Notes under the pieces: generated by a model
What the model was told of the DNA's origin: nothing
The model's database searches: none
Seen by the model: the letters and a program-made list of their open reading frames with translations, nothing else
Assembly: GCA_024653305.1 (NCBI GenBank)
Contig: JANLFW010000005.1
Coordinates: forward strand, 8,011-72,010
Reading direction: 5' to 3'
DNA from: Candidatus Acetothermia bacterium
GTDB taxonomy: Bacteria > Bipolaricaulota > Bipolaricaulia > Bipolaricaulales > Bipolaricaulaceae
Length of the DNA: 64,000 bases
Shown: in pieces, positions 1-64,000 of the stretch
Numbering within the stretch: the stretch's first letter is position 1
How the letters are laid out: every line of letters begins with the position of its first letter
Translations under genes and position numbers: made by a program

Positions 1-543
1 TTCACCGAGATCCTGGCCGGCCACGTGCGGGAGGCCATCGCCCACCTCAGGCTCGCGGCGGAGCTGAGGGAGCAGGCGATCCGCGACCCCCTCACCGGCC
101 TCTACAACCGCCGGTTCCTGTCCGAGGTGCTCGCCCAGGAGCTGGAGCGGGCCCGCCGCTACGGGCGGCCGTTGGCCCTCGTCATGGGGGACGTGGACTC
201 CTTCAAGGCCATCAACGACCGGTACGGCCACGTCGCGGGCGACCAGGCGCTCCAGCGGGTGGCCAGGGTGCTCCAATCCACGGTGCGCGCCTCGGATTAC
301 GTGGTGCGCTACGGGGGCGAGGAGTTCGTGGTGGTCCTGCCGGAGACGGACGAGGCAGGGGCGGAGGAGGCGATGGCCCGCATCACCCAGGCCCTGGTGG
401 AGATGCCTGAGGAACCCCGGGCCACCCTCAGCCTGGGGGCAGCGGTGTGGCATCCCGGGGAAGCGCCCGCGGCCTCGGTGGAGGACCTCCTCCGGCGGGC
501 GGACGAGATGCTGTACACGATGAAGCGGCGGCACCGGGACTAG
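1..543 (+). CDS. Diguanylate cyclase (GGDEF domain), 5' end outside window
   Basis: The reading frame is open at the first base, so the N-terminal part, probably a sensor, is missing. The visible 180 residues are a full GGDEF domain: DPLTGLYNRRF at its start, the metal-binding MGDVDSFK, and the active loop RYGGEEF. An RASD sequence five residues before GGEEF matches the RxxD inhibitory site, so product feedback by c-di-GMP is expected. The domain should make c-di-GMP from two GTP. It is very similar to the GGDEF domain of the large sensor at 60.8-63.2 kb. The stop codon is shared with the convergent hydrolase gene in a CTAG overlap. Confidence 0.9.
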   Translation, partial: FTEILAGHVREAIAHLRLAAELREQAIRDPLTGLYNRRFLSEVLAQELERARRYGRPLALVMGDVDSFKAINDRYGHVAGDQALQRVARVLQSTVRASDYVVRYGGEEFVVVLPETDEAGAEEAMARITQALVEMPEEPRATLSLGAAVWHPGEAPAASVEDLLRRADEMLYTMKRRHRD

Positions 544-1313
544 CGCCACTCCCCGGCCTCCACGGTGAGGCCATCCGCGGCGGCGACCACCTTGATCCCG
601 AGCTTCTCCGCGAGCTCCGCCGCGAGCTCCCAGGGCTTCCCCCGGAGCATGGTCATCCCGAAGTGGGTGAGCACGGCGAGGTTTGGGCGGACCTCCTGGA
701 TGATCTCCACCGCCTCGGGGAGGGAGAGGTGGTCCACGTCCGGGCTCCACTCCCGCCGCACCACGTTCAGGACGAGGAGCTGGCAGCCCCTGTACCGGCC
801 GGGGAGGTCGGGGGTGAACTTGGCGTCGGTCACGAACCCGATCCGCCCCTCCGGGGAATCCACGAGAAGACCGTAGGTTTCCACCTGACCGTGGTGGTGC
901 CGGATCGATCGGATCGCCACCTCGTCCACCGCGTACGTCCCGTCCTCCTCCCAGAGTTCGATGCGCTCCAGAAACTGGCGGACGTAGCGGAGGACCACCG
1001 GATCCTCCCCTTCCAGGGCATCGGCCGGGGCGAGGAGGGCCCCGCGCCGTTTGCGGCCGGCATCGGCCATGGCCTCGATCAGGATGTTCACGTCGGTGGA
1101 GTGGTCGAGGTGCTTGTGGGAAAGGAGGATCGCAGAAAGCTCGCTAGGGTCGAGGGCCGGACGGCTTTTGCGGGCCCGGAGGAGGGTGCCCGGTCCAGGA
1201 TCGAGGAGGAGCTGGGTCCCCCCAAGCTCGATCCACGTGCCCGCGGAGGACCTGAGCTGCCGGGCGACCACGAACCGGGCCCCCGCCGTCCCCAGGAACT
1301 TCACGTACCCCAT
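540..1313 (-). CDS. Metallo-beta-lactamase-fold hydrolase
   Basis: A 257-residue protein with the MBL zinc motif SHKHLDH near residue 65, later histidines in RHHHGQVE and a VLTHFGM segment near the C-terminus, the usual set for a binuclear metal site. No signal peptide is seen, so it is probably cytoplasmic. The start chosen is the ATG that gives MGYVKFLGTAG, the typical first beta strand. A longer frame exists upstream but has no family character. A TAGCCT box lies 8 nt before this ATG. The gene follows the TlpA-like gene on the same strand after 82 nt. The substrate cannot be read from sequence; RNase Z-like, phosphodiesterase-like and other hydrolase roles are possible. Confidence 0.8.
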   Translation of the reverse strand: MGYVKFLGTAGARFVVARQLRSSAGTWIELGGTQLLLDPGPGTLLRARKSRPALDPSELSAILLSHKHLDHSTDVNILIEAMADAGRKRRGALLAPADALEGEDPVVLRYVRQFLERIELWEEDGTYAVDEVAIRSIRHHHGQVETYGLLVDSPEGRIGFVTDAKFTPDLPGRYRGCQLLVLNVVRREWSPDVDHLSLPEAVEIIQEVRPNLAVLTHFGMTMLRGKPWELAAELAEKLGIKVVAAADGLTVEAGEWR

Positions 1314-1395
1314 GGCAAGGGAGGCTACGGCAGGGCCCGACCAAAGCACAGGCAATGTGTCCCCCGATGTGGGGAACAAACCGCGGCGCGGGATT

Positions 1396-1929
1396 CTACC
1401 GGGGAAGGGAAATCCCGGCCTTGCCGAGGAGGTCGAGGAGGAAATCCAGGTCGCGCAGGGACACGGCCCACACCCCGCTCACCTCGCCGCGGGCGTCCAC
1501 GAACACGGTGAACGGGTAGCGCAGGTTCTCCGAGAGCTGGTAGGCCCGGGTCACCCCGGCCCCGGGGTCGAACAGGATGGGGAACGTGATCCCGTAACGG
1601 GCGGCGATCTCCGGCACCTCCCCCCACCGTTCCGGGCAGATGCCGACCACCACCACGCGGTCTCCGTACCGCCGATGGAACCCCTCCAGGATCGCCAGGT
1701 CGTGCTTGCACGCCCCGCACCAGGTGGTCCAAAACGCGAGGACCATGGGGCGGCCGCGCCTCTGGGCGGCAAAGTTGAACCCGCCCCCGAGGCCGGCGAG
1801 GGCGAACTCCGGGGCCGGTCGACCGACGATGGGAAACGTGCCCTCCCCGAGACGGCCTTCTTGGGGCTGGAACAGAAAGGCCGCCACCAGCAAGATGGCG
1901 AGCCCTAGGGCGAGCCACCGGGCGTCCAT
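1396..1929 (-). CDS. TlpA/ResA-like thiol-disulfide oxidoreductase, membrane-anchored
   Basis: A 177-residue protein with an N-terminal hydrophobic anchor (residues 5-18) followed by a thioredoxin-like domain. The active site is WCGAC within FWTTWCGACKHD, and the cis-Pro region is YPFTVFVD. This arrangement is typical of extracytoplasmic TlpA/ResA reductases that hold partner cysteines reduced, for example in metalloprotein or cytochrome assembly. It starts 10 nt after the hypF stop on the same strand and is probably cotranscribed with it. A supporting role in hydrogenase or other metalloprotein maturation is inference from position only. The start ATG gives MDARWLAL; the upstream frame extension looks non-coding. 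Confidence 0.85.
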   Translation of the reverse strand: MDARWLALGLAILLVAAFLFQPQEGRLGEGTFPIVGRPAPEFALAGLGGGFNFAAQRRGRPMVLAFWTTWCGACKHDLAILEGFHRRYGDRVVVVGICPERWGEVPEIAARYGITFPILFDPGAGVTRAYQLSENLRYPFTVFVDARGEVSGVWAVSLRDLDFLLDLLGKAGISLPR

Positions 1930-1939
1930 GGCCGCAAGG

Positions 1940-4174
1940 TTACCGGAGCCAGGCGGCCACCGCGAGCTGGCCGAACGAGAGGCCCCCGTCCCCGGGCGGA
2001 ACCTTCCGGTGGGCGAGGAACCGCAGCCCGGCCTTCTCCACCTCCGCCCGCACGGCACGGGCGATGGCGTCGTTGACGGCAACGCCCCCGGTGAGGCCCA
2101 CCGCGGGGATTCCCTCCTCCCGGGCCACCGCGGCCGCCAGGCGGGCCAGCCCCCGCCCCAGGGCATCCTGGGCCGTGGCCGCCAAGTCCTCCGGCCTTGC
2201 CCCCTCCTCCCTTAGCTCATGCAACCTGCGGAAGATGGCCACCGTGTCGAGGATGGGCCTTCCGTCCCCGCTGCGAATCAGGGGCTCCAGTGGAAGGGCC
2301 CTGCCCCGGGCCGCGGCGGCTTCGAGCCGCATCGCCGGCTCCCCCTCGTACGTCCTTTCCCGTGAGGTCCCAAGCCAGGCCGCCACCGCGTCCAGGAACC
2401 GGCCCGCGCTCGTGGTGAGGGGGCAGTTCACCCGGCGCTCGATCTGGAGCCGCACCGCCGCCAGCTCCCGGGGGGAGAGCCCGGACTCCTGGGGGTCGTG
2501 GCCCGCGGTGAGGAGGTAGCTCGCCGCCATCCGCCCCGGCCGGAGGGTGGCGAGGTCCCCGCCCGGCATGGGGACAGGGGCGAGCGACCCAGCGCGCCGA
2601 CTGCGCCCATCCCGCCAGACGATGACCTCCCCGCCCCACGCCTGACCGTCCTCTCCGTACCCGTACCCGTCGAGGGCCAGCCCCACCACCTCCGAGACGC
2701 CCCACTCCGCGGCGAGGCCGGCGACGTGGGCCACGTGGTGCTGGACCGGGATCGCCTCCCCGAGCTCGCGGGCGAGGCGGCCCGTGGCAAACCCGGGGTG
2801 GAGGTCGCACGCGATCCGCCTGGGGAAGGGAGCCCCCACCAGGCGCAGGAGGTGACCGAGCGCATCCCGCAGGAACTCCAGGGTGTCCAGGTACTCGGTG
2901 TTCCCGATGTGCTGGGAGAGGTACACCTTGCCCCGGTGGTAGATGGCGCAGGTCACGTTGAGGTCGCCCCCCAGGGCGAGGAGAGGCTCCGCGCCGAGGT
3001 CGAGGGGGATCGGCTCGGGCACCCACCCCCGGGAGCGACGGAGGAAGGCCGGGGCGCCGCCGCTCACCCGCACCACCGAATCGTCACAGCGGGCGACGAT
3101 GCGCCGGTTGTGGAGGAGAAAGGCGTCGGCCACCTCGGAGAGCTCGGCGCGGATCCGCTCGTTTTCGATGAGCATCGGCCGGCCGGGGAAGTTGGCGCTC
3201 GTCATCACCACCGGGAACGAAAGCTCTCGAAGGAGCAGGTGGTGGAGACCGGTGTAGGGGAGCATCGTCCCCACCGTGTGGAGACCCGGGGCGACCGACG
3301 GGGCGAGGTACCCCGGCCGGTGGGGGAGGACCACGATCGGTCGCCGCGGGGAGCGGAGGAGCGCCCACTCCTCCTCGCTCGGCTCGGCGAACCGCTCCAC
3401 CAGGTCCGCGCGGCTCAAGAGGGCGAACGGCTGCCCGGGCCGTCCGAGCCTGCGGCGGAGCTCGGCCACCATCTCCTCCCTCGTCGCGTCGCAGGCGAGG
3501 TGGGTCCCGCCGAGGCCCTTGATGGCCACGATCTTCCCGGCCTTGAGCGCCTCCACCGCCAGCTCCAGAGGGTCCCCCGGCACTTCCCTCGCTCCTTCCA
3601 CGTAGACCAGGCGCGGCCCACAGCGGGGGCAGGCGATGGTCTGGGCGTGGTGGCGGCGGTCCAGGGGGTCGGTGTACTCCTTTGCGCAGTCCGCGCACAT
3701 CGGGAAGTCGCGCATGGAGGTGCGGGGCCGATCGTAGGGGAGGGCCTCCACCACCGTGAACCGTGGCCCGCAGTCGGTGCAGCTTGTGGCCCAATACCCG
3801 TGGTAGCGGCTCTCGGGGGCGTCGATGTCCGCGAGGCACGACGGGCAGGTGGCGACATCCGGGGGGATCATCCCCGTTCCCTCACCCCCATCCCGGGACG
3901 GGAGGATGCGAAAGTCCCTCGTCCCCAACGGGGGCAGGTCCTCCACGGCGAGGGAGGCCACCTCCGCCAGGGGCGGCGCCTCCTCCCGCAACGAGAGGAG
4001 GAACCCGGCCATCGCCTCCGGGGGGCCCTCGGCCTCGATCTCCACCCCCGCATCCCCTAGGTTGCGCACGTGCCCGGAGAGGCCATGGCGGAGGGCGATG
4101 CGGTACACGAACGGGCGGAACCCCACCCCTTGGACGGTACCCGCAACGTGGATCCTCTTGCGCACCGATGCCAT
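1940..4174 (-). CDS. hypF: Carbamoyltransferase HypF, [NiFe] hydrogenase maturation
   Basis: A 744-residue protein of full family length. Domains in order: acylphosphatase (about 1-90, GTVQGVGFRPF), two C-x2-C-x18-C-x2-C zinc fingers (about 105-185, CPSC/CTDC and CADC/CPRC), a YrdC-like domain (about 200-380) and a Kae1-like C-terminal domain with the metal site HHVAH. HypF uses carbamoyl phosphate and ATP to load a carbamoyl group on HypE, the source of the cyanide ligands of the [NiFe] site. Its likely client is the Mbh hydrogenase encoded at 13.4-21.3 kb. It is separated from hypA/hypB by the alr and murein-salvage region. The -10 box lies 11 nt before the ATG, so the mRNA is probably nearly leaderless. 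Confidence 0.97.
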   Translation of the reverse strand: MASVRKRIHVAGTVQGVGFRPFVYRIALRHGLSGHVRNLGDAGVEIEAEGPPEAMAGFLLSLREEAPPLAEVASLAVEDLPPLGTRDFRILPSRDGGEGTGMIPPDVATCPSCLADIDAPESRYHGYWATSCTDCGPRFTVVEALPYDRPRTSMRDFPMCADCAKEYTDPLDRRHHAQTIACPRCGPRLVYVEGAREVPGDPLELAVEALKAGKIVAIKGLGGTHLACDATREEMVAELRRRLGRPGQPFALLSRADLVERFAEPSEEEWALLRSPRRPIVVLPHRPGYLAPSVAPGLHTVGTMLPYTGLHHLLLRELSFPVVMTSANFPGRPMLIENERIRAELSEVADAFLLHNRRIVARCDDSVVRVSGGAPAFLRRSRGWVPEPIPLDLGAEPLLALGGDLNVTCAIYHRGKVYLSQHIGNTEYLDTLEFLRDALGHLLRLVGAPFPRRIACDLHPGFATGRLARELGEAIPVQHHVAHVAGLAAEWGVSEVVGLALDGYGYGEDGQAWGGEVIVWRDGRSRRAGSLAPVPMPGGDLATLRPGRMAASYLLTAGHDPQESGLSPRELAAVRLQIERRVNCPLTTSAGRFLDAVAAWLGTSRERTYEGEPAMRLEAAAARGRALPLEPLIRSGDGRPILDTVAIFRRLHELREEGARPEDLAATAQDALGRGLARLAAAVAREEGIPAVGLTGGVAVNDAIARAVRAEVEKAGLRFLAHRKVPPGDGGLSFGQLAVAAWLR

Positions 4175-4185
4175 CGCGGACCGGA

Positions 4186-4191
4186 ATTATA
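4186..4191 (-). promoter_or_regulatory. -10 box for hypF operon
   Basis: A perfect TATAAT on the minus strand lies 11 nt upstream of the hypF ATG. No convincing -35 hexamer is present 16-18 nt further upstream. Transcription should begin about 4 nt before the start codon. Confidence 0.45.
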
Positions 4192-4226
4192 CCGGCGGTT
4201 GTCCCATCCCCCGGGGACGGAGGTGG

Positions 4227-4255
4227 TTGGCAGGGAGGGGAGGTGGGCGTGGAAT
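4227..4255 (+). promoter_or_regulatory. Promoter for alr, near-leaderless
   Basis: TTGGCA (4227-4232), 17-nt spacer, TGGAAT (4250-4255). The ATG of alr follows 8 nt after the -10 box, so the transcript should start within a few bases of the start codon. Confidence 0.45.
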
Positions 4256-4263
4256 AGGCCACC

Positions 4264-5340
4264 ATGGTCCACGCCGAGGTGGACAGGCGCGCCCTGCGGG
4301 GGAACCTGGAGCGGCTACGGGAGTGGCTGCCCCACCGGGTGGCAATGATGCTGGTGGTCAAGGAGGACGCCTACGGCCACGGCCTCCTCCCGGTAGCTCG
4401 CGCCGCCCAGGGGATCGCGGACTGGTTCGGCGTGGCCTACGTGACCGAGGCCCGCGCCCTGCGCCGGGCCGGGTTCACGGAGCCGGTGTTCATCATGACC
4501 CCTCCGGTGGGACTCGCGCTCGTCCAGGCCGTGCGGGAGGGGTTCCACATCCCCCTCGGGGACGTCGGGATGATCCCCGAGATCGAGGCCGCGGCGTCCC
4601 GGGCTGGGCGGCCAGCCCTCGTCCACATCGAGGTGGACACCGGAATGGGCCGGTTCGGGCTTCTCCCGGAGGAGGTGGACCGCGCCCTCGCGGTCCTGAA
4701 CCCCAAGCGGGTGGAGGTGACCGGCATCTACTCCCACCTCTCCTCAGCCAACGGCCGCACCCAGGACGACCTCCTGTTCACGCGGGCCCAGGTGTGGTGG
4801 TTCCGCAACCTCCTCGCGGAGTGGGGCCACCGGAACCTGCCGATCCCGTGGCGCCACCTCGCCAACTCCGCGGCGGCCCTGGCGTTCGACGAGGCCACCG
4901 CGCCCCCGCTGAACATGGTGCGGGTAGGGACCGCGGCCTACGGGTACCCCGACGGACCGGTCCCCTTCCCGGTTTCCCTTACCCCGGCCGCCCGGGCGTG
5001 GACGGAGGTGGCCGCGGTGCGCGACCTGCCCCGGGGGTGGCCGGTGGGGTACAGCCGGACCTACGTGACCCCGGAGCCGGCGCGGGTGGCGATCCTCGCC
5101 GCCGGGTACGGGGACGGCCTGCGGCCGGAGCTCAAGCGGGTGGTGATCCGGGAGCGGCCGGCGGAGCTCGTGGGGAAACTGGGGATGGACACCGTGGCCG
5201 CCGATGTGACCGCGCTCACTGGGGTTCGTCGCGGCGACCGCGCCCTCCTGTTCGGTCCCGGGATCAGCGGCCATCAGGGCTGGATCTGCCCGGTTCTGGT
5301 CCCGGTCCTCCTCTCCGCCCGCCGCCGCTGGACGGGGTAG
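4264..5340 (+). CDS. alr: Alanine racemase (PLP)
   Basis: A 358-residue fold-type III PLP enzyme interconverting L- and D-alanine for peptidoglycan. The PLP lysine is Lys33 in VVKEDAYGHG; the family form is VVKANAYGHG, so two residues next to the lysine differ. The second catalytic tyrosine is in VGYSRTY, and the C-terminal domain has AAGYGDGLRP and VGKLGMD. Length is slightly below the usual 360-390. It is divergent from hypF and precedes the murein-salvage operon, where D-Ala released from wall peptides could also be handled. The unusual residues next to the lysine leave room for a different substrate. Confidence 0.9.
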   Translation: MVHAEVDRRALRGNLERLREWLPHRVAMMLVVKEDAYGHGLLPVARAAQGIADWFGVAYVTEARALRRAGFTEPVFIMTPPVGLALVQAVREGFHIPLGDVGMIPEIEAAASRAGRPALVHIEVDTGMGRFGLLPEEVDRALAVLNPKRVEVTGIYSHLSSANGRTQDDLLFTRAQVWWFRNLLAEWGHRNLPIPWRHLANSAAALAFDEATAPPLNMVRVGTAAYGYPDGPVPFPVSLTPAARAWTEVAAVRDLPRGWPVGYSRTYVTPEPARVAILAAGYGDGLRPELKRVVIRERPAELVGKLGMDTVAADVTALTGVRRGDRALLFGPGISGHQGWICPVLVPVLLSARRRWTG

Positions 5341-5351
5341 GGGTCCCCGTC

Positions 5352-5384
5352 CGTCGTCGACCGAAAGCCCGACGATGGCCAGGT
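5352..5384 (+). repeat. 33-bp direct repeat, left copy (hypA 3'-end sequence)
   Basis: This 33-bp stretch is identical to 12299-12331, which lies in the 3' coding end of hypA. Read on the minus strand it encodes LAIVGLSVDD, the same as the HypA C-terminus, with weaker resemblance just upstream. It contains a 6-bp inverted repeat TCGTCG/CGACGA with a 10-nt loop. The two copies bracket the whole murein-salvage operon. Confidence 0.85.
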
Positions 5385-5458
5385 GGTGGACCGGGCCCTC
5401 GCCAACCTCCGGGAGCCCTCCTCAGGCAGAGGGATTCCCTAGCGCCCCAGGCTCGTTC

Positions 5459-5487
5459 TTGACTTTGACCGCGCTTCGCGCTATGTT
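5459..5487 (+). promoter_or_regulatory. Promoter for the murein-salvage operon
   Basis: TTGACT (5459-5464), 17-nt spacer, TATGTT (5482-5487). Transcription would start near 5494, giving a leader of about 30 nt with a GGAGG Shine-Dalgarno site at 5514-5518 before the GTG at 5524. Confidence 0.55.
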
Positions 5488-5523
5488 GAACGTGTGGGTC
5501 GATCATGCCTTGTGGAGGCAAGC

Positions 5524-6651
5524 GTGTTCCGGTTTCGCTTTAAGCTGGAGAAGCCATTCCGGATAGCCATCGGGTACACGAAAGAGAAGGAAGAGATCGT
5601 CGTCCGTCTCGTGGACAGTGCTGGCAATGTGGGGTGGGGTGAGGCCTCGCCAAGCCCCCTCATCTTGAGCGCCACCTCGGATACGGTGCTCGCCGCCCTG
5701 GACGTGTTGATCCCCACGATCCTCGGGGAGGACCCCCGGCGACTGCGGTACCTTATGGACAAGATGGACCGGGCCCTTCACGGCCACGCCCCGGCCAAGG
5801 CCGCGGTGGACATAGCCCTCCACGATCTGGTCGGGCACATCACCGGGGAGCCGGTGTGGCGCCTGTTGGGAGGAAGCCGCGCCGAGCCTGTGGACACCGA
5901 TTTCACAGTGGGGATCGACGCCCCGGAGGCCATGGCCGCTGAGGCCAAGGCCCTCGTGGCCGCGGGCTTCCGCACGATCAAGGTGAAGGTGGGCGAGGAT
6001 CCTCAGGTGGACGTTGCCCGAGTGCAGGCGATCCGGGACGCGGTAGGGGATGCGGTGACCATCCGCATTGATGCCAACCAGGGCTGGACGCGTCCGGAGG
6101 CGGTATGGGCTCTGACCAGGATGGCCGAATACGACGTCCAGTTCGTGGAGCAACCGGTGGCCGCGGAGGACATCGAGGGGTTGGCGTGGGTGCGCCGCCG
6201 GTCCCCGATCCCGGTGATGGCCGACGAGGCTGTGCACACCCCCGCCGATGCGTTGCGGGTGGTACGGGCGGAGGCCGCCGATTACGTGAACATCAAGCTC
6301 ATGAAGGCGGGGGGGCTATGGCGGGCTCGGGAGATCGCGGCCATCTGTGGGGCGGCGGGGATCCCCAACATGATCGGGGGGATGGTGGAGTCGAACCTGT
6401 CGGCCACAGCGGCGGTGCACTTCGCCATCGCCGAGAGCAACGTGATCTTCCGCGATCTGGACATCGGGGAGCGGCCGGAGACCCAGCTCGTGGCCGAAGG
6501 CGGGTCGCACATCGAGGCCGGCCATCAGGTATTGACCGATCCCGAGGCCCCGGGGTTTGGGGTTCGACGTCTCCAGGAGGAGTGGCTCGTCCCCGTGAAG
6601 ACCTACCGCTTAGGAGAAGGAGGTGGGAGAAGGGACAAGACCGTGGCGTAG
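5524..6651 (+). CDS. Dipeptide epimerase, enolase superfamily (L-Ala-D/L-Glu epimerase type)
   Basis: A 375-residue enolase-superfamily protein with the capping domain first and the TIM barrel after about residue 125. Barrel motifs are all present: IKVKVG (catalytic KxK), IRIDANQGW, FVEQPV and MADEAVHT (three metal ligands), then NIKLMKAGG (second catalytic lysine). Such epimerases convert L-Ala-D-Glu from murein into L-Ala-L-Glu for ordinary peptidases. The GTG at 5524 is preferred because GGAGG lies 5 nt before it; an earlier GTG at 5494 lies at the predicted transcription start. It is the first gene of an operon with a peptide importer, lysA and an NlpC/P60 endopeptidase, which supports the murein dipeptide substrate. 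Other dipeptides remain possible. Confidence 0.88.
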   Translation: MFRFRFKLEKPFRIAIGYTKEKEEIVVRLVDSAGNVGWGEASPSPLILSATSDTVLAALDVLIPTILGEDPRRLRYLMDKMDRALHGHAPAKAAVDIALHDLVGHITGEPVWRLLGGSRAEPVDTDFTVGIDAPEAMAAEAKALVAAGFRTIKVKVGEDPQVDVARVQAIRDAVGDAVTIRIDANQGWTRPEAVWALTRMAEYDVQFVEQPVAAEDIEGLAWVRRRSPIPVMADEAVHTPADALRVVRAEAADYVNIKLMKAGGLWRAREIAAICGAAGIPNMIGGMVESNLSATAAVHFAIAESNVIFRDLDIGERPETQLVAEGGSHIEAGHQVLTDPEAPGFGVRRLQEEWLVPVKTYRLGEGGGRRDKTVA

Positions 6652-6704
6652 AGGGCCCATTTGGTAGTGCCCTTCAGGGGCAGATGGTTAAGGAGGTGTT
6701 TCCA

Positions 6705-8288
6705 TTGAAGAAAGTCGCGGAGTTGATTTTTTTGGCATTGCTCGCAGGCGGGCTGGTGGGGTGGGCGGTGCCTCCACGGGACACCCTCATCATCGGGGCC
6801 CGCACGGACATCATCGTGGACCTGGACCCGGCACGGGCGTACGAGGTGTTCACCGATCTCGTCATCGAGCAGTACTACGATGCCTTGGTCAACATCGTCA
6901 TCGAAGAGGGTGAAGTGGTGGCTAGGCCGGGGCTTGCCGTAAGCTGGGAGGTCTCCTCAGACGGGTTGACCTGGACCTTCCACCTCCGCAGAGGGGCTAA
7001 GTTCCATTCCGGCCGAGAGGTCACCGCCGACGATGTGGTGTACTCGTTCCATCGCTCGCTGAGTCTCAATTTCGCCCCGATTTGGATCCTCTCCCAATAC
7101 GTGCCGAGCAAAGACATGATCGCGAAGGTCGACGATCACACGGTGGCCATCACCACGAAGGAGCCGGTAGCGGAGCTCATCATCGCTTCGGTGATCGGCT
7201 TTCAGGGGATCTGTTCTATCCTCGACCGTGAGTTGGTGCAGGCCCACGCTACGGAGGTCGATCCGTGGGCCAACGAGTGGCTCAAAACCAACGATGCCGG
7301 GTCTGGGCCGTTCATCCTCGTGGAGTGGTCACCCAATGAGCGCATCATCCTCGACCGGTTCGACGGGTACTGGGCCGGGCCGGCTGGGGTGAAGCGCATC
7401 ATCATCGTCGACATCCCTGAGCCGGCGGCCCAGAAGCTCGCCCTCGACAAGGGCGACGTCGACATCGCTTGGGACCTCCTGCCGGAGCTGGTGGACCTGT
7501 ACCGGGGCCTCCCCGGGTTCACGGTGGTGGAGGGGCCGGGGTGGGGCATCGAGTACCTCGCGGTGAACGCCGGAAAACCTCCGTTCGACAACGAACTCGT
7601 GCGTGAGGCCATCCGGTGGGCGGTGGATTACGACGCGATCATTTACGGGATCCAGAAAGGCGCAGCCATCTACGGCCAGACGATCATCCCCGCTGGGATG
7701 TTCGGGCATCTCCCGGAAACCCCCTTCCACAAGGACTTGGAGAAAGCCAAGGCCCTCCTGGCCCAGGCGGGATACGCGGAAGGGTTCGAGGTGGAGATGC
7801 TCTCCAGCACGCACCCGCGGCGGGTAGCCATCGCCACCCAAGTCCAGGCCGACCTCGCCCAGATCGGGATCAAGGTGAACATCACCCAGATGGTGTCCGC
7901 CCAGTTCTACGAGATCTACCGGGCGCAGAAGCACCAGATGCTCGTGGCCGGGTGGGGTGTGGACTACGCTGACCCCGATAGCCTGGCCAAACCGTTCGCC
8001 CACTGTTGTACCACTGGGCCCGAAGCCCCGGTGCGACAGCTGGCGTGGCGGAACATGTACGTGGACTGCGAGACCACCCAGCGTGTCGAGGAAGCAGCCC
8101 AGGAGTTGGACCCCGAGAAACGGCGGGCCATGTACGAGGAGATCCAGCAGCGGCTCCTGCACAAAGGTCCGTACGTGATCCTCTACTACCCCCTCAACCA
8201 GGTGGTCACCCGGGCCGTGGTCCAGGGGCTTAAGCTGAACCCGATGCTGAGCTTCACCGAGTTCTGGCCGGTCGCGAAGACGGGCTGA
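6705..8288 (+). CDS. Peptide ABC transporter substrate-binding protein (SBP_bac_5 family)
   Basis: A 527-residue DppA/OppA-type periplasmic binding protein. The start is TTG at 6705, with AAGGAGGTG at 6690-6698 six bases upstream; it gives a clear signal peptide (KK then a hydrophobic run to about residue 22). The mature part has family features such as SSDGLTWTFHLRRGAKFHSG and DVVYSFHRS. No lipobox cysteine is seen at the cleavage site. The following permeases and the wall-recycling enzymes suggest it binds murein peptides such as L-Ala-D-Glu-mDAP; this is inference from context. A strong stem-loop follows the stop codon. Confidence 0.9.
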   Translation: MKKVAELIFLALLAGGLVGWAVPPRDTLIIGARTDIIVDLDPARAYEVFTDLVIEQYYDALVNIVIEEGEVVARPGLAVSWEVSSDGLTWTFHLRRGAKFHSGREVTADDVVYSFHRSLSLNFAPIWILSQYVPSKDMIAKVDDHTVAITTKEPVAELIIASVIGFQGICSILDRELVQAHATEVDPWANEWLKTNDAGSGPFILVEWSPNERIILDRFDGYWAGPAGVKRIIIVDIPEPAAQKLALDKGDVDIAWDLLPELVDLYRGLPGFTVVEGPGWGIEYLAVNAGKPPFDNELVREAIRWAVDYDAIIYGIQKGAAIYGQTIIPAGMFGHLPETPFHKDLEKAKALLAQAGYAEGFEVEMLSSTHPRRVAIATQVQADLAQIGIKVNITQMVSAQFYEIYRAQKHQMLVAGWGVDYADPDSLAKPFAHCCTTGPEAPVRQLAWRNMYVDCETTQRVEEAAQELDPEKRRAMYEEIQQRLLHKGPYVILYYPLNQVVTRAVVQGLKLNPMLSFTEFWPVAKTG

Positions 8289-8292
8289 GGTA

Positions 8293-8327
8293 AAGGGGCC
8301 TGGGGGCCTTTGCCCCCCAGGCCCCTT
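8293..8327 (+). other. Intercistronic stem-loop after peptide-binding protein gene
   Basis: A perfect 14-bp stem (8293-8306 with 8314-8327, AAGGGGCCTGGGGG) with a 7-nt loop, 5 nt after the stop. No T-run follows, so it is more likely an mRNA-stabilising or attenuating hairpin than a full terminator. The permease gene starts 27 nt downstream. Confidence 0.8.
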
Positions 8328-8354
8328 GATCCTTAAGGCCCAACCCAGACCAGC

Positions 8355-9362
8355 ATGGTTGGTTACGTCGTACGCCGGTTGGTATGGATGGTCCTCGTCC
8401 TGTGGGGGGTGACGACGATCACGTTTTTCGTGGCCCGCGTGATCCCCGCTGACCCGGTAGGTGCGATCCTCGGCCCCCAGGCACCCCCGGAGGCCATTGA
8501 GCGGGAGAAGGAGCGTTGGGGCCTGGACAGGCCCATGCACGTCCAGTATGTCCGGTACATCGCCGGGCTCCTGCGGAGGGACCTCGGGGTGTCACTGCGC
8601 ACACGGCGGCCGGTCTTGCAGGACATCCTTTACTACTTCCCCAATACGTTAGAGCTCGCCTTGGCAGCCCTGTTCATCGGCGTGGTGATGGGGATCGCTC
8701 TAGGGGTGGTGTCCGCGGTGCGCAGCGGCCAGGCGGTGGACCACGCGTCGCGGGTGTTCGCCATCGTGGGGCTTTCCATGCCCGCCTTCTGGCTTGGGCT
8801 CCTTTTGCTGTTGATTTTCTACCACACCCTGGGGTGGCTGCCTGGTCCGGGCCAGCTCCCTTATTACTTCCCACGCCCCCCGCGCGTCACGGGGTTCCTT
8901 AGCCTGGATTGCTTCCTCGCTCGAGATTGGACGGCCTTGGGGAGTTACCTCCTTCATCTGATCATGCCGGCGTTCACTTTGGGGTGGCTCTCCACCGCTT
9001 CCATCACCCGCATCACCCGCTCGAGCATGCTCGAGGTGCTTCGGGAGGAATACATCAAGACGGCGCGGATGAAGGGCCTGCGGGAGGGCGTAGTCGTCAT
9101 TAAGCACGCCTTCAAGAACGCCCTCCTGCCGGTCATCACGGTGATCGGGATCCGGGTGGCCAGCCTCCTGGAGGGGGCGGTGCTTACGGAAACCGTGTTC
9201 GCCTGGCCAGGGCTGGGCCGGTACGCGACGCACTCGTTTCTGTCCATCGACTTCAACGCCGTCGTCGGGGTGGCCCTGTTCATGGCCCTCCTCTACGCGG
9301 TGTGCAACCTGGCCGTGGACCTCCTGTACGCGTACCTCAACCCCAAGATCCGGTACGTGTGA
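8355..9362 (+). CDS. Peptide ABC transporter permease, DppB/OppB type
   Basis: A 335-residue inner-membrane permease with about six transmembrane segments. It begins with VGYVVRRLVWMVLVLWGVTT, the typical OppB N-terminal helix, and has the cytoplasmic coupling loop EYIKTARMKGL followed by NALLPVITVIG. It pairs with the DppC-type permease 6 nt downstream. No ATPase gene is in this operon, so the energy-coupling subunits must be encoded elsewhere. Confidence 0.93.
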   Translation: MVGYVVRRLVWMVLVLWGVTTITFFVARVIPADPVGAILGPQAPPEAIEREKERWGLDRPMHVQYVRYIAGLLRRDLGVSLRTRRPVLQDILYYFPNTLELALAALFIGVVMGIALGVVSAVRSGQAVDHASRVFAIVGLSMPAFWLGLLLLLIFYHTLGWLPGPGQLPYYFPRPPRVTGFLSLDCFLARDWTALGSYLLHLIMPAFTLGWLSTASITRITRSSMLEVLREEYIKTARMKGLREGVVVIKHAFKNALLPVITVIGIRVASLLEGAVLTETVFAWPGLGRYATHSFLSIDFNAVVGVALFMALLYAVCNLAVDLLYAYLNPKIRYV

Positions 9363-9368
9363 CCGACG

Positions 9369-10211
9369 ATGAGGGGACTGACCTGGGGCGACGTGGGGCG
9401 GCAGCTCTTGCGCAATCCACTGTCGCTTACGGGCACGGTGATCATCGTTGCGCTCCTGCTGCTGGCGCTGCTTGCCCCGTACATCGCCCCGTTCAACCCC
9501 TACGCCACCAACCCCACTCAGAAGCTGCTTCCCCCGAGCAGGACCAACTTGATGGGCACCGATGGGCTCGGCCGGGACGTGTTCAGCCGTATGCTCTATG
9601 GGACCAGGATCTCCTTGTGGATCGCGCTCCTCATCCTCCTCATCGCGGGCACCCTGGGCACGGCGGTGGGCATCGTGGCTGGATACGTGGGCGGGTTTTG
9701 GGATAACCTACTGATGAGGATCACCGACGTTTTCATGGCTTTTCCCCAACTAATCCTAGCCATGGCTGTGGCGGCCGCCCTAGGGCCGAACCTCACCAAC
9801 GTGGTGATCGCCATCTCGTTCGGGGCGTGGACGGTGTTCGCCCGTCTGGCGCGCAGCCGGGCCATCGCGGTGCGGGAGGAGGACTTCATCGAAGCTGCCC
9901 GGGCCGTAGGGGCGGGTCCGCTGCGAATCCTGTTCGTACACATCCTCCCCATGGCCATGAGCCCGGTGATCATCCAGGGCACACTCAGCATGGGGGGGAT
10001 CATCCTCACCGCCGCCGGGCTGGGGTTCCTGGGGTTTGGTGCCCAACCCCCCAGCCCGGAGTGGGGCCTCATGGTCAGCGACGGCCGCAACTTCATGCCC
10101 CATGCATGGTGGGTGTCCACGTTCCCAGGGCTCGCGATCATGATCACCGTGCTCGGGTTCAACCTCATCGGGGACGGAATCCGGGACATCCTTGATCCCC
10201 GTATGCGCTGA
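9369..10211 (+). CDS. Peptide ABC transporter permease, DppC/OppC type
   Basis: A 280-residue permease with the N-terminal helix (about 18-42), the periplasmic NLMGTDGLGRDVFSR segment and the coupling loop DFIEAARAVGAGPLRILF that docks the ATPase. It is the partner of the preceding DppB-type subunit. The next gene, lysA, starts only a few bases after the stop, so import and diaminopimelate decarboxylation are transcriptionally linked. Confidence 0.93.
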   Translation: MRGLTWGDVGRQLLRNPLSLTGTVIIVALLLLALLAPYIAPFNPYATNPTQKLLPPSRTNLMGTDGLGRDVFSRMLYGTRISLWIALLILLIAGTLGTAVGIVAGYVGGFWDNLLMRITDVFMAFPQLILAMAVAAALGPNLTNVVIAISFGAWTVFARLARSRAIAVREEDFIEAARAVGAGPLRILFVHILPMAMSPVIIQGTLSMGGIILTAAGLGFLGFGAQPPSPEWGLMVSDGRNFMPHAWWVSTFPGLAIMITVLGFNLIGDGIRDILDPRMR

Positions 10212-10220
10212 TCTTTGTCC

Positions 10221-11483
10221 ATGGGCCCCAGCTGGCTTGAGGTCGTGGGCGGAGTGCTATGGACAGAGGGGATCCCCCTTACGGAGGTCGCCAACTGGTT
10301 CGGCACACCATGCTACCTCTACAGTACACGAGGGATCCTGGAGAACCTCTCCAGGTTACGAACCGCGCTGGCTGGGCTGCCTGTGGAGCTGTGCTATGCG
10401 GTGAAAGCCAATCCCAATGGGGCGGTCCTGCGTTTGCTCTCGCGCGAAGGCCTCGGAGCAGAGGTGGTGTCGGGAGGGGAGTTAACCCGGGCTCTCCGGG
10501 CGCGCTTTCCCCCGGGCAAGATCCTGTTCTCCGGAGTGGGCAAGACCGAAGAGGAACTCCGCGGTGCAGTGCATGAGGGGCTGAGGGCGATCGTGGTGGA
10601 GTCTCTGGAGGAACTCGATCTTCTCGCTCGTCTAGCCATGTGCTTGAACCGGAAGGCGAACGTGGCGCTGCGCGTCCACCCCTCCCTTGATCCCCACACC
10701 CACCCTTACCTCGCCACCGGCCAGGAAGGGAGCAAATTCGGTCTGGACATCGTCTCCATCGCTACGGCCCTTGATAAACTCGTCACGGTGCGTGAGCTGA
10801 CACTCGTCGGGTTTCACGTCCACTTGGGATCGCAGGTTCGTGAGGTCAACCCCTACATGCAGGCCTTGGATCAGCTGATGTCCCCGGTGAAGGCCGCACG
10901 AGAACGCGGTTTCTTTCCAACGTTCCTGGATCTCGGGGGCGGGTTCGCCATCCCGTACGAGGACGGGGAAACGGCTTTTCCTGTGAGCGAACTTGGCGGT
11001 GCCCTACGGGGCCACAGCTTCGATGACCTAACGCTCCTGTTCGAACCGGGGCGGGCGCTGGTAGGCAGCGCTGGGATCCTCCTCACCAAGGTGCTCTACC
11101 GAAAGCGCGTGCACGGGCGGGCGTTCGTGGTGGTGGACGCGGGGATGAGCGACCTCATTCGCCCCAGCCTCTACGGAACACACCACCGGATCGTGCCCGT
11201 TAGGACCCGACACGAAGGGACTCAGACCGTGACCGTAGTGGGCCCCCTCTGCGAGAATGCAGACGTCCTCGCCCGAGAATGCCCTCTGCCGCCGGTGGCA
11301 CCGGGGGATGTGCTGGCCGTGCTGGATGTCGGGGCGTACGGATTCGCCATGGCCTCCCAGTACAACTCCCGACCGCGGGCAGCCGAGGTGCTGGTTGTGG
11401 AAGGGGAAGTTCATCTGGTACGGAGTAGAGAGACTCCAGCGGATTTGTGGCGGGGGGAGGAGGTGCCGGAGTGCCTGGCCTGA
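10221..11483 (+). CDS. lysA: Diaminopimelate decarboxylase
   Basis: A 420-residue fold-type III PLP decarboxylase that converts meso-diaminopimelate to L-lysine. Motifs: the PLP lysine in CYAVKANPN, HVHLGSQ, the phosphate-binding DLGGGF, FEPGR, and GPLCENAD carrying the active-site cysteine of the partner subunit. The C-terminal GAYGFAMASQYN is typical of LysA. ATG at 10221 is preferred over a TTG two codons earlier. In this operon its substrate is probably diaminopimelate released from imported murein peptides, although it may also serve lysine biosynthesis. Other decarboxylases of this fold act on arginine or carboxynorspermidine, but the motifs and neighbours favour diaminopimelate. Confidence 0.93.
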   Translation: MGPSWLEVVGGVLWTEGIPLTEVANWFGTPCYLYSTRGILENLSRLRTALAGLPVELCYAVKANPNGAVLRLLSREGLGAEVVSGGELTRALRARFPPGKILFSGVGKTEEELRGAVHEGLRAIVVESLEELDLLARLAMCLNRKANVALRVHPSLDPHTHPYLATGQEGSKFGLDIVSIATALDKLVTVRELTLVGFHVHLGSQVREVNPYMQALDQLMSPVKAARERGFFPTFLDLGGGFAIPYEDGETAFPVSELGGALRGHSFDDLTLLFEPGRALVGSAGILLTKVLYRKRVHGRAFVVVDAGMSDLIRPSLYGTHHRIVPVRTRHEGTQTVTVVGPLCENADVLARECPLPPVAPGDVLAVLDVGAYGFAMASQYNSRPRAAEVLVVEGEVHLVRSRETPADLWRGEEVPECLA

Positions 11484-12235
11484 GGTGGGTGGCCTCCACC
11501 TTGGCTGATCTTCGGGCGGAGCCGGACGACCGAGCCGAACGCGTGTCCCAACTCCTCCTGTTCTCGCAGTGCGAAGGGTTGGAGACGGGACCGCAGTGGA
11601 GCAGAGTCCGCGGCCCTGACGGCCATGTGGGCTGGATCAGAGAGCCCCAAACCGTCTCGGGGCCGTTGCCCGGCTCCCAGTGGAAGGTTTGTGCCTCCGT
11701 AGCAGTAGTGCGGGAGATCGCATCAGGGAAGACCATCGGTCGAATGGCGTTGGACACCCGTTTTGCTGGCACGGCCGCTGCCGAGAAGGTTCAGGTGATG
11801 TGGCCCACAGGCGAAGTTGGGTGGGTACCGAAGGACGCGGTGAAACCGGCCACTTGGGTGGGCACGAGGCATGATCTTCTGGCGCTAGCCCAAGAGCTGG
11901 TGGGAGTGCCTTACTTGTGGGGCGGGACTTCCCCGTTCGGTTTTGACTGCTCCGGGTTCGTCCAACGCCTCGTTCACTTCGTGTTCAACCGCTGGCTCCC
12001 TCGGGATTCCAAGGACCAACAAGAGTGTGGGATCCGCGTGACCGCCCTTCACGACCTGGAGCCAGGCGACCTCGTGTTCTTCCGCAGCCATGTGGGGATC
12101 TGGCTGGGCGATGGCCGGATCATCCACGCGAGCGGGCGAGAGGGGCAGGTGACGATTACGGTTCTGGATCCCCCACAGGGACCTTACGCGCAGGAGCTAC
12201 GAGCGAAGTTCCTATGGGCGGGACGGGTGGTTTGA
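11471..12235 (+). CDS. NlpC/P60 endopeptidase with SH3-like domains (gamma-D-Glu-diamino acid type)
   Basis: A 254-residue protein. The first 130 residues hold two SH3b-like modules (GHVGWI and GEVGWVPKDAV); the rest is an NlpC/P60 domain with catalytic Cys in FDCSGFVQR, His in RSHVGIWLG and a further polar residue in IIHASG. The start is GTG 11471, preceded by GGAGGAGG at 7-nt spacing and overlapping the lysA end by 13 nt. No signal peptide is seen, so it should act in the cytoplasm, like the recycling enzyme YkfC of Bacillus. It would cut L-Ala-D-Glu-mDAP into L-Ala-D-Glu, the substrate of the epimerase, and mDAP, the substrate of LysA, which closes the pathway encoded by this operon. Confidence 0.9.
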   Translation: MPGLRWVASTLADLRAEPDDRAERVSQLLLFSQCEGLETGPQWSRVRGPDGHVGWIREPQTVSGPLPGSQWKVCASVAVVREIASGKTIGRMALDTRFAGTAAAEKVQVMWPTGEVGWVPKDAVKPATWVGTRHDLLALAQELVGVPYLWGGTSPFGFDCSGFVQRLVHFVFNRWLPRDSKDQQECGIRVTALHDLEPGDLVFFRSHVGIWLGDGRIIHASGREGQVTITVLDPPQGPYAQELRAKFLWAGRVV

Positions 12236-12266
12236 TCCAAGAGCAGGGTATCCTCTCCGTCCGCAT

Positions 12267-12671
12267 CTAGGCCGCTACGCCCGGTCTAGGAGGTGTGGCG
12301 TCGTCGACCGAAAGCCCGACGATGGCCAGGTCGCGGCCTTCGACGACCTCGGCACGCCCTCCGCACCGAGGGCAGGCGAGCACGGGCACGGCGAAGTGCC
12401 ACCCCTCTTCGGCCAGGTACCGGACCGGGCCCAAGTAGCCACATCCGGGGCACCGCACTTTGGCGGGCACCCGCTCCACCACGAGGTCCGAGCCCGCCAC
12501 CACGGTCCCCTCGGTCAAGATACGCCACGCCTCCCGGAGGGCCTCCGTGGACAGGACCAAGAGTTCCCCTTGGCGCACGTGCACCGCCGCGATGGAGCCG
12601 GGAGCCGGGTGTTCCCGCAGGTGGGCCAAGAGCCCCTCCAACAGGGCCTGGGCCAGGGAGTACTCGTGCAT
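12267..12671 (-). CDS. hypA: Hydrogenase nickel insertion protein HypA
   Basis: A 134-residue HypA. It begins MHEYSLAQALLEG; the MHE start provides the nickel ligand His2. The zinc site is formed by CPGC and CPRC (about residues 73-102). It delivers nickel to the large subunit of [NiFe] hydrogenase together with HypB. The ATG lies immediately after the hypB stop. The last residues DLAIVGLSVDD are encoded by a 33-bp sequence repeated exactly downstream of alr, at the other side of the murein-salvage operon. Residues after that (ATPPRPGVAA) form a low-complexity tail that may have been acquired on rearrangement. Confidence 0.95.
   Translation of the reverse strand: MHEYSLAQALLEGLLAHLREHPAPGSIAAVHVRQGELLVLSTEALREAWRILTEGTVVAGSDLVVERVPAKVRCPGCGYLGPVRYLAEEGWHFAVPVLACPRCGGRAEVVEGRDLAIVGLSVDDATPPRPGVAA
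12299..12331 (+). repeat. 33-bp direct repeat, right copy (inside hypA 3' end)
   Basis: Identical over 33 bp to 5352-5384 and in the same orientation. Here the sequence is coding, on the minus strand, for the end of HypA. The flanks of the two copies diverge immediately outside the repeat. Confidence 0.85.
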
Positions 12672-13313
12672 TCAGAGGCCGAGCGCCGCCAGGAGCTCCT
12701 CCACCCCGCGCCCGCTCTTGGCGTCGGTGAGCACCGCCCGTCCATGGGGATTGAGCCTGCGGTAGTCGGCCACCAGCTTCTGGGGATCCACGCCGACGAT
12801 CTCCGCCAGGTCGATCTTGTTCACCGCCACCACGTCGGTCTGGGCGAAAATCTTGGGGTGCTTGCGCACCATGTCGTCGCCCTCGGTTACCGAGATCACC
12901 ACGAGGTCGCCCTCCGTGCCCAAGGGGAAATCGGCCGGGCACACCAGGTTCCCGACGTTCTCGATGAACAGCACGTTCACCCCGGAGAGGGGGAAATCCG
13001 TCAGGGCGTGGCCTACCCGGTGGGCATCCAAGTGGCAGTCGTCCCCGGTGTTGATGCTCATCGCCGGGAGCCCGGCCGCCTTGAACCGCTGGTAATCGTC
13101 GTCGCCCGCCACGTCGCCGGCGATCGCCCCCACCTTGAGCCCCTTCGCCTTCAGCCGCTCGGCCATGCGGATGATGAGGAGGGTCTTCCCGGAGCCGATC
13201 GCCCCCATGACGTTGATCGCCCGGATCCCCCGGTCCTTGAGCAGTTCATAGTTACGCTCCGCCAGCTCGAACTGGCGCTTCAGCACATCGCCAAACCCAA
13301 GTGTGTCGTGCAC
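12672..13313 (-). CDS. hypB: Hydrogenase/urease maturation GTPase HypB
   Basis: A 213-residue SIMIBI-class GTPase: P-loop GAIGSGKT (about 45-52), metal-binding Cys/His in DDCHLDAHRVG, switch ENVGNLVCPADF and guanine-recognition NKID. It supplies GTP-driven nickel delivery with HypA to the hydrogenase large subunit. There is no His-rich N-terminal nickel store. The GTG at 13313 is chosen because it matches the family start and lies 9 nt behind a good promoter; the much longer upstream frame is spurious. The gene is divergent from mbhA, so hypBA and the mbh operon are arranged head to head. Confidence 0.95.
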   Translation of the reverse strand: MHDTLGFGDVLKRQFELAERNYELLKDRGIRAINVMGAIGSGKTLLIIRMAERLKAKGLKVGAIAGDVAGDDDYQRFKAAGLPAMSINTGDDCHLDAHRVGHALTDFPLSGVNVLFIENVGNLVCPADFPLGTEGDLVVISVTEGDDMVRKHPKIFAQTDVVAVNKIDLAEIVGVDPQKLVADYRRLNPHGRAVLTDAKSGRGVEELLAALGL

Positions 13314-13322
13314 GGCGGGGCG

Positions 13323-13351
13323 ATCATACCCCTCCCGTTGCCGGACGACAA
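13323..13351 (-). promoter_or_regulatory. Promoter for hypBA, near-leaderless
   Basis: On the minus strand: TTGTCG (13346-13351), 17-nt spacer, TATGAT (13323-13328), then 9 nt to the GTG start of hypB. This supports the short HypB start. Confidence 0.55.
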
Positions 13352-13394
13352 CCACTCGAGCGCCTAGGAAACCGGACTCCTGGGCCGTCCACGC

Positions 13395-13424
13395 TTGCAA
13401 GGCGAGCCGGGGCTGTGCTATAGT
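13395..13424 (+). promoter_or_regulatory. Promoter for the mbh operon, near-leaderless
   Basis: TTGCAA (13395-13400), 18-nt spacer, TATAGT (13419-13424). The ATG of mbhA follows after 9 nt and no Shine-Dalgarno sequence fits in between. Confidence 0.55.
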
Positions 13425-13433
13425 TCGGCCGGC

Positions 13434-13949
13434 ATGCGCAGGGTTGCGGAGTGGACGGCGACGGGGATTTTCGCGTTCGCCGTCTATCTTTTGCTCGCCA
13501 CGTTCACCGGCTCCCTCGGCCTGTGGGCCCCCGATGAGCTCATTGCCGGGGCCGTCCTCGCGGCGGTGACCGCCCTCGCCACCGGGGCCTTCCTGTGGGC
13601 GCAGGGCGGCTGGCGGCTGCTCCAACCCCAGCGCTGGATCCTGTTCTTGCTCTACCTCATCGGCCCGTTCCTGTGGGCGATGGCCAAGGCCAACCTGGAC
13701 GTGGCATGGCGGGTGATCACCGGTCGCATCCGTCCGGGGATCGTCCGGTTCAACCCCAACCTCCATACCGACTTCGGCCGGACGCTCCTCGCCAACTCCA
13801 TCACCCTCACTCCGGGCACCCTCACCGTGGACATCGACGACGACTCGGGCGATTTCTACGTGCACTGGATCAACGTGACCGACGAGTCCCCCACCCCGGA
13901 ACGCGTGTGCGGATCGTTCCCGAAGTGGGCACGAAGGATCGCCGAATGA
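13434..13949 (+). CDS. mbhA: Mbh hydrogenase antiporter subunit A (MrpE/MnhE-like)
   Basis: A 171-residue MrpE-family membrane protein: two or three N-terminal transmembrane helices, then a cytoplasmic segment with NPNLHTDFGRTLLANSITLTPG, the family signature. It belongs to the ion-translocating module of the membrane-bound hydrogenase, which resembles an Mrp Na+/H+ antiporter. The start ATG lies 9 nt behind a -10 box. First of 14 genes in the order known for Thermococcales mbhA-N; its stop overlaps the next start (ATGA). Confidence 0.9.
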   Translation: MRRVAEWTATGIFAFAVYLLLATFTGSLGLWAPDELIAGAVLAAVTALATGAFLWAQGGWRLLQPQRWILFLLYLIGPFLWAMAKANLDVAWRVITGRIRPGIVRFNPNLHTDFGRTLLANSITLTPGTLTVDIDDDSGDFYVHWINVTDESPTPERVCGSFPKWARRIAE

Positions 13950-14212
13950 TCGTGGCACTCCCGTTTGGCGTGGCGGCAGCGGTGCTCCTTGGGTTCATCC
14001 TGGCGTCCATGGTGCGGCTCGGGATCGGCCCCACCGCCGCCGACCGGGCGGTGGCCCTGGACACGATCAACACCCTGGTCGTGGCGACGATGATCCTCCT
14101 CGGGGCCGCGTTCGGCCAGGTGGTGCTGATGGATGTGGCCCTGGTGTACGCCCTGCTCTCGTTTGTGAGCACGCTCTACATCGCCCGCTACCTCGAGGGG
14201 GGCCTCAAGTGA
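13946..14212 (+). CDS. mbhB: Mbh subunit B (MrpF/MnhF-like)
   Basis: An 88-residue protein with three transmembrane helices, matching MrpF. The conserved GPTAADRAVALDTIN segment links helices 1 and 2. It is part of the antiporter-like module, with no known catalytic role of its own. It overlaps both neighbours by 4 bp. Confidence 0.9.
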   Translation: MIVALPFGVAAAVLLGFILASMVRLGIGPTAADRAVALDTINTLVVATMILLGAAFGQVVLMDVALVYALLSFVSTLYIARYLEGGLK

Positions 14213-14544
14213 ACGCCCTCATCTACGCGTTCCTCGCCATCGGGGCCGTGTTCAACGGCCTGGGCGCGGTGGCCCTGCTTCGGTTCCCGGATGTGTACAC
14301 CCGGGTCCACGGGGCCACGAAGTGCACCACGTTCGGGTCCATCTTCTCTCTCCTGGGGGTGGCGGTGTACGGGTTCGCCCAGGGCGGGGGGATCGGCGGG
14401 ACGATGGCCGTGCGCGCGTTCCTGGCACTCGTCTTCCTCCTCCTCACCAACCCCACCGGGTCCCACGCCCTGGCCCGGGCCGCCCACCGCGCGGGGATCA
14501 AGCCGTTCCGGGCGGTCGTCGACCGGTTGGAGGAAAGGCGATGA
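14209..14544 (+). CDS. mbhC: Mbh subunit C (MrpG/MnhG-like)
   Basis: A 111-residue, three-helix MrpG-family protein with the signature LLRFPDVYTRVHGATKCTT between helices 1 and 2 and a basic C-terminus. It starts at GTG overlapping the mbhB stop. Structural part of the Na+/H+ antiporter-like half of the hydrogenase. Confidence 0.9.
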   Translation: MNALIYAFLAIGAVFNGLGAVALLRFPDVYTRVHGATKCTTFGSIFSLLGVAVYGFAQGGGIGGTMAVRAFLALVFLLLTNPTGSHALARAAHRAGIKPFRAVVDRLEERR

Positions 14545-14792
14545 CGGTATGGGCCGTCCTGCAGGTGATGACCTTGGTTCTGATCGTGATTGGGTCGGTG
14601 TTCGCAGTGTGGTTCAAGGACCTGTTGGCGGCGGCCTTGGCCCTCGGGGGGACGAGCCTGCTCCTCAGCTTGGAGTTCTACCTCCTCCAGGCACCGGACG
14701 TGGCCATCGCCGAGGCCGGGATCGGGGCCGCCCTGACCACGGCGATCTTCATCCTCGCCATCCGCAAGACGCGGCGCAAGGAGGAGGAATGA
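14541..14792 (+). CDS. mbhD: Mbh subunit D (DUF4040, MrpA C-terminal-like)
   Basis: An 83-residue protein with three hydrophobic helices and the motif LQAPDVAIAEAGIGAALTTA, typical of the MrpA C-terminal region or DUF4040. In Mbh the large MrpA subunit is split, and MbhD and MbhE represent its C-terminal parts. The conserved acidic residues (Asp and Glu in PDVAIAEA) are in the ion path in known Mbh structures. It overlaps mbhC by 4 bp. Confidence 0.87.
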   Translation: MTVWAVLQVMTLVLIVIGSVFAVWFKDLLAAALALGGTSLLLSLEFYLLQAPDVAIAEAGIGAALTTAIFILAIRKTRRKEEE

Positions 14793-15055
14793 AGCGGTGG
14801 CTCGTCCTGGCGGCGTTCCTGGTGGTGACCGGGTTCCTTGTGCTTCTCGGGACCGGGATGCGCCCGTTCGGGGCCCCGAAGGCGTTCGAGATGGACCAGT
14901 ACTTCATCGATTACACCCAGGCCGAGGTGGCGGCGAACAACGTGGTCACCGCGGTCGTGTTCGACTATCGAGGCTACGACACCTTGGGCGAGGCCACGGT
15001 GCTGTTCTGCGCCGTGGTCGGGGTGGCGTTGATCTTGAGGAAGGTGCGGCGATGA
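14789..15055 (+). CDS. mbhE: Mbh subunit E (MrpA-terminal/MbhE-like)
   Basis: An 88-residue protein with an N-terminal helix (about 4-22), a hydrophilic middle containing FIDYTQAEVAANNVVTAVVF and a second helix after EATVLF. This matches the small MbhE/MrpA-tail family that completes the split MrpA equivalent. It starts at an ATG overlapping the mbhD stop, and its own stop overlaps mbhF. Confidence 0.85.
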   Translation: MKRWLVLAAFLVVTGFLVLLGTGMRPFGAPKAFEMDQYFIDYTQAEVAANNVVTAVVFDYRGYDTLGEATVLFCAVVGVALILRKVRR

Positions 15056-15501
15056 GCGTCGTCGTGCGCACGATCGCCAGGATCCTCCTGCCGATGGTGT
15101 TCGCGTTCGGGGGGTACGTGATCATGCACGGGCACCTCACCCCGGGCGGGGGGTTCCAGGGCGGGGCGGTGGTGGCTTCGGCCCTGGCCCTGGTGTTGGT
15201 GGCGTTCGGCGAAGCTTCGCTCAAGAAGTACAAGGATCTCCTGTCCGCGTTGGAGAGCCTGGGCGGGGTGGCGTTCGTCGTCCTTGGGTTGATCGGCATC
15301 CCGTTCACGTTCTTCGCCAACGTGCTCGCCGGGGTAGGTGGGTTGTTCGGCCAGTCCGTGCCGCCCGGGCCGAACCCAGGGTACCTCAACACCGCGGGCA
15401 CCCTCCCCCTCATGAACTGGGCGGTGGGCCTCAAGGTGATCGCCGGGCTGGGCTCGGTAGTGGTGCTGTTCGGGCTGTTCGGAGGCGAGGATGATCGGTA
15501 A
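15052..15501 (+). CDS. mbhF: Mbh subunit F (MrpB/MnhB-like)
   Basis: A 149-residue MrpB-family protein with about four transmembrane helices. The signature GHLTPGGGFQGGAVVASA between helices 1 and 2 is complete. Member of the antiporter-like module. It overlaps mbhG by 11 bp, so the two are translationally coupled. Confidence 0.92.
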   Translation: MSVVVRTIARILLPMVFAFGGYVIMHGHLTPGGGFQGGAVVASALALVLVAFGEASLKKYKDLLSALESLGGVAFVVLGLIGIPFTFFANVLAGVGGLFGQSVPPGPNPGYLNTAGTLPLMNWAVGLKVIAGLGSVVVLFGLFGGEDDR

Positions 15502-15838
15502 CCTCCCGTTCGTGGTGTGCATGGTGTTTGTGGCCCTCGGGCTGTGGACCCTTCTTACCAAGCGGAACCTGATCAAGCTCGTGATCGGGCTGACCTTGAT
15601 CGAAAACGGGGTCAACCTGTTCCTGGTGGCGCTGGGGTACGTCCAACGTGGGGCGGTCCCGATCTATACCTATGCCCCACCCGGCGTGCGCATGGTGCTG
15701 CCTACGCCCCAGGCATTGACCCTAACGAGCATCGTGATCGGCCTCGCCACCACGGCCCTCACGCTCGCGTTCGTGGTCGTGATCTGGCGCCACCGCGGGA
15801 CGCTGGACGCGCGCAAGGTACGGGAACTCCGCGGATGA
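15491..15838 (+). CDS. mbhG: Mbh subunit G (MrpC/NuoK-like)
   Basis: A 115-residue, three-helix NuoK/MrpC homologue. The membrane glutamate expected for ion conduction lies in GLTLIENGVNLFLVALG, and the C-terminal helix has TPQALTLTSIVIGLATTALT, both characteristic. It forms the link between the antiporter-like module and the large MrpD-like subunit next to it. Confidence 0.92.
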   Translation: MIGNLPFVVCMVFVALGLWTLLTKRNLIKLVIGLTLIENGVNLFLVALGYVQRGAVPIYTYAPPGVRMVLPTPQALTLTSIVIGLATTALTLAFVVVIWRHRGTLDARKVRELRG

Positions 15839-17373
15839 ACCTCGCCCCCCACGCCTCGATCCTCGCCATCGCCGTGCCGCTTCTGGGCGGGTTTGCCCTC
15901 CCCCTGTGGGCCAAGCTTCATCGCCGTCTGGGGGAGCTCTGGCTTTTCTTGGTGGGGGCGTTCACCGCGGCGATGGTGGTGCTCCTGGCCGTGCAGGTGT
16001 TCACCGGGGGGATCCAGGTGTACACGCTCGGGGCGTCCTCGCCCGGGGAGACGCTCGCGCCGGGGGGCTTTCCGATCCGGATCATGCTCGTGGTGGATGG
16101 CATGGGGGCGTTCATGGCCCTCATCTCCGCGCTGGTGGCGCCCCTTTCGTTCATCTACGCCTGGCGGTTCCTCACGGAGGAGCAGGGGAAGACCCTCGCC
16201 CTCACCCTGGGGCTGCTTCTGTGGGCGGGGATGTTGGGGATGGTGCTCACCGGGGATCTCTTTAACTTCTTCGTGTTCTTCGAGGTCACGAGCATTGCCG
16301 CCTGCGGGCTCATCGGGTACCGGACGTGGGAGGCGCGGGGGGTGGAAGCCGCGTTCAAGACGATGGTCATGTACACCGCGGGCGGGCTCCTCGTGCTCCT
16401 GGCGGTCGCCGTCCTCTATGGCGAGCACGGGGCCTTGAACCTCGCGTACCTCTCCTCCCGGATCCAAGGGTCGCTCCCGGACCGGATCGCGCTCGGGCTC
16501 CTCCTCGGCGGGCTTCTCATGAAGGTCGGGGCGGTGCCGGCCCACATGTGGGCCCCGGACGCCTATGGTGAGGCCCCGGCCCAGGCGGTGATCCTCCTCG
16601 TGGCCAACACCCAAGTCTCGCTCTACGGCCTCCTGCGGATCCTGTTCACCCTGTTCGGCGGCATCACCAACCCGGCGGTGGGGTGGCTGGTGACGGGCTT
16701 GGGGACGGTGACGCTGGTGGTGGCGGCGCTGATGGCGGTGATCCAGACCGATCTTGGGCGACTGGTCGCCTATGGGGCGGTGTCGCAGATCGGATACATG
16801 CTCCTCGGGGTCGGGGTCGGGTTCACCGTGATCGGGGCCCGACCGGAGTACGGTCTCGTGGCCATGCAGGGCGGCATCTTCCACATGCTCAACGACGCTG
16901 CGGCGATCGGCCTTCTGTTCTTATGCGTGGGGGCGGTGGAGCGGGCCGCCGGCGCCCGCGACCTGCGAGGCCTCGGCGGTCTCGGCCACGATCTCAAGTG
17001 GACGGCGGGGTCCTTCTTGCTTGGGGCTCTGGCCCTGGCCGGGATCCCGCCCCTGAACGGGTTCGCCTCCAAGTTCATGATCTACGAGTCCAGCTTCCGG
17101 CTGTCGCCGATCCTGACCGCGCTGGCGACCTTGGCGTCGATCCTGCTCCTCGCTGTGTTCATCCGCGCGTTCCAGGGGGCGTTCCTCGGGCCTCGCGGGA
17201 AGCCCTCGGAGCCGGAGCCCTTCGGGATGGTCTTGGCCATGGGCGTCCTCGCCCTGGCCGTGCTTGCGCTGGGGCTCGCCCCGGACTTCTTCGTCCGCCA
17301 CCTCGTGGCCCCGGCGGCGGAGGCGCTGTGGCGGGGGCGGGAGCTGTACCTGGCGGCAGTGCTGGGAGGATAG
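15835..17373 (+). CDS. mbhH: Mbh subunit H (MrpD/NuoN-like ion-pumping subunit)
   Basis: A 512-residue antiporter-like subunit with about 14 transmembrane helices. The key charged residues are visible: Glu in NFFVFFEVTSIAACGLIGY (helix 5) and Lys in LLMKVGAVPAHMWAPDAYG (helix 7), plus YGAVSQIGYMLLG with the lysine position replaced, followed by a His-containing GGIFHMLNDA. It is expected to translocate H+ when the hydrogenase oxidises ferredoxin. The ATG at 15835 overlaps the mbhG stop; an earlier in-frame extension lies inside mbhG and is not real. Confidence 0.93.
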   Translation: MNLAPHASILAIAVPLLGGFALPLWAKLHRRLGELWLFLVGAFTAAMVVLLAVQVFTGGIQVYTLGASSPGETLAPGGFPIRIMLVVDGMGAFMALISALVAPLSFIYAWRFLTEEQGKTLALTLGLLLWAGMLGMVLTGDLFNFFVFFEVTSIAACGLIGYRTWEARGVEAAFKTMVMYTAGGLLVLLAVAVLYGEHGALNLAYLSSRIQGSLPDRIALGLLLGGLLMKVGAVPAHMWAPDAYGEAPAQAVILLVANTQVSLYGLLRILFTLFGGITNPAVGWLVTGLGTVTLVVAALMAVIQTDLGRLVAYGAVSQIGYMLLGVGVGFTVIGARPEYGLVAMQGGIFHMLNDAAAIGLLFLCVGAVERAAGARDLRGLGGLGHDLKWTAGSFLLGALALAGIPPLNGFASKFMIYESSFRLSPILTALATLASILLLAVFIRAFQGAFLGPRGKPSEPEPFGMVLAMGVLALAVLALGLAPDFFVRHLVAPAAEALWRGRELYLAAVLGG

Positions 17374-17374
17374 G

Positions 17375-17698
17375 ATGAGGCTTGTCACCGGGGAAGGCTA
17401 CTGGAGCCCGCTTGTGTGGCTGGCGGCGGCGGCCGGGGTGCTGCTCCTCATGGGGCTCCTCTGGTCCCGCGGCCGCCGCGACTGGAAGCGGGACACCGAG
17501 CAGGAGCTCCCGTTCCTGTCCGGTGAGGCGGCCCCGTCCGGGGCGCGCGTCGGCGGCCAGCACCTCTACTGGGGATTTGTGGAAGGATTGCGTCCGTACG
17601 TGGAGCGATTGCGCGCGTTCCATTCCGGGTTCGTAGGGGATTACGTGGCGTGGTTCGTGGTGGTGTTGGCGGTGGCGTTGCTCGTCGCGATGGTGTAG
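17375..17698 (+). CDS. mbhI: Mbh subunit I (linker membrane subunit)
   Basis: A 107-residue protein with a hydrophobic helix near residues 11-28, a charged middle (RGRRDWKRDTEQELPFLSGE) and a C-terminal helix after YVAWFVV. The position and layout match MbhI, which ties the antiporter module to the hydrogenase module. The sequence itself is weakly conserved, so the call rests mainly on operon order. Confidence 0.75.
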   Translation: MRLVTGEGYWSPLVWLAAAAGVLLLMGLLWSRGRRDWKRDTEQELPFLSGEAAPSGARVGGQHLYWGFVEGLRPYVERLRAFHSGFVGDYVAWFVVVLAVALLVAMV

Positions 17699-17706
17699 GA
17701 GGGGAG

Positions 17707-18141
17707 ATGGGGCTTTCCTCGTTCAAGCGGGCGCTGTGGGCCTTCCATGTCGCCACCGGCTCGTGCAACGGCTGCGACATCGAGATCGTGGCTGCCCTCA
17801 CCCCGCGTTACGACGTCGAGCGTTTTGGGATCAAGCTCGTGGGGTCCCCACGCCACGCTGACGTGCTCCTCGTCACCGGGCCGGTGACGCGGATGATGGC
17901 CGGGCGCCTGAAGCGGGTGTACGCCCAGACCCCCGATCCCAAGGTGGTGGTCGTGGTCGGCGGGTGTGGATCCACGTCCGGCGTGTTCTACGAGTCCTAC
18001 AACGTGGTCGGCCCGGTGGACCAGGTGATCCCGGTGGACGTGTACGTGCCCGGGTGCCCGCCCCGGCCGGAGGCGATCATCGACGGCGTCATCAAGGCGG
18101 TGGCCAAGCTGGAGCGCCTGAGCGCGGGGGAGAAGGTATGA
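17707..18141 (+). CDS. mbhJ: Mbh subunit J, [NiFe] hydrogenase small subunit (NuoB-like)
   Basis: A 144-residue NuoB-type protein with the four ligands of the proximal [4Fe-4S] cluster: Cys20 and Cys23 in SCNGCDIE, Cys87 in VGGCGSTSG and Cys117 in VPGCPPRPE. It passes electrons from the MbhN ferredoxin-type subunit to the [NiFe] site in MbhL. It is short, like other group 4 small subunits, and has no signal peptide. GGGGAG precedes the ATG at close distance. Confidence 0.95.
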   Translation: MGLSSFKRALWAFHVATGSCNGCDIEIVAALTPRYDVERFGIKLVGSPRHADVLLVTGPVTRMMAGRLKRVYAQTPDPKVVVVVGGCGSTSGVFYESYNVVGPVDQVIPVDVYVPGCPPRPEAIIDGVIKAVAKLERLSAGEKV

Positions 18142-18662
18142 ACGTTGATCAAGTTCTGAACGTGCTCAAGGCCGCCCTGGGCGAGGGCCTGGCGCACACG
18201 GAGGTCCGCGTGCGCCGAGTCGGCGTCAAGGCCCCCGTCGAGCTCAAGGAGATCTGGGCGGAGATCGACCGAGACGCGATCGTCCCCGCGGTGGCGGCCC
18301 TCAAGGCCCTCGGCCCCGTGCACATGTCCGTCATCTCCGGGCAGGACGCAGGAGAGAGGATCGAGCTCCTCTACCACATCGCCGTCGGCTACGGCACCGA
18401 GGGGGGCGAGGTCATGGTCACGCTCCGCCTCGCGGTGCCCAAGGACGATGCGAGAGTCCCTTCCATCTGTCATCTTATCCCCGGGGCGGAGACGACCGAA
18501 CGGGAGAAGATCGAGTTCCTTGGGGTCGAGTTCGTGGGCATCCCCGACAGCCGTCACGTGTTCCTCCCCGATGATCTTCCGGTGCACCCGTGGCGGAAGG
18601 ACGAACCGGAGATGGGGCGGTTCCTCCGGCGCATGGTGGAATGGGAGGGCAAGGATGGCTGA
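18138..18662 (+). CDS. mbhK: Mbh subunit K (NuoC-like 30 kDa subunit)
   Basis: A 174-residue NuoC/30-kDa homologue with the C-terminal signature FLGVEFVGIPDSRHVFLPDD, a variant of the complex I GxxFxGHPxLxxILLPED segment. It is a scaffold contacting MbhL. As in Thermococcales it is separate from the large subunit, not fused as in some Ech/Hyc systems. Confidence 0.9.
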   Translation: MNVDQVLNVLKAALGEGLAHTEVRVRRVGVKAPVELKEIWAEIDRDAIVPAVAALKALGPVHMSVISGQDAGERIELLYHIAVGYGTEGGEVMVTLRLAVPKDDARVPSICHLIPGAETTEREKIEFLGVEFVGIPDSRHVFLPDDLPVHPWRKDEPEMGRFLRRMVEWEGKDG

Positions 18663-19890
18663 GGCCGAGAACACGTTCCGCATCCCGATCGGGCCGATCC
18701 ACCCCGCGCTCAAGGAGCCGGTCCGGCTCTCGTTCCAGGTCGAAGGGGAGCGGATCGTCGGGGTGGACATCCGCACCGGGTTTGCCCACCGCGGGATCGA
18801 GTACATGGGGATGCGCCGCAATCTGATCCAGGTCCTGTATCTCGCGGAGCGGATCTGCGGTATCTGCTCCGTCGCTCACCCGATCGCCCTCACCCAAGCC
18901 GTGGAGCAGGCAGCGGGGATCGAGGTTCCACCCCGCTCCCAGTACATCCGGGTGATCATCTCGGAGCTCGAGCGCATCCACTCCCACCTCCTGTGGGCAG
19001 GGGTGGCCGCCCACGAGCTCGGGTTCGACACCCTCCTCCACCTCACCTGGAAGGTGCGGGAGAAGGTCCTCGACATCCTGGAGGAGCTCACCGGGAACCG
19101 CATCGACTACGCGATCCCCATCTACGGCGGGGTGCGGCGGGACATCGCCCCGGACCAGTACCCCAAGGTCCAGGGCACGATCCGCTACTACCGGGGGCTT
19201 TTGGACGAGCTTTTGGACACGTTCCTACGCGACCCGTCGGTGGAAGCCCGCACCCGCGGGGTGGGGGTACTGGAACCAGAGGAGGCCGATGCCCTGTGTG
19301 CGGTCGGCCCCACCGCCCGCGCGTCGGGCCTAGCCAAGGATGTGCGCCAGGACCGGCCGTACCTCGCCTACGGCGAGCTCGGGGTCAAGGCGATCACCCC
19401 CCGCGACTGGGGCCTTGTGCCCCGCGGGGATGTGTACGACAAGATCGTGGTTCGGCTCCTCGAGGTCGGGCAGTCCTTGGGCCTGATCGAGCGGGCGCTC
19501 CTGGAGATGCCGGACGGGGAGATCACCTCATTCCCCAAGATCCCGGCTCTCCTTGCCCACCTCAAGAAGGCCCAAGGGGAAGGCCTGGGCTGGCACGAGG
19601 CGCCGCGGGGGGAGGTCATCCACTACGTGCGCCTGGAGGCGGGGGTCGAGGAGCCGGTGGTGTGGAAGGTCAAGGCCCCCACCTATTCGAACTTGATGAG
19701 CTGGAAGCCGATGTTCGAGGGCCAGGAGATCGCGGACATCCCGATCATCGCCGCCTCGATCGACCCCTGCATCTGCTGCATGGACCGCGTGCACATCGTG
19801 CGGGGCGAGGATGAGACTGGGATGGCCATGGAAGAGCTCCTTCGGCTGTCGCGGGCGAAGACCCAGAGGATACTGACGGGGAATGGGTGA
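18655..19890 (+). CDS. mbhL: Mbh subunit L, [NiFe] hydrogenase large subunit
   Basis: A 411-residue group 4 large subunit (NuoD-like). All four nickel-iron ligands are present: Cys68 and Cys71 in RICGICSVAH, Cys372 and Cys375 in DPCICCMDR. This separates it from Mbx/Mbs-type sulfur reductases and from complex I, which lack part of the set. It reduces protons to H2. After Arg378 there is a 33-residue extension, as in HycE-type subunits whose tail is removed after nickel insertion; no protease gene is seen in the window. An additional cysteine, Cys374, sits inside the second motif. The start at 18655 overlaps mbhK; the longer frame is spurious. Confidence 0.96.
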   Translation: MAEAENTFRIPIGPIHPALKEPVRLSFQVEGERIVGVDIRTGFAHRGIEYMGMRRNLIQVLYLAERICGICSVAHPIALTQAVEQAAGIEVPPRSQYIRVIISELERIHSHLLWAGVAAHELGFDTLLHLTWKVREKVLDILEELTGNRIDYAIPIYGGVRRDIAPDQYPKVQGTIRYYRGLLDELLDTFLRDPSVEARTRGVGVLEPEEADALCAVGPTARASGLAKDVRQDRPYLAYGELGVKAITPRDWGLVPRGDVYDKIVVRLLEVGQSLGLIERALLEMPDGEITSFPKIPALLAHLKKAQGEGLGWHEAPRGEVIHYVRLEAGVEEPVVWKVKAPTYSNLMSWKPMFEGQEIADIPIIAASIDPCICCMDRVHIVRGEDETGMAMEELLRLSRAKTQRILTGNG

Positions 19891-19931
19891 TGTGTGTTTC
19901 TAGGGCTCGTCACGCGTCACGGGGGTGATGG

Positions 19932-20924
19932 ATGAGCGGCTGGCATCTCGTCTGGCAGGCGGCAGCGGTGATGGTCGGCAGCGGCGTGGTGGGCCTGGTC
20001 TACAAGGGCCTCGATCGCAAGCTCGCCGCCCGGATGCAGGCCAGAGTCGGCCCTCCGCTCCGGCAGCCGTTCCTCGACCTCGGGAAGCTCCTGATGAAGG
20101 AGACGGTGGTCCCGCGGGACGCGGTGGGGTGGCTGTTCCGGGCGATGCCGTTCCTGGCGGCCGTGGCCTCGTTCACCACCCTCCTCTACCTCCCCTTGGG
20201 GCCGTTCCCCCCGATCCTCCGCGGGTACGGGGACGCGGTGCTGGTCCTGTACCTCCTGGCGGTGCCGGCGTTGGCGATGGCCCTGGGCGGGTTCGCGTCC
20301 GGATCGCCCCTGGCCACGGTGGGCGGGCAGCGGGAGATCGTGATGCTCATGTCCTATGAGTTCCCGCTCGCGGTGGCGCTCGTCGGGGTGGTGTGGCGGC
20401 TCAGGGCCCTGGAGGTGGGACCGGCGTTCTCGCTGGCCACCATCTCCGCGAACCCGTTGTGGACAGCGGTGGGGCCGCTCGGGGTGTTCGGGCTGGCCAT
20501 CCTCCTCGGATGCCTGTTGGTGGTGACCCCGGCTGAGCTCTCCAAAATCCCGTTCGACATCCCCGAGGCGGAGACGGAAATCGCCGGGGGGCTGATGGTG
20601 GAGTACTCCGGGACCTACCTCGCCCTGTTCTACCTCGCCGACGCGGTGAAGACGGTGGCGATGGCGGCGCTGGTGGTGGCCTTGTTCATCCCGTACGGGA
20701 TCGCCGCGCCGCTCGGGGTCAAGGGCGTGGGCGGGCAGGTGCTCGACGTCGCGTTCTTCCTCGTCAAGGCGTTCGTGGTGATGTTCGCCGCGGCGACCAC
20801 GGTGCGGGTGGCGATGGCCCGGTTCAAGGTGGATCAGGTGGTCCGCGGGTTCTGGCTTCAGATCACGGCGGGGGCCGTGGTCGGGTTGGTGCTGCTCGTG
20901 CTGGACAAGGCGGTGATGGGATGA
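19932..20924 (+). CDS. mbhM: Mbh subunit M (NuoH-like membrane anchor)
   Basis: A 330-residue NuoH/complex I subunit 1 homologue with about eight transmembrane helices. Family signatures are [29 protein letters not shown] and [20 protein letters not shown]. It anchors the hydrogenase module and connects redox chemistry to ion movement. A 41-bp gap before it is the longest within the operon and holds no clear promoter. Confidence 0.95.
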
Positions 20925-21313
20925 TCCTGAAGACCCTGTTCAGCCAGCTCTTCACGCGCCCGGCGACCAACCGGTTCCCGGCCAAGTACATGCCCAAGTC
21001 GGTGACCAGGTTCCTGGAAAAGATCCGGTCGGGCAAGGCCAAGCTCGTGCCACCGGTCCCGGTGCCGCCCCGGTTCCGGGGGCGGATCGCCTACGACCAC
21101 GACAAGTGCATCGGATGCCAGCTGTGCATCCGGGTGTGCCCGGCCAAGGTGATCCAGTTCCGTCCCGAGGTGAAGAAGATCCGCATGCACGTGGCCCGGT
21201 GCACGTTCTGCGCCCAGTGCGTGGACGCGTGCCCGGTGGGCGCCCTGGCCCTGAGCCATGCGTTCTTGCTTGCCGACCCCGACCGGTCGGCGGATTCCCT
21301 GACCGTCGAGTAG
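20921..21313 (+). CDS. mbhN: Mbh subunit N, 2x[4Fe-4S] ferredoxin-type (NuoI-like)
   Basis: A 130-residue NuoI-like protein with two complete [4Fe-4S] motifs, [12 protein letters not shown] and [12 protein letters not shown]. It probably takes electrons from reduced ferredoxin and relays them to MbhJ. An amphipathic N-terminal stretch of about 45 residues may bind the membrane arm. It is the last gene of the operon and is followed by inverted repeats. Confidence 0.95.
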
Positions 21314-21338
21314 CCCTCCGCCGCTCTCCCCAAGAATG

Positions 21339-21371
21339 GCGGGGAGCAGGGCTGGGAACCCCGCTCCCCGC
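21339..21371. terminator. Inverted repeat ending the mbh operon
   Basis: A perfect 9-bp stem GCGGGGAGC (21339-21347) with GCTCCCCGC (21363-21371); the 15-nt loop can pair further (GGG/CCC). A second smaller inverted repeat CCGCCG/CGGCGG with a TTTT-containing loop follows near 21380. It sits between two convergent genes and may act in both directions. No long T-run is present. Confidence 0.5.
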
Positions 21372-21410
21372 ACTGGGCCGCCGTTTTCGCGGCGGGTGGG
21401 GTGGGTCAGT

Positions 21411-22124
21411 TCAGGAACCCGCCTGGCTCAACTTGGCCTCCAGGGCTTCCTGGAGGTCCGGGAGGTGGACGATGAGCCACGGCAGGAACATCCGGCCCTC
21501 GGCCCCGGGCGTGCCCATCATCCCCATTGGGCCGCGCTGCATCGTCATCGGCCGCTGCTGCCGCGTCATCGGGCACGCCGGTTGCTGCGGGAACGGGTGC
21601 CGCCCCTGCGGCCACGGCTGCACCATCGGGCGGAGCGGAGACATAGGCGTCATCGGCATCGTCTGCTGTCGCTCCCGGAACTGCTGGAGGAACGGCCGCA
21701 ACCGAAGCCCGCCCTCGGAGAGGAGCCCCAGGCCATCGCGCAGGCGCTCCCACTGGCGGACGGTGAGGATCCCCTTAATCCCGTCCAGCGCCTTGTCGGC
21801 AAACGCCTGCACCAGCTCCCTTTCCCAGGCCAAAAACTCCTGCAGCAATCCCTTGAGCTCCTCCGGGGTGCCCTGGAACGCGATCAGCTTCTCCTTGAGC
21901 ACGTCTTTCCCCGCCAGGATCTCGTCGCGCAGGGGCATGAGCTCCTGGGTGAGCGCGACGAGGGCCTTCATTTGGTCCTGGGAGAGCTCCAGTGCGTTGA
22001 TCACCACCAACGCCCCGATCCCTTCCCCGCACGTCCCGAGCCGGCCACCCCCGGCAACGGACGCCAACCCCCCCACGGCCACCACCCCGGCCAAGCCCAC
22101 CGCGATCCACGCCTTTTTCGTCAT
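21411..22124 (-). CDS. Exported LTXXQ/Spy-like protein with Met-rich tail
   Basis: A 237-residue protein. Residues 1-25 form a signal peptide (KKAW then hydrophobic). Residues 45-150 are helical and contain ALELSQDQMKALVAL, a version of the LTxxQ motif of Spy/CpxP periplasmic chaperones, repeated more weakly at GILTVRQWERLRDGL. Residues about 155-205 are rich in Met, Pro and Gln (MPMTPMSPLRPM, MTMQRGPMGMM). Such Met clusters often bind Cu(I) or other soft metals. ATG at 22124 is chosen because AGGGGGGA lies 6 nt upstream. It converges with the mbh operon. A function in envelope stress or metal handling is inference. Confidence 0.6.
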   Translation of the reverse strand: MTKKAWIAVGLAGVVAVGGLASVAGGGRLGTCGEGIGALVVINALELSQDQMKALVALTQELMPLRDEILAGKDVLKEKLIAFQGTPEELKGLLQEFLAWERELVQAFADKALDGIKGILTVRQWERLRDGLGLLSEGGLRLRPFLQQFRERQQTMPMTPMSPLRPMVQPWPQGRHPFPQQPACPMTRQQRPMTMQRGPMGMMGTPGAEGRMFLPWLIVHLPDLQEALEAKLSQAGS

Positions 22125-22210
22125 CGGCAATCCCCCCTTCAGTCCGTACAGAACTCCCGTAAAACGGTAAGGATGGGGTGTGTATTCAGGGTGAAGGAAG
22201 CGTGGAGATG

Positions 22211-22569
22211 CTATGGAGCCACGACCTCGTGCCGGGCATCCCAGAGGAGCTCCCCCCGTGGGTAGACGCGCAGGTGCCAGCGCCCGGGGGCTAGGCCCTC
22301 GATGCGCCCCCGTAGGGGAGAGGGATGGCTCCCATCCAGTCTATCTATGCGGCATGGCCGCCCTCCACGCGTTTCGGTGTTTGCCGGGACCTCCTTCCGA
22401 GACGGCTCGCCAGCTGCTTCGCCCCTTCCGCCGAGCGCCAACAGGTTTGTCGACCACGGCCTGCGGGGGCTTCTGGCCCCCATGCCGCCTTTCGCCGCGG
22501 CAGCTCGTCGGGGACGAAGATCCGCACCTTGTGCACGCCCCGGAAGAGAAAGGTGCCGCCCAGGTACAC
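22211..22569 (-). pseudogene. Possible decayed ORF, frame-shifted
   Basis: Two protein-like stretches lie in different minus-strand frames. The upstream one, from GTG 22569, reads VYLGGTFLFRGVHKVRIFVP and then degenerates into an Arg-rich frame. The downstream one ends at 22211 with GLAPGRWHLRVYPRGELLWD, which resembles the end of a beta-sandwich or T9SS/FlgD-type domain. Neither frame alone gives a sensible protein. The most economical reading is a short exported-protein gene broken by at least one frameshift. No family is recognised. Confidence 0.35.
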
Positions 22570-22682
22570 TGCGGAACACTCCTCGGCCAGGGGGCGATCC
22601 CCCCACGCCTCGCCCTTGCCCTTTGAACGCTGGTCGAGGCGCGCCCTTGGCCGTTGCCTGCGCTTGGGGTAAACTCGATTCG

Positions 22683-23229
22683 ATGTCCATAGAGCTGCAC
22701 GTCATCGTCCCCGTGTCCACCGATCGCTGGAACGAAGGCGTGCGCCAGCTGTGCCAGGCCGCCGCCGATCGGGACACGGCGGTGAACGTGGTCCACCTCG
22801 CCCACGGCCCGGAGTCCATCGAGTGCACGTACGACGAGGCGCTGGTCGCGCCTTACGTGATCGAGGCCGTGGCCGCCGCCGAGCGGGCGGGCGCCGACGG
22901 GGTAATCGTGTACTGCTTCGGCAACCCCGCGGTGGACGGGGCTCGGGAGGCGGTCTCCATCCCCGTCGTCGGGCTAGGCGAGGCTGCTGAGGTGGTCGCC
23001 TTCCTCCTGGGCGACCGGAGGGCGGGAGCTTGTCGCCCGTGGGGCTCAGGTCGTGATCCTAGGCTGCGGGTCACTGCTGGGGGTGGCGGATGAGCTGCGA
23101 CGGGGACTGGGGATTCCGGTGGTCGTACCAGCGGTGGCGGCGGTGAAGCTGGCCGAGGCGTACGTAAAGATGGGCATCGCTCACAGCAAAGCCGCCTATC
23201 CTCCTCCCCCGCCCAAGATCTGGCGCTGA
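22683..23229 (+). pseudogene. Asp/Glu/hydantoin racemase pseudogene (internal deletion plus frameshift)
   Basis: From ATG 22683 the frame encodes a racemase N-terminal half with the first catalytic cysteine in VIVYCFGNPAVDGAREAV and IPVVGLGEAAEVV. At about 23018 it runs into a nonsense tail ending at 23093. The C-terminal half continues in another frame: RELVARGAQVVILGCGSLLG, containing the second catalytic cysteine, then GIPVVVPAVAAVKLAEAYV to a stop at 23227-23229. Compared with the intact racemase at 31.8-32.4 kb, about 45-60 residues between the halves are missing. Deletion and frameshift together should make it non-functional. It lies just before the M29 aminopeptidase genes and was probably the first gene of that set. 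Confidence 0.8.
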
Positions 23230-23252
23230 ACACAAGCACGGGAGGCAGACCA

Positions 23253-24305
23253 ATGGAGATCGACGCGGAGACCATCCGTCCGGGAGTGGTGGGCATGCTG
23301 CGCGTGAACCTCGGAGTCCAGGCCGGGGAGTCCGTGCTCGTGGTAACTGACGTGCCGACGCCCGAGCAGTGGGGAGAGTGGCCTGTATCGCAGCTTGAGG
23401 AGGCGTTCCGGCGGGCGGCGTTGGCTCGCCGGGTGGCGGAGATCGCCGCCGAAGAGCTGCCGGCCTGTGCGGTGGGTTTCCTGGCCTACCCGGCCACCGG
23501 ACGCTCGGGGAGCGAGCCCGGCGATGAGGTGGCAGCAAGGCTGCGGGAAGCGAACGTGGTGGTGGCCATCACCTCCTTTTCCCTCAGCCATACCCACGCC
23601 CGAGAGGGCGCATGCCGGGCGGGGGCACGGGTGGCGAGCATGCCCCGCTTCCTGCCGGAGATGTTCTACCCGGACGGTCCGTTGGCCGTGGACTACCGCC
23701 GCATCGCGCAGGAGACGGCGCGGATCGCCGCCTGCCTCACCGGTGCCCGCGTGGCCACGGTCCGGTCTCCCGCGGGTACGGACCTCGAATTCAGCCTGGA
23801 GGGGCGGGAGGGGCGGGTGGACGACGGTCTGTACCTTCGCCCCGGCATGTGGGGGAACCTGCCCGGGGGCGAGGCGTACATCGCCCCGGTGGAGGGGACG
23901 GCGGAGGGGGTGCTGGTCGTGGAGCCGGGTTGGCATCACCGCCTCGTCGAGCCGATGCGCCTGGTGTTCTCCGGCGGCGCGGTGGTCGCCGTGGACGGCG
24001 GCGGGGAGGTGGGGGAACGCCTACGGGGCTTGCTGGGCCTGGGAGGCCGTCGACCCACCGCAGAAGAGCGGGCCCGGCGCCACCTGGCCGAGCTGGGGGT
24101 GGGGACGAACCCCAACGCGCGGCGCACGGACATCACCCTGGAGGCGGAGAAGATCAAGGGCACCGTGCACGTGGCCATTGGGGACAACGCACACATGGGC
24201 GGGGTCAACGTGGCCGACTATCACGCCGACCTCGTCGTCCCCCGGGCCACATTGCTCCTCGATGGGCAGACGGTCATGGACGAGGGGCGGTGGACGTTCG
24301 GCTGA
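23253..24305 (+). CDS. M29-type aminopeptidase-like protein (first copy)
   Basis: A 350-residue protein resembling thermophilic M29 aminopeptidases (AmpS/AmpT). Supporting features are the Gly/Glu segment NLPGGEAYIAPVEGTAEG, the ELGVGTNPNA stretch and the C-terminal metal-binding region GDNAHMGGVNVADYHADLVV with an HxD pair. These place Glu, His and Asp residues where the family binds two metal ions. There is no signal peptide, so action on imported peptides in the cytoplasm is likely. It starts 23 nt after the racemase pseudogene and is followed closely by a second related gene. Specificity is unknown. Confidence 0.75.
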   Translation: MEIDAETIRPGVVGMLRVNLGVQAGESVLVVTDVPTPEQWGEWPVSQLEEAFRRAALARRVAEIAAEELPACAVGFLAYPATGRSGSEPGDEVAARLREANVVVAITSFSLSHTHAREGACRAGARVASMPRFLPEMFYPDGPLAVDYRRIAQETARIAACLTGARVATVRSPAGTDLEFSLEGREGRVDDGLYLRPGMWGNLPGGEAYIAPVEGTAEGVLVVEPGWHHRLVEPMRLVFSGGAVVAVDGGGEVGERLRGLLGLGGRRPTAEERARRHLAELGVGTNPNARRTDITLEAEKIKGTVHVAIGDNAHMGGVNVADYHADLVVPRATLLLDGQTVMDEGRWTFG

Positions 24306-24316
24306 TAAGGGGGGAG

Positions 24317-25381
24317 ATGGAGCTCGCGCTGGGTGTGGAACCGACCGATCGGTACCTCGCGTTCGAGGCGGCCGGGGCGGCGCGCAAGCTGGTGGAGGAG
24401 GTGATGCTCGTTCGTCCGGGCGAGAACGTGCTGATCACCGTGGACACGATGGGTGACCGGCGGGTGGCGGAGCTGGTCGCCCAGGCCGCCTACGCGGCTC
24501 GGGCCGTCCCCACCCTGGTGGTCTACCCCACAAGCCCGGCCCCGGTGCTGGAGCCCCCGCCCCCGGTGGCCGGGGCGGCGGCGCGGGCCCAGGTGTGGAT
24601 CGAGCTGGCTGTGGCTTACCTTCTGCACACCGCCGCTCACCGGGCAGCCCTCGCCGGCGGGTGCCGGTACATTTGCCTCACCGGTATGGACGTGGACATG
24701 CTCGTGCGGTGCATCGGCCGCGTGGACTACCCGAAGATGCTCGCCCTAGGGGAGGCCCTGCAGCGCATCGTGGCCAGGGCCGATGAGGTGCGGGTCACCA
24801 GCCCCGCGGGCACTGACCTCGTGGCCCACAACCGCGGCCGGCGGGTGCGGCACGCGGGCAAGCTCGCCGACACCCCGGGCGAGCCGATCATGCTCGGCGG
24901 GCAGATCTCCTGGTGTCCGGTGGAGTCCACGATCGAGGGCATGCTTGTGTTCGACGGCGCCCTGTGGCCGCCGACAGAGCTGGGCCGGCTTGCCTCCCCG
25001 GTGGAGCTGGAGGTCCACCAGGGGGTGATCGTCGCCGTGCGGGGTGGGGCAGAGGCGCAGGTGTTCAAGCGGTGGCTCGATTCCTTCGCCGACCCCAACA
25101 TGTATCGCATCGCCCACTACTCTCTGGGGTTCAACCCTGGGGTGACCCGCCCCACCGGGCGGATCGTGGAGGACGAGCGCGTGTTCGGGTGCATCGAGAT
25201 GGGCATCGGCACCCAGGGAGCACAGATCGGCGGGCTCACCTGGCAGGCGGCATCGCACACCGACGGAGTGGTCCTCTGCCCGTCCATTTACCTGGACGGG
25301 GAACCGCTCGAGGTGGACGGCCGGTACGTGCACCCGGAGGTGGTGGAGGCCTGCCGGAACCTGGGCGTCCCCGGCTGCTAG
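24317..25381 (+). CDS. M29-like aminopeptidase/metalloprotein (second copy)
   Basis: A 354-residue protein with the same layout as the preceding gene: VRPGENVLITVDT at the N-terminus, SPAGTDLVAHNRGR in the middle, then CPVESTIEGMLVFDG, FNPGVTRPTGRI, CIEMGIGTQG and a final ASHTDGVV (HxD). The metal ligands of M29 enzymes appear conserved although overall similarity to the first copy is low, so these are divergent paralogues rather than a recent duplication. AGGGGGGAG directly precedes the ATG at 24317; the upstream extension lies inside the previous gene. It converges with aroM. A role in cleaving unusual peptides is inferred from the neighbours. Confidence 0.7.
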   Translation: MELALGVEPTDRYLAFEAAGAARKLVEEVMLVRPGENVLITVDTMGDRRVAELVAQAAYAARAVPTLVVYPTSPAPVLEPPPPVAGAAARAQVWIELAVAYLLHTAAHRAALAGGCRYICLTGMDVDMLVRCIGRVDYPKMLALGEALQRIVARADEVRVTSPAGTDLVAHNRGRRVRHAGKLADTPGEPIMLGGQISWCPVESTIEGMLVFDGALWPPTELGRLASPVELEVHQGVIVAVRGGAEAQVFKRWLDSFADPNMYRIAHYSLGFNPGVTRPTGRIVEDERVFGCIEMGIGTQGAQIGGLTWQAASHTDGVVLCPSIYLDGEPLEVDGRYVHPEVVEACRNLGVPGC

Positions 25382-25397
25382 GCGGGCTCCCCCGCCC

Positions 25398-26060
25398 CTA
25401 GACCAGCTCGGCCAGGGCCCGGGCGAGCATGGAGCGAACGAGGAGCACGGGGGCTCCGGTGGCCGCCCGTACCTCGCCTTTCATCCGTTCGCTGTACCCG
25501 AAGCAGTGGAGGAGGAACGCCGTCGCTCCGCGCTCGGCCAGCCCCCGGGCAACCGCGCCCAGGCGGGCCCTACCCGTATACGGGGAGACCGACGCTCCGA
25601 TCGCCTCCACCCCCCACCCCCGAACCTCCTCCACCGTCGGGGCCACCTGCCGCGGCGAAGGGACCAGGATCCCAAGCGGCCCAGGGAGGGCAAGGGCTGA
25701 CACGTACGATCTCACGAGAACATGGGGCACGACCACGGGAACCCGGGCCCGTAAGGGGGGAAAGGTCCCGGAACACAGGATCCCGATCAGCACCACGTCT
25801 TTTTCCACAGCGCGGATCGCTTCCTCCAGGCGGTGATGGACGAACTCCCGGTGTACCGTGACCTCTCGGCCGTCGGAAAGGCGGGTGACCAGGGTGCTCT
25901 CCTCCCCAAGCGGGGGATGGGCGGCAATCTCGTCCACGGTGAGGCCGTCCAACGCCCCGGCTTGCACGACCTCCACCTCCGGGGGCAGATGGCCACGGAT
26001 TTCGGGCACCACGTCGTCCCGGGGCGCCTGTCCGATCGTCACGAGGGCGATCCGTTTCAT
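25398..26060 (-). CDS. AroM family protein
   Basis: A 220-residue member of the AroM family, related to the Asp/Glu racemase fold. It begins KRIALVTIGQAPRDDVVPEI, the AroM signature, and has VLIGILCSGTFP and LLHCFGYS, each bringing a cysteine to the place used for catalysis by Asp/Glu racemases. The function of AroM is not established even in E. coli. It is the last gene of the regulator-importer-peptidase operon and overlaps the DUF1177 gene by 4 bp. A racemase-type reaction on a product of the pathway is plausible but unproven. Confidence 0.85.
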   Translation of the reverse strand: MKRIALVTIGQAPRDDVVPEIRGHLPPEVEVVQAGALDGLTVDEIAAHPPLGEESTLVTRLSDGREVTVHREFVHHRLEEAIRAVEKDVVLIGILCSGTFPPLRARVPVVVPHVLVRSYVSALALPGPLGILVPSPRQVAPTVEEVRGWGVEAIGASVSPYTGRARLGAVARGLAERGATAFLLHCFGYSERMKGEVRAATGAPVLLVRSMLARALAELV

Positions 26061-26986
26061 GCCTTGCCCAACGTTTGAAGGTGCGATAGCGGCCCATACA
26101 ACGCGAGCAGCCGCGAGAACTCCTCCGGGTCGTAGAACCGACACTCGCGGGAGGTGAACGCCTTGGCCACTTCCACGCAGAACCGAGCGGCCAGCTCCAG
26201 GTCGAGGGGGTGGTTGGCCCCGGTAGCGCACCCAGGCACGGGGATCGCCGCGGTGGTCGCTACCCCCACCACGGGGGCGGCGGTGGCAGTGGCGGGCTGG
26301 AGAATGCTGTTTAGGTGATGGATTCCGTTCCCGTAGGGGGTGATGTCCTGGGTGGTGATGGGGAAGACCACCGGCGGTTCCCCTGTGACATAGCGCATGA
26401 TCTCCAGAAGGTCCTCGCTGGTCCGCAGGATGTACCCTTCTTTGACGGTGGGGCTGATCGCGAACCCGCGGCGGTTGATGACCCAGTTGCCCTTGGTGGC
26501 ATCGACGGACAGAATGGCGTCCATGGCCGAATCGACCTCGTATCGGTTCATGGTGACCATGTCCACCGGGGCATCCATGAACGGGGTGGGCTCGTGGGGG
26601 ATGATGGGGGCGTTGGGACAGATGTGGGTGGCCACGAGCACGTCCCCGGGCAGAACGTCGCCGGAGCTGGCCATCCGTACCAGCTTGGCCGCGCAGGCTA
26701 GGGCGACGATGGCCCCGTCGGCATCGGACACAAGCCCCAGCCGACTCGGACGGGCCCCGACCCCGCCCAACCGCCCGATCACCCCCAGCGTGGGCCCACG
26801 GCCATGCCCAGGGATACGGACCTTGACGAAGTCGGTGCTCCCAGCCTCGCCGTTCACCCGCACCACCTGCACCTCCTCCGCCCCCCATCGCCGGAGCCAC
26901 GCCGCCACGTCGTCCCCCGACGCATGGGGACTCTCCAAAACCTCCATCGCTTCCATGACCTCACGCAGCACGGAAGCCACCTCCAT
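26057..26986 (-). CDS. DUF1177 family protein
   Basis: A 309-residue protein matching what is known of the DUF1177 family, which often neighbours AroM-type genes and peptide transport. Recognisable stretches are TDFVKVRIPG, HICPNAPIIPHEPTPFMD with potential metal-binding His and Cys, GNWVINRRGFAISPTVKEGY and VVGVATTAAIPVPGCATG. The His/Asp/Glu pattern could form a metal site, but no reaction is known. The start is the ATG giving MEVASVLREVME, which overlaps the end of the M20 gene by 26 nt. Assignment of function is not attempted. Confidence 0.8.
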   Translation of the reverse strand: MEVASVLREVMEAMEVLESPHASGDDVAAWLRRWGAEEVQVVRVNGEAGSTDFVKVRIPGHGRGPTLGVIGRLGGVGARPSRLGLVSDADGAIVALACAAKLVRMASSGDVLPGDVLVATHICPNAPIIPHEPTPFMDAPVDMVTMNRYEVDSAMDAILSVDATKGNWVINRRGFAISPTVKEGYILRTSEDLLEIMRYVTGEPPVVFPITTQDITPYGNGIHHLNSILQPATATAAPVVGVATTAAIPVPGCATGANHPLDLELAARFCVEVAKAFTSRECRFYDPEEFSRLLALYGPLSHLQTLGKA

Positions 26987-28223
26987 CGCCCTGCGAAAGA
27001 TAGTCGTGGATGAGCAACGCATACACTCTCGCGGCCTGAACAAGCTGCGCCACCGCCACCCGCTCATCGTATCCATGGATTCCTTGCAGATCTGCAGGAC
27101 CGAACTGGAGTGTCGGGATCCCGTGGCGCCGGAAGAATCGGGCGTCGCTCGATGCCCACTGTAAGACCGGCCGGGACGTGTCCCCAGCGACCTCACGGAT
27201 GATTCTAAGCACGAGCTGAACGAAAGGATGCGTGGGTGGGGTGTAATTCGCCTCGATCGGGTCGCGAAGAGGGGTGACCTCCACCCCGGAACCAGCTCGC
27301 TCTTCCACCAATTGCCGGAGGAGGTCGAGCACAACCCCCACAGGGACCCCGACGGGCACCCGCAAATCGAACTCGGCCTCACATCGGCTGGCAACGATGT
27401 TCACCTTATCCCCACCGGAAATCCGCCCCACGTTCACCGTGACATGGTCTAAAACTTCAGCCTGAACCTCAAGACCTTCCTCCCGAAGGATGGCCTGAGT
27501 TTCGGAAATCAAACGACGGGGTTCTGGGGGAATGGTCCACGGCCTTCCCCACAGGGAATAGACTGCTTCGATGACCTGTGTCATGCGCAAGATCGCGTTT
27601 TCACCAACAAGGGGCGATAGGCTGCCGTGGACAGGGACCCCTCGGGTCATGGCCCGCAACCATAGGGCCCCCTTTTGGCCGATGGTCGGATTGATCCCCG
27701 AGGGTTCGGCGATGAGGCACGCATCCCCCGTGAACCCTTGTTCAAGGAGCCAACGTGTCCCGTACCAACCCCCGGTTTCCTCGTCGGGGACGGCCATGAA
27801 CAGGACCTTGCCCCGCAGGCTGTCCCACCGCACGGCCTTGCTGAGGGCCACGAGGAGGGCGGCCAAGCCCCCCTTCATGTCGCTCGCCCCCCGCCCGAGG
27901 ACGTACCCCTCGCGCACCTCCCCGCCAAACGGGTCGAACGCCCACCGCTCGCGGTCGCCGGCTGGGACGACATCCATGTGCCCGTTCACGACGAGGCACG
28001 GGCCGGGGCCGAAGTCGAGCTCCCCGACCACGCTCGTCATCCCCGGCGCGGCGGAAAGCTGGCGGGCGGGGATCCCCGCGCGATGCAGGCGCTCCAGGAT
28101 GTACGCGGCGATCTCCGTCACGTCACAAGGCGGGTTCTCGCTGGGGAAACGAATGAGCTTGGAGCAGACCGTCGTCACCTCTCGCTCACAGTCCCAGCGT
28201 TTGATCGCCTCACGCCTGGTCAT
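26961..28223 (-). CDS. M20 family metallopeptidase (ArgE/DapE/ACY1 type)
   Basis: A 420-residue M20 enzyme with the two-metal site intact: VNGHMDVVPAG (His and Asp), GRGASDMKGG (bridging Asp), PDEETGG (catalytic Glu pair) and IAEPSG (metal Glu). A dimerisation domain follows at about 200-310 and the last metal His is in GIHGYDE. It removes acyl groups or splits dipeptides in the cytoplasm. Candidate roles are deacylase, dipeptidase or carboxypeptidase on compounds brought in by the neighbouring Opp-type importer. It starts 9 nt after the oppC stop on the same strand. Confidence 0.9.
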   Translation of the reverse strand: MTRREAIKRWDCEREVTTVCSKLIRFPSENPPCDVTEIAAYILERLHRAGIPARQLSAAPGMTSVVGELDFGPGPCLVVNGHMDVVPAGDRERWAFDPFGGEVREGYVLGRGASDMKGGLAALLVALSKAVRWDSLRGKVLFMAVPDEETGGWYGTRWLLEQGFTGDACLIAEPSGINPTIGQKGALWLRAMTRGVPVHGSLSPLVGENAILRMTQVIEAVYSLWGRPWTIPPEPRRLISETQAILREEGLEVQAEVLDHVTVNVGRISGGDKVNIVASRCEAEFDLRVPVGVPVGVVLDLLRQLVEERAGSGVEVTPLRDPIEANYTPPTHPFVQLVLRIIREVAGDTSRPVLQWASSDARFFRRHGIPTLQFGPADLQGIHGYDERVAVAQLVQAARVYALLIHDYLSQGDGGGFRAA

Positions 28224-28232
28224 GGTCCCTCC

Positions 28233-29084
28233 TCAAATGCGCCGTTCGAACCTGGGGTCCAGGACGTCCCGCAGCCCGTCGCCGACGAAGTTGAACCCCA
28301 AGGCGGTGATCATGATCGCAAGCCCGGGGAATGTGGAAACCCACCACGCGAAGCCGATGAGCCCACGTCCGTCGGCGATCAACGCCCCCCATTCCGGGAT
28401 CGGGGGCTGGGCCCCTACCCCAAGGAAGCTCAGCGCCGCTGAGGAGAGGATGGCCGCCGGCATTTCCAGCGTAGTGTACACGACCACCGGACCAAGGGCG
28501 TTGGGCAAGACGTGACGAAACAATATTCGTGTTCGGGAAGCACCCAAAGCGTAGGCCGCCGTCACGTAGTCCAACTCACGCAAAGAGAGCACCTGTCCCC
28601 GAAGGAGCCGGGTGAATTGTCCCCACCCAGTTACAGCGATGGCTATGATCATCACCCCAATCCCACCGCCCAACGCTCCAGCCAGGGCAAGGGCAAGCAC
28701 CAACCCCGGGATGGACCACACGATGTCCACCGCCCGCATGATCAGGCTATCAACAACCCCCCCCACGAACCCGGCCACCAGCCCAAGGATTCCTCCCAAC
28801 ACCATTTGAAGAACAACCACACCCATCCCGATAAGAAGCGCATAGCGACTCCCGTACAGCACCCGACTTAAAAGGTCACGGCCAAGCACATCGGTGCCCA
28901 TGGGGTGCGTCGCCGATGGCGGGGACAGCAAAGCATCGAAGTCCATGGCCAGAGGGTCGTACGGGGCGATCACGTCGGCAAGCAGTGCCGTAAGCCCCAC
29001 CGCGGCCACGAAAAAAAGCCCGACCAGGGCGAGGTGGTTACGCGTGAACCTGCGAACTGCCCGCGACGAAAAGAACTGTTTCAT
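28233..29084 (-). CDS. Peptide ABC transporter permease, OppC type
   Basis: A 283-residue permease with an N-terminal helix (about 17-38), HPMGTDVLGRDLLSRVLYG and the coupling loop DYVTAAYALGASRTRILF. It pairs with the OppB-type gene directly upstream (2-nt gap). The importer lacks its own ATPase genes. Confidence 0.93.
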   Translation of the reverse strand: MKQFFSSRAVRRFTRNHLALVGLFFVAAVGLTALLADVIAPYDPLAMDFDALLSPPSATHPMGTDVLGRDLLSRVLYGSRYALLIGMGVVVLQMVLGGILGLVAGFVGGVVDSLIMRAVDIVWSIPGLVLALALAGALGGGIGVMIIAIAVTGWGQFTRLLRGQVLSLRELDYVTAAYALGASRTRILFRHVLPNALGPVVVYTTLEMPAAILSSAALSFLGVGAQPPIPEWGALIADGRGLIGFAWWVSTFPGLAIMITALGFNFVGDGLRDVLDPRFERRI

Positions 29085-29086
29085 GT

Positions 29087-30025
29087 CTAACCGTAGCGGA
29101 TCCGTGGGTCAATGAGCGTGTACGCGAAGTCCACAACGAGGTTGGCCAGGACCGTCAACAGGGCGATCACGAGGACAATGCCCTGGACCACTGGGTAGTC
29201 TCGTTCCATCACCGCGTTGACAAGGAGCCTCCCCATGCCCGGCCAGGCAAAAACCGTTTCTGTAATCACCGCTCCTCCGAATAGCCAAGGCAAGCGCAGC
29301 CCAAGCAATGTGACCACGGGTATCAGCGCGTTGCGAAGGCCGTGGCGAACCACAACGATGATTTCGTGCACCCCCTTGCTCCGTGCCGTCCGGATGTATT
29401 CTTCATTGACAACCTCGAGCATCGCCGATCGGGTCAACCGGGTGAACAGGGCAATAGGGGGGAGCCCCAGGGTCAAGACAGGGAGAAGTGCGGATCTCAG
29501 TCCGGCAAAGGTCCACAGTGGTCCCCCCCTCCCGGAAATGGGGAGAAGCCGCAACCTCAAGCCAAATACCATCATCAACATGATCCCCAGCCAAAAGTAA
29601 GGCATGGAAACCCAAAACAGAGCGACGAACCGGCTGACATTGTCAACGATGGTATAGGGGCGCATGGCGGAGATGATCCCGATGGGGATCGCGATCACTA
29701 CGGTGAGGATCAGGGCGAGGATGGTCAGCTCCAACGTCGGGCCAATACGGGCCAGGATCAAGGTTGCTACGCGATCTTGGACGTGGATGGACAGCCCAAG
29801 ATCGCCCTGAACGACCCGGGTCAACCAGTTCCAGTATTGGACGGGGATGGGGTTGTCCAAGCCAAGTTCGGCCCTCTTCTCCAAGACCTTCTCCTCGGAC
29901 ACGTTGGGACCGAAGAGCAGGCGGATCGGATCCCCACTTACATGCATCAGGGAGAAGACAATGGCCGTGACCCCGATGAGAGTGGGGACCAGCATCAACA
30001 GACGGCGAACAAGGTAGGCTCCCAT
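29087..30025 (-). CDS. Peptide ABC transporter permease, OppB type
   Basis: A 312-residue permease that begins GAYLVRRLLMLVPTLIGVTA and contains the coupling loop EYIRTARSKGVHEIIVVV and the end segment DFAYTLIDPRIRYG, all standard for OppB/DppB. It lies between the binding-protein gene, from which a strong stem-loop separates it, and the OppC-type gene. Confidence 0.93.
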   Translation of the reverse strand: MGAYLVRRLLMLVPTLIGVTAIVFSLMHVSGDPIRLLFGPNVSEEKVLEKRAELGLDNPIPVQYWNWLTRVVQGDLGLSIHVQDRVATLILARIGPTLELTILALILTVVIAIPIGIISAMRPYTIVDNVSRFVALFWVSMPYFWLGIMLMMVFGLRLRLLPISGRGGPLWTFAGLRSALLPVLTLGLPPIALFTRLTRSAMLEVVNEEYIRTARSKGVHEIIVVVRHGLRNALIPVVTLLGLRLPWLFGGAVITETVFAWPGMGRLLVNAVMERDYPVVQGIVLVIALLTVLANLVVDFAYTLIDPRIRYG

Positions 30026-30035
30026 CCCTAGGCAA

Positions 30036-30068
30036 GCCCGGAGGCCGGGGTGGCCCCGGCCTCCGGGC
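30036..30068 (-). other. Intercistronic stem-loop after peptide-binding protein gene
   Basis: A perfect 15-bp stem (30036-30050 with 30054-30068, GCCCGGAGGCCGGGG) and a 3-nt loop, placed between the binding-protein stop and the OppB start. There is no T-run on the transcript side. It occupies the same place as the hairpins at 8.3, 43.5 and 48.2 kb. Confidence 0.8.
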
Positions 30069-30086
30069 CTTTCCCCCTTCCTTCCC

Positions 30087-31682
30087 CTAGCGCTTGTACA
30101 ACACCAAGGCCCGCATCAGCGGTGGTTGCCACGGGTGGGAGAACAGCTCATCGAGCCCGCCCACGTCGCGGCGGGCAGCAACCACGTTCACGTTGACCGC
30201 CAGCGGGACCCACACCGCCGACTCCACCACAATGGCTTGAGCCTGGATGAACGCGTCCCGGCGGAGCGCATCATCGAGGGCGTTGGAGGATAGATCGAGG
30301 AGGGCATCGATGGCGTCGTTCTTCCACTGCCCGAAGTTGCTGGAGCCGATGTTCACCGAGTGGGTGAGGAACGTGAGGTACGGCTCCCCCATCCACCACG
30401 TGTTGCGGAAGATGCCGAGGTCGTAGTCGGCAGCCCGCGCACGGTCATAAGTGGCCCCGACCTCAGCCAGGGCAAGGTTGACCTTGATCCCCACCTTGGC
30501 CAACTGAGCCTGCACGACCTCCGCCGCCCGCCGCCATTGGTCGACGTTGGAGAAGGAGATCAGCGTGAGCTCAAGGCGTTTTCCATCCTTCATCCGCACG
30601 CCGTCGCGGTCGACCGCTGTCCACCCGGCCTGTTCGAGGTAGGCCACGGACTTCTCGGGATCATACGCGTAGGCGATCTCCTCGACCCCCTTCCAATAGC
30701 CGGTGGTCCCTGGCCCGACAAGGCCGTAGAGCGGGAACGCGATGCCAAACCAGGCCCCCTTGACGATCTCCTCTTTGTTTATCGCATGAGCAACGGCGAG
30801 GCGAATACGGCGATCGTTAAACAGCTCGCGCTTCATATTGCAAACAAGGTATTGCACGCTGTACGTGGGAGCCATGTAAACCTGAAGATTGGGGTTCGCA
30901 ACCAGCTGTTGATAGCCCATGAGGGGGACGTCGAACGTGTAATCGATGTTCCCGGCCAAGATCTCCGCAAGCCGTGTCGCAGCCTCAGGGATGATGCGCA
31001 TGACGAGCTCTTCAGCGTGTGCTGGGCCACGGTTGGAGATGTAGTCGGGGGCGTGGTTGTACGCGTCGAACCGCTTCATGACGATCCGATCCCCGCGGAT
31101 CCAGCGGTCAAACCGGTAGGGGCCAGTGCCTACCAGGCCCTTCACCCCTACCTCCTCATCGGACATCGTGGCCAACCAATCCGCAGGCATGATGCTCGCA
31201 TGAGCATCAGCGATGTGGTACAGGGCCAGCGGTTTAGGGGTAGCGAATTTAAAGATCACCGTGTAAGGATCTGGGGTCTGGATCTCCGTGACCCCACTGT
31301 ACTTGGGGCCGAGGTAGTTCTCCAGCGGGGACAACCGGAAGTACCGCTCATAAGACGCCTTGACGTCCCGGGAGGTCATCTCTTGTCCGGTGTGGAACAG
31401 GATACCCTGCTTCAGGTGGAATACCAAGGTCAGCTTGTCCTCGGACCACTCGAACGAGCGAACCAATAGAGGCACGGGCTGGAAGTTCGGATCCATATCC
31501 AACAATGGTTCCACCACGTAGCTGAGGACCACCAGGGAGTGGAACCGGGTGGTCCGGTGTGGATCTAGAAAATCAGGCTCTTCCTGAAACGCAGTGACCA
31601 TCGCCTTCTGGGTCTGCGCGGTGACACCCAGTGCGACCCCGAGGATGCCCATCAGTACTAACAGCACTATACCCTTTTGCAT
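30087..31682 (-). CDS. Peptide ABC transporter substrate-binding protein (SBP_bac_5 family)
   Basis: A 531-residue binding protein with a signal peptide (MQKGIVLLVLMGILGVALG, cleavage near TAQ) and the family body: FLDPHRTTRFHS, LVFHLKQGILFHTGQEM and GTGPYRFDRWIRGDR. Context suggests that it brings in peptides or modified amino acids processed by the M20, M29, racemase, DUF1177 and AroM proteins. The ATG follows GGGGAGGAC. An 11-bp palindrome lies 12 nt upstream of the start. Confidence 0.92.
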   Translation of the reverse strand: MQKGIVLLVLMGILGVALGVTAQTQKAMVTAFQEEPDFLDPHRTTRFHSLVVLSYVVEPLLDMDPNFQPVPLLVRSFEWSEDKLTLVFHLKQGILFHTGQEMTSRDVKASYERYFRLSPLENYLGPKYSGVTEIQTPDPYTVIFKFATPKPLALYHIADAHASIMPADWLATMSDEEVGVKGLVGTGPYRFDRWIRGDRIVMKRFDAYNHAPDYISNRGPAHAEELVMRIIPEAATRLAEILAGNIDYTFDVPLMGYQQLVANPNLQVYMAPTYSVQYLVCNMKRELFNDRRIRLAVAHAINKEEIVKGAWFGIAFPLYGLVGPGTTGYWKGVEEIAYAYDPEKSVAYLEQAGWTAVDRDGVRMKDGKRLELTLISFSNVDQWRRAAEVVQAQLAKVGIKVNLALAEVGATYDRARAADYDLGIFRNTWWMGEPYLTFLTHSVNIGSSNFGQWKNDAIDALLDLSSNALDDALRRDAFIQAQAIVVESAVWVPLAVNVNVVAARRDVGGLDELFSHPWQPPLMRALVLYKR

Positions 31683-31694
31683 TTGGTCCTCCCC

Positions 31695-31705
31695 TTATGT
31701 CATAA
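31695..31705. promoter_or_regulatory. Palindrome upstream of the binding-protein gene
   Basis: TTATGTCATAA is an exact 11-bp palindrome just before the ribosome-binding site of the gene starting at 31682. It is AT-rich in a GC-rich region. It could be an operator for the XRE-cupin regulator encoded upstream; there is no direct proof. Confidence 0.3.
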
Positions 31706-31769
31706 AACTAACCCCATTCGGCCTTGCTTCTCCACCCCTAACTTCCCGCGAAGAGGTTCAACTGGACTC

Positions 31770-32417
31770 TCACCCCCTCCCGCTTAGGACGCACGTGATC
31801 GCTGCCCCCATGGCCACTACAGGGTCCAACACCACCACTGGAAGGGCCTGCCGCAGGGCCGCCGCCGCCCCCACCGTGCTGAACCCGGTGCAGGCGAGGC
31901 CGATCGCGCGGCAGCCCTGGTCGACGAGCCCGGCGGCCGCCTGGACCATGGCGTCCATGGCCCCCGGCAGATCAGTGGTCCGGTAGACCCCCTCCACCTG
32001 CCTCCATGGCACCTCGCACCCATGGAAGGCCCGCACGATGGCCTGAGGCACGTACGGGGTGATGGTGAGGATGCCCACCTTCGTCCCCAACGCCCGGCCG
32101 ACGAGCCCGAGGCAGGAACCGGCCCCAACCACGGGGATGGACAATGCCTCCCGCAGCTCGTCCACGCCGGGGTCGGCGGCACAACTCACGGCCACCACGT
32201 CCACGCGCGCAGCCAACGCTCGGCCCACCCGAAGGATCTCGGGGACTGCCTGCTGCTCCAACGTCCTGTTGTAGAGGCCGCCCGGGAAGCCGTCGATCGT
32301 CTGGGTGAGCACGGCAAGCGTTGGGAACGCCTGCTCCAGGATGCGGCCATGGATCTGCGCCTGTTCATGATCCAAGTTGCTAACGACGCGGATCAGCCCC
32401 ACTCTGGTCTTGGCCAT
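31770..32417 (-). CDS. Asp/Glu/hydantoin racemase family protein
   Basis: A 215-residue cofactor-independent racemase with the two catalytic cysteines expected for the family, Cys79 in AVSCAADPG and Cys176 in GLACTGFST, and the middle domain GTKVGILTITPY. The substrate may be aspartate, glutamate, hydantoin or another amino acid. It starts 2 nt after the stop of the XRE-cupin regulator and precedes the importer genes. Its broken relative at 22.7 kb probably belonged to the same pathway. Confidence 0.85.
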   Translation of the reverse strand: MAKTRVGLIRVVSNLDHEQAQIHGRILEQAFPTLAVLTQTIDGFPGGLYNRTLEQQAVPEILRVGRALAARVDVVAVSCAADPGVDELREALSIPVVGAGSCLGLVGRALGTKVGILTITPYVPQAIVRAFHGCEVPWRQVEGVYRTTDLPGAMDAMVQAAAGLVDQGCRAIGLACTGFSTVGAAAALRQALPVVVLDPVVAMGAAITCVLSGRG

Positions 32418-32419
32418 CG

Positions 32420-32962
32420 TCAGAACGTGGGCGGGCTGACCGCCCAGATCCCCACTGCTTCCTCATCGCCGGCGTTTTCGAACCGGTGGGGCTGCTCGCT
32501 GCGGAACGTGATGCTCTGGCCGGCCGTGAGCACGTAGGCCTTGTCCCCAACCACGATGCGGACCTTTCCAGACAGGATCAACCCACATTCAATGCCCTCA
32601 TGGATGTAGGCCTGGGCCCCGCTGCTTCCCCCCTTCTTGAGGCGAACCTTGAACAGGGCCACCTGGGCGTTGGGCGCCGAAAGGATCTCGTATTCAAGGT
32701 GAGGCGACACGATGATGCGGCGCCGCTGTCCATCGGCGAGGACGGTTTGAACCGCGGCCAGGTCGTCCTCGAACAGGTGGACAACGGGCCGTCCCAAAGC
32801 GTCGGCGATCTTCTTTAGGGAAGTCAGGGAGGGATTGATCTTCCCGTGCTCGAGCTTGCTCAGGTAGCTCTCGGACTTCCCAATCTTCGCCGCGAGCTCC
32901 TGCAAGGTCAACCCCTTCTGCAACCGCAACTCCCGCAACCGCTGACCAAGGTCACCCGGCAT
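32420..32962 (-). CDS. XRE-family transcriptional regulator with cupin domain
   Basis: A 180-residue regulator. Residues 5-60 are an XRE helix-turn-helix (LRLQKGLTLQELAAKIG, YLSKLEHGKINPSLTSL) and residues about 100-175 a cupin barrel (HEGIECGLILSGKVRIVVG, ITFRSEQPHRFENAG) that probably senses a small ligand. This architecture is common in regulators of amino-acid and peptide catabolism such as SutR and PuuR types. It is the first gene of the eight-gene operon, so autoregulation and control of the racemase/importer/peptidase genes are likely. The ATG lies 9 nt behind a promoter, so the mRNA is nearly leaderless. Confidence 0.9.
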   Translation of the reverse strand: MPGDLGQRLRELRLQKGLTLQELAAKIGKSESYLSKLEHGKINPSLTSLKKIADALGRPVVHLFEDDLAAVQTVLADGQRRRIIVSPHLEYEILSAPNAQVALFKVRLKKGGSSGAQAYIHEGIECGLILSGKVRIVVGDKAYVLTAGQSITFRSEQPHRFENAGDEEAVGIWAVSPPTF

Positions 32963-32971
32963 GCCTACCCC

Positions 32972-33000
32972 AGTACAGGCCGATCTTTCCTGAGCGTCAA
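32972..33000 (-). promoter_or_regulatory. Promoter for XRE-racemase-opp operon, near-leaderless
   Basis: On the minus strand: TTGACG (32995-33000), 17-nt spacer, TGTACT (32972-32977), then 9 nt to the regulator ATG. The remaining bases to 33139 (tyrS end) show no further gene or clear signal. Confidence 0.55.
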
Positions 33001-33139
33001 GTCAGCGCTCAAAGATCGCCTGAATGCCAATTCCTTCTACGGCATGGCTTGATTGTTAGTCCAGAACGACGGGCCCGGGGCCATCCACCGGAGGAAATGG
33101 GGCACGAGCAGGGGCCGGCACCCTCAGACAGCGAATCCG

Positions 33140-34342
33140 TCAGACAAGCAAGCGGGCGAAGCGGCGGCGGCCTACCCGTAGCACCATCCCCGTCCGCACC
33201 TCCACCCGATCTTGCGGGGACCCCACCTTGACCCCATCCAGCTGCACGCCCCCCTGCTCCACCAGTCGGCGCGCCTCCGACCGCGATGAAGCTAGCCCCG
33301 ACGCCACGAGCAGCTCCACGATCCCCACCGCCCCGTCCGCGTCCAAGAGCTTCCCCACCCGCACCTCCGGCATCTCCTCGGGAGGCTTCTCCTCCTCGAA
33401 CACCCGCTCGAAGTGGGCCTGAGCCTGGCGGGCCGCTTCCTCGTCGTGGAATTGGGCGACCAACGTGAACGCCAGGCGTTTCTTCGCCTCTTTCGGGTGA
33501 AGAGTTTGGACCTCTTCCCACGGGGTGTCAGTGAGGAGCCGGTAGTACTGGGGCATGAGCTCATCCGGAAGCGACATCACCTTCCCGAACTGCTCCTCGG
33601 GCGGCTCGGCGATCCCGATGTAGTTCCCCCGGGACTGGGACATCGCAAACACCCCGTCCGTGCCGAGGAGGAGGGGCATGGTCAGGATCACCTGGGGCTC
33701 TTGACCATACGCTTCCTGGATGTCGCGGCCGATGAGGAGGTTGAACCGCTGGTCCGAGCCCCCGAGCTCCACGTCCGCCCGCACCGCCACCGAATCGTAG
33801 GCCTGGGCCAGGGGATACAGGAACTCCATGATCGTGATCGCCGACCCTTCGTGGAACCGGCGCTGGAAGTCCTCCCGCTCCAGCATCCGGGCCACGGTGT
33901 ACCGCGCGGTGAGGCCGAGCACCTGGGCCAGGGTGAGTTTCTCCAGCCATTCTGAGTTGTACCGCACCTCAGCCCGCTTCGGGTCCAGGATGCGGAACGC
34001 CTGCTCCCGGTACGTGTGCATGTTGCGTTCGATCTCCTCAGGCGCCATCGGCTCGCGCGTCTTGGACTTGCCGGACGGATCGCCGATCCGGCGGGTGAAG
34101 TCCCCCACCACCAGCACCGCGGTGTGACCGAGGTCCTGGAACACGCGGAGCTTGCGGAGCACCACCGCATGGCCGAGGGTAAGATGTGGGGCCGACGGAT
34201 CGATGCCGAGCTTGATCCGCAGGGGCTGGCCCTGGCGCAGCGACCGCTCGAGCTTGGCCGCCAACTCCTCCCGCAGGAGGAGGGTCTCCACGTTGTGCTC
34301 GATCAGAGCCAGTTGTCGTTCTACTTCCGGGCGAACGCCCAT
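33140..34342 (-). CDS. tyrS: Tyrosyl-tRNA synthetase
   Basis: A 400-residue class Ic synthetase with the HIGH-like motif HLTLGH (53-58), tyrosine-binding DVELGGSDQRFN (about 190-201) and a C-terminal S4 RNA-binding domain (about 335-400, SRSEARRLVEQGGVQLDG). The KMSKS loop reads AMSQS (233-237) followed by RGNYI, so both lysines of the motif are replaced. The rest is normal. AAGGAG lies 6 nt before the ATG. It follows gyrA by 10 nt on the same strand and is probably cotranscribed. Confidence 0.95.
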   Translation of the reverse strand: MGVRPEVERQLALIEHNVETLLLREELAAKLERSLRQGQPLRIKLGIDPSAPHLTLGHAVVLRKLRVFQDLGHTAVLVVGDFTRRIGDPSGKSKTREPMAPEEIERNMHTYREQAFRILDPKRAEVRYNSEWLEKLTLAQVLGLTARYTVARMLEREDFQRRFHEGSAITIMEFLYPLAQAYDSVAVRADVELGGSDQRFNLLIGRDIQEAYGQEPQVILTMPLLLGTDGVFAMSQSRGNYIGIAEPPEEQFGKVMSLPDELMPQYYRLLTDTPWEEVQTLHPKEAKKRLAFTLVAQFHDEEAARQAQAHFERVFEEEKPPEEMPEVRVGKLLDADGAVGIVELLVASGLASSRSEARRLVEQGGVQLDGVKVGSPQDRVEVRTGMVLRVGRRRFARLLV

Positions 34343-34352
34343 CGTCGCTCCT

Positions 34353-36749
34353 TCACACCACCACCGCCGACACCACCCGGTCCCCAGGTTCCACCTGGAT
34401 CAGCCGCACCCCACGCGCGTACCGGGAGAACGTGCTCACCTGGGCTGCCGGGAACCGGATCACCTTTCCGCCGGCGGTGGACAGGGCCACCTCGTCGTCC
34501 TCGGCCACCAGGATCACCGCAACGAGCGGCCCCACCTGGTCGTCCAGCTTGATCCCGATCACGCCCCGGCCGCCCCGGCCTTGGGCTGGAAGATCCGAAA
34601 GGTCCACGCGCTTGCCATGCCCGCCCTCGGTCACCAAGAGCAGTCGCTTCCCCTGGCAATCTCGTGGGAGCCCAACCAAGCCCACCACCTTGTCCCCGGA
34701 GGCGAGGCGGATCCCGATCACCCCTCTCGACGGCCGCCGGGTCACCCGAACCTCCTCCTCGGCGAACCGGATCACATGGCCGCCGGAGGTGGCCAGCACC
34801 ACCTCCCCCCCACCATGGGTGATGAGCACGTCCACCAGCCGGTCCTCCTCGGGGATGGAGTGGGCCAGGATCCCTTTCGCATGGGCGTTGGCGTAGTCGG
34901 AAAGCGCATTGCGGTTGACGATCCCGTGGCGGGTGGCGAGGAGGGCGTATCCGTGGGTGTAGTCGCCCACCGGCAGCACCGCGCGGATCTCCTCGCCCAC
35001 GTCCATCTCCAGGAAGTGCCGCAGGTTCTTGCCTACCGAGTCCCGCTGGCCAAGGTCCAGGCAGCTCATGGGCAGCTTGAACACCCGCCCGCGGTCGGTG
35101 AACACGAGGAGGTCCTGGTGCGTATTTCCGGCCACCATCGTCCGTAGAAAGTCTCCCTCTTTGGTGCGGATGCCGATCACGCCCTTGCCGCCCCGGCCCT
35201 GGGCCCGGTACGCCTCGCACTCAGTGGCGTTCACGTACCCCTTGTGGGTCACGCACAGGATCACGTCCTGCAGGGGAATCTCCAGCTCAGACGATTCGCC
35301 CACCGCGTCACCGGCGGTGATCGTCGTCCGCCGCCCGTCCCCGTACCGCTCGGCGATGGCCTTGAGCTCCTCGCGGATCAAGCCGTCCAGCCGGACCGGA
35401 TCGGCCAGCACCGCCTCGTGCTCGGCGATCTTCCCGCGCAGTTCCTCGAGTTCGTCCTCCACCTTGCGCCGTTCCAGCTTGGTGAGCTGGCTCAGCCGCA
35501 TCTTGATCACCGCCTCCGCCTGCTTGGCGGAGAGGCCGAGCTCCGCGGCGAGGAGGGCCTCGGCCTCGGCCGGCTCGGCCGCGGAGCGCACGATCTCGAT
35601 GACCTGATCCAAGTGCGCGATGGCCAGCTTGAACCCTTCCAGGATATGGGCCCGTTCCCGGGCCACCCGCAGCCGGTGCTCCGTCCGCCGCCGCACCGTG
35701 GCCCGGCGGAAGTCGAGGAACACCCGGAGGAGCTTGGGCAGGGACAGGGTACGGGGGCTTCCATCTTGGATCACCAAGAAGTGGCAAGCGAACGTGCGCT
35801 CAAGCGGGGTGAGCTTGTACAGGCGGTGCAGGAGCCGTTCCCCATCCGTGCCCCGCTTGAGCTCGATCACCACCCGCAGCCCCTCCCGGTCCGACTCGTC
35901 CCGGAGGTCGGCAATCCCCTCCAGCTCCCCGGCCCGGACCTTGGCGGCGATGGACTCGAGGATGGTGGACTTGCGCACCTGGTAAGGGATCTCGGTGATC
36001 ACGATCCGTTCGTCCTCGACGAACGCGCGGGCCCGCACGGTGAGGCGTCCTTCCCCGGTGCGGTACGCCTCCCGGATCCCGTCCCGACCGACAATGAGCC
36101 CGCCGGTGGGAAAGTCCGGCCCGGGGATGAGGGGGAGGAGCTCGTCGGCGCCCGCATCCGGGTGGTCCATGAGGTACAGGGTGGCCTGGATGAGCTCCCT
36201 CAGGTTGTGTGGGGGGATCTGGGTGGTCATCCCCACCGAGATCCCCCACGCCCCGTTGGCGAGGAGGTGGGGGAACCGTACCGGCAGGACCTCCGGTTCC
36301 TCCAGGGAGCCGTCGAAGTTGGGGAGGAAGTCGACCGTATCCTCGGTAAGCTCCTCCAAGAACTCGACGGCAATCGGGCTCAAGCGGGCCTCGGTATACC
36401 GCATCGCCGCCGGCTCGTCCCCGTCCACCGACCCGAAGTTCCCCTGCCCGTCGACCAGGGGGTAGCGGGTGGAGAAACTTTGGGCCAGGCCCACCATGGC
36501 CTCGTATACAGCCATGTCCCCGTGGGGGTGGAACTTACCCATCACCTCACCCACGATGCGGGCCGATTTCTTGTGGGGTTTGCCCGGGGTGAGGCCGAGC
36601 TCCCGCATACCGTAAAGGATCCGGCGCTGCACGGGCTTGAGCCCGTCCCGCACGTCGGGGATGGCCCGGCCGCGGATCACCGAGACGGCGTAGTCGATAT
36701 ACGACTGCTCCATCTCGTCTTCGATGTAGGCAATCTCTACACGTTCCAT
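34353..36749 (-). CDS. gyrA: DNA gyrase subunit A
   Basis: A 798-residue type IIA topoisomerase A subunit that introduces negative supercoils with GyrB. The winged-helix domain holds the catalytic Tyr118 in [12 protein letters not shown]; the tower and coiled coil follow to about residue 490; the C-terminal beta-pinwheel contains the GyrA box [12 protein letters not shown], which supports a gyrase rather than topoisomerase IV call. In the quinolone-determining region ([12 protein letters not shown]) the residue matching E. coli Ser83 is Met79 and that matching Asp87 is Glu83. It has a promoter 16 nt upstream and leads into tyrS. Confidence 0.96.
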
Positions 36750-36765
36750 ACTGGAAAACCCTTAA

Positions 36766-36794
36766 ATCTTACGAAAGGGAAGGGGCGGGCGCAA
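36766..36794 (-). promoter_or_regulatory. Promoter for gyrA-tyrS
   Basis: On the minus strand: TTGCGC (36789-36794), 17-nt spacer, TAAGAT (36766-36771), then 16 nt to the gyrA ATG. Only a short leader of about 10 nt is expected. Confidence 0.5.
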
Positions 36795-36878
36795 GCTTTT
36801 CCGGCTGGTGCCCGTTTCACCTGGGGACTGGTGCCCGGGTTAGACCGCAGCCGGGCGTTCGGGGTACGCTTAAGGGCC

Positions 36879-38570
36879 ATGGGCCGGGGGTGGATCGCGG
36901 TTGCGCTTGTGCCCGTCGGATTGGGTTTGTTCGCCGCGATCCTCGTCCTGGTAGGGCCGGGCGCGGTGTGGCGCCAGATGCAGGCCCTCGAACCCTTAGG
37001 GTTCCTAGCGATGTTGGCGGGCGACCTCCTCGCCACCGCGTTGTGGGCCGCAAGCTGGGGGGTGTTGCTATGGGCGTTTGGGGTACGCCTCCCGTGGCGG
37101 GCCGTGGCTGGGGTGAGCATGGCCGGGTTCGCCGTGTCCTACCTGACCCCGGTGGCGCACCTGGGCGGGGAGCCAGTGCGGGCTTGGCTCACCTCCCGCA
37201 AGACCGGACGGCCGCTCACCACCATCTACGCCACCCTCCTCCTGGACCGGCTCCTGGCCGGGCTGTGCCTGGTGACGTTCGCCGTGTTGGGTGGGGCGGT
37301 TGCCCTCACCGTCCCAGTCTTGGGCCTGATGACCAAGGTCAAGGTGGCCGCCGGGCTGGGCGTGGTGTCCGCGGCCGTGGCCCTAGGGGTTCTCAGCTTT
37401 GCCAGGAACTACCACTGGCTGAGCCGGATCGTGGCGGCCTTGGGGCGGCTGAAGCCTGCGTGGCGGCGGCCCACGGAGTGGGCGGAGAAGGTGCGGGAGA
37501 TGGAGGACGACGTGCACGCCGCGTTCAGCCGGTACCTTCCCTACACCGTCCTCGCCCTGGTGCTGGAGCTTTTGAGCTTCCTCTGCAACTACCTGCGCCC
37601 TCTCCTCTTCTTCTACTTCACCGAAGGCCGCTGGTTTTCCCTGGCCGACCTCGCCCTGTACTTCAACCTGAACGCCATCCTCACCACCCTCCTTTGGCTG
37701 ACCCCGGCTGGGATGGGGACGGCCGAGGGCGGGCGGGTGGGCATCCTGAGCCTGGTGGGGATCTCCGCCCAGGGGGGAGTGGCCTTCTCCCTCACCATCC
37801 GGTTCCTGGAGCTCCTGGTGGTGGGGACCGGCTTGGTTTACCTGTCCCGGGAGGGGCTGCTGTACGCGGTGAAGGGGACGAGGGAGGGCCACGGGCGGAG
37901 CCGGGTTCGGTCCTGGCTGGGCATGGTGCGCGGAGCCCTGGAGTTGGGGAGCCTGTACTTCTACGGATGGGTCCTCGGCCCCCGCTGGCTCCCTCGGTTC
38001 TTCGCCCGACTGTATCGGCGGCCCGACCCGTGGGGGTACGAGACGAGCGCGTACGAGCAACGGAAGTACGACCTCACCCTGGCCATCCTGCCGCAGCGGG
38101 CGGACCCGGCGCGACCCCCGTACGGCCGGATCCTTGAAGTAGGCTGCAGCGAGGGCCTGTTCACCGCCCGGCTGGCCCGGGAAGGGTGGGGAAGGGAGAT
38201 CGTCGGGGTGGACTTCATGCCGGCGGCATTGGCGCGGGCCCGGGCCCGTTGCGCGGGCCTCCCCGGCGTCCGCTTCCTCCACCTGGACATCACCCAGGAG
38301 GCACCGGGTGGGGTGTTCGACCTCGTGTTCTGCGCCGAGGTCCTCTACTACTTGGGGCCGCTCCGGCGGCTGGAAGCCGTAGCGGACCGGCTATGCCGGC
38401 TCCTCGCCCCCGAGGGCCTCCTGGTGCTGGTGAACCCGTGGCCAGCGAGCAACCTCCTTCATCGCCCGTTCCGCAAGCGGCAGGAGCTCGTGGTGGTACG
38501 CGAGCACGTGGAACGGGACTCGTCCCGCCCCTACGTGATCACCTGTTTGGCCCGTACGTCCCGTCGGTGA
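36879..38570 (+). CDS. Fusion: flippase-like/LPG-synthase TM domain plus SAM methyltransferase
   Basis: A 563-residue protein. Residues about 5-330 carry about eight transmembrane helices of the UPF0104/LPG-synthase TM (AglD/YbhN-like) family, with SYLTPVAHLGGEPVRAWLTS and WLTPAGMGTAEGGRVGILS as signatures. After a linker (about 335-385) follows a class I methyltransferase related to NodS: YETSAYEQRKYDLT, the SAM-binding ILEVGCSEGLFTARLA, then DLVFCAEVLYYLG. The N-terminal family includes lipid-linked sugar flippases; NodS-type enzymes methylate amino-sugar derivatives. The next gene, convergent and overlapping by 32 bp, is a PIG-L deacetylase. Together they suggest processing of an N-acetyl sugar on a lipid or envelope glycan. 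This is inference. Confidence 0.8.
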   Translation: MGRGWIAVALVPVGLGLFAAILVLVGPGAVWRQMQALEPLGFLAMLAGDLLATALWAASWGVLLWAFGVRLPWRAVAGVSMAGFAVSYLTPVAHLGGEPVRAWLTSRKTGRPLTTIYATLLLDRLLAGLCLVTFAVLGGAVALTVPVLGLMTKVKVAAGLGVVSAAVALGVLSFARNYHWLSRIVAALGRLKPAWRRPTEWAEKVREMEDDVHAAFSRYLPYTVLALVLELLSFLCNYLRPLLFFYFTEGRWFSLADLALYFNLNAILTTLLWLTPAGMGTAEGGRVGILSLVGISAQGGVAFSLTIRFLELLVVGTGLVYLSREGLLYAVKGTREGHGRSRVRSWLGMVRGALELGSLYFYGWVLGPRWLPRFFARLYRRPDPWGYETSAYEQRKYDLTLAILPQRADPARPPYGRILEVGCSEGLFTARLAREGWGREIVGVDFMPAALARARARCAGLPGVRFLHLDITQEAPGGVFDLVFCAEVLYYLGPLRRLEAVADRLCRLLAPEGLLVLVNPWPASNLLHRPFRKRQELVVVREHVERDSSRPYVITCLARTSRR

Positions 38571-39549
38571 GCTGGGCCAGCGACAGCCCTGGCAGCCGTG
38601 TGTAGATCTCGTTGGACCGCACGAACCCGGCCAGGAACCGCCCATTGGTCACGCGCTGTGAGCTATAGGCCCGGACGGCGGCCAGCTTCAACTCCACCAC
38701 CTCTTCCGGAAGCGGACAGCTTTGCCATTGCCAGCCGTCGAACGGCGCCGGGGGCGCCAGTTCAAGGTCCGGGATCAACCGTCTGGGGAAGGGCCAACGG
38801 GGGGCATGAACCAGGTACAGGCGGAGCTCAGGGCGCTCCTCCTCCCACTCCAGGGCGGCCAGGGCGGCCACGGCGAAGCGCAGGGCAGCTTGGTGGTCGG
38901 GATGGGCGTCATCGGGGTGGGGGAGGTAGACGACGGTGGGACGGAACCGATCCATGATCTCCGTGAGATCCAGCATCAGGTCCTCCCCGCAGTACACCGC
39001 TTCCGGGCGGTAACTGTTGGTGTAGAAGGGGTGATGAGCTTTGGTGTAGGGGCTGGTGTAGGGGACCTCGCGGTCCCAACAACTCGCCCACATCGTGGCC
39101 AGTCCCCCGTCCGGATACCCGAGGAAGATCAGGCGGCTCTTGGGCACCCCCAGGATCGAGAGCGCCCGCACCGCCTCCTTCTGCCGGCGGTAGCCCAGGG
39201 CCCGGTAATCCACCGCCCGGTGAAGGGGGTTCAGGGTGAACAGGCGCTTGGCGGCCCGATTGGCGTCCCCATTGGTCAGGAACACGATCAGCACTTCCTG
39301 GCCCTCCCGCACCACGTTGGCGATCGTCCCCCCCAGCGCCAGCACCTCGTCGTCGGGATGGGGGGCCACCACCAACACCCGTTCCACGTCGGGGATGGGA
39401 TCCGGCGGTTCGACCCGCGGGGGAACGGGCACCCACCACAGGAACAGGTTGAGAAACGGATGAGGGACCCCGGGGATGAACCCCAGGGCGAACGGCACGA
39501 GGACCAGCCCCCCAACCCACCACCGCCGGGCACGCACCCTTAACCTCAC
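38539..39549 (-). CDS. PIG-L/LmbE family deacetylase, membrane-anchored
   Basis: A 336-residue protein with an N-terminal hydrophobic segment (WWVGGLVLVPFALGFIPG) and a PIG-L domain. The zinc-binding motif APHPDDEVLALGG and the second motif PHPDDAHPDH are intact. The family removes N-acetyl groups from N-acetylglucosamine-containing glycolipids and similar compounds. The start is placed at GTG 39549, which gives VRLRVRARRWW before the anchor; a longer frame exists. It converges with the flippase-methyltransferase fusion, and the two may act on one substrate. Confidence 0.85.
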   Translation of the reverse strand: MRLRVRARRWWVGGLVLVPFALGFIPGVPHPFLNLFLWWVPVPPRVEPPDPIPDVERVLVVAPHPDDEVLALGGTIANVVREGQEVLIVFLTNGDANRAAKRLFTLNPLHRAVDYRALGYRRQKEAVRALSILGVPKSRLIFLGYPDGGLATMWASCWDREVPYTSPYTKAHHPFYTNSYRPEAVYCGEDLMLDLTEIMDRFRPTVVYLPHPDDAHPDHQAALRFAVAALAALEWEEERPELRLYLVHAPRWPFPRRLIPDLELAPPAPFDGWQWQSCPLPEEVVELKLAAVRAYSSQRVTNGRFLAGFVRSNEIYTRLPGLSLAQLTDGTYGPNR

Positions 39550-39600
39550 TTCACCCGTTCGCTTTCCCGCCAGGCCAAGGCTCTCCCCACGCCCTGCTTC

Positions 39601-39628
39601 CTTTATACTCCGGACACGGGGGAATTCA
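39601..39628 (-). promoter_or_regulatory. Promoter for the PIG-L gene
   Basis: On the minus strand: TTGAAT (39623-39628), 16-nt spacer, TATAAA (39601-39606). The transcript would start near 39594, about 45 nt before the proposed GTG. Confidence 0.4.
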
Positions 39629-39676
39629 AGCACTCCGCGCTGCGGTGGCAACCCGGAATGAGGAGAGGGGACACGG

Positions 39677-41374
39677 ATGATCGCCCGTAGCAGAGGGATG
39701 TTGTGGGTGATGGGTGGTTTGGCGTTGGGGGCGGTGGTGGCCCTGGTGATCGGGGCGCTCGTGTTTTGGGCGTTCCCTGCCCTGAAGCGGGCCCGCAGCC
39801 CCGTGGCCGAGGTCCAGTCCGGCCCGGTGGTGGTGCGGTACCTGAAGGGAAGCGCGCTTGCTGGCGAAGCGGAGGCGCTGGCGTCGGAGGTGAACGCGGC
39901 GTGGCAGGACGTCCTGGGGAAGCTGGGGATCGGCCTCGCCGAGATCCGGGGCCCGGTGTACGTGTACCTCTACGCCAGCACCGCCGAACTCCCCCTGGGG
40001 TACGCCGCTCGGACGGAGGAGGAGCGAACCTCCGTGGCGGTGGTGGACCACGTGAGGGGTCAACCGCTCGGGGGTGCACTGGGGAGGCTTGCGTGTTCCC
40101 TCCTCTTCGGACGTCCAGGCAACGCCGTGTTCCGGCGAGGCCTTGCCCTCTACCTGGACCACCCGGACCATCCGTGGGCGGTGGAGGCGGCGGCGTGGGG
40201 GGAACCTGTCCCTTGGTCCATCCTGTGGGAAAGGGCGGACCGCCTCCTCCCCCAAGATCCCTGGGAAGGCCTGTACTTCACGGTGAACGCACCCTGGGTA
40301 GGCGTCGCCCCCTCGCTGGAGACCTACCGCGCCCTTATCCTCGCCCGCGGGCAGGGCTCCCAGGGACGAGGACGGACATGGGAGGCGATGGCTGGGGCCC
40401 TGGGGGAATGGGCCCTCAACCGGTTTGGCCGCCGCGGGGTGGAGGCGTTTTGGCAGGCCCCCTCCTGGGCAGCGGCCGCGACGGCCCTGGGGATGTCCCC
40501 GGAGGCCATGACCGCCGAGCTCGACGCATACCTGGCCGCATCCTTTGCCGAGATCCCTGACGCGCCGTACCTCCGGGCGATGACGCTCCTGTACAGCGGG
40601 AGGACCGAACGCGCCTTGGCCGCACTGGACGCTCTCTCCGGGGAGGAGGTCTCGTGGGCGTTGGGACTCGCCCACCTCGCCCTGGGCAACCCGGAGCGGG
40701 CCTGGACAGCATGGGAGGGGAGGAAGGTCCAGGAACCGGAGCTGCGCGCGGCCGTGGGCACGCTCCGTGGGGAGAGCCGCCTGACCCATGGTCGGCTGGT
40801 CCTGGTTGGCCCGGCGGAGGACGGGGCGCGGTGGTTGGCCGCGGCGGAGGAGGCCCTGACCCGAGCGATGGACTTCTGGGAAATCGCGGAAGCGGGGCTC
40901 CCCGACAAGCTCGTGTTCTACCTGGTTTCAGCCGTGCCCGCAGCCACCGTGCCGTGGGGCGTGGTGTGGGTGACGGCCGGGGCGGAAGCGCTGCCCAGCC
41001 TCGCCGTGCGGGTGGTATTGGAAGCCGTCTCTCCGTGGGGGCTTCCTGCCTATCGGACGCTGGTGGAGGGGGTGGTGCTCCACCTCGCCTGCCCGGACCG
41101 GGACTTCCGGGCCGAGGCCGCCCGCATCCTGGCCGACGGGCGGTGGGTGTCCCTGGCCCAGCCCCTGTTCGAGACCTACCCCCCTGAGGTGGCCGAGGCC
41201 GAGGCCGGGGCGCTGGCGCGGTTTCTCGCGGAGCGCTACGGGCCGCAGGGCGTGCGGGCGATGTGGGCGCTCCTGGACGCAGGGGCAAGCCCGTTCCGCG
41301 CCGCCGAAGGGGCGCTCGGGGTCACCTTGCCCGACCTGGAGAGGGAGCTCAGGGCCTGGCTCAGACAACCCTGA
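39677..41374 (+). CDS. Membrane-anchored protein with duplicated peptidase-MA-like domain (no zinc motif)
   Basis: A 565-residue protein not assigned to a characterised family. Residues 8-35 are a transmembrane helix; the rest should be extracytoplasmic. The body has two similar halves. Each begins with a beta strand and an Ala-rich helix (VVVRYLKGSALAGEAEALA; LVLVGPAEDGARWLAAAEEA), continues with a strand (GPVYVYLYAS; DKLVFYLVSA), and ends with a helical stretch (WALNRFGRRGVEAFWQAPSW; RFLAERYGPQGVRAMWALLD). This resembles the gluzincin-like peptidase MA fold, but HExxH is absent in both halves (LACSLLFG and VEGVVLHLAC occupy the place). GAGGAGAGGGG precedes the ATG. It is divergent from the PIG-L gene. 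Confidence 0.6.
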   Translation: MIARSRGMLWVMGGLALGAVVALVIGALVFWAFPALKRARSPVAEVQSGPVVVRYLKGSALAGEAEALASEVNAAWQDVLGKLGIGLAEIRGPVYVYLYASTAELPLGYAARTEEERTSVAVVDHVRGQPLGGALGRLACSLLFGRPGNAVFRRGLALYLDHPDHPWAVEAAAWGEPVPWSILWERADRLLPQDPWEGLYFTVNAPWVGVAPSLETYRALILARGQGSQGRGRTWEAMAGALGEWALNRFGRRGVEAFWQAPSWAAAATALGMSPEAMTAELDAYLAASFAEIPDAPYLRAMTLLYSGRTERALAALDALSGEEVSWALGLAHLALGNPERAWTAWEGRKVQEPELRAAVGTLRGESRLTHGRLVLVGPAEDGARWLAAAEEALTRAMDFWEIAEAGLPDKLVFYLVSAVPAATVPWGVVWVTAGAEALPSLAVRVVLEAVSPWGLPAYRTLVEGVVLHLACPDRDFRAEAARILADGRWVSLAQPLFETYPPEVAEAEAGALARFLAERYGPQGVRAMWALLDAGASPFRAAEGALGVTLPDLERELRAWLRQP

Positions 41375-42476
41375 ACGGGTCGAACGCGTCCCGCAGGGCA
41401 TCGCCGAGGAAGTTAAACGCGAGCACGGTGATCGTGATGAACAGCCCAGGGATGAGGAGCCACGGGAAGTTCTGGATGGTGGCGGCGTTGTTGGCCTTCG
41501 AGAGGAGGAGCCCCCAGCTTACCATCGGCTCGTTGATGCCGATGCCGAGGAAGCTCAACCCGCTCTCCCCGAGGATCGCCCCGGGGATGGTCAACGTCGC
41601 GGCGACGATGAGGTACGAGGTCAGGTTGGGCAGGATATGGCGCACGATGATCCGGAGGTCGTTGGCCCCGATGGCCCGGGCGGCCTCGGTGAAGTCCATG
41701 GAGCGGATGGACAGCACCACGCCCCGCACCACGCGGGCCCGGGCCGCCCAGCCGATGAAGGACATGATCGCCACGATCCCGAAGAACCGCATCGTCGGGG
41801 ACCACCCCTTGGGCAGGGCCAGCCCCAGCGCCAGCCACAGCGGGAGGGTGGGGATGGACATGACCACCTCGAACGCCCGCTGGAGGAGCATGTCCAGCCC
41901 CCCCCCGTAAAAGCCGGAGATCCCCCCAAGGAGGAGGGAGATCGGGAACGAGATGGCCACCACAAACGGCCCCACGATCAGGGACACCCGACTTCCCATG
42001 GTCACCCGAGAGAAGAGGTCCCGGCCCATCTCATCCGTTCCAAACAGGAAGATCTTGCCCGGCTCCTCCACCCCAAACAGGTGCACGTCCGTGGGGAAGA
42101 TGCCGAACAGCTTGTATGGGTGTCCGCGCACGAAGAACCGGACTGGATGCTTCACGCTTCGGTCCTCGCCGTACTCCCACTTCCAGCTTTCGGTGTCGAG
42201 GCGTCGGGTGACCTGGTACACGAACGGTCGGGTGAGGCGGCCGTTCTCGTCGAAGATGTGGATCTTGGTGGGGGGAGCGTAGGTGAAGGACCGGTACTGC
42301 TCGGTGTGGGAATAGGGGGCGATGAACTCGGCGAAGATCAAGATCAGGAAGAGGAGGGCCACGACCGCGGCCCCGACCCGTCCCACCTTGTGCCGCCGGA
42401 ACCGGTGCCACGCGAGCTTCCACAGGCTGACGCCCGTTTCTTCCTCGGTTTGCTCCGTTCTCTCGACTTCAGTCAT
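41361..42476 (-). CDS. Peptide ABC transporter permease, OppC type, with large periplasmic insert
   Basis: A 371-residue permease, longer than the usual 280-300. After the first helix (about 38-55) a segment of about 90 residues (FTYAPPTKIHIFDENG to YKLFGIFPTDVHLFG) precedes FGTDEMGRDLFSRVTMG; such inserts occur in some peptide importers. The coupling loop is DFTEAARAIGANDLRIIVRH. It ends convergent with the preceding gene, overlapping it by 14 bp, and overlaps the OppB-type gene by 8 bp. Confidence 0.9.
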   Translation of the reverse strand: MTEVERTEQTEEETGVSLWKLAWHRFRRHKVGRVGAAVVALLFLILIFAEFIAPYSHTEQYRSFTYAPPTKIHIFDENGRLTRPFVYQVTRRLDTESWKWEYGEDRSVKHPVRFFVRGHPYKLFGIFPTDVHLFGVEEPGKIFLFGTDEMGRDLFSRVTMGSRVSLIVGPFVVAISFPISLLLGGISGFYGGGLDMLLQRAFEVVMSIPTLPLWLALGLALPKGWSPTMRFFGIVAIMSFIGWAARARVVRGVVLSIRSMDFTEAARAIGANDLRIIVRHILPNLTSYLIVAATLTIPGAILGESGLSFLGIGINEPMVSWGLLLSKANNAATIQNFPWLLIPGLFITITVLAFNFLGDALRDAFDPFRVV

Positions 42477-43458
42477 AGCGGATCCGCGGGTCCACCCACG
42501 CGAGCAGGATGTCCCCCAGCAGGTTCCCCACCTGGAGGAGGAACGCGAAGAACAGGAGCCCGGACATGATCACGTACTCGTCCTGGCGCTGGAGGGCGTT
42601 CCAGAACGCGCGTTCCACCGTAGGAAGGCCCAGGATGATGGCGGTGAAGAACGCCCCGGCGAACAGATCCGGCAGGGACATGCCGAGCATGGTGATGAGG
42701 GGGTTGATGGCGTTGCGCACCGCGTGCTTCCAGATCACCACCCGTTCCTGAAGGCCCTTGGCTCGGGCGGTGAGGACGTACTGCTGGGACAGCGTGTCCA
42801 AAAGCTGCCCCCGCATGTACCGGATGAGGCTGGCCATGCCCGCCGTCCCCACCACCACCAGCACCGGCCACAGGTGCCACACGAAGTTGACGAACTTCGC
42901 CCAGCTCCACGGGGCATTGACGTACTGCACGTCGAACAGTCCACCCACCCCAAGCCCCTTGGCCCCCACGTTCAGCACCGACACCAGGAACCAGATCAGC
43001 ACCAGGGCGAAGAAAAAGTTAGGGATGGACAAGCCCAGGAACCCGAAGAACGTCAGCGTGTAGTCCCCGATGGAGTACTGGCGTACCGCGGAGTAGATGC
43101 CGATGGGGATGGCCAGGATCCAGGTGAAGACGAGGGTCCCGAACGAGGTGAGGAGGGTCCAGCCGATGCGCCCCTTGAACAAGGCGTCGAACGCCGGCTG
43201 TTGCGTCTCCATGGAGTAGCCGAAGTCCCCCCGGGTAATGATGCCGGTGATCCATTTCCAGTAACGGACGTAGGACGGCTTGTCCAGACCATAGCGGGCC
43301 TCGAGGCGCGCGATCTCTTCTTTGCTGAACCGGGGGTTGAGTTTGAACACGGTGGTGAAGTTGCCGGGCATGAGCTGGATGATGAAAAAGCTGATCAGGG
43401 ACACGATAACCAGCACCGGTACCATGTACAGGAGGCGCCGGACGATGTAGCCGACCAT
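42469..43458 (-). CDS. Peptide ABC transporter permease, OppB type
   Basis: A 329-residue permease beginning VGYIVRRLLYMVPVLVIVSL, with the coupling loop QYVLTARAKGLQERVVIW and the end segment LAWVDPRIRYD. The ATG at 43458 is chosen on this signature; the frame extends further upstream without family character. It forms the channel with the OppC-type subunit; no ATPase is encoded nearby. Confidence 0.92.
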   Translation of the reverse strand: MVGYIVRRLLYMVPVLVIVSLISFFIIQLMPGNFTTVFKLNPRFSKEEIARLEARYGLDKPSYVRYWKWITGIITRGDFGYSMETQQPAFDALFKGRIGWTLLTSFGTLVFTWILAIPIGIYSAVRQYSIGDYTLTFFGFLGLSIPNFFFALVLIWFLVSVLNVGAKGLGVGGLFDVQYVNAPWSWAKFVNFVWHLWPVLVVVGTAGMASLIRYMRGQLLDTLSQQYVLTARAKGLQERVVIWKHAVRNAINPLITMLGMSLPDLFAGAFFTAIILGLPTVERAFWNALQRQDEYVIMSGLLFFAFLLQVGNLLGDILLAWVDPRIRYD

Positions 43459-43482
43459 GGTGAAGCGAAGTATAGAGATAGA

Positions 43483-43508
43483 GAGGGGCGACCGCAAGAT
43501 CGCCCCTC
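43483..43508 (-). other. Intercistronic stem-loop after peptide-binding protein gene
   Basis: A perfect 9-bp stem GAGGGGCGA (43483-43491) with TCGCCCCTC (43500-43508) and an 8-nt loop, between the binding-protein stop and the OppB start. It is weaker than the other three but in the same position. Confidence 0.65.
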
Positions 43509-43529
43509 CGCTTCTTCCGGGAAATGGGA

Positions 43530-45287
43530 TCAGCGCACGACCCGGTTGCCCACCATCTTCGGGTTCGTCTTCCACAGGTACTCGGCGAACCCGAGCGCCC
43601 CCGCCAGCGGGCTGAACTCCGCCGTGTTCTGGAGGTTCCGGTAGAGGGCATAGCGGAACACCATGTTCACCGTGAAGATGAGGTCGAGGTTCTCGGCGAA
43701 CAGCCTCTGGTACTCCGCGTAGTAGCCGTAGGCCTCGTCGAAGTCGTACGTCTTCACGCCGAGGGCAAACAGCTCGTCGATGCGCTTGGCAATCGGGGTC
43801 GGGTCCTCGCAGTCCGAGTACTTCCAGAAGTGGAGCCCACCGCAGGACGTGTACACGTTGGCCCCGCCGTGGGGCTCAGAGCTGCCGGTGAGCCCGAGGA
43901 GCACCGCCTCGTACTGGCCGCCGAGGAGTTTGGTCACCAGGGCGTTGAACGAGATCGGGTTGAAGTTGACCTTGACCCCGACCTTGCGGGCATCGGCCGC
44001 GAAGATCTGGCATATCTGCTCGCGGATCGTGTTCCCGGCGTTGGTCTGGAGCTCGAACTCGAACGTGGTCCCGTCGGGCAGATCCCGCCACCCATCACCG
44101 TTCCGGTCCACGAGGCCGATCTTGTCCAGGAGCGCGGCGGCCGTGGCCAGGTCGTACTCGTACTTCGGCACGTCCTCCGTGTAGAACGGGGACAGCATGG
44201 TCACCGGGCTCCACTGGGGCACGCCCAGGCCCAGGTACACGTTGTCGATGATGGACTTCTTATCCACCAAGTGGGCCATGGCCTTGCGGAAGTCGAGCAT
44301 GCTGAAGTAGGTCTTGAGGGTCTCGTTGGGGCAGTCCTGGTTGAACACGATCCAGGTGGTGCCGGTGAGCGGTTTGGTCGGATCGATGCGGACCTCGAAC
44401 CCCTTCTGGGTCTTCTCCGCGATCAGGGTCGCCAGGTCCTCCGGCCGCGGCGCGTACACGTCGAGCTCGCCGTTCCGGAACTTGAGCATGATCGTGTCCA
44501 GCGAGAAGGAGATCACGTACTTGATGCCGTCGAGGTAGGGGAGCCGATTCCCCTTGGGATCCACCTTCCAGTAGTTGGGGTTGCGCACGATGACCACAAG
44601 CTGATCCGGGATGAACTCCTGGAGCATGAACGGCCCCATGCCCACGATGTCCTCGGGCTTGGCGTCCACGCCCCACACCCGGTTCAGCGCCTCAGGGTCG
44701 GCGTCGGGGTTGTACACCCGCGACAGGTCCTGGAGCTTGTGGGCCGGATAGATGGCCCCGCCGATCTCGCGCAGGAACGGCCGGAACGGCTCGGGGACGG
44801 TGAACACGACCGTATAGTCGTCCACCTTCTCCACCGTCATCCCCTCGGGGAGGACGTCGCGGTAGTCGGTGCGCACGTCGTCGTTGTAGATGACGCCCTT
44901 GAACGTGAAGATCACGTCGTCGGCGGTGAACGGCGCCCCGTCGGACCACTTCAACCCCTGACGCAGGTGGAACGTGATGGCGAGGCCGTCCCCGGAGATG
45001 TCCCAGGACTTGGCGAGCCCCGGCTCCACCTTATCGGTGATCGGGTTGACCTCGGTGAGGCCCGCGTGGAACATGCCACAGATGTCCGTGGACGAGGTCT
45101 CCTGGGCGATGTGGTAGTTGAACGTCTTCGGGTTGTCCAAGGACCCGACCACGAGATACCCCCCGTACTGCCCTGAGGCGAGGTTCGCCCAATCCCCCTG
45201 GCCGAAGGGCACCACCTTGTACTCCTGGGCGATGGCTGTCCCCGCCATCACCGCTGCCAACAAGCCAATCCACAGGATCTTTTTCAT
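43530..45287 (-). CDS. Peptide ABC transporter substrate-binding protein (SBP_bac_5 family)
   Basis: A 585-residue binding protein with signal peptide MKKILWIGLLAAVMAGTAIA, then the family core: FNYHIAQETSSTDICGMFHA, LAITFHLRQGLKWSDGAPF and DDVIFTFKGVIYND. The ATG at 45287 is preferred over one three codons upstream because GGAGGTG lies 6 nt before it. The long mature domain fits oligopeptide binding. It is the second gene of an operon led by a secreted HEAT-like protein. Confidence 0.92.
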   Translation of the reverse strand: MKKILWIGLLAAVMAGTAIAQEYKVVPFGQGDWANLASGQYGGYLVVGSLDNPKTFNYHIAQETSSTDICGMFHAGLTEVNPITDKVEPGLAKSWDISGDGLAITFHLRQGLKWSDGAPFTADDVIFTFKGVIYNDDVRTDYRDVLPEGMTVEKVDDYTVVFTVPEPFRPFLREIGGAIYPAHKLQDLSRVYNPDADPEALNRVWGVDAKPEDIVGMGPFMLQEFIPDQLVVIVRNPNYWKVDPKGNRLPYLDGIKYVISFSLDTIMLKFRNGELDVYAPRPEDLATLIAEKTQKGFEVRIDPTKPLTGTTWIVFNQDCPNETLKTYFSMLDFRKAMAHLVDKKSIIDNVYLGLGVPQWSPVTMLSPFYTEDVPKYEYDLATAAALLDKIGLVDRNGDGWRDLPDGTTFEFELQTNAGNTIREQICQIFAADARKVGVKVNFNPISFNALVTKLLGGQYEAVLLGLTGSSEPHGGANVYTSCGGLHFWKYSDCEDPTPIAKRIDELFALGVKTYDFDEAYGYYAEYQRLFAENLDLIFTVNMVFRYALYRNLQNTAEFSPLAGALGFAEYLWKTNPKMVGNRVVR

Positions 45288-45316
45288 CCCATCCACCTCC
45301 TACTGGCTGGTCTCGT

Positions 45317-46102
45317 TCACAGGTCCGCCGCCCACTTGGCGCCCAGGGTCCAGGCGTAGGCCCACTTGTACTCCGCGCTCGGCTTCGGGTCGAAGAAGAA
45401 CGACGTGACCTTCTTGTGCAGGTCGGTCGCGGAGTCGGACACGAGGAAGTCCAACAGGGCGCAGGCCGCCGCGTAGCGGAGGTACTCGTTCTCGCCCTCG
45501 AGGGCCTGCTTCTCCAGGTCGGCCCGGGACAGGGCGGTCGTCGGCGGGAACAGGTAGTGGCCGGCGAGGAACTCCGCCGCCGCCTTGCGGTACCCGGCCG
45601 AGGCCGTGTCGTCCTTACAGATGGCCTCGAGCTTGGCCCGGTCAAAGTTGGCGCGCTTCTTCTGGAAGTAGGCCTTGGCCGCGGCGTACTGGAGTTCCTC
45701 GGAGGCGCCCTTCGTGTACAAGAACTCGAGAGAGATCTCGTTGTTGGCGATGAGGAAGTTGAGGAGCGCGGGCACTGCCGCCCCCCGCACCAGAGGGGAG
45801 GCGTTCTCCGTGATCTCGTTCAGCAGGAAGACCTTGGTCTTCCCGGCACCGATCCAAAGCTTGCCCAGCGCCAGCCCGGCGGCCATGCGGATGGCCTCCG
45901 ACTCCCCCTTCTCGATCAGGACGAGGAGCTCGGCCTCCGTCTTCGTGGCCTCATAGTAGCCGACCAGGGCGTAACCGGCGGCCATGCGGATCTCGGGCAC
46001 GACGTCCTTGGCCGCGATCCGCTCGAGATCGGCGCCGCTGTACCCGGCCAGCACGGGAACCGTGACCAACAATGCCAGCAAACACCCCACTGCTTTCGTC
46101 AT
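45317..46102 (-). CDS. Secreted HEAT-like repeat protein
   Basis: A 261-residue protein with a signal peptide (residues 2-19, MTKAVGCLLALLVTVPVLAG) and about seven short helical repeats of the form xxYAAAxALLxFL: IRMAAGYALVGYY, IRMAAGLALGKLW, VRGAAVPALLNFL, LQYAAAKAYFQKK, YRKAAAEFLAGHY, LRYAAACALLDFL and YKWAYAWTLGAKW. This is a HEAT-like solenoid, expected to bind proteins or peptides outside the cytoplasm. GGAGGGGG lies just before the ATG at 46102. It is the first gene of the third peptide-importer operon, 29 nt before the binding-protein gene, so it may assist peptide capture. No family name is recognised. Confidence 0.75.
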   Translation of the reverse strand: MTKAVGCLLALLVTVPVLAGYSGADLERIAAKDVVPEIRMAAGYALVGYYEATKTEAELLVLIEKGESEAIRMAAGLALGKLWIGAGKTKVFLLNEITENASPLVRGAAVPALLNFLIANNEISLEFLYTKGASEELQYAAAKAYFQKKRANFDRAKLEAICKDDTASAGYRKAAAEFLAGHYLFPPTTALSRADLEKQALEGENEYLRYAAACALLDFLVSDSATDLHKKVTSFFFDPKPSAEYKWAYAWTLGAKWAADL

Positions 46103-46206
46103 CAACCCCCTCCTTACCTGAACCACCCATGGGTTACCCCGACGCAACCAAGCCGTACGTTTCGTCTGTCCCTCACCTCCTTCTCAAGATTGAAGTTTCA
46201 AAGTCT

Positions 46207-46235
46207 ATTCTAGTGATTCGCCCTCCCCATGTCAA
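46207..46235 (-). promoter_or_regulatory. Strong promoter for HEAT-like/peptide-importer operon
   Basis: On the minus strand: consensus TTGACA (46230-46235), 17-nt spacer, TAGAAT (46207-46212). It gives a leader of about 100 nt, unlike most promoters here. It stands back to back with the tRNA promoter. Confidence 0.7.
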
Positions 46236-46241
46236 CTTGGG

Positions 46242-46270
46242 TTGGCAGGCCGGGGGTCGGGGTGTAGTAT
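46242..46270 (+). promoter_or_regulatory. Promoter for tRNA-Pro
   Basis: TTGGCA (46242-46247), 17-nt spacer, TAGTAT (46265-46270), about 9 nt before the mature tRNA 5' end. Confidence 0.6.
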
Positions 46271-46279
46271 CACCGGGCA

Positions 46280-46356
46280 CGGAGCGTAGCGCAGCCTGGC
46301 AGCGCGCTGGCATGGGGGGCCAGAGGTCACCGGTTCAAATCCGGTCGCTCCGACCA
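46280..46356 (+). tRNA. tRNA-Pro (GGG)
   Basis: A 77-nt cloverleaf: acceptor CGGAGCG/CGCTCCG, D stem GCGC/GCGC, anticodon stem CTGGC/GCCAG with loop ATGGGGG (anticodon GGG at 46314-46316), T arm ACCGG-TTCAAAT-CCGGT, discriminator A and encoded CCA at 46354-46356. It reads the codons CCC and CCU. Confidence 0.97.
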
Positions 46357-46387
46357 GACAAAGGCCGTTCCCAGTCCAAATTTCCGG

Positions 46388-47206
46388 CTAACCAGCGCCC
46401 AGGAGCCGTAGCTGTTCGGGGTACCCGACCCAGATCCGCGGTCCGGCCTGGAAATCTGGCCACTCCAGTTGCCCGGTGACGGCTATCCTGTGGCCGATGA
46501 GCTTGGGCGGAGACGGGATGGATAAGGAGGCCTCCTGGGCCACCACGGCGTGAAACCCATACCGGCTATCCGCGGCCCATACGGTCCAGCCATCCTCGCT
46601 CTCCTCGACCCGCCCCACGGTGAACCCCACCGTCACCGCCTGCAAGATGCACTCAACGATCCTCCCCTCAACCTCGGATAGGTCCATCGGGTCAGGGAAT
46701 GCGCTCCACAGCCCGCGCTTCTCCACCTGGGCCAGGGTCTGGGCGCGCCGGAGCCGCTCGTAGTGTCGATCTTCCTTGGGCCAGAACACGAGAAGCCGGG
46801 CCAGTCCCCGGCGCAGGAGTTCCTCGTTGACCAGGACCCACTGCCCGTCTTTTTCCACCCACAAGTACGCCAGCAGCCGCCCGTAGGCGTCGTAGCGCTC
46901 GGGTCCGAACTCGAGGTACACGTCCCGCCGCCACACGAGATCGCGGTTGACCTGTTTGGCCGGATAGTAGAAGGGCTGCCCTTCCTCAGGGGTATCGATC
47001 CCCAGGTACCGCACGTAGACACGAGGTGCCGACAGCACAACCGTGTCTCCGTCCACCACGTAGCTCACCCGGACCACCGGCGCGCCGGGCGGAGGCTGGG
47101 CCCCCACCCCGACCGCCAGTCCCAGGGCCACTGCCGCCCAGGCCAGGATAGTAAGTGAAGGGTGACGAGTGAGGAGTGGAAAACAATGAGAGAACCGGTC
47201 ACGCAT
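46388..47206 (-). CDS. Secreted staphylococcal-nuclease-like protein
   Basis: A 272-residue protein with a signal sequence (about 18-37) and an SNase (TNase) domain at about 45-170: VVDGDTVVL, VRYLGIDTPEEG, GPERYDAYGRLLAYLW and LRRGLARLLVF. The Asp, Asp and Arg/Glu positions used by thermonuclease for Ca2+ binding and phosphate hydrolysis appear kept. A C-terminal OB-like domain (about 190-270) follows. It starts 13 nt after the sugar-permease stop, so it is probably the last gene of the sugar-importer operon. It may degrade extracellular nucleic acids. It converges with tRNA-Pro. Confidence 0.85.
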   Translation of the reverse strand: MRDRFSHCFPLLTRHPSLTILAWAAVALGLAVGVGAQPPPGAPVVRVSYVVDGDTVVLSAPRVYVRYLGIDTPEEGQPFYYPAKQVNRDLVWRRDVYLEFGPERYDAYGRLLAYLWVEKDGQWVLVNEELLRRGLARLLVFWPKEDRHYERLRRAQTLAQVEKRGLWSAFPDPMDLSEVEGRIVECILQAVTVGFTVGRVEESEDGWTVWAADSRYGFHAVVAQEASLSIPSPPKLIGHRIAVTGQLEWPDFQAGPRIWVGYPEQLRLLGAG

Positions 47207-47219
47207 CACCGCTCACCCC

Positions 47220-48170
47220 TCACCGCTCGTAGTGCACCCGCCGTTGGGTCACCAAGAGCTGGAACAGCGTGAGCACGAAGATGATGCCGAACAGCACCAC
47301 CGACGCCGCGGAGGCCGGCCCAAACCCGGATGCCCCCCGCGGGCCGCTCTGGAACATGCGGGTCACGATGTAGTACACGATGGTTTCCGCCGACCGCAAG
47401 GGGCCAGAGGTCCCGCTGAACAGGAACACAACCTCTTCGTAGATCTTGAACGATCCGATAAGGGCCATGATGAACACGAAGAAGATCTGGGGGGTGAGGA
47501 GGGGAAGGGTAACGTGACGCCACACGCGCCACCCCGAGGCTCCATCCACCTTGGCGGCGTCGTAGTACATCCGGTCGATCCCCTGCATCCCCGCAAGAAG
47601 GATCACGGCCTGGTACCCTACGAACCGCCACACGTTCATGATCACGAGCGCCCACAGGGTGTAGCGCGGGTTGTTCAACCAGTTGATGGGGGTGAGCCCG
47701 ACATACCCCAGGAAGTAGTTGAGGAGGCCCTTCCGCCAATCAAAGATCCAGTTCCAAACCAAACCAATGGCCGCAACCGGCGTCACATAGGGCAGGAAAT
47801 AGCTCAACCGGTAGAACGCCCGCAACCGAAGCCCCTGGTTGAGGAAGCTCGCCAAGGCCAGGGCCAGAACCAGGGTGATGGGCACGGATAGCCCCACGTA
47901 AAGGCTCGTCTGGTAGATGGCCTTGAGGAAGTACCGGTCGCCGAACAGGATCCGGTAGTTCGCAAGCCCTGCGTACACCTTGTAGAACGGGATGACGGTG
48001 TCCCCGACCCGCTTCACCGTGTACACGTCGTGGAGGGAAAGGTAGAACGCATTGAAGAACGGGTAAAACGTGAAAACCCCGAGTACCACGAGGGCGGGAA
48101 GGAGGTAGAGATAGGCCTCCGCCGTTTCCCGCCAAAAGGCCTTGCGCCACCAGTCTTCCGGAACCCTCAC
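47220..48170 (-). CDS. Sugar ABC transporter permease, MalF/UgpA type
   Basis: A 316-residue permease with about six helices, beginning YLYLLPALVVLGVFTFYP, and with the coupling loop DAAKVDGASGWRVWRHVTLP. The start is GTG 48170. It is separated from the binding-protein gene upstream by a strong stem-loop, and with the MalG-type gene forms the channel. No ATPase gene is present. Confidence 0.92.
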   Translation of the reverse strand: MRVPEDWWRKAFWRETAEAYLYLLPALVVLGVFTFYPFFNAFYLSLHDVYTVKRVGDTVIPFYKVYAGLANYRILFGDRYFLKAIYQTSLYVGLSVPITLVLALALASFLNQGLRLRAFYRLSYFLPYVTPVAAIGLVWNWIFDWRKGLLNYFLGYVGLTPINWLNNPRYTLWALVIMNVWRFVGYQAVILLAGMQGIDRMYYDAAKVDGASGWRVWRHVTLPLLTPQIFFVFIMALIGSFKIYEEVVFLFSGTSGPLRSAETIVYYIVTRMFQSGPRGASGFGPASAASVVLFGIIFVLTLFQLLVTQRRVHYER

Positions 48171-48204
48171 CCTGGCCGTGGCAACCCCCTTGGGCTCGAT
48201 CCCA

Positions 48205-48231
48205 TGGGGGGAGGGGTATGCCCTCCCCCCA
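48205..48231 (-). other. Intercistronic stem-loop after sugar-binding protein gene
   Basis: A perfect 11-bp stem TGGGGGGAGGG (48205-48215) with CCCTCCCCCCA (48221-48231) and a 5-nt loop, between the binding-protein stop (48243) and the permease start (48170). No T-run follows in the direction of transcription. Confidence 0.8.
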
Positions 48232-48242
48232 CATCCTTCCCA

Positions 48243-49466
48243 TCACTCCGCGATCAGGGCTTCGATCTCGGCCGCGAGCTGGTCCATGGCTGCCTTGGGC
48301 GAAAGCTGGCCGGTGAGGAGGAGCTCGTAGTAGCTGATCAACGTGGTGCGGATCCCAGCGTAGGCGGGATGGAGGAGCTGGGAGAACCCATGGGCGAACT
48401 GGGAGGTCATCACCGCCCGCTCGGGATGGTCCCGGCAGAACGCCTGCCACTCCGGAGAGGCGATGCCGCTCTGGGTTACTGGCAAGTACCCCGTGCTCTG
48501 AGCCCAGAACGCCGTGTTCTCCGGGCGGAGAAGGAACTCGATGTACTTCGCCGCCGCTGCGATCTGCTCCGGGGTCTGGTTGAGGGCGAACACCCCGAGG
48601 TTGGTCCCCTGGATCATCGAGGCGCAAGTTTTATGGCAAGGGACGGGGGCCACGGCCAGGGGGACCCCAGCGGTGTTGGCCGCGCTGAGGTTATAGGGAT
48701 AACCGGCCGAGGTGTCGAGGAACATGGCGATGGAAATCCCCTTGGCGATGGCATCCGAGGTGTACCCCCCCTGGACGAGGGCGTACTTGGCGAGCTCGGC
48801 GACGAACTCCGCGGCCTCTAGACCCTTGGCGTCGTTGATCGTCACCTCCTGCCAGTCCGGAGAGAGGATCGACCCCTCGGTCTGAGCGAGGAAGCCCAGG
48901 AAGATCTCAGGGTTCGGGGGGCGGAACGCCGTGCCGTACCGGTCGAAAACCCCGTCCCGGTTCTCATCCACCGCGTTGGCGATGACGAGCTCCCGGAACT
49001 CCTCCCACGTGGTGGGCGGGGTGGGCACAAGGTCCGGCCGGTAGTACAGGACGACGATGGACTTGTTGAACGGCACGGTCATGAGCTTCCCGGTCTGGGG
49101 GAACGTGTTCCCCTCCCGCAGGGCGGGGACGAGGTCGGCCAGGAGCGCCTCGCTCAGGTAATCCTCGAGTGGGACAAGGGCGTCGAGGAACTGGGTGGTC
49201 CAGTTCTCGTACTGCTGAGCCACCGTAGGGGGCTGGCCGGCAGCCACCGCCGAATAAAGCTTCTGCTCCAGCGCCCCGTAGCCGCCCTGGTAGATGAGCT
49301 CGACCACGATCCCCGGGTTCTCCGCCATGAACTTCTGGGTGAGCGCCTCGAGCGCAGGGGCGTGCGCCTTCCCCATCGCGTGCCAGAACGTGATCTTGAC
49401 CTCTCCACCCCACGCCACAAGCCCCGCTACCATCATCAACACGATCAACGCGTAACCCTTCCGCAT
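48243..49466 (-). CDS. Sugar ABC transporter substrate-binding protein (SBP_bac_1 family)
   Basis: A 407-residue binding protein with signal peptide RKGYALIVLMMVAGLVAWG and family features: VKITFWHAMGKAHAPALEAL, FNKSIVVLYYRPDLV, TTWEEFREL and FLLRPENTAFWAQSTGYLPV. It resembles glycerol-3-phosphate (UgpB) or oligosaccharide binding proteins; the ligand is not certain. AGGAGGG lies 5 nt before the ATG at 49466. The long upstream frame is spurious. Confidence 0.92.
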   Translation of the reverse strand: MRKGYALIVLMMVAGLVAWGGEVKITFWHAMGKAHAPALEALTQKFMAENPGIVVELIYQGGYGALEQKLYSAVAAGQPPTVAQQYENWTTQFLDALVPLEDYLSEALLADLVPALREGNTFPQTGKLMTVPFNKSIVVLYYRPDLVPTPPTTWEEFRELVIANAVDENRDGVFDRYGTAFRPPNPEIFLGFLAQTEGSILSPDWQEVTINDAKGLEAAEFVAELAKYALVQGGYTSDAIAKGISIAMFLDTSAGYPYNLSAANTAGVPLAVAPVPCHKTCASMIQGTNLGVFALNQTPEQIAAAAKYIEFLLRPENTAFWAQSTGYLPVTQSGIASPEWQAFCRDHPERAVMTSQFAHGFSQLLHPAYAGIRTTLISYYELLLTGQLSPKAAMDQLAAEIEALIAE

Positions 49467-49525
49467 TGCATCCCTCCTTCCTGAGGATTGAATAAGCCAA
49501 GCTTGCGTTCCAATCTCACCTCCCC

Positions 49526-50395
49526 TCACTTCAGCCCAGTGCGGGCAATGCCTTGAACGAACTGGCGCTGGGTCAGGAAGAACAGGATCAGAATGGGCAC
49601 GATGGCCATCGTCGAAGCGGCCATGAGCAGATGGTAGTCTGTCCCCACATCCTGCTGGAAGTACCGCAGCCCCACGGGCACGGTTCGCAGCTCCACCTTG
49701 TTCGTCATGATGAGCACCCACAAGAACGCGTTCCACGAGCCCACGAACTTGAACAGGGCCACGGTGGCGATCCCCGGCCGGGAGAGCGGCACCACGATCC
49801 GCCAGAGATAGCGGAGCCGGGAACAGCCATCGATGCGCGCCGAATCCCACAGCTCGTCGGGTATGGTGCGGAAGAACTGGCGCAACAGGAAGATCCCGAA
49901 CACGGACACGATCCAGGGGATGATGAGGGCCCAGTACGTGTCGTACCAGCCCAGGCGGCTGATCGTGACGTAGTTGGGCACCAGCAGCATTTGGCCGGGG
50001 ATCATCATCGTACCCAGGAGGATCGTGAACACCACGTTCTTCCCGAGGAAGTTCATCTTCGCAAACGCGTAGGCCGCGAGGATGGTGGTGATGACCTCGC
50101 CCACGGTGGTGGTAATCGCGATGAAAAAGGAGTTGAAGAAATAGCGGCCAAAGGGAGCTGCATTCCACGCCTCAAGGTAGTTCTCCCACCGCCACTGGGT
50201 TGGGATCCACACCGGGGGGATGCGGAGGGCCTCCACGAGGTCCTTGAACGAGGTGGAGACCATCCAGAGAAACGGCAGGATCATGATCGCTGCCCCAGCC
50301 GTAAGCAGGGCATACGAAGAAAGCTGCCATCCCGCCCGGCGCGCCCGATACACGGAAAGGCCTCCCGCGTTGCGATCGCCGAGCTTCCTGACCAT
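49526..50395 (-). CDS. Sugar ABC transporter permease, MalG/UgpE type
   Basis: A 289-residue permease with six helices, MILPFLWMVSTSFK near the first helix and the coupling loop DSARIDGCSRLRYLWRIVVP. It is the first gene of the sugar-importer operon in the order malG-type, binding protein, malF-type, nuclease. It is divergent from tdk, with both promoters in an 84-bp gap. Confidence 0.92.
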   Translation of the reverse strand: MVRKLGDRNAGGLSVYRARRAGWQLSSYALLTAGAAIMILPFLWMVSTSFKDLVEALRIPPVWIPTQWRWENYLEAWNAAPFGRYFFNSFFIAITTTVGEVITTILAAYAFAKMNFLGKNVVFTILLGTMMIPGQMLLVPNYVTISRLGWYDTYWALIIPWIVSVFGIFLLRQFFRTIPDELWDSARIDGCSRLRYLWRIVVPLSRPGIATVALFKFVGSWNAFLWVLIMTNKVELRTVPVGLRYFQQDVGTDYHLLMAASTMAIVPILILFFLTQRQFVQGIARTGLK

Positions 50396-50409
50396 GGGCG
50401 CCCATCTCT

Positions 50410-50438
50410 ACGTTACCCGGAGCCCCCTCCCCCTGCAA
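50410..50438 (-). promoter_or_regulatory. Promoter for sugar-importer operon
   Basis: On the minus strand: TTGCAG (50433-50438), 17-nt spacer, TAACGT (50410-50415), then 14 nt to the ATG. A leader of about 8 nt is expected. Confidence 0.45.
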
Positions 50439-50443
50439 GGGCG

Positions 50444-50473
50444 TTGGTCGGGTGGGGCCGCGACCGCTACCAT
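50444..50473 (+). promoter_or_regulatory. Promoter for tdk, leaderless
   Basis: TTGGTC (50444-50449), 18-nt spacer, TACCAT (50468-50473); the ATG follows 6 nt later, so the transcript should begin at or next to the A of the ATG. Confidence 0.45.
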
Positions 50474-50479
50474 TCCCCC

Positions 50480-51061
50480 ATGCCAGGCAGGTTGGAAGTG
50501 ATCACGGGGTGTATGTTCTCGGGGAAGACGGAAGAGCTCCTCCGGCGGGTGGAACGGGCCCGGATCGCCCGGAAGCGGGTGCTCGTCCTCAAGCCGGAGT
50601 TGGACACCCGCTACGCGGCGGAGGAGGTGGGCACCCACTACGGCCGGTCGCTTCCCTGTCACCGGCTCCCGACAGCCGTTTGCCCCAGGCGGTTTCAGGA
50701 ACTGGTCACCGATCAGGACTTTGGGATCACGGACGTGTTTGCGTTCGACGAGGCCCATTTCTTCGGTCCCGAGTTCCCCGCGCTGTGCGAGTTCCTGGTG
50801 GCACGGGGAAAGCGGGTGATCGTGGCGGGGTTGGACCTGAACTTCCGCGGCGAGCCGTTCGGGCCCATGCCGGAGCTCCTGGCCCTGGCGGACGAGGTGG
50901 TGAAGCTCACCGCGGTGTGCGCGGCCTGCGGCGCCCCGGCCACCCGCTCCCAACGGCTGGTCGAAGGCCTCCCGGCCGCCGATGGCCCGGAGATCCTCAT
51001 CGGAGGCCTGGAGTCCTATGAGCCGCGGTGTCGGGACCACTTCGTACCTCCGCGCCGCTAG
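50480..51061 (+). CDS. tdk: Thymidine kinase
   Basis: A 193-residue type II thymidine kinase that phosphorylates thymidine to dTMP with ATP. P-loop GCMFSGKTEELL (about 10-21), Walker B/lid FAFDEAHFF with the catalytic Glu, and GLDLNFRGEPFGPMPELL, the substrate loop. The structural zinc site normally has four cysteines; here CAACGAP supplies two and the last pair is reduced to a single Cys in EPRCRDHFVP with a nearby His. Its stop is followed 5 nt later by an ABC ATPase gene. Confidence 0.95.
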   Translation: MPGRLEVITGCMFSGKTEELLRRVERARIARKRVLVLKPELDTRYAAEEVGTHYGRSLPCHRLPTAVCPRRFQELVTDQDFGITDVFAFDEAHFFGPEFPALCEFLVARGKRVIVAGLDLNFRGEPFGPMPELLALADEVVKLTAVCAACGAPATRSQRLVEGLPAADGPEILIGGLESYEPRCRDHFVPPRR

Positions 51062-51065
51062 CGCA

Positions 51066-51824
51066 GTGGAACGGGACGTCCCGGCGCTGGAGCTCCGGGG
51101 CATAGCGTTCGCCTATCCCCTCCTCGCGGGGCTGCTTCCGGTCCTCGCCGGGGTTTCCCTTGCCGTGCCCCCGGGCGGCTGGGCCACCCTCATCGGCCCG
51201 TCCGGGTGCGGGAAGACCACGCTCCTCAAGGTGGCGGCCGGGCTCCTGCGGCCGGCCGAGGGGGAGGTGCTCCTCGCCGGCCAGCCGGTGGATCCATTGG
51301 GCAAGGTGACGTACATGCCGCAGGCCGACACGTTGCTTCCGTGGCGCGATGCCCTGGGGAACGCGATCCTGGCCGCGGAGGTGGACGGGAGGTCCCGGGC
51401 CGCGGCGCGCGCCGAGGCCCGGGACCTGTTCCACCGGTTCGGCCTGGCCGGGTTCGAGGAGGCCTACCCGCACGAGCTCTCCGGTGGGATGCGCCAACGG
51501 CTCGCCCTGATCCGCACCTTCATGAGCCACCGCGACGTGCTCCTCCTCGACGAGCCGTTGGGGGCCCTGGACGCCCTGACCCGGGCCGCGCTGCAGGAAT
51601 GGCTGGCCGAGGTGTGGGAGACACTGGGGAAGACGGTGCTGTTCGTGACCCACGACGTGGAGGAGGCGGTCCTCCTCTCCGACCGGATCTACGTGCTTTC
51701 GCCGCGGCCGGCGCGGGTGGTGGCGGTGCTCCCCGTGGACCTTCCCCGCCCCCGCGACCGCACCTCAGGAGAGTTGGCCGGGGTCAAGGCCCAGGTTTTG
51801 ACGCACTTGGAGAGCGATGGGTAA
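51066..51824 (+). CDS. ABC transporter ATP-binding protein (ThiZ/SsuB/TauB type)
   Basis: A 252-residue ATPase with Walker A GPSGCGKTT, Q-loop MPQADTLLPW, signature LSGGMRQR, Walker B DVLLLDEPLGALD and H-loop FVTHDVEEA. The best start is GTG 51066, which gives VERDVPALELRGI. It forms an importer with the next two genes and is the only solute-importer ATPase in the window. The type fits nitrate/sulfonate/taurine/thiamine-precursor transporters. Confidence 0.92.
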   Translation: MERDVPALELRGIAFAYPLLAGLLPVLAGVSLAVPPGGWATLIGPSGCGKTTLLKVAAGLLRPAEGEVLLAGQPVDPLGKVTYMPQADTLLPWRDALGNAILAAEVDGRSRAAARAEARDLFHRFGLAGFEEAYPHELSGGMRQRLALIRTFMSHRDVLLLDEPLGALDALTRAALQEWLAEVWETLGKTVLFVTHDVEEAVLLSDRIYVLSPRPARVVAVLPVDLPRPRDRTSGELAGVKAQVLTHLESDG

Positions 51825-52599
51825 GCGGATTTCGGAACTTGCTGGAAGCGCGGTGCTCCTGGCCCTCGTGCTCGTCCTGTGGGAGGTCGGGGTACGGGTG
51901 GCCGGTGTTCCCCCGTACATCCTGCCCCCGCCGACCCGGATCCTCATCACGTTCTTCGCCGACCTCCCGCTCCTCCTCTCCCACGCGGCGGCGACCATGG
52001 CCGAGGTCGGGCTCGGGCTGGCTCTCGGGGTGGTGGCCGGAGTGGGGGTGGCCCTGGCCGGCTTCTACCTGCCGCCGGTGGGGCGGGCCTTGTACCCGTT
52101 CATCGTGGCGTCCCAGGTGGTCCCGGTGTTCGCCATCGCCCCCTTGCTCGTCCTGTGGTTTGGGTACGGGATCTGGCCCAAGGTCATCGTGGCCGCGCTG
52201 ATCGCGTTCTTTCCCATTGCCGTCAACGTGATGGACGGGCTCCGCGCGGTGGGCGGGGACCTGGTGGACCTCCTGCGGTCCCTCGGAGCACGGGAGCGCC
52301 AGGTGTTCCTCCTCGTGCGGCTGCCGGCGAGCCTTCCGTTCCTCCTGTCCGGGCTCAAGGTCGGGGCCACGCTCGCCCTTGCCGGGGCGATCATCGGGGA
52401 GTGGATCGGAGGCCGGCGCGGCCTGGGGTATCTCATGATCCAGGCCAACGCCCTCCTGCGGGTGGACCGGGTGTTCGCGGCGATCCTCGCCCTGACGTCG
52501 CTGGGAGTGGGCCTGTTCTCGGGGGTGGCCCTGGCCGAGCGGTGGCTCCTCAGGTGGCGGGCCCGGGCCGGCGCGGCGTACACTCGGCCTCGGCGATGA
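51817..52599 (+). CDS. ABC transporter permease (ThiX/SsuC type)
   Basis: A 260-residue permease with about six helices; PPYILPPPTRILITFFADL after the first helix is typical of the TauC/SsuC/ThiX group, and the coupling loop is DLLRSLGARERQVFLLVRLP. It overlaps the ATPase gene by 8 bp and the binding-protein gene by 4 bp. Confidence 0.92.
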   Translation: MGKRISELAGSAVLLALVLVLWEVGVRVAGVPPYILPPPTRILITFFADLPLLLSHAAATMAEVGLGLALGVVAGVGVALAGFYLPPVGRALYPFIVASQVVPVFAIAPLLVLWFGYGIWPKVIVAALIAFFPIAVNVMDGLRAVGGDLVDLLRSLGARERQVFLLVRLPASLPFLLSGLKVGATLALAGAIIGEWIGGRRGLGYLMIQANALLRVDRVFAAILALTSLGVGLFSGVALAERWLLRWRARAGAAYTRPRR

Positions 52600-53540
52600 C
52601 GATGCGGGGGGTTGTGGGCACGTTGGCCGTGGCGTGGTTCGCCGTCGCCGCGGGCGGAGCCCCGGTGCGGGTGATGCTCGACTTCTACCCGAACCCGAAC
52701 CATGTCCCCCTGTACACGGCCCAAGCGCTGGGGTTGTTCGCCGCGGCCGGGGTGGAGGTGGACCTGGTGCCCCCCGCCGATCCAAGCGATCCGGCCAAGC
52801 TCGCCGCGGCGCGGGCGGTGGACCTCGCCCTCACCCCGCAGATCAACTTCCTCATCGCCAAGGGGGCCGGGCTCCCGCTCGTCGCCGTCGGGGCCCTGAT
52901 CGACGGGGCCCTGGGAGGGCTCCTCAGCCTGAGGGAATACGGCGTGGAGGCGCTCTCCGACCTGCGCGGCCGTCGGATCGGGTACGCGCTCGAGCCCCTG
53001 GAGCCGGTGCTGTGGCGGACGATGCTCGGCGCCGTCGGGGTAAGCCCTGGTGAGTACGAGCTCGTGTATGTGGGCATGAACACACTGCTCGCCCTCCTTT
53101 CCCACCGTGTGGACGCCATCGGCGCGTTCCGCAACTACGAGCTCCTCGCGGTGGAGCTTCTCGGCCGCGCCCCCGTGTTCTTCCCTCAGGAGGAGTACGG
53201 GGTTCCCGACACGTACGAGCTCGTGGTGGTGGCCCACCCCGCCCTCCTCCAGGAGCGGCCGGGGGCGGTGCGGGCGTTCCTCGCCGCTTTGGCAGAAGGG
53301 ATCTCGTTTGCCCGCGAACACCCGGACGAGGCGTTCGCCGCGTTTGTGGCCGCGTTCCCCGACCTCGAGGGGGAACTCACCCGCCGCTCGTTCGCCACCA
53401 CCCTTCCCCTCTATGCCACCGGCGCCAGCCACAGCGACCCCCCACGATGGGCGGCAATGCAGGATTACCTGATCGCGAACGGTCTGATCCTGCGGGCATT
53501 CCCCCTCGAGGAGCTGTACACCGGAGAACTCCTGCCCTAG
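52596..53540 (+). CDS. ABC transporter substrate-binding protein (NMT1/THI5, ThiY-like)
   Basis: A 314-residue binding protein with a short signal sequence and the NMT1/THI5-type opening VRVMLDFYPNPNHVPLYTAQ, close to ThiY proteins that bind thiamine pyrimidine precursors (formyl-aminopyrimidine). Further features are DLALTPQINFLIAKG and LRGRRIGYALEPLEP. With the preceding ATPase and permease it forms a complete ThiXYZ-like importer. No TPP riboswitch is seen upstream of the cluster, so the thiamine-precursor ligand is probable but not proven. It ends in a shared CTAG with gatB. Confidence 0.82.
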   Translation: MTMRGVVGTLAVAWFAVAAGGAPVRVMLDFYPNPNHVPLYTAQALGLFAAAGVEVDLVPPADPSDPAKLAAARAVDLALTPQINFLIAKGAGLPLVAVGALIDGALGGLLSLREYGVEALSDLRGRRIGYALEPLEPVLWRTMLGAVGVSPGEYELVYVGMNTLLALLSHRVDAIGAFRNYELLAVELLGRAPVFFPQEEYGVPDTYELVVVAHPALLQERPGAVRAFLAALAEGISFAREHPDEAFAAFVAAFPDLEGELTRRSFATTLPLYATGASHSDPPRWAAMQDYLIANGLILRAFPLEELYTGELLP

Positions 53541-54940
53541 CCCGGGGCGAGGAGGGCGCGCAGGATCTCGGTGAGCTTCTTGGCGTCGGCCCGCCCGCCC
53601 GCCTTGCGCATCGCCTGCCCGACCAGGAACCCCAGGGCTTGAGCCTTCCCGGCGCGGAAGTCGGCCACGGCCTGGGGATGGGCGGCGAGGACCTCCTCCG
53701 CCAGCCGGCGCAGGTCCTGCTCGCCCTTCATCTGGGAAAGATCGCGGCCGGAGAGCACCTCAGCAATCGGTTTCCCGGAGGTCGCCGCCTCCTCCAGGAC
53801 CGCCTTGGCGCTGGCCCGGGAGATCTCCCCCGTCTGGACCCGGCCGATGAGCAGGGCGAGGTCACGGGCAGGGACCGGCGGTTCCTCTCCGGTCCAGAAC
53901 TGGCGGAGCTCCGAGAGGACCCACCCTGCCGCGTCATGCGGGTCGGGCACGGACTTGGCCACCTCGTCGTAGTAGTCGGCGAGGGCCGGCTCGACGAGGA
54001 GGACCTCCGCATCCCGCGCGGGGAGCCCGTACGCCCGCGCCCATCGTTCGGCCCGGGCCCGGGGGAGCTCGGGCATCCCCGCCCGCACCGCCTCCAGCCA
54101 CTCCGGGCCGATCGCGAGGGGGACGAGGTCGGGGTCGGGGAAGTACCGGTAGTCGTGGGCCTCCTCCTTCGTCCGTTGGAGGACCAGCTTTTCTTCCTGG
54201 TCATCCCAGCCGAACGTCACCTGGTGGATCTCCTCCCCGCGGGCGAGGAGGTCCCGGTGGAGGGCCGCGGCGGCGGCGAGGGCCCGCTCCACGGCCCGGA
54301 AAGAGTTCAGGTTCTTGATCTCGCTGCGGGTGCCCGTCCGCCCGTTCTCGGTCAGGGACAGGTTGGTGTCGCAGCGGAGGGCCCCCTTCTCCATGTCCGC
54401 GGTGGACGCCCCGAGGTGGCGGAGGAGGGTCCGCAGCTCCATGAGGAACGCCCGCGCCTCCTTCGGGGACCGGAAGTCGGGTTCGGTCACGATCTCCACC
54501 AGGGGCACCCCGCACCGGTTGAGGTCCACCAGTGCCCCGTCCGGGATGTGGATGAGCTTGCCCGCGTCCTCCTCCAGGTGCACCTGGCGCAGCCGCACGG
54601 TGTGGAGCTCCCCATCCACGGCAAACGTGAACCGCCCGCCCAACGCCAGGGGGTGCGCGTGGTGGGTGATCTGGTAGCCCTTGGGGAGGTCGGGATAGAA
54701 GTAGTTCTTGCGCTCGAACAGGGACTGGGGCTGGACCTCGGCGTCCAGGGCGAGGGCAATCCGCAACGCGAGCTCCACCGCGCGGCGGTTCAGCACCGGA
54801 AGCGCCCCGGGCAGCCCCAGGCACACCGGACAGGTCAGGGTGTTGGGCGGGGCCGCGAAGTAGTCGGCCCGGCACGCGCAGAAGAGCTTCGTGCGGGTGG
54901 TGAGCTGGACATGGATCTCAAGGCCGATGACCGTTTCCAC
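53537..54940 (-). CDS. gatB: Aspartyl/glutamyl-tRNA amidotransferase subunit B
   Basis: A 467-residue GatB, the kinase/transamidase subunit that converts Glu-tRNA(Gln) or Asp-tRNA(Asn) to the amide with GatA and GatC. It begins METVIGLEIHVQL, followed by the zinc-site cysteines CACRADYF and CPVC, then ERKNYFYPDLPKGYQI, a VDLNRCGVPLVEIV stretch and a C-terminal YqeY-like tail domain. gatA and gatC are not in the window. The GTG start lies 11 nt behind a good promoter. It is divergent from sufC. Confidence 0.96.
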   Translation of the reverse strand: METVIGLEIHVQLTTRTKLFCACRADYFAAPPNTLTCPVCLGLPGALPVLNRRAVELALRIALALDAEVQPQSLFERKNYFYPDLPKGYQITHHAHPLALGGRFTFAVDGELHTVRLRQVHLEEDAGKLIHIPDGALVDLNRCGVPLVEIVTEPDFRSPKEARAFLMELRTLLRHLGASTADMEKGALRCDTNLSLTENGRTGTRSEIKNLNSFRAVERALAAAAALHRDLLARGEEIHQVTFGWDDQEEKLVLQRTKEEAHDYRYFPDPDLVPLAIGPEWLEAVRAGMPELPRARAERWARAYGLPARDAEVLLVEPALADYYDEVAKSVPDPHDAAGWVLSELRQFWTGEEPPVPARDLALLIGRVQTGEISRASAKAVLEEAATSGKPIAEVLSGRDLSQMKGEQDLRRLAEEVLAAHPQAVADFRAGKAQALGFLVGQAMRKAGGRADAKKLTEILRALLAPG

Positions 54941-54951
54941 GGGCGGTGGGG

Positions 54952-54980
54952 AGTATACCGGACCGGCCGGGGCCGGCCAA
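54952..54980 (-). promoter_or_regulatory. Promoter for gatB, near-leaderless
   Basis: On the minus strand: TTGGCC (54975-54980), 17-nt spacer, TATACT (54952-54957), then 11 nt to the GTG of gatB. Confidence 0.55.
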
Positions 54981-55014
54981 CGGGCCCGACCGGCGATGGG
55001 AAGGGTTGCGCCTC

Positions 55015-55043
55015 TTGCGGAAACGGGGTCCCAGGGGTAGCCT
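55015..55043 (+). promoter_or_regulatory. Promoter for suf operon, leaderless
   Basis: TTGCGG (55015-55020), 17-nt spacer, TAGCCT (55038-55043), then 7 nt to the sufC ATG. The transcript should start at the ATG or within a base of it. Confidence 0.5.
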
Positions 55044-55050
55044 CCTCCGT

Positions 55051-55773
55051 ATGGCTGTGCTGACGGTGGAAGATCTGCACGTGTCCGTGGCCGACCAGCC
55101 CATCCTGCACGGCGTGGACCTCGAGCTTTCGGCGGGCAAGGTCCACGCCCTGATGGGGCCCAACGGGTCGGGGAAGTCCACCCTGGCCATGGCGCTGGCC
55201 GGCCATCCCTCCTACCGGGTGACCCGCGGGCGGGCCCTCCTCGACGGGGAGGATCTCCTCGCCTTGCCTCCCCACGAGCGGGCGCGGAAGGGGCTCCTCC
55301 TCGCGTTCCAGTACCCGCCGGAGGTGGATGGGGTCAAGCTCCGGGAGTTCCTGCGCCTGGCGTGCGGGGAGCGGTGCATCGGGTTCTGCGAGTTCCAGAA
55401 GGCGTACCCGCAAGCATTGGCCCGCCTGCGCATGGACGGGTTCGACAATCGGGAGCTGAACGTGGGCTTTTCCGGCGGGGAGAAGAAGCGGGCCGAGCTC
55501 TTGCAGGTGTATCTCCTGCGGCCCAAGGTGGCCCTCCTCGACGAGCCGGACTCCGGGGTGGACGTGGACGCCCTGCGCCTCATCGCCGACGCGATCCGGG
55601 AGCTCGCCGCGGGCGGCACAGCGGTGCTGATCGTCACCCACTACCCGCGCGTCCTCAACCACGTGCCGCCAGCGGAGGTGTTCGTGCTCGACCAGGGGCG
55701 GATCGTTCGCCGCGGGGGAGCGGAGCTCGCAGAACGCATCGGGGAAGAAGGATTCGAGGTGGTGCGAAGGTGA
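55051..55773 (+). CDS. sufC: Fe-S cluster assembly ATPase SufC
   Basis: A 240-residue ABC-type ATPase of the SUF system: Walker A MGPNGSGKSTLA, Q-loop AFQYPPEVDGV, signature FSGGEKKRAELLQ, Walker B VALLDEPDSGVDVDAL and H-loop IVTHYPRVL. The SufC-specific DEPDSGLD-type Walker B is clear. It drives conformational changes in the SufB scaffold during cluster assembly. It is the first gene of a four-gene suf operon; its stop overlaps the sufB GTG. Confidence 0.96.
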   Translation: MAVLTVEDLHVSVADQPILHGVDLELSAGKVHALMGPNGSGKSTLAMALAGHPSYRVTRGRALLDGEDLLALPPHERARKGLLLAFQYPPEVDGVKLREFLRLACGERCIGFCEFQKAYPQALARLRMDGFDNRELNVGFSGGEKKRAELLQVYLLRPKVALLDEPDSGVDVDALRLIADAIRELAAGGTAVLIVTHYPRVLNHVPPAEVFVLDQGRIVRRGGAELAERIGEEGFEVVRR

Positions 55774-57104
55774 GCGAGAAGGCCGTGGCCAAGGGCCTTA
55801 CCCGGGAGTTCGTGCAGCACCTGTCCGGGGAGAAGGGGGAGCCCCGGTGGATGCGGGAACACCGCCTGCGGTGCCTCGCGGCCTTTCGGAAGCTTCCCAT
55901 GCCCCGGTTCGGCCCACGCCTCGCGGAGCTGAACCTCGCGGAGCTTGAGTACTACGCCCGCCCGGTGGCGCCGGTGGAGCGGTGGGAGGACCTGCCAGAG
56001 GAGATCCGGCGCACGTTCCAGGCGTTGGGCCTGCCAGAGGCGGAGCAGCGGGCGCTCGCGGGCCTCGGGGCCCAGGTGGACTCGGAGGTGGTGTACCGCT
56101 CCATCCTGGAGGAGGTGCGCGCCCAGGGGGTCGTGTTCACGAGCATGGACAAGGCGGTGCGGGAACATCCATGGGTGCAGGACTACTTTATGAAGGCGAT
56201 CCCTCCGGAGGACAACAAGTTCGCTGCCCTGCACGGGGCGGTGTGGAGCGGGGGCACGTTCATCTGGGTCCCGCGCGGGGTGGAGGTGGCCATTCCCCTC
56301 CAGGCCTACTACCGGATGCAGACGGAAGCGGCGGGCCAGTTCGAGCACACCCTGATCGTGGCCGAGCCCGGTTCCTCCGTGCATTACGTGGAGGGCTGCT
56401 CCGCCCCCCGCTACTCCCGGATGGCCCTCCACTCGGGGATGGTGGAGATCTTCGCGAAAGAGGGCTCCCGGGTCCGGTTCACCACCATCCAGAACTGGTC
56501 AAAGAACGTGTACAACCTGAACAACAAGCGGGCCCTCGCCTTCGCTGGGGCGGCGGTGGACTGGGTGTCAGGGTCCTTGGGGAGCAAAGTGACCATGCTC
56601 TACCCCACCACGGTGCTCCTTGGGGAGGGGGCGCGCACGGAGAACCTGTCGTTCGCGTTCGCCCAGGAAGGGCAGTGGCTGGACGGTGGGGCGCGGGCCC
56701 TGCACCGGGCCCCGGGGACGACCTCCCGCCTCGTGTCCCGGTCGGTGGTCCAGGGAAACGCCAAGGCCGTGTTCCGGGGTACGGTGTACGTGGCCCCCGA
56801 TGCCCGGGGGGCCAAGGCCCACGTGGAGTGCTCGACCCTCCTCCTTACCCCGGATGCGCGCACGGAGACCATCCCTACCCTGAACGCGGAGAACGACGAC
56901 GTGGAGCTGGGCCACGAGGCCACCGTGGGCCGCGTGTCCCAGGAAGCCCTGTTCTACCTCATGTCGCGGGGGCTTTCCGAGGCAGAGGCGATGACCCTGA
57001 TCGTGAACGGGTTCGTGTCCCCGATCCTCAAGGAGATCCCCGTCGAGTACACGGTGGAGCTGCGGCGGATCCTGGAGATGAGCTTGGCTGGGGGGACCGG
57101 ATGA
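55770..57104 (+). CDS. sufB: Fe-S cluster scaffold SufB
   Basis: A 444-residue SufB/SufD-family protein, shorter than the common 470-490. SufB features include YRSILEEVRAQGVVFTSMD, FIWVPRGVEVAIPLQAYYRM, QFEHTLIVAEPGSSVHYVEG with CSAP, and a C-terminal VECSTLLLTPDARTETIP containing the cysteine expected to hold the nascent cluster, then ELGHEATVGRVSQEALFYLM. The GTG start overlaps sufC. No sufD is present in the operon, so SufB probably works as a homodimer with SufC. Confidence 0.93.
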   Translation: MSEKAVAKGLTREFVQHLSGEKGEPRWMREHRLRCLAAFRKLPMPRFGPRLAELNLAELEYYARPVAPVERWEDLPEEIRRTFQALGLPEAEQRALAGLGAQVDSEVVYRSILEEVRAQGVVFTSMDKAVREHPWVQDYFMKAIPPEDNKFAALHGAVWSGGTFIWVPRGVEVAIPLQAYYRMQTEAAGQFEHTLIVAEPGSSVHYVEGCSAPRYSRMALHSGMVEIFAKEGSRVRFTTIQNWSKNVYNLNNKRALAFAGAAVDWVSGSLGSKVTMLYPTTVLLGEGARTENLSFAFAQEGQWLDGGARALHRAPGTTSRLVSRSVVQGNAKAVFRGTVYVAPDARGAKAHVECSTLLLTPDARTETIPTLNAENDDVELGHEATVGRVSQEALFYLMSRGLSEAEAMTLIVNGFVSPILKEIPVEYTVELRRILEMSLAGGTG

Positions 57105-58318
57105 TGGACGCAACAGTCCGCGCCGACTTCCCCATCCTCCGCAGGACGGTGGGCGACCGCCCCCTGATCTACCTGGATTCCGCGGCCACCAGCCACAAGC
57201 CGGAGGCGGTGGTGGAGGCCGAAGCCCGCTTCTATCGGGAGGCGAACGCCAACGTGCGCCGCGGGGTGTATCGGCTTTCCGCCGAGGCCACCGATCTCTA
57301 CGAGGAGGCGCGGGCCAAGGTGGCTGCGCTCATCGGGGCCATCCCCGAGGAGGTGATCTTCACCCGCGGCACCACCGAGGCCCTGAACCTGGCCGCGTAC
57401 GCGGTGGGGGAGGCGCGGGTCGGGCCGGAGGACGAGGTCCTGGTCACGGAGATGGAACACCATGCCAACCTGATTCCCTGGCAGGAGATGGCCCGCCGCC
57501 GCGGCGCCCGGGTCCGTGCGGTGGCCGTCACCCCCGGCGGAGAGCTCGACTTGGACGACTTCCGGCAGAAGCTATCCCCGCGGACGAAGGCAGTGGCGGT
57601 GGCCCACGTGTCCAACGTACTGGGCACGGTGAACCCGATCCCGGAGATCGCGGCGGCAGCGCACGCGGTGGGGGCCGTGGTGGTGGTGGACGCGGCCCAG
57701 TCCGTGCCCCACATGCCCCTGAGGGTAGGGGAGCTTGGGGCTGACCTCCTCGCGTTCTCCGGACACAAGATGCTCGGTCCTACTGGGATCGGAGCCCTGT
57801 GGGGAAGGGCGAAGCTCCTCGCAGAGCTGCCCCCGTTCCTGACCGGCGGAGAGATGATCCGCGAGGTCTGGATCGACCGGGCGACGTGGGCCGATCCGCC
57901 GGCCAAGTTCGAGGCCGGCACCCCGCCCGTCGCCCAAGCCGTGGGCCTCGGGGCGGCAGTGGACTACCTTCAGGGGATCAGCATGGACGAGGTGCGCCGC
58001 CACGGCCGGGAGCTCACCGCCCTGGCCTTGGCGGGGCTGCTGGACCGGCCCTACGTGACCGTGTATGGCCCGCTCGACCCGGCGGCCCGGGGGGCGCTCG
58101 TCGCGTTCAGCGTCGGCGGGGTCCATCCCCACGATGTGGCCACCCTCCTCGACCAAGAGGGGATCGCCATCCGCGCCGGCCACCATTGCGCTCAGCCCCT
58201 CCATCGGCGGCTGGGGGTCCCGGCCACGTGCCGGGCCTCGTTCTACGTCTACAACACACCGGACGAGGTGGCGGCGTTCCTCGCCGCCGTGGATCGGGCC
58301 TGGGAGGCGCTCGCGTGA
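57101..58318 (+). CDS. sufS: Cysteine desulfurase SufS
   Basis: A 405-residue PLP enzyme of group II. It begins RADFPILRRTVGDRPLIYLD; the PLP lysine is in FSGHKMLGPTGIG, and the persulfide-forming Cys in RAGHHCAQPLHRRLG, in the RxGHHCA context of SufS. It supplies sulfur from cysteine to SufU and then SufB. It overlaps sufB by 4 bp. The alternative ATG one codon later is equally possible. Confidence 0.95.
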   Translation: MMDATVRADFPILRRTVGDRPLIYLDSAATSHKPEAVVEAEARFYREANANVRRGVYRLSAEATDLYEEARAKVAALIGAIPEEVIFTRGTTEALNLAAYAVGEARVGPEDEVLVTEMEHHANLIPWQEMARRRGARVRAVAVTPGGELDLDDFRQKLSPRTKAVAVAHVSNVLGTVNPIPEIAAAAHAVGAVVVVDAAQSVPHMPLRVGELGADLLAFSGHKMLGPTGIGALWGRAKLLAELPPFLTGGEMIREVWIDRATWADPPAKFEAGTPPVAQAVGLGAAVDYLQGISMDEVRRHGRELTALALAGLLDRPYVTVYGPLDPAARGALVAFSVGGVHPHDVATLLDQEGIAIRAGHHCAQPLHRRLGVPATCRASFYVYNTPDEVAAFLAAVDRAWEALA

Positions 58319-58692
58319 GCCCGTACGAAGAGGTGATCCTGGACCACTGGCGGCATCCCCGGAACAAGGGGCGCCTTGTCAACCCGGACATGGTCGGGGT
58401 GGAGGCCAACCCCCTATGCGGGGACGTGGTGCGGTTGGAGCTGCGCGTCCGGGATGGCAAGGTGGAGGACGTTCGGTTCGACGGCCAGGGGTGCGCGATC
58501 TCCCAGGCCGCCTCTTCGCTCCTCACGGAGATGATCCAGGGGCGGCCGGTGGCCACGGTTGCGGGGATGACGGACGACGAGCTCCTCGCGGCCCTGGGCG
58601 GGGTGATCAAGACCCGGCTCTCCTGTGCCGTTCTCCCCCTCCGCGCCCTGCGCAAGGCCCTTGCCCCGGCACTGAAGGAGGCAGGCCGATGA
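58315..58692 (+). CDS. sufU: Sulfur acceptor SufU (IscU-like)
   Basis: A 125-residue IscU-fold protein with the SufU layout: NPLCGDVV (Cys and Asp), GQGCAISQAASSLL and RLSCAVLPLRAL, giving three Cys and one Asp for zinc. The SufU type takes sulfur from SufS by zinc-ligand exchange. It starts at a GTG overlapping the sufS stop. It completes a sufC-B-S-U operon like that of Gram-positive bacteria but without sufD. Confidence 0.94.
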   Translation: MSPYEEVILDHWRHPRNKGRLVNPDMVGVEANPLCGDVVRLELRVRDGKVEDVRFDGQGCAISQAASSLLTEMIQGRPVATVAGMTDDELLAALGGVIKTRLSCAVLPLRALRKALAPALKEAGR

Positions 58693-59876
58693 GAGCCCGG
58701 TGGCTGGTTCTCCTGATGCTGACCGGCGTCCTCTCCATCGGTCACGGGGAGGAGCCGGTGCTCCCCCAAGGACTGATCCCGGTTCCCGAGGAGCCAGGGA
58801 TTGCGGTGACGCTGCGCACGGACAAGGACACGTACGCCCCTGGGGAGAGGCTGCGCGTGCACTTCACCCTGTCCCAGGATGCCTACGTGTACCTCTACGA
58901 CGTGCGGCCCGGCGGGAAGGCGACGCTGCTCGTGCCCAACCGGTTCCTCCAGGATCCCCGGTTCCCAGGCGGGGAGCACGTGCTGCCCACGTCAGGATGG
59001 GTGCTGCGGGTGACCGAGCCGGAGGGGATGGAGTACCTCGAGCTCATCGCCACCGACCAGCCCTTGCCGTTCTACGAGGCCAAAGCGTTCGAGGAAGTCC
59101 CGTTCCTCGCGTTCACCGATCCGGCCGCGTTCGCCCAGCACCTCCGGGAGCTCGTGGTGGGGAGTTGGGGGGCGGCGTGGACCCGGTTTCGCGTGCACCG
59201 GCCCAAGGCCACGCTGAGGGTGGACACCGACCCGCCCGGGGCGGCGGTGTGGGCGAGCGGGAATTACCTGGGCACGTCCCCCCTGGCAGCCACGGTGGCC
59301 CCGGGAAGGGTGATCCTCCGCGTGGAGAAGGAGGGCTACCGAGCCCGCACCGTGGACCTCACCGTGGCCGACGGTGAGGAGGTAGAGCTGACGGTGGTCC
59401 TGGCCCAGGCCGCGTCCAAGCCGGAGGCGCCGCTGTGGCCCCCGTCGGACGCGGTCATGCGCCCCGGCCTCGGGGTCGCCGCGGGGCTGGACTCGCTCGC
59501 GGTGGAGGCGTGGGGTGATGGCCTCGGGTTCGGGATTTCCCTGCGGGCGCCACCTCCCCGTCCGGACCTGACCCTCCCCGGCCCCGGAGGCCTCATCCCC
59601 TGGGGGCCGGAGGTGGAGGCGTACCTCGCCGGCTGGTTCTCGCTCGGCCGCGGCGGGTTCCTCCTCCTGGCCGGCCTTTCCCTCCAGGAGATGGCGTGGA
59701 TCCCGGAGTGGACGCCGCCGGGGGCCCTTCCCCTGGTGGACATCGAGCCGGAGACGGAGGTGGCCGTTCGGTTCACGTGGGGCGTGGGCGCTGGGCCGGC
59801 TGCGGAGGGATGGCGGGCGTACCTGGCCTGGCACTCCCGCCGCGGCCCCCTGCTTGGCTTCGTTCTCGCCTTTTAG
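58689..59876 (+). CDS. Exported DUF4384/PEGA-domain protein
   Basis: A 395-residue protein with a signal peptide (residues 1-20), a DUF4384-like beta domain (about 40-150, TDKDTYAPGERLRVHF, DAYVYLYDVRPGGKATLLVP), a PEGA domain (about 175-245, LRVDTDPPGAAVWASGNYLG, LRVEKEGYRARTVDLTV) and a C-terminal region of alternating strands ending GPLLGFVLAF, which looks like an outer-membrane or surface barrel segment. It overlaps sufU by 4 bp, but a functional link with cluster assembly is not obvious. It converges with the Rrf2 regulator, sharing 4 bp. Confidence 0.75.
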   Translation: MRARWLVLLMLTGVLSIGHGEEPVLPQGLIPVPEEPGIAVTLRTDKDTYAPGERLRVHFTLSQDAYVYLYDVRPGGKATLLVPNRFLQDPRFPGGEHVLPTSGWVLRVTEPEGMEYLELIATDQPLPFYEAKAFEEVPFLAFTDPAAFAQHLRELVVGSWGAAWTRFRVHRPKATLRVDTDPPGAAVWASGNYLGTSPLAATVAPGRVILRVEKEGYRARTVDLTVADGEEVELTVVLAQAASKPEAPLWPPSDAVMRPGLGVAAGLDSLAVEAWGDGLGFGISLRAPPPRPDLTLPGPGGLIPWGPEVEAYLAGWFSLGRGGFLLLAGLSLQEMAWIPEWTPPGALPLVDIEPETEVAVRFTWGVGAGPAAEGWRAYLAWHSRRGPLLGFVLAF

Positions 59877-60361
59877 GCCGGGACCTGCTCCCCGGTTTCT
59901 GAAGGACGTGATCGTCGGGTTCGCCGCGGCTTGGGCTGCTTTCTGGCCTTCTGACCCCCCGCCAGCTCCATCACCTCGGCAAGGGTGCTCTGAGTGAGCT
60001 CTTGGACGAACCGCACCTCCAGGTTCTTCCAAAACGGGAACGTAGGGCAACCCTGGTCCATGAGGTACCCCCCGCCCCGCACCCGCCCGTACACCAGCGC
60101 CGGCGTCTCCGACTCCAGGGCCTTGACCACTTGCCCCAACTTGATCGCCTGGGGATCGTGGCCCAGCACATACCCTCCGGTCCGGCCCTTCTGCGCGGCC
60201 ACCACCCCCGCCCGCCGGAGGTCCATGAGGATCCGGCGGACGAACGCCTCGGCCACGTGGTAGTCCTCCGCAAGCTCCCGCGCCGAGCGGTAGCGGTTCG
60301 GAGTCGTCGCGAGGTCATACAGAATCCGCACTCCATAGCCCAGCCGATTGCTGATGATCAT
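59873..60361 (-). CDS. Rrf2 family transcriptional regulator
   Basis: A 162-residue Rrf2 regulator: winged helix in the first 80 residues (RLGYGVRILYDLATTP, SARELAEDYHVAEAFVRRIL, KGRTGGYVLG), an effector segment and a basic C-terminal tail. It has a single cysteine (Cys105, DQGCPTFPFW), not the three that bind [2Fe-2S] in IscR. GGAGGG lies just before the ATG. It faces the suf operon, so control of Fe-S assembly is the leading guess; a CymR- or NsrR-like role is less likely with one Cys. Confidence 0.88.
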   Translation of the reverse strand: MIISNRLGYGVRILYDLATTPNRYRSARELAEDYHVAEAFVRRILMDLRRAGVVAAQKGRTGGYVLGHDPQAIKLGQVVKALESETPALVYGRVRGGGYLMDQGCPTFPFWKNLEVRFVQELTQSTLAEVMELAGGQKARKQPKPRRTRRSRPSETGEQVPA

Positions 60362-60405
60362 GATCAGCCCTCCATACGGTTGTCAAACTCACCGCTTATG
60401 GTAAT

Positions 60406-60433
60406 ACTTTATGCGAGTGCGCACTTATGTCAA
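60406..60433 (-). promoter_or_regulatory. Promoter with palindromic operator for the Rrf2 gene
   Basis: On the minus strand: consensus TTGACA (60428-60433), 16-nt spacer, TAAAGT (60406-60411). The spacer contains the 10-bp palindrome AGTGCGCACT (60416-60425), a likely operator, perhaps for Rrf2 autoregulation. The leader is about 40 nt. Confidence 0.5.
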
Positions 60434-60754
60434 GTCTGACGGTCGGCGTATGGAGGATTAAGCATTAGTGAAAAAGAAGTCAACCTTGTTTAGCTTCCAT
60501 CACAGAATTAAATGTTTTCGCGTTCCTTGTACGGACCATTGACCCTAGATTTTAGCTTCCCTGTTTCCGGGATTCTAGGCGATCCAATCTTCGTGCTAGG
60601 GAGTGGAAAACTCACGCACCGCCGGAACAAAGATCACCAACACCCGGGTGTGAGGGGACGAGCTAGGGCGGCGTTCCCGATTTCCTTCACCTTCTCCATG
60701 CACCTCGGCGGGAGCCGTTCCCGGCTCTCGCGTCGGCAACCGGCCCCCATGGAT
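60434..60754. other. Gene-free, AT-richer intergenic stretch
   Basis: About 320 bp between the Rrf2 promoter and the GGDEF gene promoter. No convincing coding frame or RNA gene is seen. The first 150 bp are clearly richer in A and T than the rest of the window, and the short sequence TTTAGCTTCC occurs twice about 60 bp apart. It may be a regulatory region or a degraded remnant. Confidence 0.5.
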
Positions 60755-60784
60755 TTGACAAGGCGAGGACGATTTCATGACAAT
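60755..60784 (+). promoter_or_regulatory. Possible promoter for the GAF/PAS/GGDEF gene
   Basis: TTGACA (60755-60760), 18-nt spacer, GACAAT (60779-60784); about 38 nt before the chosen ATG. The -10 box is weak (4 of 6). Confidence 0.3.
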
Positions 60785-60822
60785 CACCGCATCCGACTTG
60801 ACGATAGGGGATGGAGAGGGAG

Positions 60823-63198
60823 ATGCCAGAGAACGCGAACGGGAACGAAGAATTGGCCACCCTAGCCGCTGTCGGTCGGGTGTTGACCCGTGCTCTAGAG
60901 CCCGCGGAGCTCGTCGGGGAGGCCCTGGCGGAGCTCCTTCCCGCCCTCGGGCTTGACCTCGGCGCGGTGTACCTCCTCCAGGGGGAGGAGTTCGTCCTGG
61001 TCGCCCAGCGCGGGCTTTCCCCCGGGTTCGCCCGGGCCGCGGCGCGCCACCCCAAGGACCACCCCATCCTTGGCCAGGTGGTCCGCACCGGGACCCCCAT
61101 CGCCACCGACGATTCCACCTCGCCCCACGCCATCAGAGAGGGGATCAAGCACGCCGTGTATTTCCCCCTCATCGCCAAGGGGTCGCCGCTTGGGGTGCTG
61201 GCGATGGGGCATCGGTCCGGGCGCAAGCTCGCCCCGAAGGAGCTTGTGCTCCTCGAGGCGGCTGCGGCCCAGCTCGGGCTGGCGCTGGGCCAGGCCGAGG
61301 CCCACCGCGAGGCGATGGAGCTCCTCGAACGGCACAAGCTCCTCGTGGAGAACGAGCTCGTGGGGATCTACGTGATCCAGGACGGGCGTCTCGCCTACGT
61401 AAACGCGGGGTTCTGCCGGATGTCCGGGTACGCCAAGGAGGAGCTCCTCGGTCGGGACCCTCTGGAACTCGTGCACCCCGAGGATCGGGAGCGGGTCCGC
61501 GAGAACCTGGCCCGGCGGTTGCGCGGTGACACGGCTCTGCCCTCGTACCGGTTCCGCGGGCTGCGCAAGGACGGAAGCACCGCTCACGTGGAGGTCTTCG
61601 CCCAGCGCATCGCGTACGGGGGCCAGCCGGCCGTTCAGGGCATCCTCCACGACATCACCTGGGAGGCGGAGGCGGAGCGGCTGCGCAAGAGCCTCCTCGA
61701 GGTGGCCGGGGAGATCTTGGCGGCGGGGGACGTGGGCCACATCCTGCGCCGGGTCGCCCAGGCGATCGTGGATCACTCTCCGTTCCAGCGGGCGGCGGTG
61801 TCGTTGTACGACCTCACCGCCGAGCCCCCGCTCGCTGGGCCGGTGGTCCAGGTGTACTCCGCCGGCCTGACCCCGGCCGAGGAGCGGGAGCTCCTCGCCC
61901 AAGGGGGGCTCTCCCCGCAGCACCGCCAGGCCGCATTCCACGAGCGGTTCCGGATCAGTTGTTCCTACTACATCCCCCACGATGAGGTGCCGTGGGAGCC
62001 CACCCTGGGCATCCCCGGCCGGGCCAGCCAGGACGGTTGGCACCCCGACGATTTCCTGCTCATCCCCTTGCGAGGGAAGCGCGGGATCATCGGCCACATC
62101 TCCGTGGACGACCCCACCACCCCCCGCGCCCCGACCCTGGGGATGCTGGAGCCGCTGGAGGTGTTCGCGGACCTCGCGGCGGTGGCGGTGGAGCGGGCGG
62201 CGGAGTTAGAGGAACTCCGTCGTCATAAGGAATGGCTGCGCGGGGCGTTCCGGATCGCCCAGGAACTCACACGCTACCCGACCTTGAACGAGCTGGTGCA
62301 GGGGGTTCTGGACATCCTGAAGCGGGAGCTCCGTTATGAGTACGGCGTGGTGCTCCTCGCGGACGGGGATGGCCTTCTGGTCGCCGCCGCGGACAGCTCC
62401 CTCCCCGGCCGCCGGTTCGACGTAGGCCACCGGTTCCCCCTGGATCAGGGGATCATCGGGTGGGTGGTCGAGCACCGGGAGCCGGCCCTGATCAACGACG
62501 TGGCCCACGACCCCCGCTACGTGATGGGCCACCCGGACGTCCGTTCGGAGCTGGCCGTCCCCATCCAGCTTGGCTCCGAGCTCATCGGGGTCCTGAACAT
62601 CGAGAGCACGGTGAGGAATCGGTTCCGCATCGAGGATCAGGAGTTCCTGAGTACGGTGGCGTCCCTGCTGGCGGTGGCCATCGACGTCCTGCGTACGCGG
62701 GAGGAGCTCAAGCAGATCGCCATCCACGATCCGCTCACCGGCCTCTACAACCGCCGGTACCTCACCGAAGTCATCGAGCGAGAGCTGGAGCGATCCCGAC
62801 GCTACGGCCATCCGCTGACCCTCCTCATGCTGGACCTTGACCACTTCCGCACCGTGAACAACCGGTTCGGCCACAAGAGGGGAGACGAGGTCCTGCGCGA
62901 GATTTCCGACCTCCTCGTGAAGAACGTGCGCTCGGCGGACATGGTGTTCCGCTATGGTGGGGATGAGTTCATGGTGCTCATGCCGGAGACCGGCAGCCGG
63001 GCGGAGGAGGTGGTGTCCCGGCTGCGGGAGGCCGTCCGGGAGTGGAGCCAATCAAGCGGCTTTGACTTCGAGATCGGGATCTCGGTGGGGATGAGCGTGT
63101 GGCGGCCCGAGGACGGCCGGCGGGTGGAGGACGTGCTGGAGGAGGCCGACCACCGGATGTACCTGGACAAGGGGTACCGCCTCGGCCATCCGGGATAG
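60823..63198 (+). CDS. Multi-sensor diguanylate cyclase (GAF-PAS-GAF-GAF-GGDEF)
   Basis: A 791-residue cytoplasmic protein without membrane helices. Domains in order: GAF (about 10-165), PAS (about 170-285, RLAYVNAGFCRMSGYAKEEL and HDITWEAEAE), a GAF-like domain (about 290-460), a second GAF (about 470-625, DQGIIGWVVEHREPALINDV) and GGDEF (about 630-790) with DPLTGLYNRRY, MLDLDHFR and the intact RYGGDEFMVL. An RSAD inhibitory site lies five residues before GGDEF. It should make c-di-GMP in response to ligands or redox state. ATG 60823 is chosen because GGAG lies 6 nt upstream; an in-frame ATG at 60811 is an alternative. Confidence 0.92.
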   Translation: MPENANGNEELATLAAVGRVLTRALEPAELVGEALAELLPALGLDLGAVYLLQGEEFVLVAQRGLSPGFARAAARHPKDHPILGQVVRTGTPIATDDSTSPHAIREGIKHAVYFPLIAKGSPLGVLAMGHRSGRKLAPKELVLLEAAAAQLGLALGQAEAHREAMELLERHKLLVENELVGIYVIQDGRLAYVNAGFCRMSGYAKEELLGRDPLELVHPEDRERVRENLARRLRGDTALPSYRFRGLRKDGSTAHVEVFAQRIAYGGQPAVQGILHDITWEAEAERLRKSLLEVAGEILAAGDVGHILRRVAQAIVDHSPFQRAAVSLYDLTAEPPLAGPVVQVYSAGLTPAEERELLAQGGLSPQHRQAAFHERFRISCSYYIPHDEVPWEPTLGIPGRASQDGWHPDDFLLIPLRGKRGIIGHISVDDPTTPRAPTLGMLEPLEVFADLAAVAVERAAELEELRRHKEWLRGAFRIAQELTRYPTLNELVQGVLDILKRELRYEYGVVLLADGDGLLVAAADSSLPGRRFDVGHRFPLDQGIIGWVVEHREPALINDVAHDPRYVMGHPDVRSELAVPIQLGSELIGVLNIESTVRNRFRIEDQEFLSTVASLLAVAIDVLRTREELKQIAIHDPLTGLYNRRYLTEVIERELERSRRYGHPLTLLMLDLDHFRTVNNRFGHKRGDEVLREISDLLVKNVRSADMVFRYGGDEFMVLMPETGSRAEEVVSRLREAVREWSQSSGFDFEIGISVGMSVWRPEDGRRVEDVLEEADHRMYLDKGYRLGHPG

Positions 63199-63221
63199 GG
63201 GGCCGGCGTCAGCCGGCCCCC
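63198..63221. terminator. Bidirectional terminator-like stem-loop
   Basis: A perfect 10-bp stem GGGGGCCGGC (63198-63207) with GCCGGCCCCC (63212-63221), loop GTCA, beginning in the last base of the GGDEF stop codon and ending just before the convergent AsnA-like gene. No T-run is present. Confidence 0.55.
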
Positions 63222-63229
63222 GGTGCCCA

Positions 63230-64000
63230 TCACAGCACGGCGTGCACCCCGGGTACCCGTGGGAACAGCCGCACCTCCCCCACGTGGGAGAGGCCCCCCA
63301 GGAACCGCACCAGCCGCTCGACGCCGATCCCAAAGCCCGCCGAGGGCGGAAGCCCCTCCTCGGCCAGGGCGAGGAGCGGCGCGTAGGCCGCCGGGTCCAG
63401 CCCTTGGGCCAGGATCCGCCGGCGGATCCGATCCGCCTCGTGCTCCCGTTCTCCACCGGACAGGGCCTCCCCGAACCCATCGGGGTAGAGGAGGTCCATG
63501 TCCAGAAGAATCCCCGGCCGGGCCGGGTCCTCCCGGTCGTAGAACTCCCGGGCCTCCCCCGGGAAGTCCACCACCCACACCGGCCCCTCGCTCTCCACGC
63601 TCATCCGTTCCTCGAAGTCGGAGCCGTAGCGGGCCGCCGCTTCCCGCCAAGTCACGCGGGGGAATGGGGGCCGGAGCGTGGGGAGCTCGCGGCCGAGGGC
63701 CGCCAGCGCCGGCCGGCACCGGTCGCGCACCTGGTCCACCACATGGACGAGGAGCCTTTCCCCGAGGGCGATCACCGCATCCCGATCGGCCCCGCGCTCC
63801 TCGAGGTCGAGCTGGACGAACTCGAACAGGTGCCGGCCGGTCCCCGCCCGCTCCGGCGGCTCCAGCCGCACGTTGGGCGAGAAGCAGAAGATCTTGTCCC
63901 AGGCCCGTATCGCGGCCTGTTTGTGGAAGATCATGCTCCGGGTCAGGTGCCACTCCTGGCCGTAGGCGGCCACCACCGCCCGCTCGGTGGCGTGGTGGAG
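63230..64000 (-). CDS. Archaeal-type asparagine synthetase/AsnRS-like protein, 5' end outside window
   Basis: The frame is open to the right edge; 256 residues of the C-terminal part are visible. Class II synthetase core features are present: HLTRSMIFHKQAAIRAWDKI, SPNVRLEPPERAGTGRHLFEF (motif 2 region with Arg), VWVVDFPGEAREFYDRED, LDMDLLYPDGFGEALSGGER and motif 3 GFGIGVERLVRFL. This matches the short AsnA-type enzymes of archaea that resemble AspRS/AsnRS without an anticodon-binding domain and make asparagine from aspartate, ammonia and ATP. Because the N-terminus is outside, an anticodon domain cannot be excluded. gatB in the same window shows that the tRNA-dependent route is also available. 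Confidence 0.8.
   Translation of the reverse strand, partial: LHHATERAVVAAYGQEWHLTRSMIFHKQAAIRAWDKIFCFSPNVRLEPPERAGTGRHLFEFVQLDLEERGADRDAVIALGERLLVHVVDQVRDRCRPALAALGRELPTLRPPFPRVTWREAAARYGSDFEERMSVESEGPVWVVDFPGEAREFYDREDPARPGILLDMDLLYPDGFGEALSGGEREHEADRIRRRILAQGLDPAAYAPLLALAEEGLPPSAGFGIGVERLVRFLGGLSHVGEVRLFPRVPGVHAVL

Follow-up and report, generated by a model that had tools for sequence, protein, structure and literature searches.

The repeat pair and the genes it encloses

As an operon between alr and hypA is bordered on both sides by the same short sequence, one copy of which forms part of hypA, we wondered how the operon came to separate the two genes and what left the other copy behind. 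The window analysed here is a stretch of 64,000 nucleotides from a 1.59-Mb assembly of 73 contigs (G000), and positions refer to the window throughout. Direct comparison confirmed that positions 5352–5384 and 12299–12331 are identical over 33 bp on the same strand, as the first-pass annotation had reported. No exact repeat in the window is longer than this pair (the runner-up measures 25 bp), and the longest repeats in 40 order-3 Markov shuffles of the window reached 15–22 bp, in keeping with the earlier judgement that the match is not due to chance. The search suggested for the 33-mer located it at two places only (left-region search, whole 1.59-Mb assembly), and it was not found in viral contigs. 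The copies had also been said to diverge immediately outside the repeat. This holds on the side facing alr and nlpC, where they part at once (flank similarity P = 0.27), but not on the hypA side, where the match amounts to 38 bp at 95% and is followed by ∼45 bp of weak collinear similarity to hypA (P = 0.002–0.004 against the genome's own hypA; P = 0.0017 for the best among 29 hypA genes).

The left border of the locus is formed by the alanine racemase gene alr (4264–5340, plus strand; Pfam PF01168/PF00842), whose last 109 amino acids are 98% identical to those of the sister species G001 (record JACIWI, Candidatus Bipolaricaulota MAG-22). Between the repeat copies lies one operon, as had been proposed, with all genes on the plus strand. 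It comprises an enolase-superfamily dipeptide epimerase resembling L-Ala-D/L-Glu epimerases (5494–6651; PF02746/PF13378; best NCBIfam match NF041118, under its equivalog cut-off), a DppA-like peptide-type substrate-binding protein of the SBP_bac_5 family (6687–8288; PF00496; best NCBIfam match DppA, under cut-off), DppB-like (8355–9362; PF00528/PF19300) and DppC-like (9369–10211; PF00528/PF12911) ABC permeases, the diaminopimelate decarboxylase LysA (10215–11483; TIGR01048, 445 bits and thus above the cut-off of 297.9) and an NlpC/P60 endopeptidase with an SH3 domain (11447–12235; PF00877, PF18348). The operon lacks an ATPase gene. On the minus strand to the right follow the nickel-chaperone gene hypA, intact here (12267–12671; PF01155), and, as right border, hypB (12675–13340; PF02492), which is 95% identical to that of G001. 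The right repeat copy encodes LAIVGLSVDD in frame, so that its earlier assignment to the end of HypA was correct.

Profile matches thus place epimerase, importer, NlpC/P60 endopeptidase and diaminopimelate decarboxylase together in one operon, and the identical gene order occurs elsewhere in the family, for example in G013. These contents fit a putative role in the uptake and use of wall peptides (murein peptides). As the permeases come close to nickel-family models too, with scores under the cut-off, we infer rather than assign a murein or wall peptide as the substrate. The murein-peptide operon ykf of Bacillus subtilis likewise combines an L-Ala-D/L-Glu epimerase-like enzyme and an NlpC/P60 endopeptidase with peptide import genes; it contains an ATPase and an LD-carboxypeptidase, whereas the operon described here has LysA, two permeases and a binding protein. 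Elsewhere in the window, positions 28251–28529 align, on the opposite strand, with G001 dppC (69%), which hints at another importer permease gene.

The left copy and the alr/hypA junction in relatives

The left copy had been described as lying alone after alr and reading LAIVGLSVDD on the minus strand. Its derivation from hypA, its strand and its place after alr were upheld, and it starts 12 bp past the alr stop codon, but it is not free-standing. In its minus-strand frame the sequence reads *GGLPEVGEGPVHHLAIVGLSVDD (asterisk, stop) compared with CGGRAEVVEGRDLAIVGLSVDD at the C-terminus of HypA, the in-frame TGA occupying the position of the codon for a zinc-ligand cysteine of HypA. Its best tblastn match is to residues 104–134 of the genome's own HypA (E = 1e-4), and a gapped alignment to the hypA gene of G026 extends over ∼86 columns, through ∼5434, with one 6-bp insertion near the repeat end. 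Because reading frame, tblastn match and G026 alignment all continue past the 33 bp, the left copy is, on sequence comparison, a decayed hypA 3′ end: a pseudogene stub of ∼80 bp (5352–5431, minus strand) that sits in ancestral position and orientation and still matches the working gene exactly over 33 bp. These 33 bp are identical to the genome's own hypA and agree with that of any relative at no more than 28 of 33 positions; outside them, the remnant aligns to G026 hypA at least as well as to the genome's own. When the left 141 bp were compared with 100 relatives, four matches fell on hypA 3′ ends, and the rest were weak and lay elsewhere.

Where the remnant begins, G015 and other relatives keep their only hypA gene. 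The first-pass annotation had predicted that removal of the operon would place alr beside hypA, and the comparison of the locus that it suggested found such an empty site in at least eight relatives (G015, G005, G020, G026, G036, G014, G006 and G011). In these, a leftward hypF is followed by a rightward alr and a leftward hypA (the G006 contig ends inside alr, with hypF out of view), and hypB follows hypA in seven of the eight and is located elsewhere in G011. In G015 (L091, 9474–9500), the two convergent genes apparently overlap, as the hypA reading frame continues beyond the alr stop codon and enters alr. Judged by eye, G034 (L099:2430–3640) and G037 (L100:9370–10130) carry HEPN-like and minimal-nucleotidyltransferase-like open reading frames between alr and hypA, and G020 seems to retain a fragment of the HEPN-like frame at the junction. 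Other peptide-importer genes, with permeases about 35–53% identical, were seen downstream of hypA in G009 (L098) and G035 (L118), so importers beside hypA recur.

A second occupied site was found in G010, a member of another genus, with the order hypF, alr, frameshifted hypA, importer, lysA, nlpC, intact hypA and hypB. Its hypA pseudogene spans about amino acids 15–127 (∼110 codons) and is thus much longer than the remnant in G000. The importer differs (24% identity for dppA, 42% for dppB and 39% for dppC), and lysA and nlpC are 54% and 59% identical. As the G010 pseudogene resembles its own hypA (71% identity) no more than it does those of other genera (74–75% to G026 and G020), it is probably a resident gene that was displaced by a different incoming allele rather than a fresh duplicate.

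Mosaic tracts in comparison with the sister species

In G001, the genes follow one another as alr, epimerase, dppABC, lysA, nlpC, an MFS transporter, an isochorismatase-like hydrolase, a beta-lactamase-fold gene, hypA and hypB. Although the operon sits in the same place, no hypA stub was found between alr and epimerase in this genome. The two genomes are ∼95% identical over 40 kb, apart from three sharp tracts of low identity. The first (5341–5930; 56–80% identity) runs from the alr stop codon to mid-epimerase and holds the hypA remnant, and the second (6494–6800) reaches from the epimerase end to the dppA start. The third (10212–12640), with breakpoints at the dppC stop codon and at codon ∼10 of hypA, comprises lysA, nlpC and the 3′ part of hypA; its counterpart in G001 consists of lysA, nlpC, the MFS transporter, isochorismatase-like and beta-lactamase-fold genes and the hypA 3′ part. 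The final gene of the conserved block before this tract is dppC (∼96% identity). Two further dips or gaps in identity between G000 and G001 were noted outside the locus, at window positions 19501–20000 and 22324–22597.

Identity between the two genomes is 95% for hypB, 74% for hypA, 56% for lysA and 58% for nlpC. Along hypA, it amounts to 66–82% at 12290–12638 and, beyond, to at least 86% and mostly at least 92%. On its right the third tract ends ∼10 codons into the gene, so that hypA is a chimera of an exchanged 3′ part of ∼340 bp, an allele unlike that of G001, and a shared stretch of the first ∼10 codons. Identity changes between the sister genomes in sharp steps that gene rate does not account for, and the trees conflict: the hypA tree separates G000 and G001, whereas the hypB tree does not.

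With regard to direction, epimerase and beta-lactamase-fold gene are neighbours in four genomes of the g12 genus (G018, G012, G027 and G024) and in G017; the pair shares a contig with hypA in G018, G012 and G027, and in G018 it directly adjoins hypA, as in G001. Because this pairing recurs, parts of the right side of G001 may represent the older state, with G000 as the recipient. The GC3 of hypA (85.8 in G000 and 96.9 in G001, with alr at 93.6) also leans toward G000 as the recipient, neither GC3 nor neighbour pattern being decisive. Distances of the epimerase tracts to outgroups gave no clear answer as to which of the two genomes received the tracts. By gene identity, no close donor was found among the relatives for hypA, lysA or nlpC of G000, and its lysA and nlpC are no closer to those of G010 than to others. 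The low GC3 of lysA and nlpC was considered as a mark of recent import and rejected, as it is low in all three genomes compared.

Origin of the scar

The first-pass annotation had read the locus as an insertion. The left copy does derive from hypA and the operon does occupy the alr/hypA junction, but instead of a mobile element the data point to RecA-type exchange of hypA alleles with mosaic import. We therefore favour, with moderate confidence, homologous import that displaced the resident hypA, followed by later mosaic exchange, over a classical mobile element. The ancestral locus would have comprised hypF, alr and hypA-hypB, the convergent alr and hypA genes nearly abutting. DNA of a relative with the wall-peptide operon beside its own hypA would have entered by homologous (RecA-type) recombination, most likely after natural transformation, with hypA/hypB as the right-hand anchor. 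The incoming hypA 3′ part would have replaced that of the working gene, and the resident 3′ end, stranded beside alr, would then have decayed. Further imports from relatives may have reshuffled the operon locus into its three mosaic tracts, and the 33 identical bases may mark where the two hypA copies exchanged or converted a short tract. Import anchored in hypA/hypB would account for the displaced stub, the difference in hypA alleles and the mosaic tracts. Several points speak against it: G001 has the operon block without the left remnant, no close donor was found among the relatives, the low GC3 of lysA and nlpC does not mark a recent import, and 33 straight matches are improbable given the ∼70–76% identity of the adjoining remnant. 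As import alone would hardly yield this identity, a second event, either conversion or a very recent copy, would be needed.

For natural transformation, discontinuous donor segments close to each other are reported (PMC13344027); likewise, several discontinuous, sharp-edged tracts of low identity lie close together here, in a genome that encodes ComEC. One-sided (one-end) homologous integration is described for homology-facilitated illegitimate recombination (PMC3240628). As in that process, one end here rejoins resident sequence, inside hypA at codon ∼10, with new genes beside it; however, the other end has since been reworked, and an illegitimate junction cannot be demonstrated there. If this reading is correct, an operon can settle beside a housekeeping gene through recombination alone, leaving a stub of the displaced gene, and the locus would hold a readable trace of gene import in an uncultured phylum. 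It also calls for caution, as hypA alleles here depart from the history of neighbouring genes. Tentatively, the convergent alr/hypA junction in Bipolaricaulota might even be a recurrent integrase-free landing site at which exchange of hypA alleles repeatedly swaps cargo, namely wall-peptide operons in two genera and HEPN plus nucleotidyltransferase-like pairs in another, a possibility to which we give about one chance in four.

Alternatively, hypA could have been doubled in place, with the operon landing between the copies and the alr-side copy decaying. The perfect agreement of the left 33 bp with the genome's own hypA, against at most 28 of 33 with any relative's, favours such a tandem duplication. 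We nevertheless regard it as unlikely, as the G010 pseudogene resembles hypA of other genera no less than its own, the G000 remnant outside the 33 bp fits G026 hypA at least as well as its own, and the hypA tree marks hypA itself as an exchanged allele. Campbell-type integration of a circle with the operon and a hypA fragment, by a single crossover inside the 33 bp and with excision still possible, would explain the geometry, that is, direct repeats of which the left is joined to alr and the right to working hypA, with the 33 bp as exchange tract. This is quite unlikely, however, given that the right hypA differs from that of G001 over ∼340 bp, well past the repeat, and that G001 carries the operon without the left repeat.

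A site-specific mobile element that uses the 3′ end of hypA for attachment deserves little credence. The locus does share with genomic islands at gene or tRNA 3′ ends a fragment of the target-gene 3′ end at the far border, the likeness that the first-pass annotation had drawn to elements at tRNA ends, but unlike these islands it has neither an integrase nor a conserved core site. Neither an integrase nor a transposase nor a tRNA turned up at the locus, in line with the earlier remark that no integrase was visible; none is among the interval genes, and the sole integrase-family gene found lies on contig 22, not on the locus contig. As the G010 remnant comprises ∼110 codons and G001 has the operon without any, there is no fixed 33-bp target or attachment core, and the absence of the 33-mer from viral contigs also argues against such an element. 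Very improbable, too, is a shared functional signal under selection, such as a terminator hairpin for convergent alr and hypA: the 33-mer can fold into an 8-bp stem, but z-scores of −1.0 to −1.9 mark this folding as ordinary and no U run is present, hypA ends of relatives differ at 5 or more of the 33 positions, and coding similarity continues past the 33-mer. Finally, a misassembly in which the 33-mer linked two hypA-end contexts, conceivable in a genome fragmented into 73 contigs, is barely worth entertaining, as the alr-epimerase adjacency is present independently in G001 and the same architecture recurs in G010.

Follow-up and report, generated by a model that had tools for sequence, protein, structure and literature searches.

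Gene clusters that encode cyclodipeptide oxidases (CDO) are among the closest described systems. In one report (PMC11055893, Nat Commun 2024), CDO clusters without cyclodipeptide synthase genes were enriched in hydantoin racemase, DUF917, AroM and peptide transporters. A second system is hydantoin utilisation, which combines a hydantoin racemase, a hydantoinase and a carbamoylase. The racemase-family enzymes AllR, HydR and NozR accept hydantoin, allantoin and cyclic dipeptides as substrates (PMC12661438), and a study from 2013 was unable to assign the opening of diketopiperazines to particular enzymes (PMC3852281). The literature searched named no diketopiperazine hydrolase gene in the family set of the cluster described here and contained no demonstrated reaction for DUF1177 or AroM. 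No established role for DUF1177 was found in it either, in agreement with an earlier reading of this DNA (the first-pass annotation); the single match for DUF1177 concerned another family.

The window, that is the whole stretch of 64,000 nucleotides that was analysed, contains the following genes of interest.

32420 to 32962, minus strand: XRE-cupin transcriptional regulator (HTH_3 and Cupin_2, PuuR-like; Pfam/NCBIfam), first gene of the operon
31770 to 32417, minus strand: Asp/Glu/hydantoin racemase 2, intact (PF01177, 80 bits; 2eq5; Cys columns)
30087 to 31682, minus strand: family 5 (Dpp/Opp/Nik) solute-binding protein, SBP (PF00496, 277 bits)
29087 to 30025, minus strand: DppB-type permease (PF00528/PF19300)
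28233 to 29084, minus strand: DppC-type permease (Opp4C/Opp2C NCBIfam models)
26961 to 28223, minus strand: M20 ArgE/DapE-family deacylase/dipeptidase (TIGR01910, 243 bits, cut-off 217.6)
26057 to 26986, minus strand: DUF1177, predicted Zn-exopeptidase fold without the canonical HxD and EE metal motifs (PF06675, 420 bits; AF2 model; residue conservation)
25398 to 26060, minus strand: AroM, predicted two-Cys epimerase/racemase with the Asp/Glu/hydantoin racemase fold (PF07302, 214 bits; AF2 model)
24317 to 25381, plus strand: M29-like protein, "H class" (H..E..HxD; best PDB match 7cn3, NicX, 1.6e-10)
23253 to 24305, plus strand: M29-like protein, "E class" (E..E..H..HxD; PF02073, 27.7 bits; 7cn3, 2e-8; motif columns)
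22683 to 23229, plus strand: racemase 1, hydantoin/allantoin type, disrupted (blastn to locus L034; PF01177 over the first part only)

All genes named in the first-pass annotation were present at these positions, and the overlaps and spacing were as it had described. The eight minus-strand genes (32962 to 25398) are a real operon, which is convergent with the two M29-like genes and the second racemase gene. M20 and DUF1177 overlap by 26 bp and DUF1177 and AroM by 4 bp (ATGA); the intergenic gaps are 2, 2 and 9 bp, with longer ones of 61 and 87 bp. The position of the XRE-cupin gene is also kept in the loci L034, L035, L038 and L040, as judged by synteny. The racemase gene at 22683, with which the interval opens, is not intact. 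Compared by blastn with the copy of a congener (L034, 93-95% identical), it matches at 14541-14120 and then from 13961 onwards, and 158 bp are missing between positions 23018 and 23019 of the window, so that the frame is shifted. The copy in L035 is mutated. Because this racemase is broken here and mutated there, one step appears to be dispensable.

The linkage of these genes was surveyed in 81 DUF1177 loci from many phyla. In 50 of the 81 loci AroM was no more than 10 kb away from DUF1177, usually adjacent and on the same strand. The loci of Brevibacillus borstelensis and of a Neobacillus strain, for example, hold a transporter, DUF917, DUF1177, AroM and M29. DUF917 (27 loci), M29 (17) and racemases (17) were also recurrent partners, as were M20 and peptidase S51, and transporters were represented by the Dpp SBP (26 loci), OPT (14) and NCS1 (8). 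None of six enzyme partners was nearby in 21 of the 81 loci. When whole genomes were counted, AroM was present in 14 of 17 DUF1177 carriers among the Bipolaricaulota versus 5 of 83 other genomes (Fisher 1.5e-10), and in 11 of 17 carriers among the Thermoproteota versus 0 of 183 others (3.2e-14). The two genes are mostly unlinked in Thermoproteota, lying on different contigs or kilobases apart. DUF1177 occurs without AroM in many genomes, and the Sulfolobales-like DUF1177 is found without it. Because the linkage recurs in many phyla and the genes are co-inherited genome-wide, the clustering is far beyond chance; the conserved linkage on which the first-pass annotation had made its reading depend does exist in other genomes. 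Accidental neighbours with unrelated jobs would agree with the variable gene content and with the 21 loci devoid of enzyme partners, but this explanation is hardly credible in view of the linkage across many phyla and of a co-inheritance that holds even where the genes are unlinked and that disfavoured it in both phyla.

With the CDO clusters the DUF1177 clusters share PF01177, PF06032, PF07302, Dpp and OPT transporters and peptidases. CDOB, of the cyclodipeptide-oxidase type, is encoded within the DUF1177 cluster in two loci (L052 and L054), the second of which also has CDOA (nitroreductase family) and a C-N hydrolase. Among 49 other genomes with DUF1177, however, CDOB was present in just 3, and most DUF1177 clusters, including that of the window, have no detected CDO. 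PF19585 had no match in the window's genome, which is 95% complete, a weak negative result as the control genomes were equally silent. Small genes beside DUF1177 in two loci from Aminicenantes (L065, L071) had been considered as CDOA/CDOB on account of their size; they were dropped as support for CDO because Pfam assigned them to a nucleotidyltransferase and a HEPN protein. The first-pass annotation had called the system undescribed. Clusters of racemase, DUF917, AroM and transporter genes had already been noted in PMC11055893, but the available portion of that paper does not name DUF1177, and the DUF1177 core, the fold of DUF1177 and its co-inheritance with AroM were not found in the literature searched.

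Hydantoin utilisation is resembled in the hydantoin-racemase-type enzymes, the M20-fold hydrolase and, in some loci, the NCS1 permeases. It differs in that no hydantoinase is linked and the M20 protein matches ArgE/DapE. No linked hydantoinase and carbamoylase were found at the window's cluster, and the best D-hydantoinase-like gene of the genome (dihydropyrimidinase-like, 371 bits, cut-off 393) is unlinked on contig C1. The DUF917 partner in related DUF1177 operons is homologous over its full length to the (S-methyl) thiohydantoin desulfurases of NCBIfam (NF058529, NF058532), although it scored below both equivalog cut-offs, with 297 bits against "thiohydantoin desulfurase" (cut-off 440) and 263 bits against "S-methyl thiohydantoin desulfurase" (cut-off 450). 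No DUF917 (PF06032) was found in the window's genome or in the congener G026. By synteny, M20 fills the slot held by DUF917 in relatives such as L038.

AroM, for which the Pfam cut-off is 23.8 bits, gave an AF2 model with a pLDDT of 95.4. The model has a pseudo-symmetric racemase fold; the leading rows of the fold search were nearly all from the Asp/Glu/hydantoin racemase superfamily, and the match to 2eq5 had a Z of 16.1 (rmsd 3.1, 192 aligned). The positions of both catalytic cysteines, C101 and C191, were invariant in 33 AroM sequences and conserved in 50 and 49, respectively, of 53 sequences in a wider set. AroM thus looks like a two-cysteine epimerase, with a predicted racemase/epimerase activity, although it differs from the superfamily in forming a Pfam family of its own and in carrying a distinctive N-terminal TIGQ(S/A)PR motif. 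Racemase 2 keeps both catalytic cysteines (SCAADPG, ACTGF), and its closest solved chain is 2eq5, a putative hydantoin racemase of P. horikoshii (1.5e-43).

The DUF1177 profile matched positions 2 to 271 of 272, far above the Pfam gathering cut-off of 25 bits. The AF2 model (pLDDT 87.9, pTM 0.91) matched the Zn-exopeptidase fold with a Foldseek probability of 1.00 and Z of 15.8-16.9 over about 220-255 residues; the top match was 5ds0_B (VIA Z 16.9, rmsd 3.3, 228 aligned). No relative was found among PDB sequences, and a sequence-level link to M20/M42 by profile comparison was not significant (probability under 1%). The VSDADG / ASDMKG register of that comparison agreed with the fold result. 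While the model shares the fold of the superfamily (M20, M28, M42, M17), the dinuclear HxD and Glu-Glu metal site is not retained. The HxD position reads GRLGG, with Arg in 74 of 81 sequences and His in none, no EE pair is conserved across the 81, and the last His is not conserved. D83 and D157 are kept at the bridging and fourth-ligand positions, as placed by sequence register and predicted secondary structure rather than by superposed coordinates. DUF1177 looks, from its model, like a re-engineered metallopeptidase.

A His/Cys-rich segment, HICPNAPIIPHEP, had been put forward as a possible metal site. Its residues are near-invariant in the 81 loci (H116 in 80, C118 in 76 and H126 in 77), but some archaeal members have other residues there (TNIS, THVT, PYKP). 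An obligatory metal site was rejected because of this variation, and the segment is retained as a possibility only. D83, D85, D157, D209 and H219 are among the residues conserved throughout the sample, and T159 is invariant or nearly so across bacteria and archaea. The missing canonical motifs, together with a strict co-inheritance with AroM that would fit an obligate complex, could also mean that DUF1177 has no enzymatic function of its own and serves as a degenerate hydrolase-fold subunit for binding the substrate or AroM, the chemistry being left to AroM and other hydrolases. This is improbable, as so many very highly conserved polar residues in bacteria and archaea would be unusual for a scaffold and many genomes have DUF1177 without AroM.

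The two M29-like genes, described at first as two related aminopeptidases, are both present, but they belong to separate classes that differ in their ligand sets. Of the 27 M29 sequences that cover the motif region, 13 fall into the E class and 14 into the H class, and the view of the two genes as duplicates was rejected on this split. The E-class protein matched Pfam M29 (cut-off 27 bits) and has E, E, H and HxD at what we take to be the M29 ligand positions, which is consistent with an M29 metallopeptidase site. The nearest solved relative of both proteins is NicX, a 2,5-dihydroxypyridine dioxygenase (PDB 7cn3), whose iron ligands are His265, Ser302, His318 and Asp320 (PMC7910607). The H-class protein retains His265, His318 and Asp320, whereas the position of Ser302 is Gly by alignment register (Gly/Ala in the class), with a Glu two residues before it. 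This resemblance would allow a cluster for the degradation of heterocycles of the pyridine type, with the H-class protein as an oxidative ring-cleaving dioxygenase. Such a role is very unlikely: the Ser302 ligand is replaced, most DUF1177 loci have no M29, and no nicotinate-pathway deformylase or amidase was among the recurrent neighbours. Many DUF1177 hosts moreover belong to largely anaerobic lineages.

No gene for an importer ATPase is present within the operon; four oligo_HPY (Opp/Dpp-type) ATPases are encoded in the window's genome, in two pairs on other contigs. The PDB relatives of the SBP bind ligands as varied as peptides, opines, haem and nickel, and its specificity is therefore not readable from them.

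Similar operons occur in many bacteria and archaea. The one described here probably takes up a small amino-acid compound that is modified and perhaps ring-shaped, inverts its configuration and cleaves it, and is best read as a route for the import, epimerisation and hydrolysis of cyclic or N-modified derivatives. We put at roughly 0.45 the probability that the operon is a catabolic (scavenging) module for an amino-acid derivative with a possibly wrong configuration at the alpha-carbon, most likely a cyclic one such as a 5-substituted hydantoin or thiohydantoin or a 2,5-diketopiperazine (cyclic dipeptide). Uptake would occur by the Dpp-type ABC importer with ATPases encoded elsewhere, and by OPT or NCS1 carriers in other organisms. 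The two-cysteine racemases (racemase 2 and AroM) would then epimerise the alpha-carbon by 1,1-proton transfer, and metallo-hydrolase-fold proteins would hydrolyse the amide (ring), DUF1177 being the dedicated partner of AroM; in some organisms DUF917 or the M29 pair may add further steps. M20, or elsewhere a C-N hydrolase or peptidase S51, would free the amino acid, under the control of an XRE-cupin or IclR ligand sensor. The interpretation given in the first-pass annotation is partly supported, the linkage in other genomes speaking for a conserved module of import, stereo-conversion and hydrolysis.

Several observations argue against this proposed route. The window's genome has no detected DUF917, the broad ArgE/DapE model of M20 does not point to a carbamoylase, and peptidase S51, OPT and Dpp suit linear peptides equally well. 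CDOB is rare, a part of the loci (21 of 81) lacks enzyme partners, the Sulfolobales-like DUF1177 has no AroM, and racemase 1 is broken. The substrate might instead be a linear peptide or N-acyl amino acid with a D- or iso-amino acid, imported by the peptide transporters, inverted at that residue by AroM or racemase and trimmed by M20, M29, S51 and DUF1177 without any ring chemistry. The Dpp and OPT carriers, S51 in loci of the Pantoea/Erwinia/Burkholderia type, the ArgE/DapE type of M20, the exopeptidase fold of DUF1177 and the apparently complete ligand set of the E-class M29 protein all fit this explanation. It is nevertheless rather unlikely, since the characterised racemases of the superfamily in the literature searched use free amino acids or ring compounds and not residues of linear peptides, and the DUF917 and NCS1 partners suggest rings of the hydantoin type.

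Returning to the cyclic substrate, we tentatively suggest, as an idea that is itself rather unlikely, that DUF1177 and AroM are an epimerase-hydrolase pair of bacteria and archaea that opens rings of the cyclic dipeptide or hydantoin type, with a rebuilt DUF1177 active site in which D83, D157 and H219 act with H116/C118 in place of the HxD and EE ligands. A ring-opening DUF1177 of this kind would therefore be a candidate enzyme for a diketopiperazine-degrading activity not yet assigned. Both families are widespread, and their co-inheritance and predicted folds turn two unknowns into a single enzyme pair that can be tested. Should a cyclic dipeptide or a hydantoin be the substrate, the module would help to explain how microbes recycle these degradation-resistant compounds and would be a source of stereo-selective biocatalysts.

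The first-pass annotation had described a tight minus-strand operon, and its gene order, strand and overlaps (26 bp for M20/DUF1177, ATGA for DUF1177/AroM) were borne out. Convergent to it on the plus strand are a pair of M29-like genes and a racemase gene. The host genome comprises 1.59 Mb in 73 contigs and is 95% complete, and the closest named relatives are Bipolaricaulota (Acetothermia) MAGs.

Genes of the cluster in the window
22683-23229, plus strand, racemase 1, broken
23253-24305, plus strand, M29-like protein, E class
24317-25381, plus strand, M29-like protein, H class
Minus-strand operon, in gene order: XRE-cupin, racemase 2 (31770-32417), SBP, DppB, DppC, M20, DUF1177, AroM

Family assignments were firm for DUF1177 (420 bits), AroM (214 bits), M20, SBP, DppBC and XRE-cupin, while Pfam support for the M29 pair was weak (27.7 and 14 bits). 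The Dpp-type importer (28233-31682) has no ATPase genes in the operon. Four oligo_HPY ATPases were present as two pairs on other contigs of this genome (G000:C14 and G000:C3), so the ATPases may be shared.

One correction to the first pass concerns racemase 1, which is not intact. Compared with the intact copy of the congener (L034:13720-14541), 158 bp are absent at 23018/23019; the central part of the encoded protein goes with them, and the reading frame is shifted. A third copy (L035:13737-14476) is also damaged, with the first catalytic Cys gone and a frameshift close to the C-terminus. The damage in two of three relatives reflects either gene decay or MAG assembly faults. Racemase 2 is intact, with both Cys present.

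Linkage was surveyed with a DUF1177 profile run against 84,980 species genomes. The best 80 of 247 loci were taken with 10-kb flanks, and their ORFs were clustered and profile-searched, giving 81 loci with the window included. The linkage anticipated in the first pass was found: AroM lay within 10 kb of DUF1177 in 50 of 81 loci, mostly as the next gene on the same strand. Other neighbours in this range were DUF917 (27 loci), SBP (26), M29 (17), racemase (17), OPT (14), M20 (12), NCS1 (8) and peptidase S51 (6). The transporter type alternated (ABC only 24, OPT only 12, NCS1 8, ABC plus OPT 2, none in reach 35). Because loci were chosen by similarity to the query, many contigs were short and 21 of 81 loci had none of six enzyme partners near DUF1177, these counts hold for the sample and not for the whole family.

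Clear versions of the cluster
Neobacillus (L085): IclR-SBP-DppBC-ATPases-DUF917-DUF1177-AroM-M29
Brevibacillus (L093): IclR-OPT-DUF917-DUF1177-AroM-M29
Izhakiella (L111): IclR-OPT-DUF1177-AroM-S51-racemase

Some loci departed from this layout. In Aminicenantes (L065:11245-12211, L071:2757-3709) a toxin-antitoxin-like pair of MNT-like nucleotidyltransferase and HEPN genes lies between DUF1177 and AroM. Within the cluster of Maledivibacter and of another Bacillota, a tandem gene pair (L091:18233-20586, L072:4660-6986) stands between transporter and AroM. The L091 genes are of the amidohydrolase family, with M20 alongside the transporter, and the L072 pair is equal in size and place; both pairs are possible DUF917 replacements. 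In four Bacillota loci (L053, L057, L064, L074) DUF1177 is set apart, with a different recurrent minus-strand neighbour set.

Co-inheritance was assessed on whole genomes, independently of the locus survey. Among 100 Bipolaricaulota, 17 carried DUF1177 and 19 a strong AroM (E < 1e-50); the corresponding numbers among 200 evenly drawn Thermoproteota were 17 and 11. Strong AroM occurred in 14 of 17 Bipolaricaulota with DUF1177 versus 5 of 83 without (Fisher 1.5e-10), and all 11 thermoproteotal cases fell within the 17 (Fisher 3.2e-14), both p-values being optimistic because genomes share ancestry. The two genes were adjacent in 11 of the 14 Bipolaricaulota having both. In Thermoproteota they were mostly unlinked (6-7 kb or over 100 kb apart, or on other contigs), which provides phylogenetic-profile evidence beyond mere proximity. 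AroM was also found somewhere in 36 of 49 other DUF1177 genomes. The operon and its linkage are real and widespread. DUF917 likewise tracked DUF1177 in Bipolaricaulota (12/17 versus 12/83, Fisher 8e-6). It was not detected in the genome of the window or in that of its congener, and the window M20 occupies the position held by DUF917 in locus L038. One Bipolaricaulota genome has DUF917 adjoining AroM (G041:C130:2712-4740) and no DUF1177 detected anywhere; in another MAG DUF1177 is split over two frames by a frameshift or sequencing error (G028:C193:2263-3053).

The AroM model (33 aligned sequences, pLDDT 95.4, pTM 0.90) gave its best solved matches within the Asp/Glu/hydantoin racemase superfamily, among them 2eq5 (Z 16.1, rmsd 3.1 over 192), maleate isomerase, allantoin racemase and OpaE. 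C101 and C191 were invariant in the 33 sequences. A racemase-like predicted structure of AroM was noted earlier (PMC11055893). The natural inference is that AroM is a candidate epimerase.

The DUF1177 model (44 sequences, pLDDT 87.9, pTM 0.91) matched enzymes of the Zn-exopeptidase fold, with TET aminopeptidase 5ds0 at Z 16.9 (rmsd 3.3, 228 aligned) and also M20, M28, M17 and 5-nitroanthranilate aminohydrolase. A comparison with PDB sequences gave no sequence relative. Ligands were mapped by sequence register and predicted secondary structure. DUF1177 keeps the bridging Asp (VSDADG, 81/81) and D157, which closes a later strand (81/81), but has GRLGG at the HxD position (R in 74/81) and THICP in place of the Glu-Glu pair on the corresponding strand. 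Invariant residues were G66, D83, D85, T115, D157, N162, D209, P212 and H219 (81 bacterial and archaeal plus 17 more thermoproteotal sequences). The proposed metal segment (H116, C118, H126) was near-invariant in the 81 loci, but several archaeal forms have other residues there, among them the Sulfolobales-like DUF1177 of genomes without AroM (L127-L130). In the latter, THICP is lost (TNIS) and the YGN..N loop altered, which hints at a subfamily with another role. Since the fold is exopeptidase-like and the metal-site residues are altered, DUF1177 is predicted to be either a protein of hydrolase fold whose site has been rebuilt, or a partner without catalytic function.

For both M29-like proteins, the dioxygenase NicX (7cn3) was the only credible solved relative. 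Across loci these proteins fall into two classes, often encoded as a pair: the E class (n=13), whose ligand set is M29-like, and the H class (n=14). By alignment register, the H class shares His, His and Asp with NicX, with Gly replacing Ser302; this kinship is not read as a sign of dioxygenase activity.

The favoured substrate, on three grounds taken together, is a derivative of an amino acid that forms a ring, either a hydantoin-like compound or a cyclic dipeptide. Given the peptide carriers and peptidases among the partners, a linear D- or iso-peptide is a less likely alternative. The DUF917 partners show full-length homology to thiohydantoin and S-methyl-thiohydantoin desulfurases, with scores below equivalog cut-offs. 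The 49 other DUF1177 genomes yielded three CDOB genes, two of them within the cluster (L052, L054), with the order CDOB, CDOA, C-N hydrolase, DUF1177, AroM, DUF917 in L054. The hydantoin/allantoin-racemase subfamily also acts on cyclic dipeptides (NozR; PMC12661438). Hydantoin opening need not depend on the operon, since the genome has an unlinked dihydropyrimidinase/hydantoinase-like gene (G000:C1:182242-183537, locus L131:5228-6562), which scores 371 bits where the cut-off is 393.

At class level the mechanism of the operon is a supported hypothesis. The operon is of the kind of known catabolic clusters combining racemase and amidohydrolase, with a DUF1177-AroM core that was previously unremarked within the literature searched.
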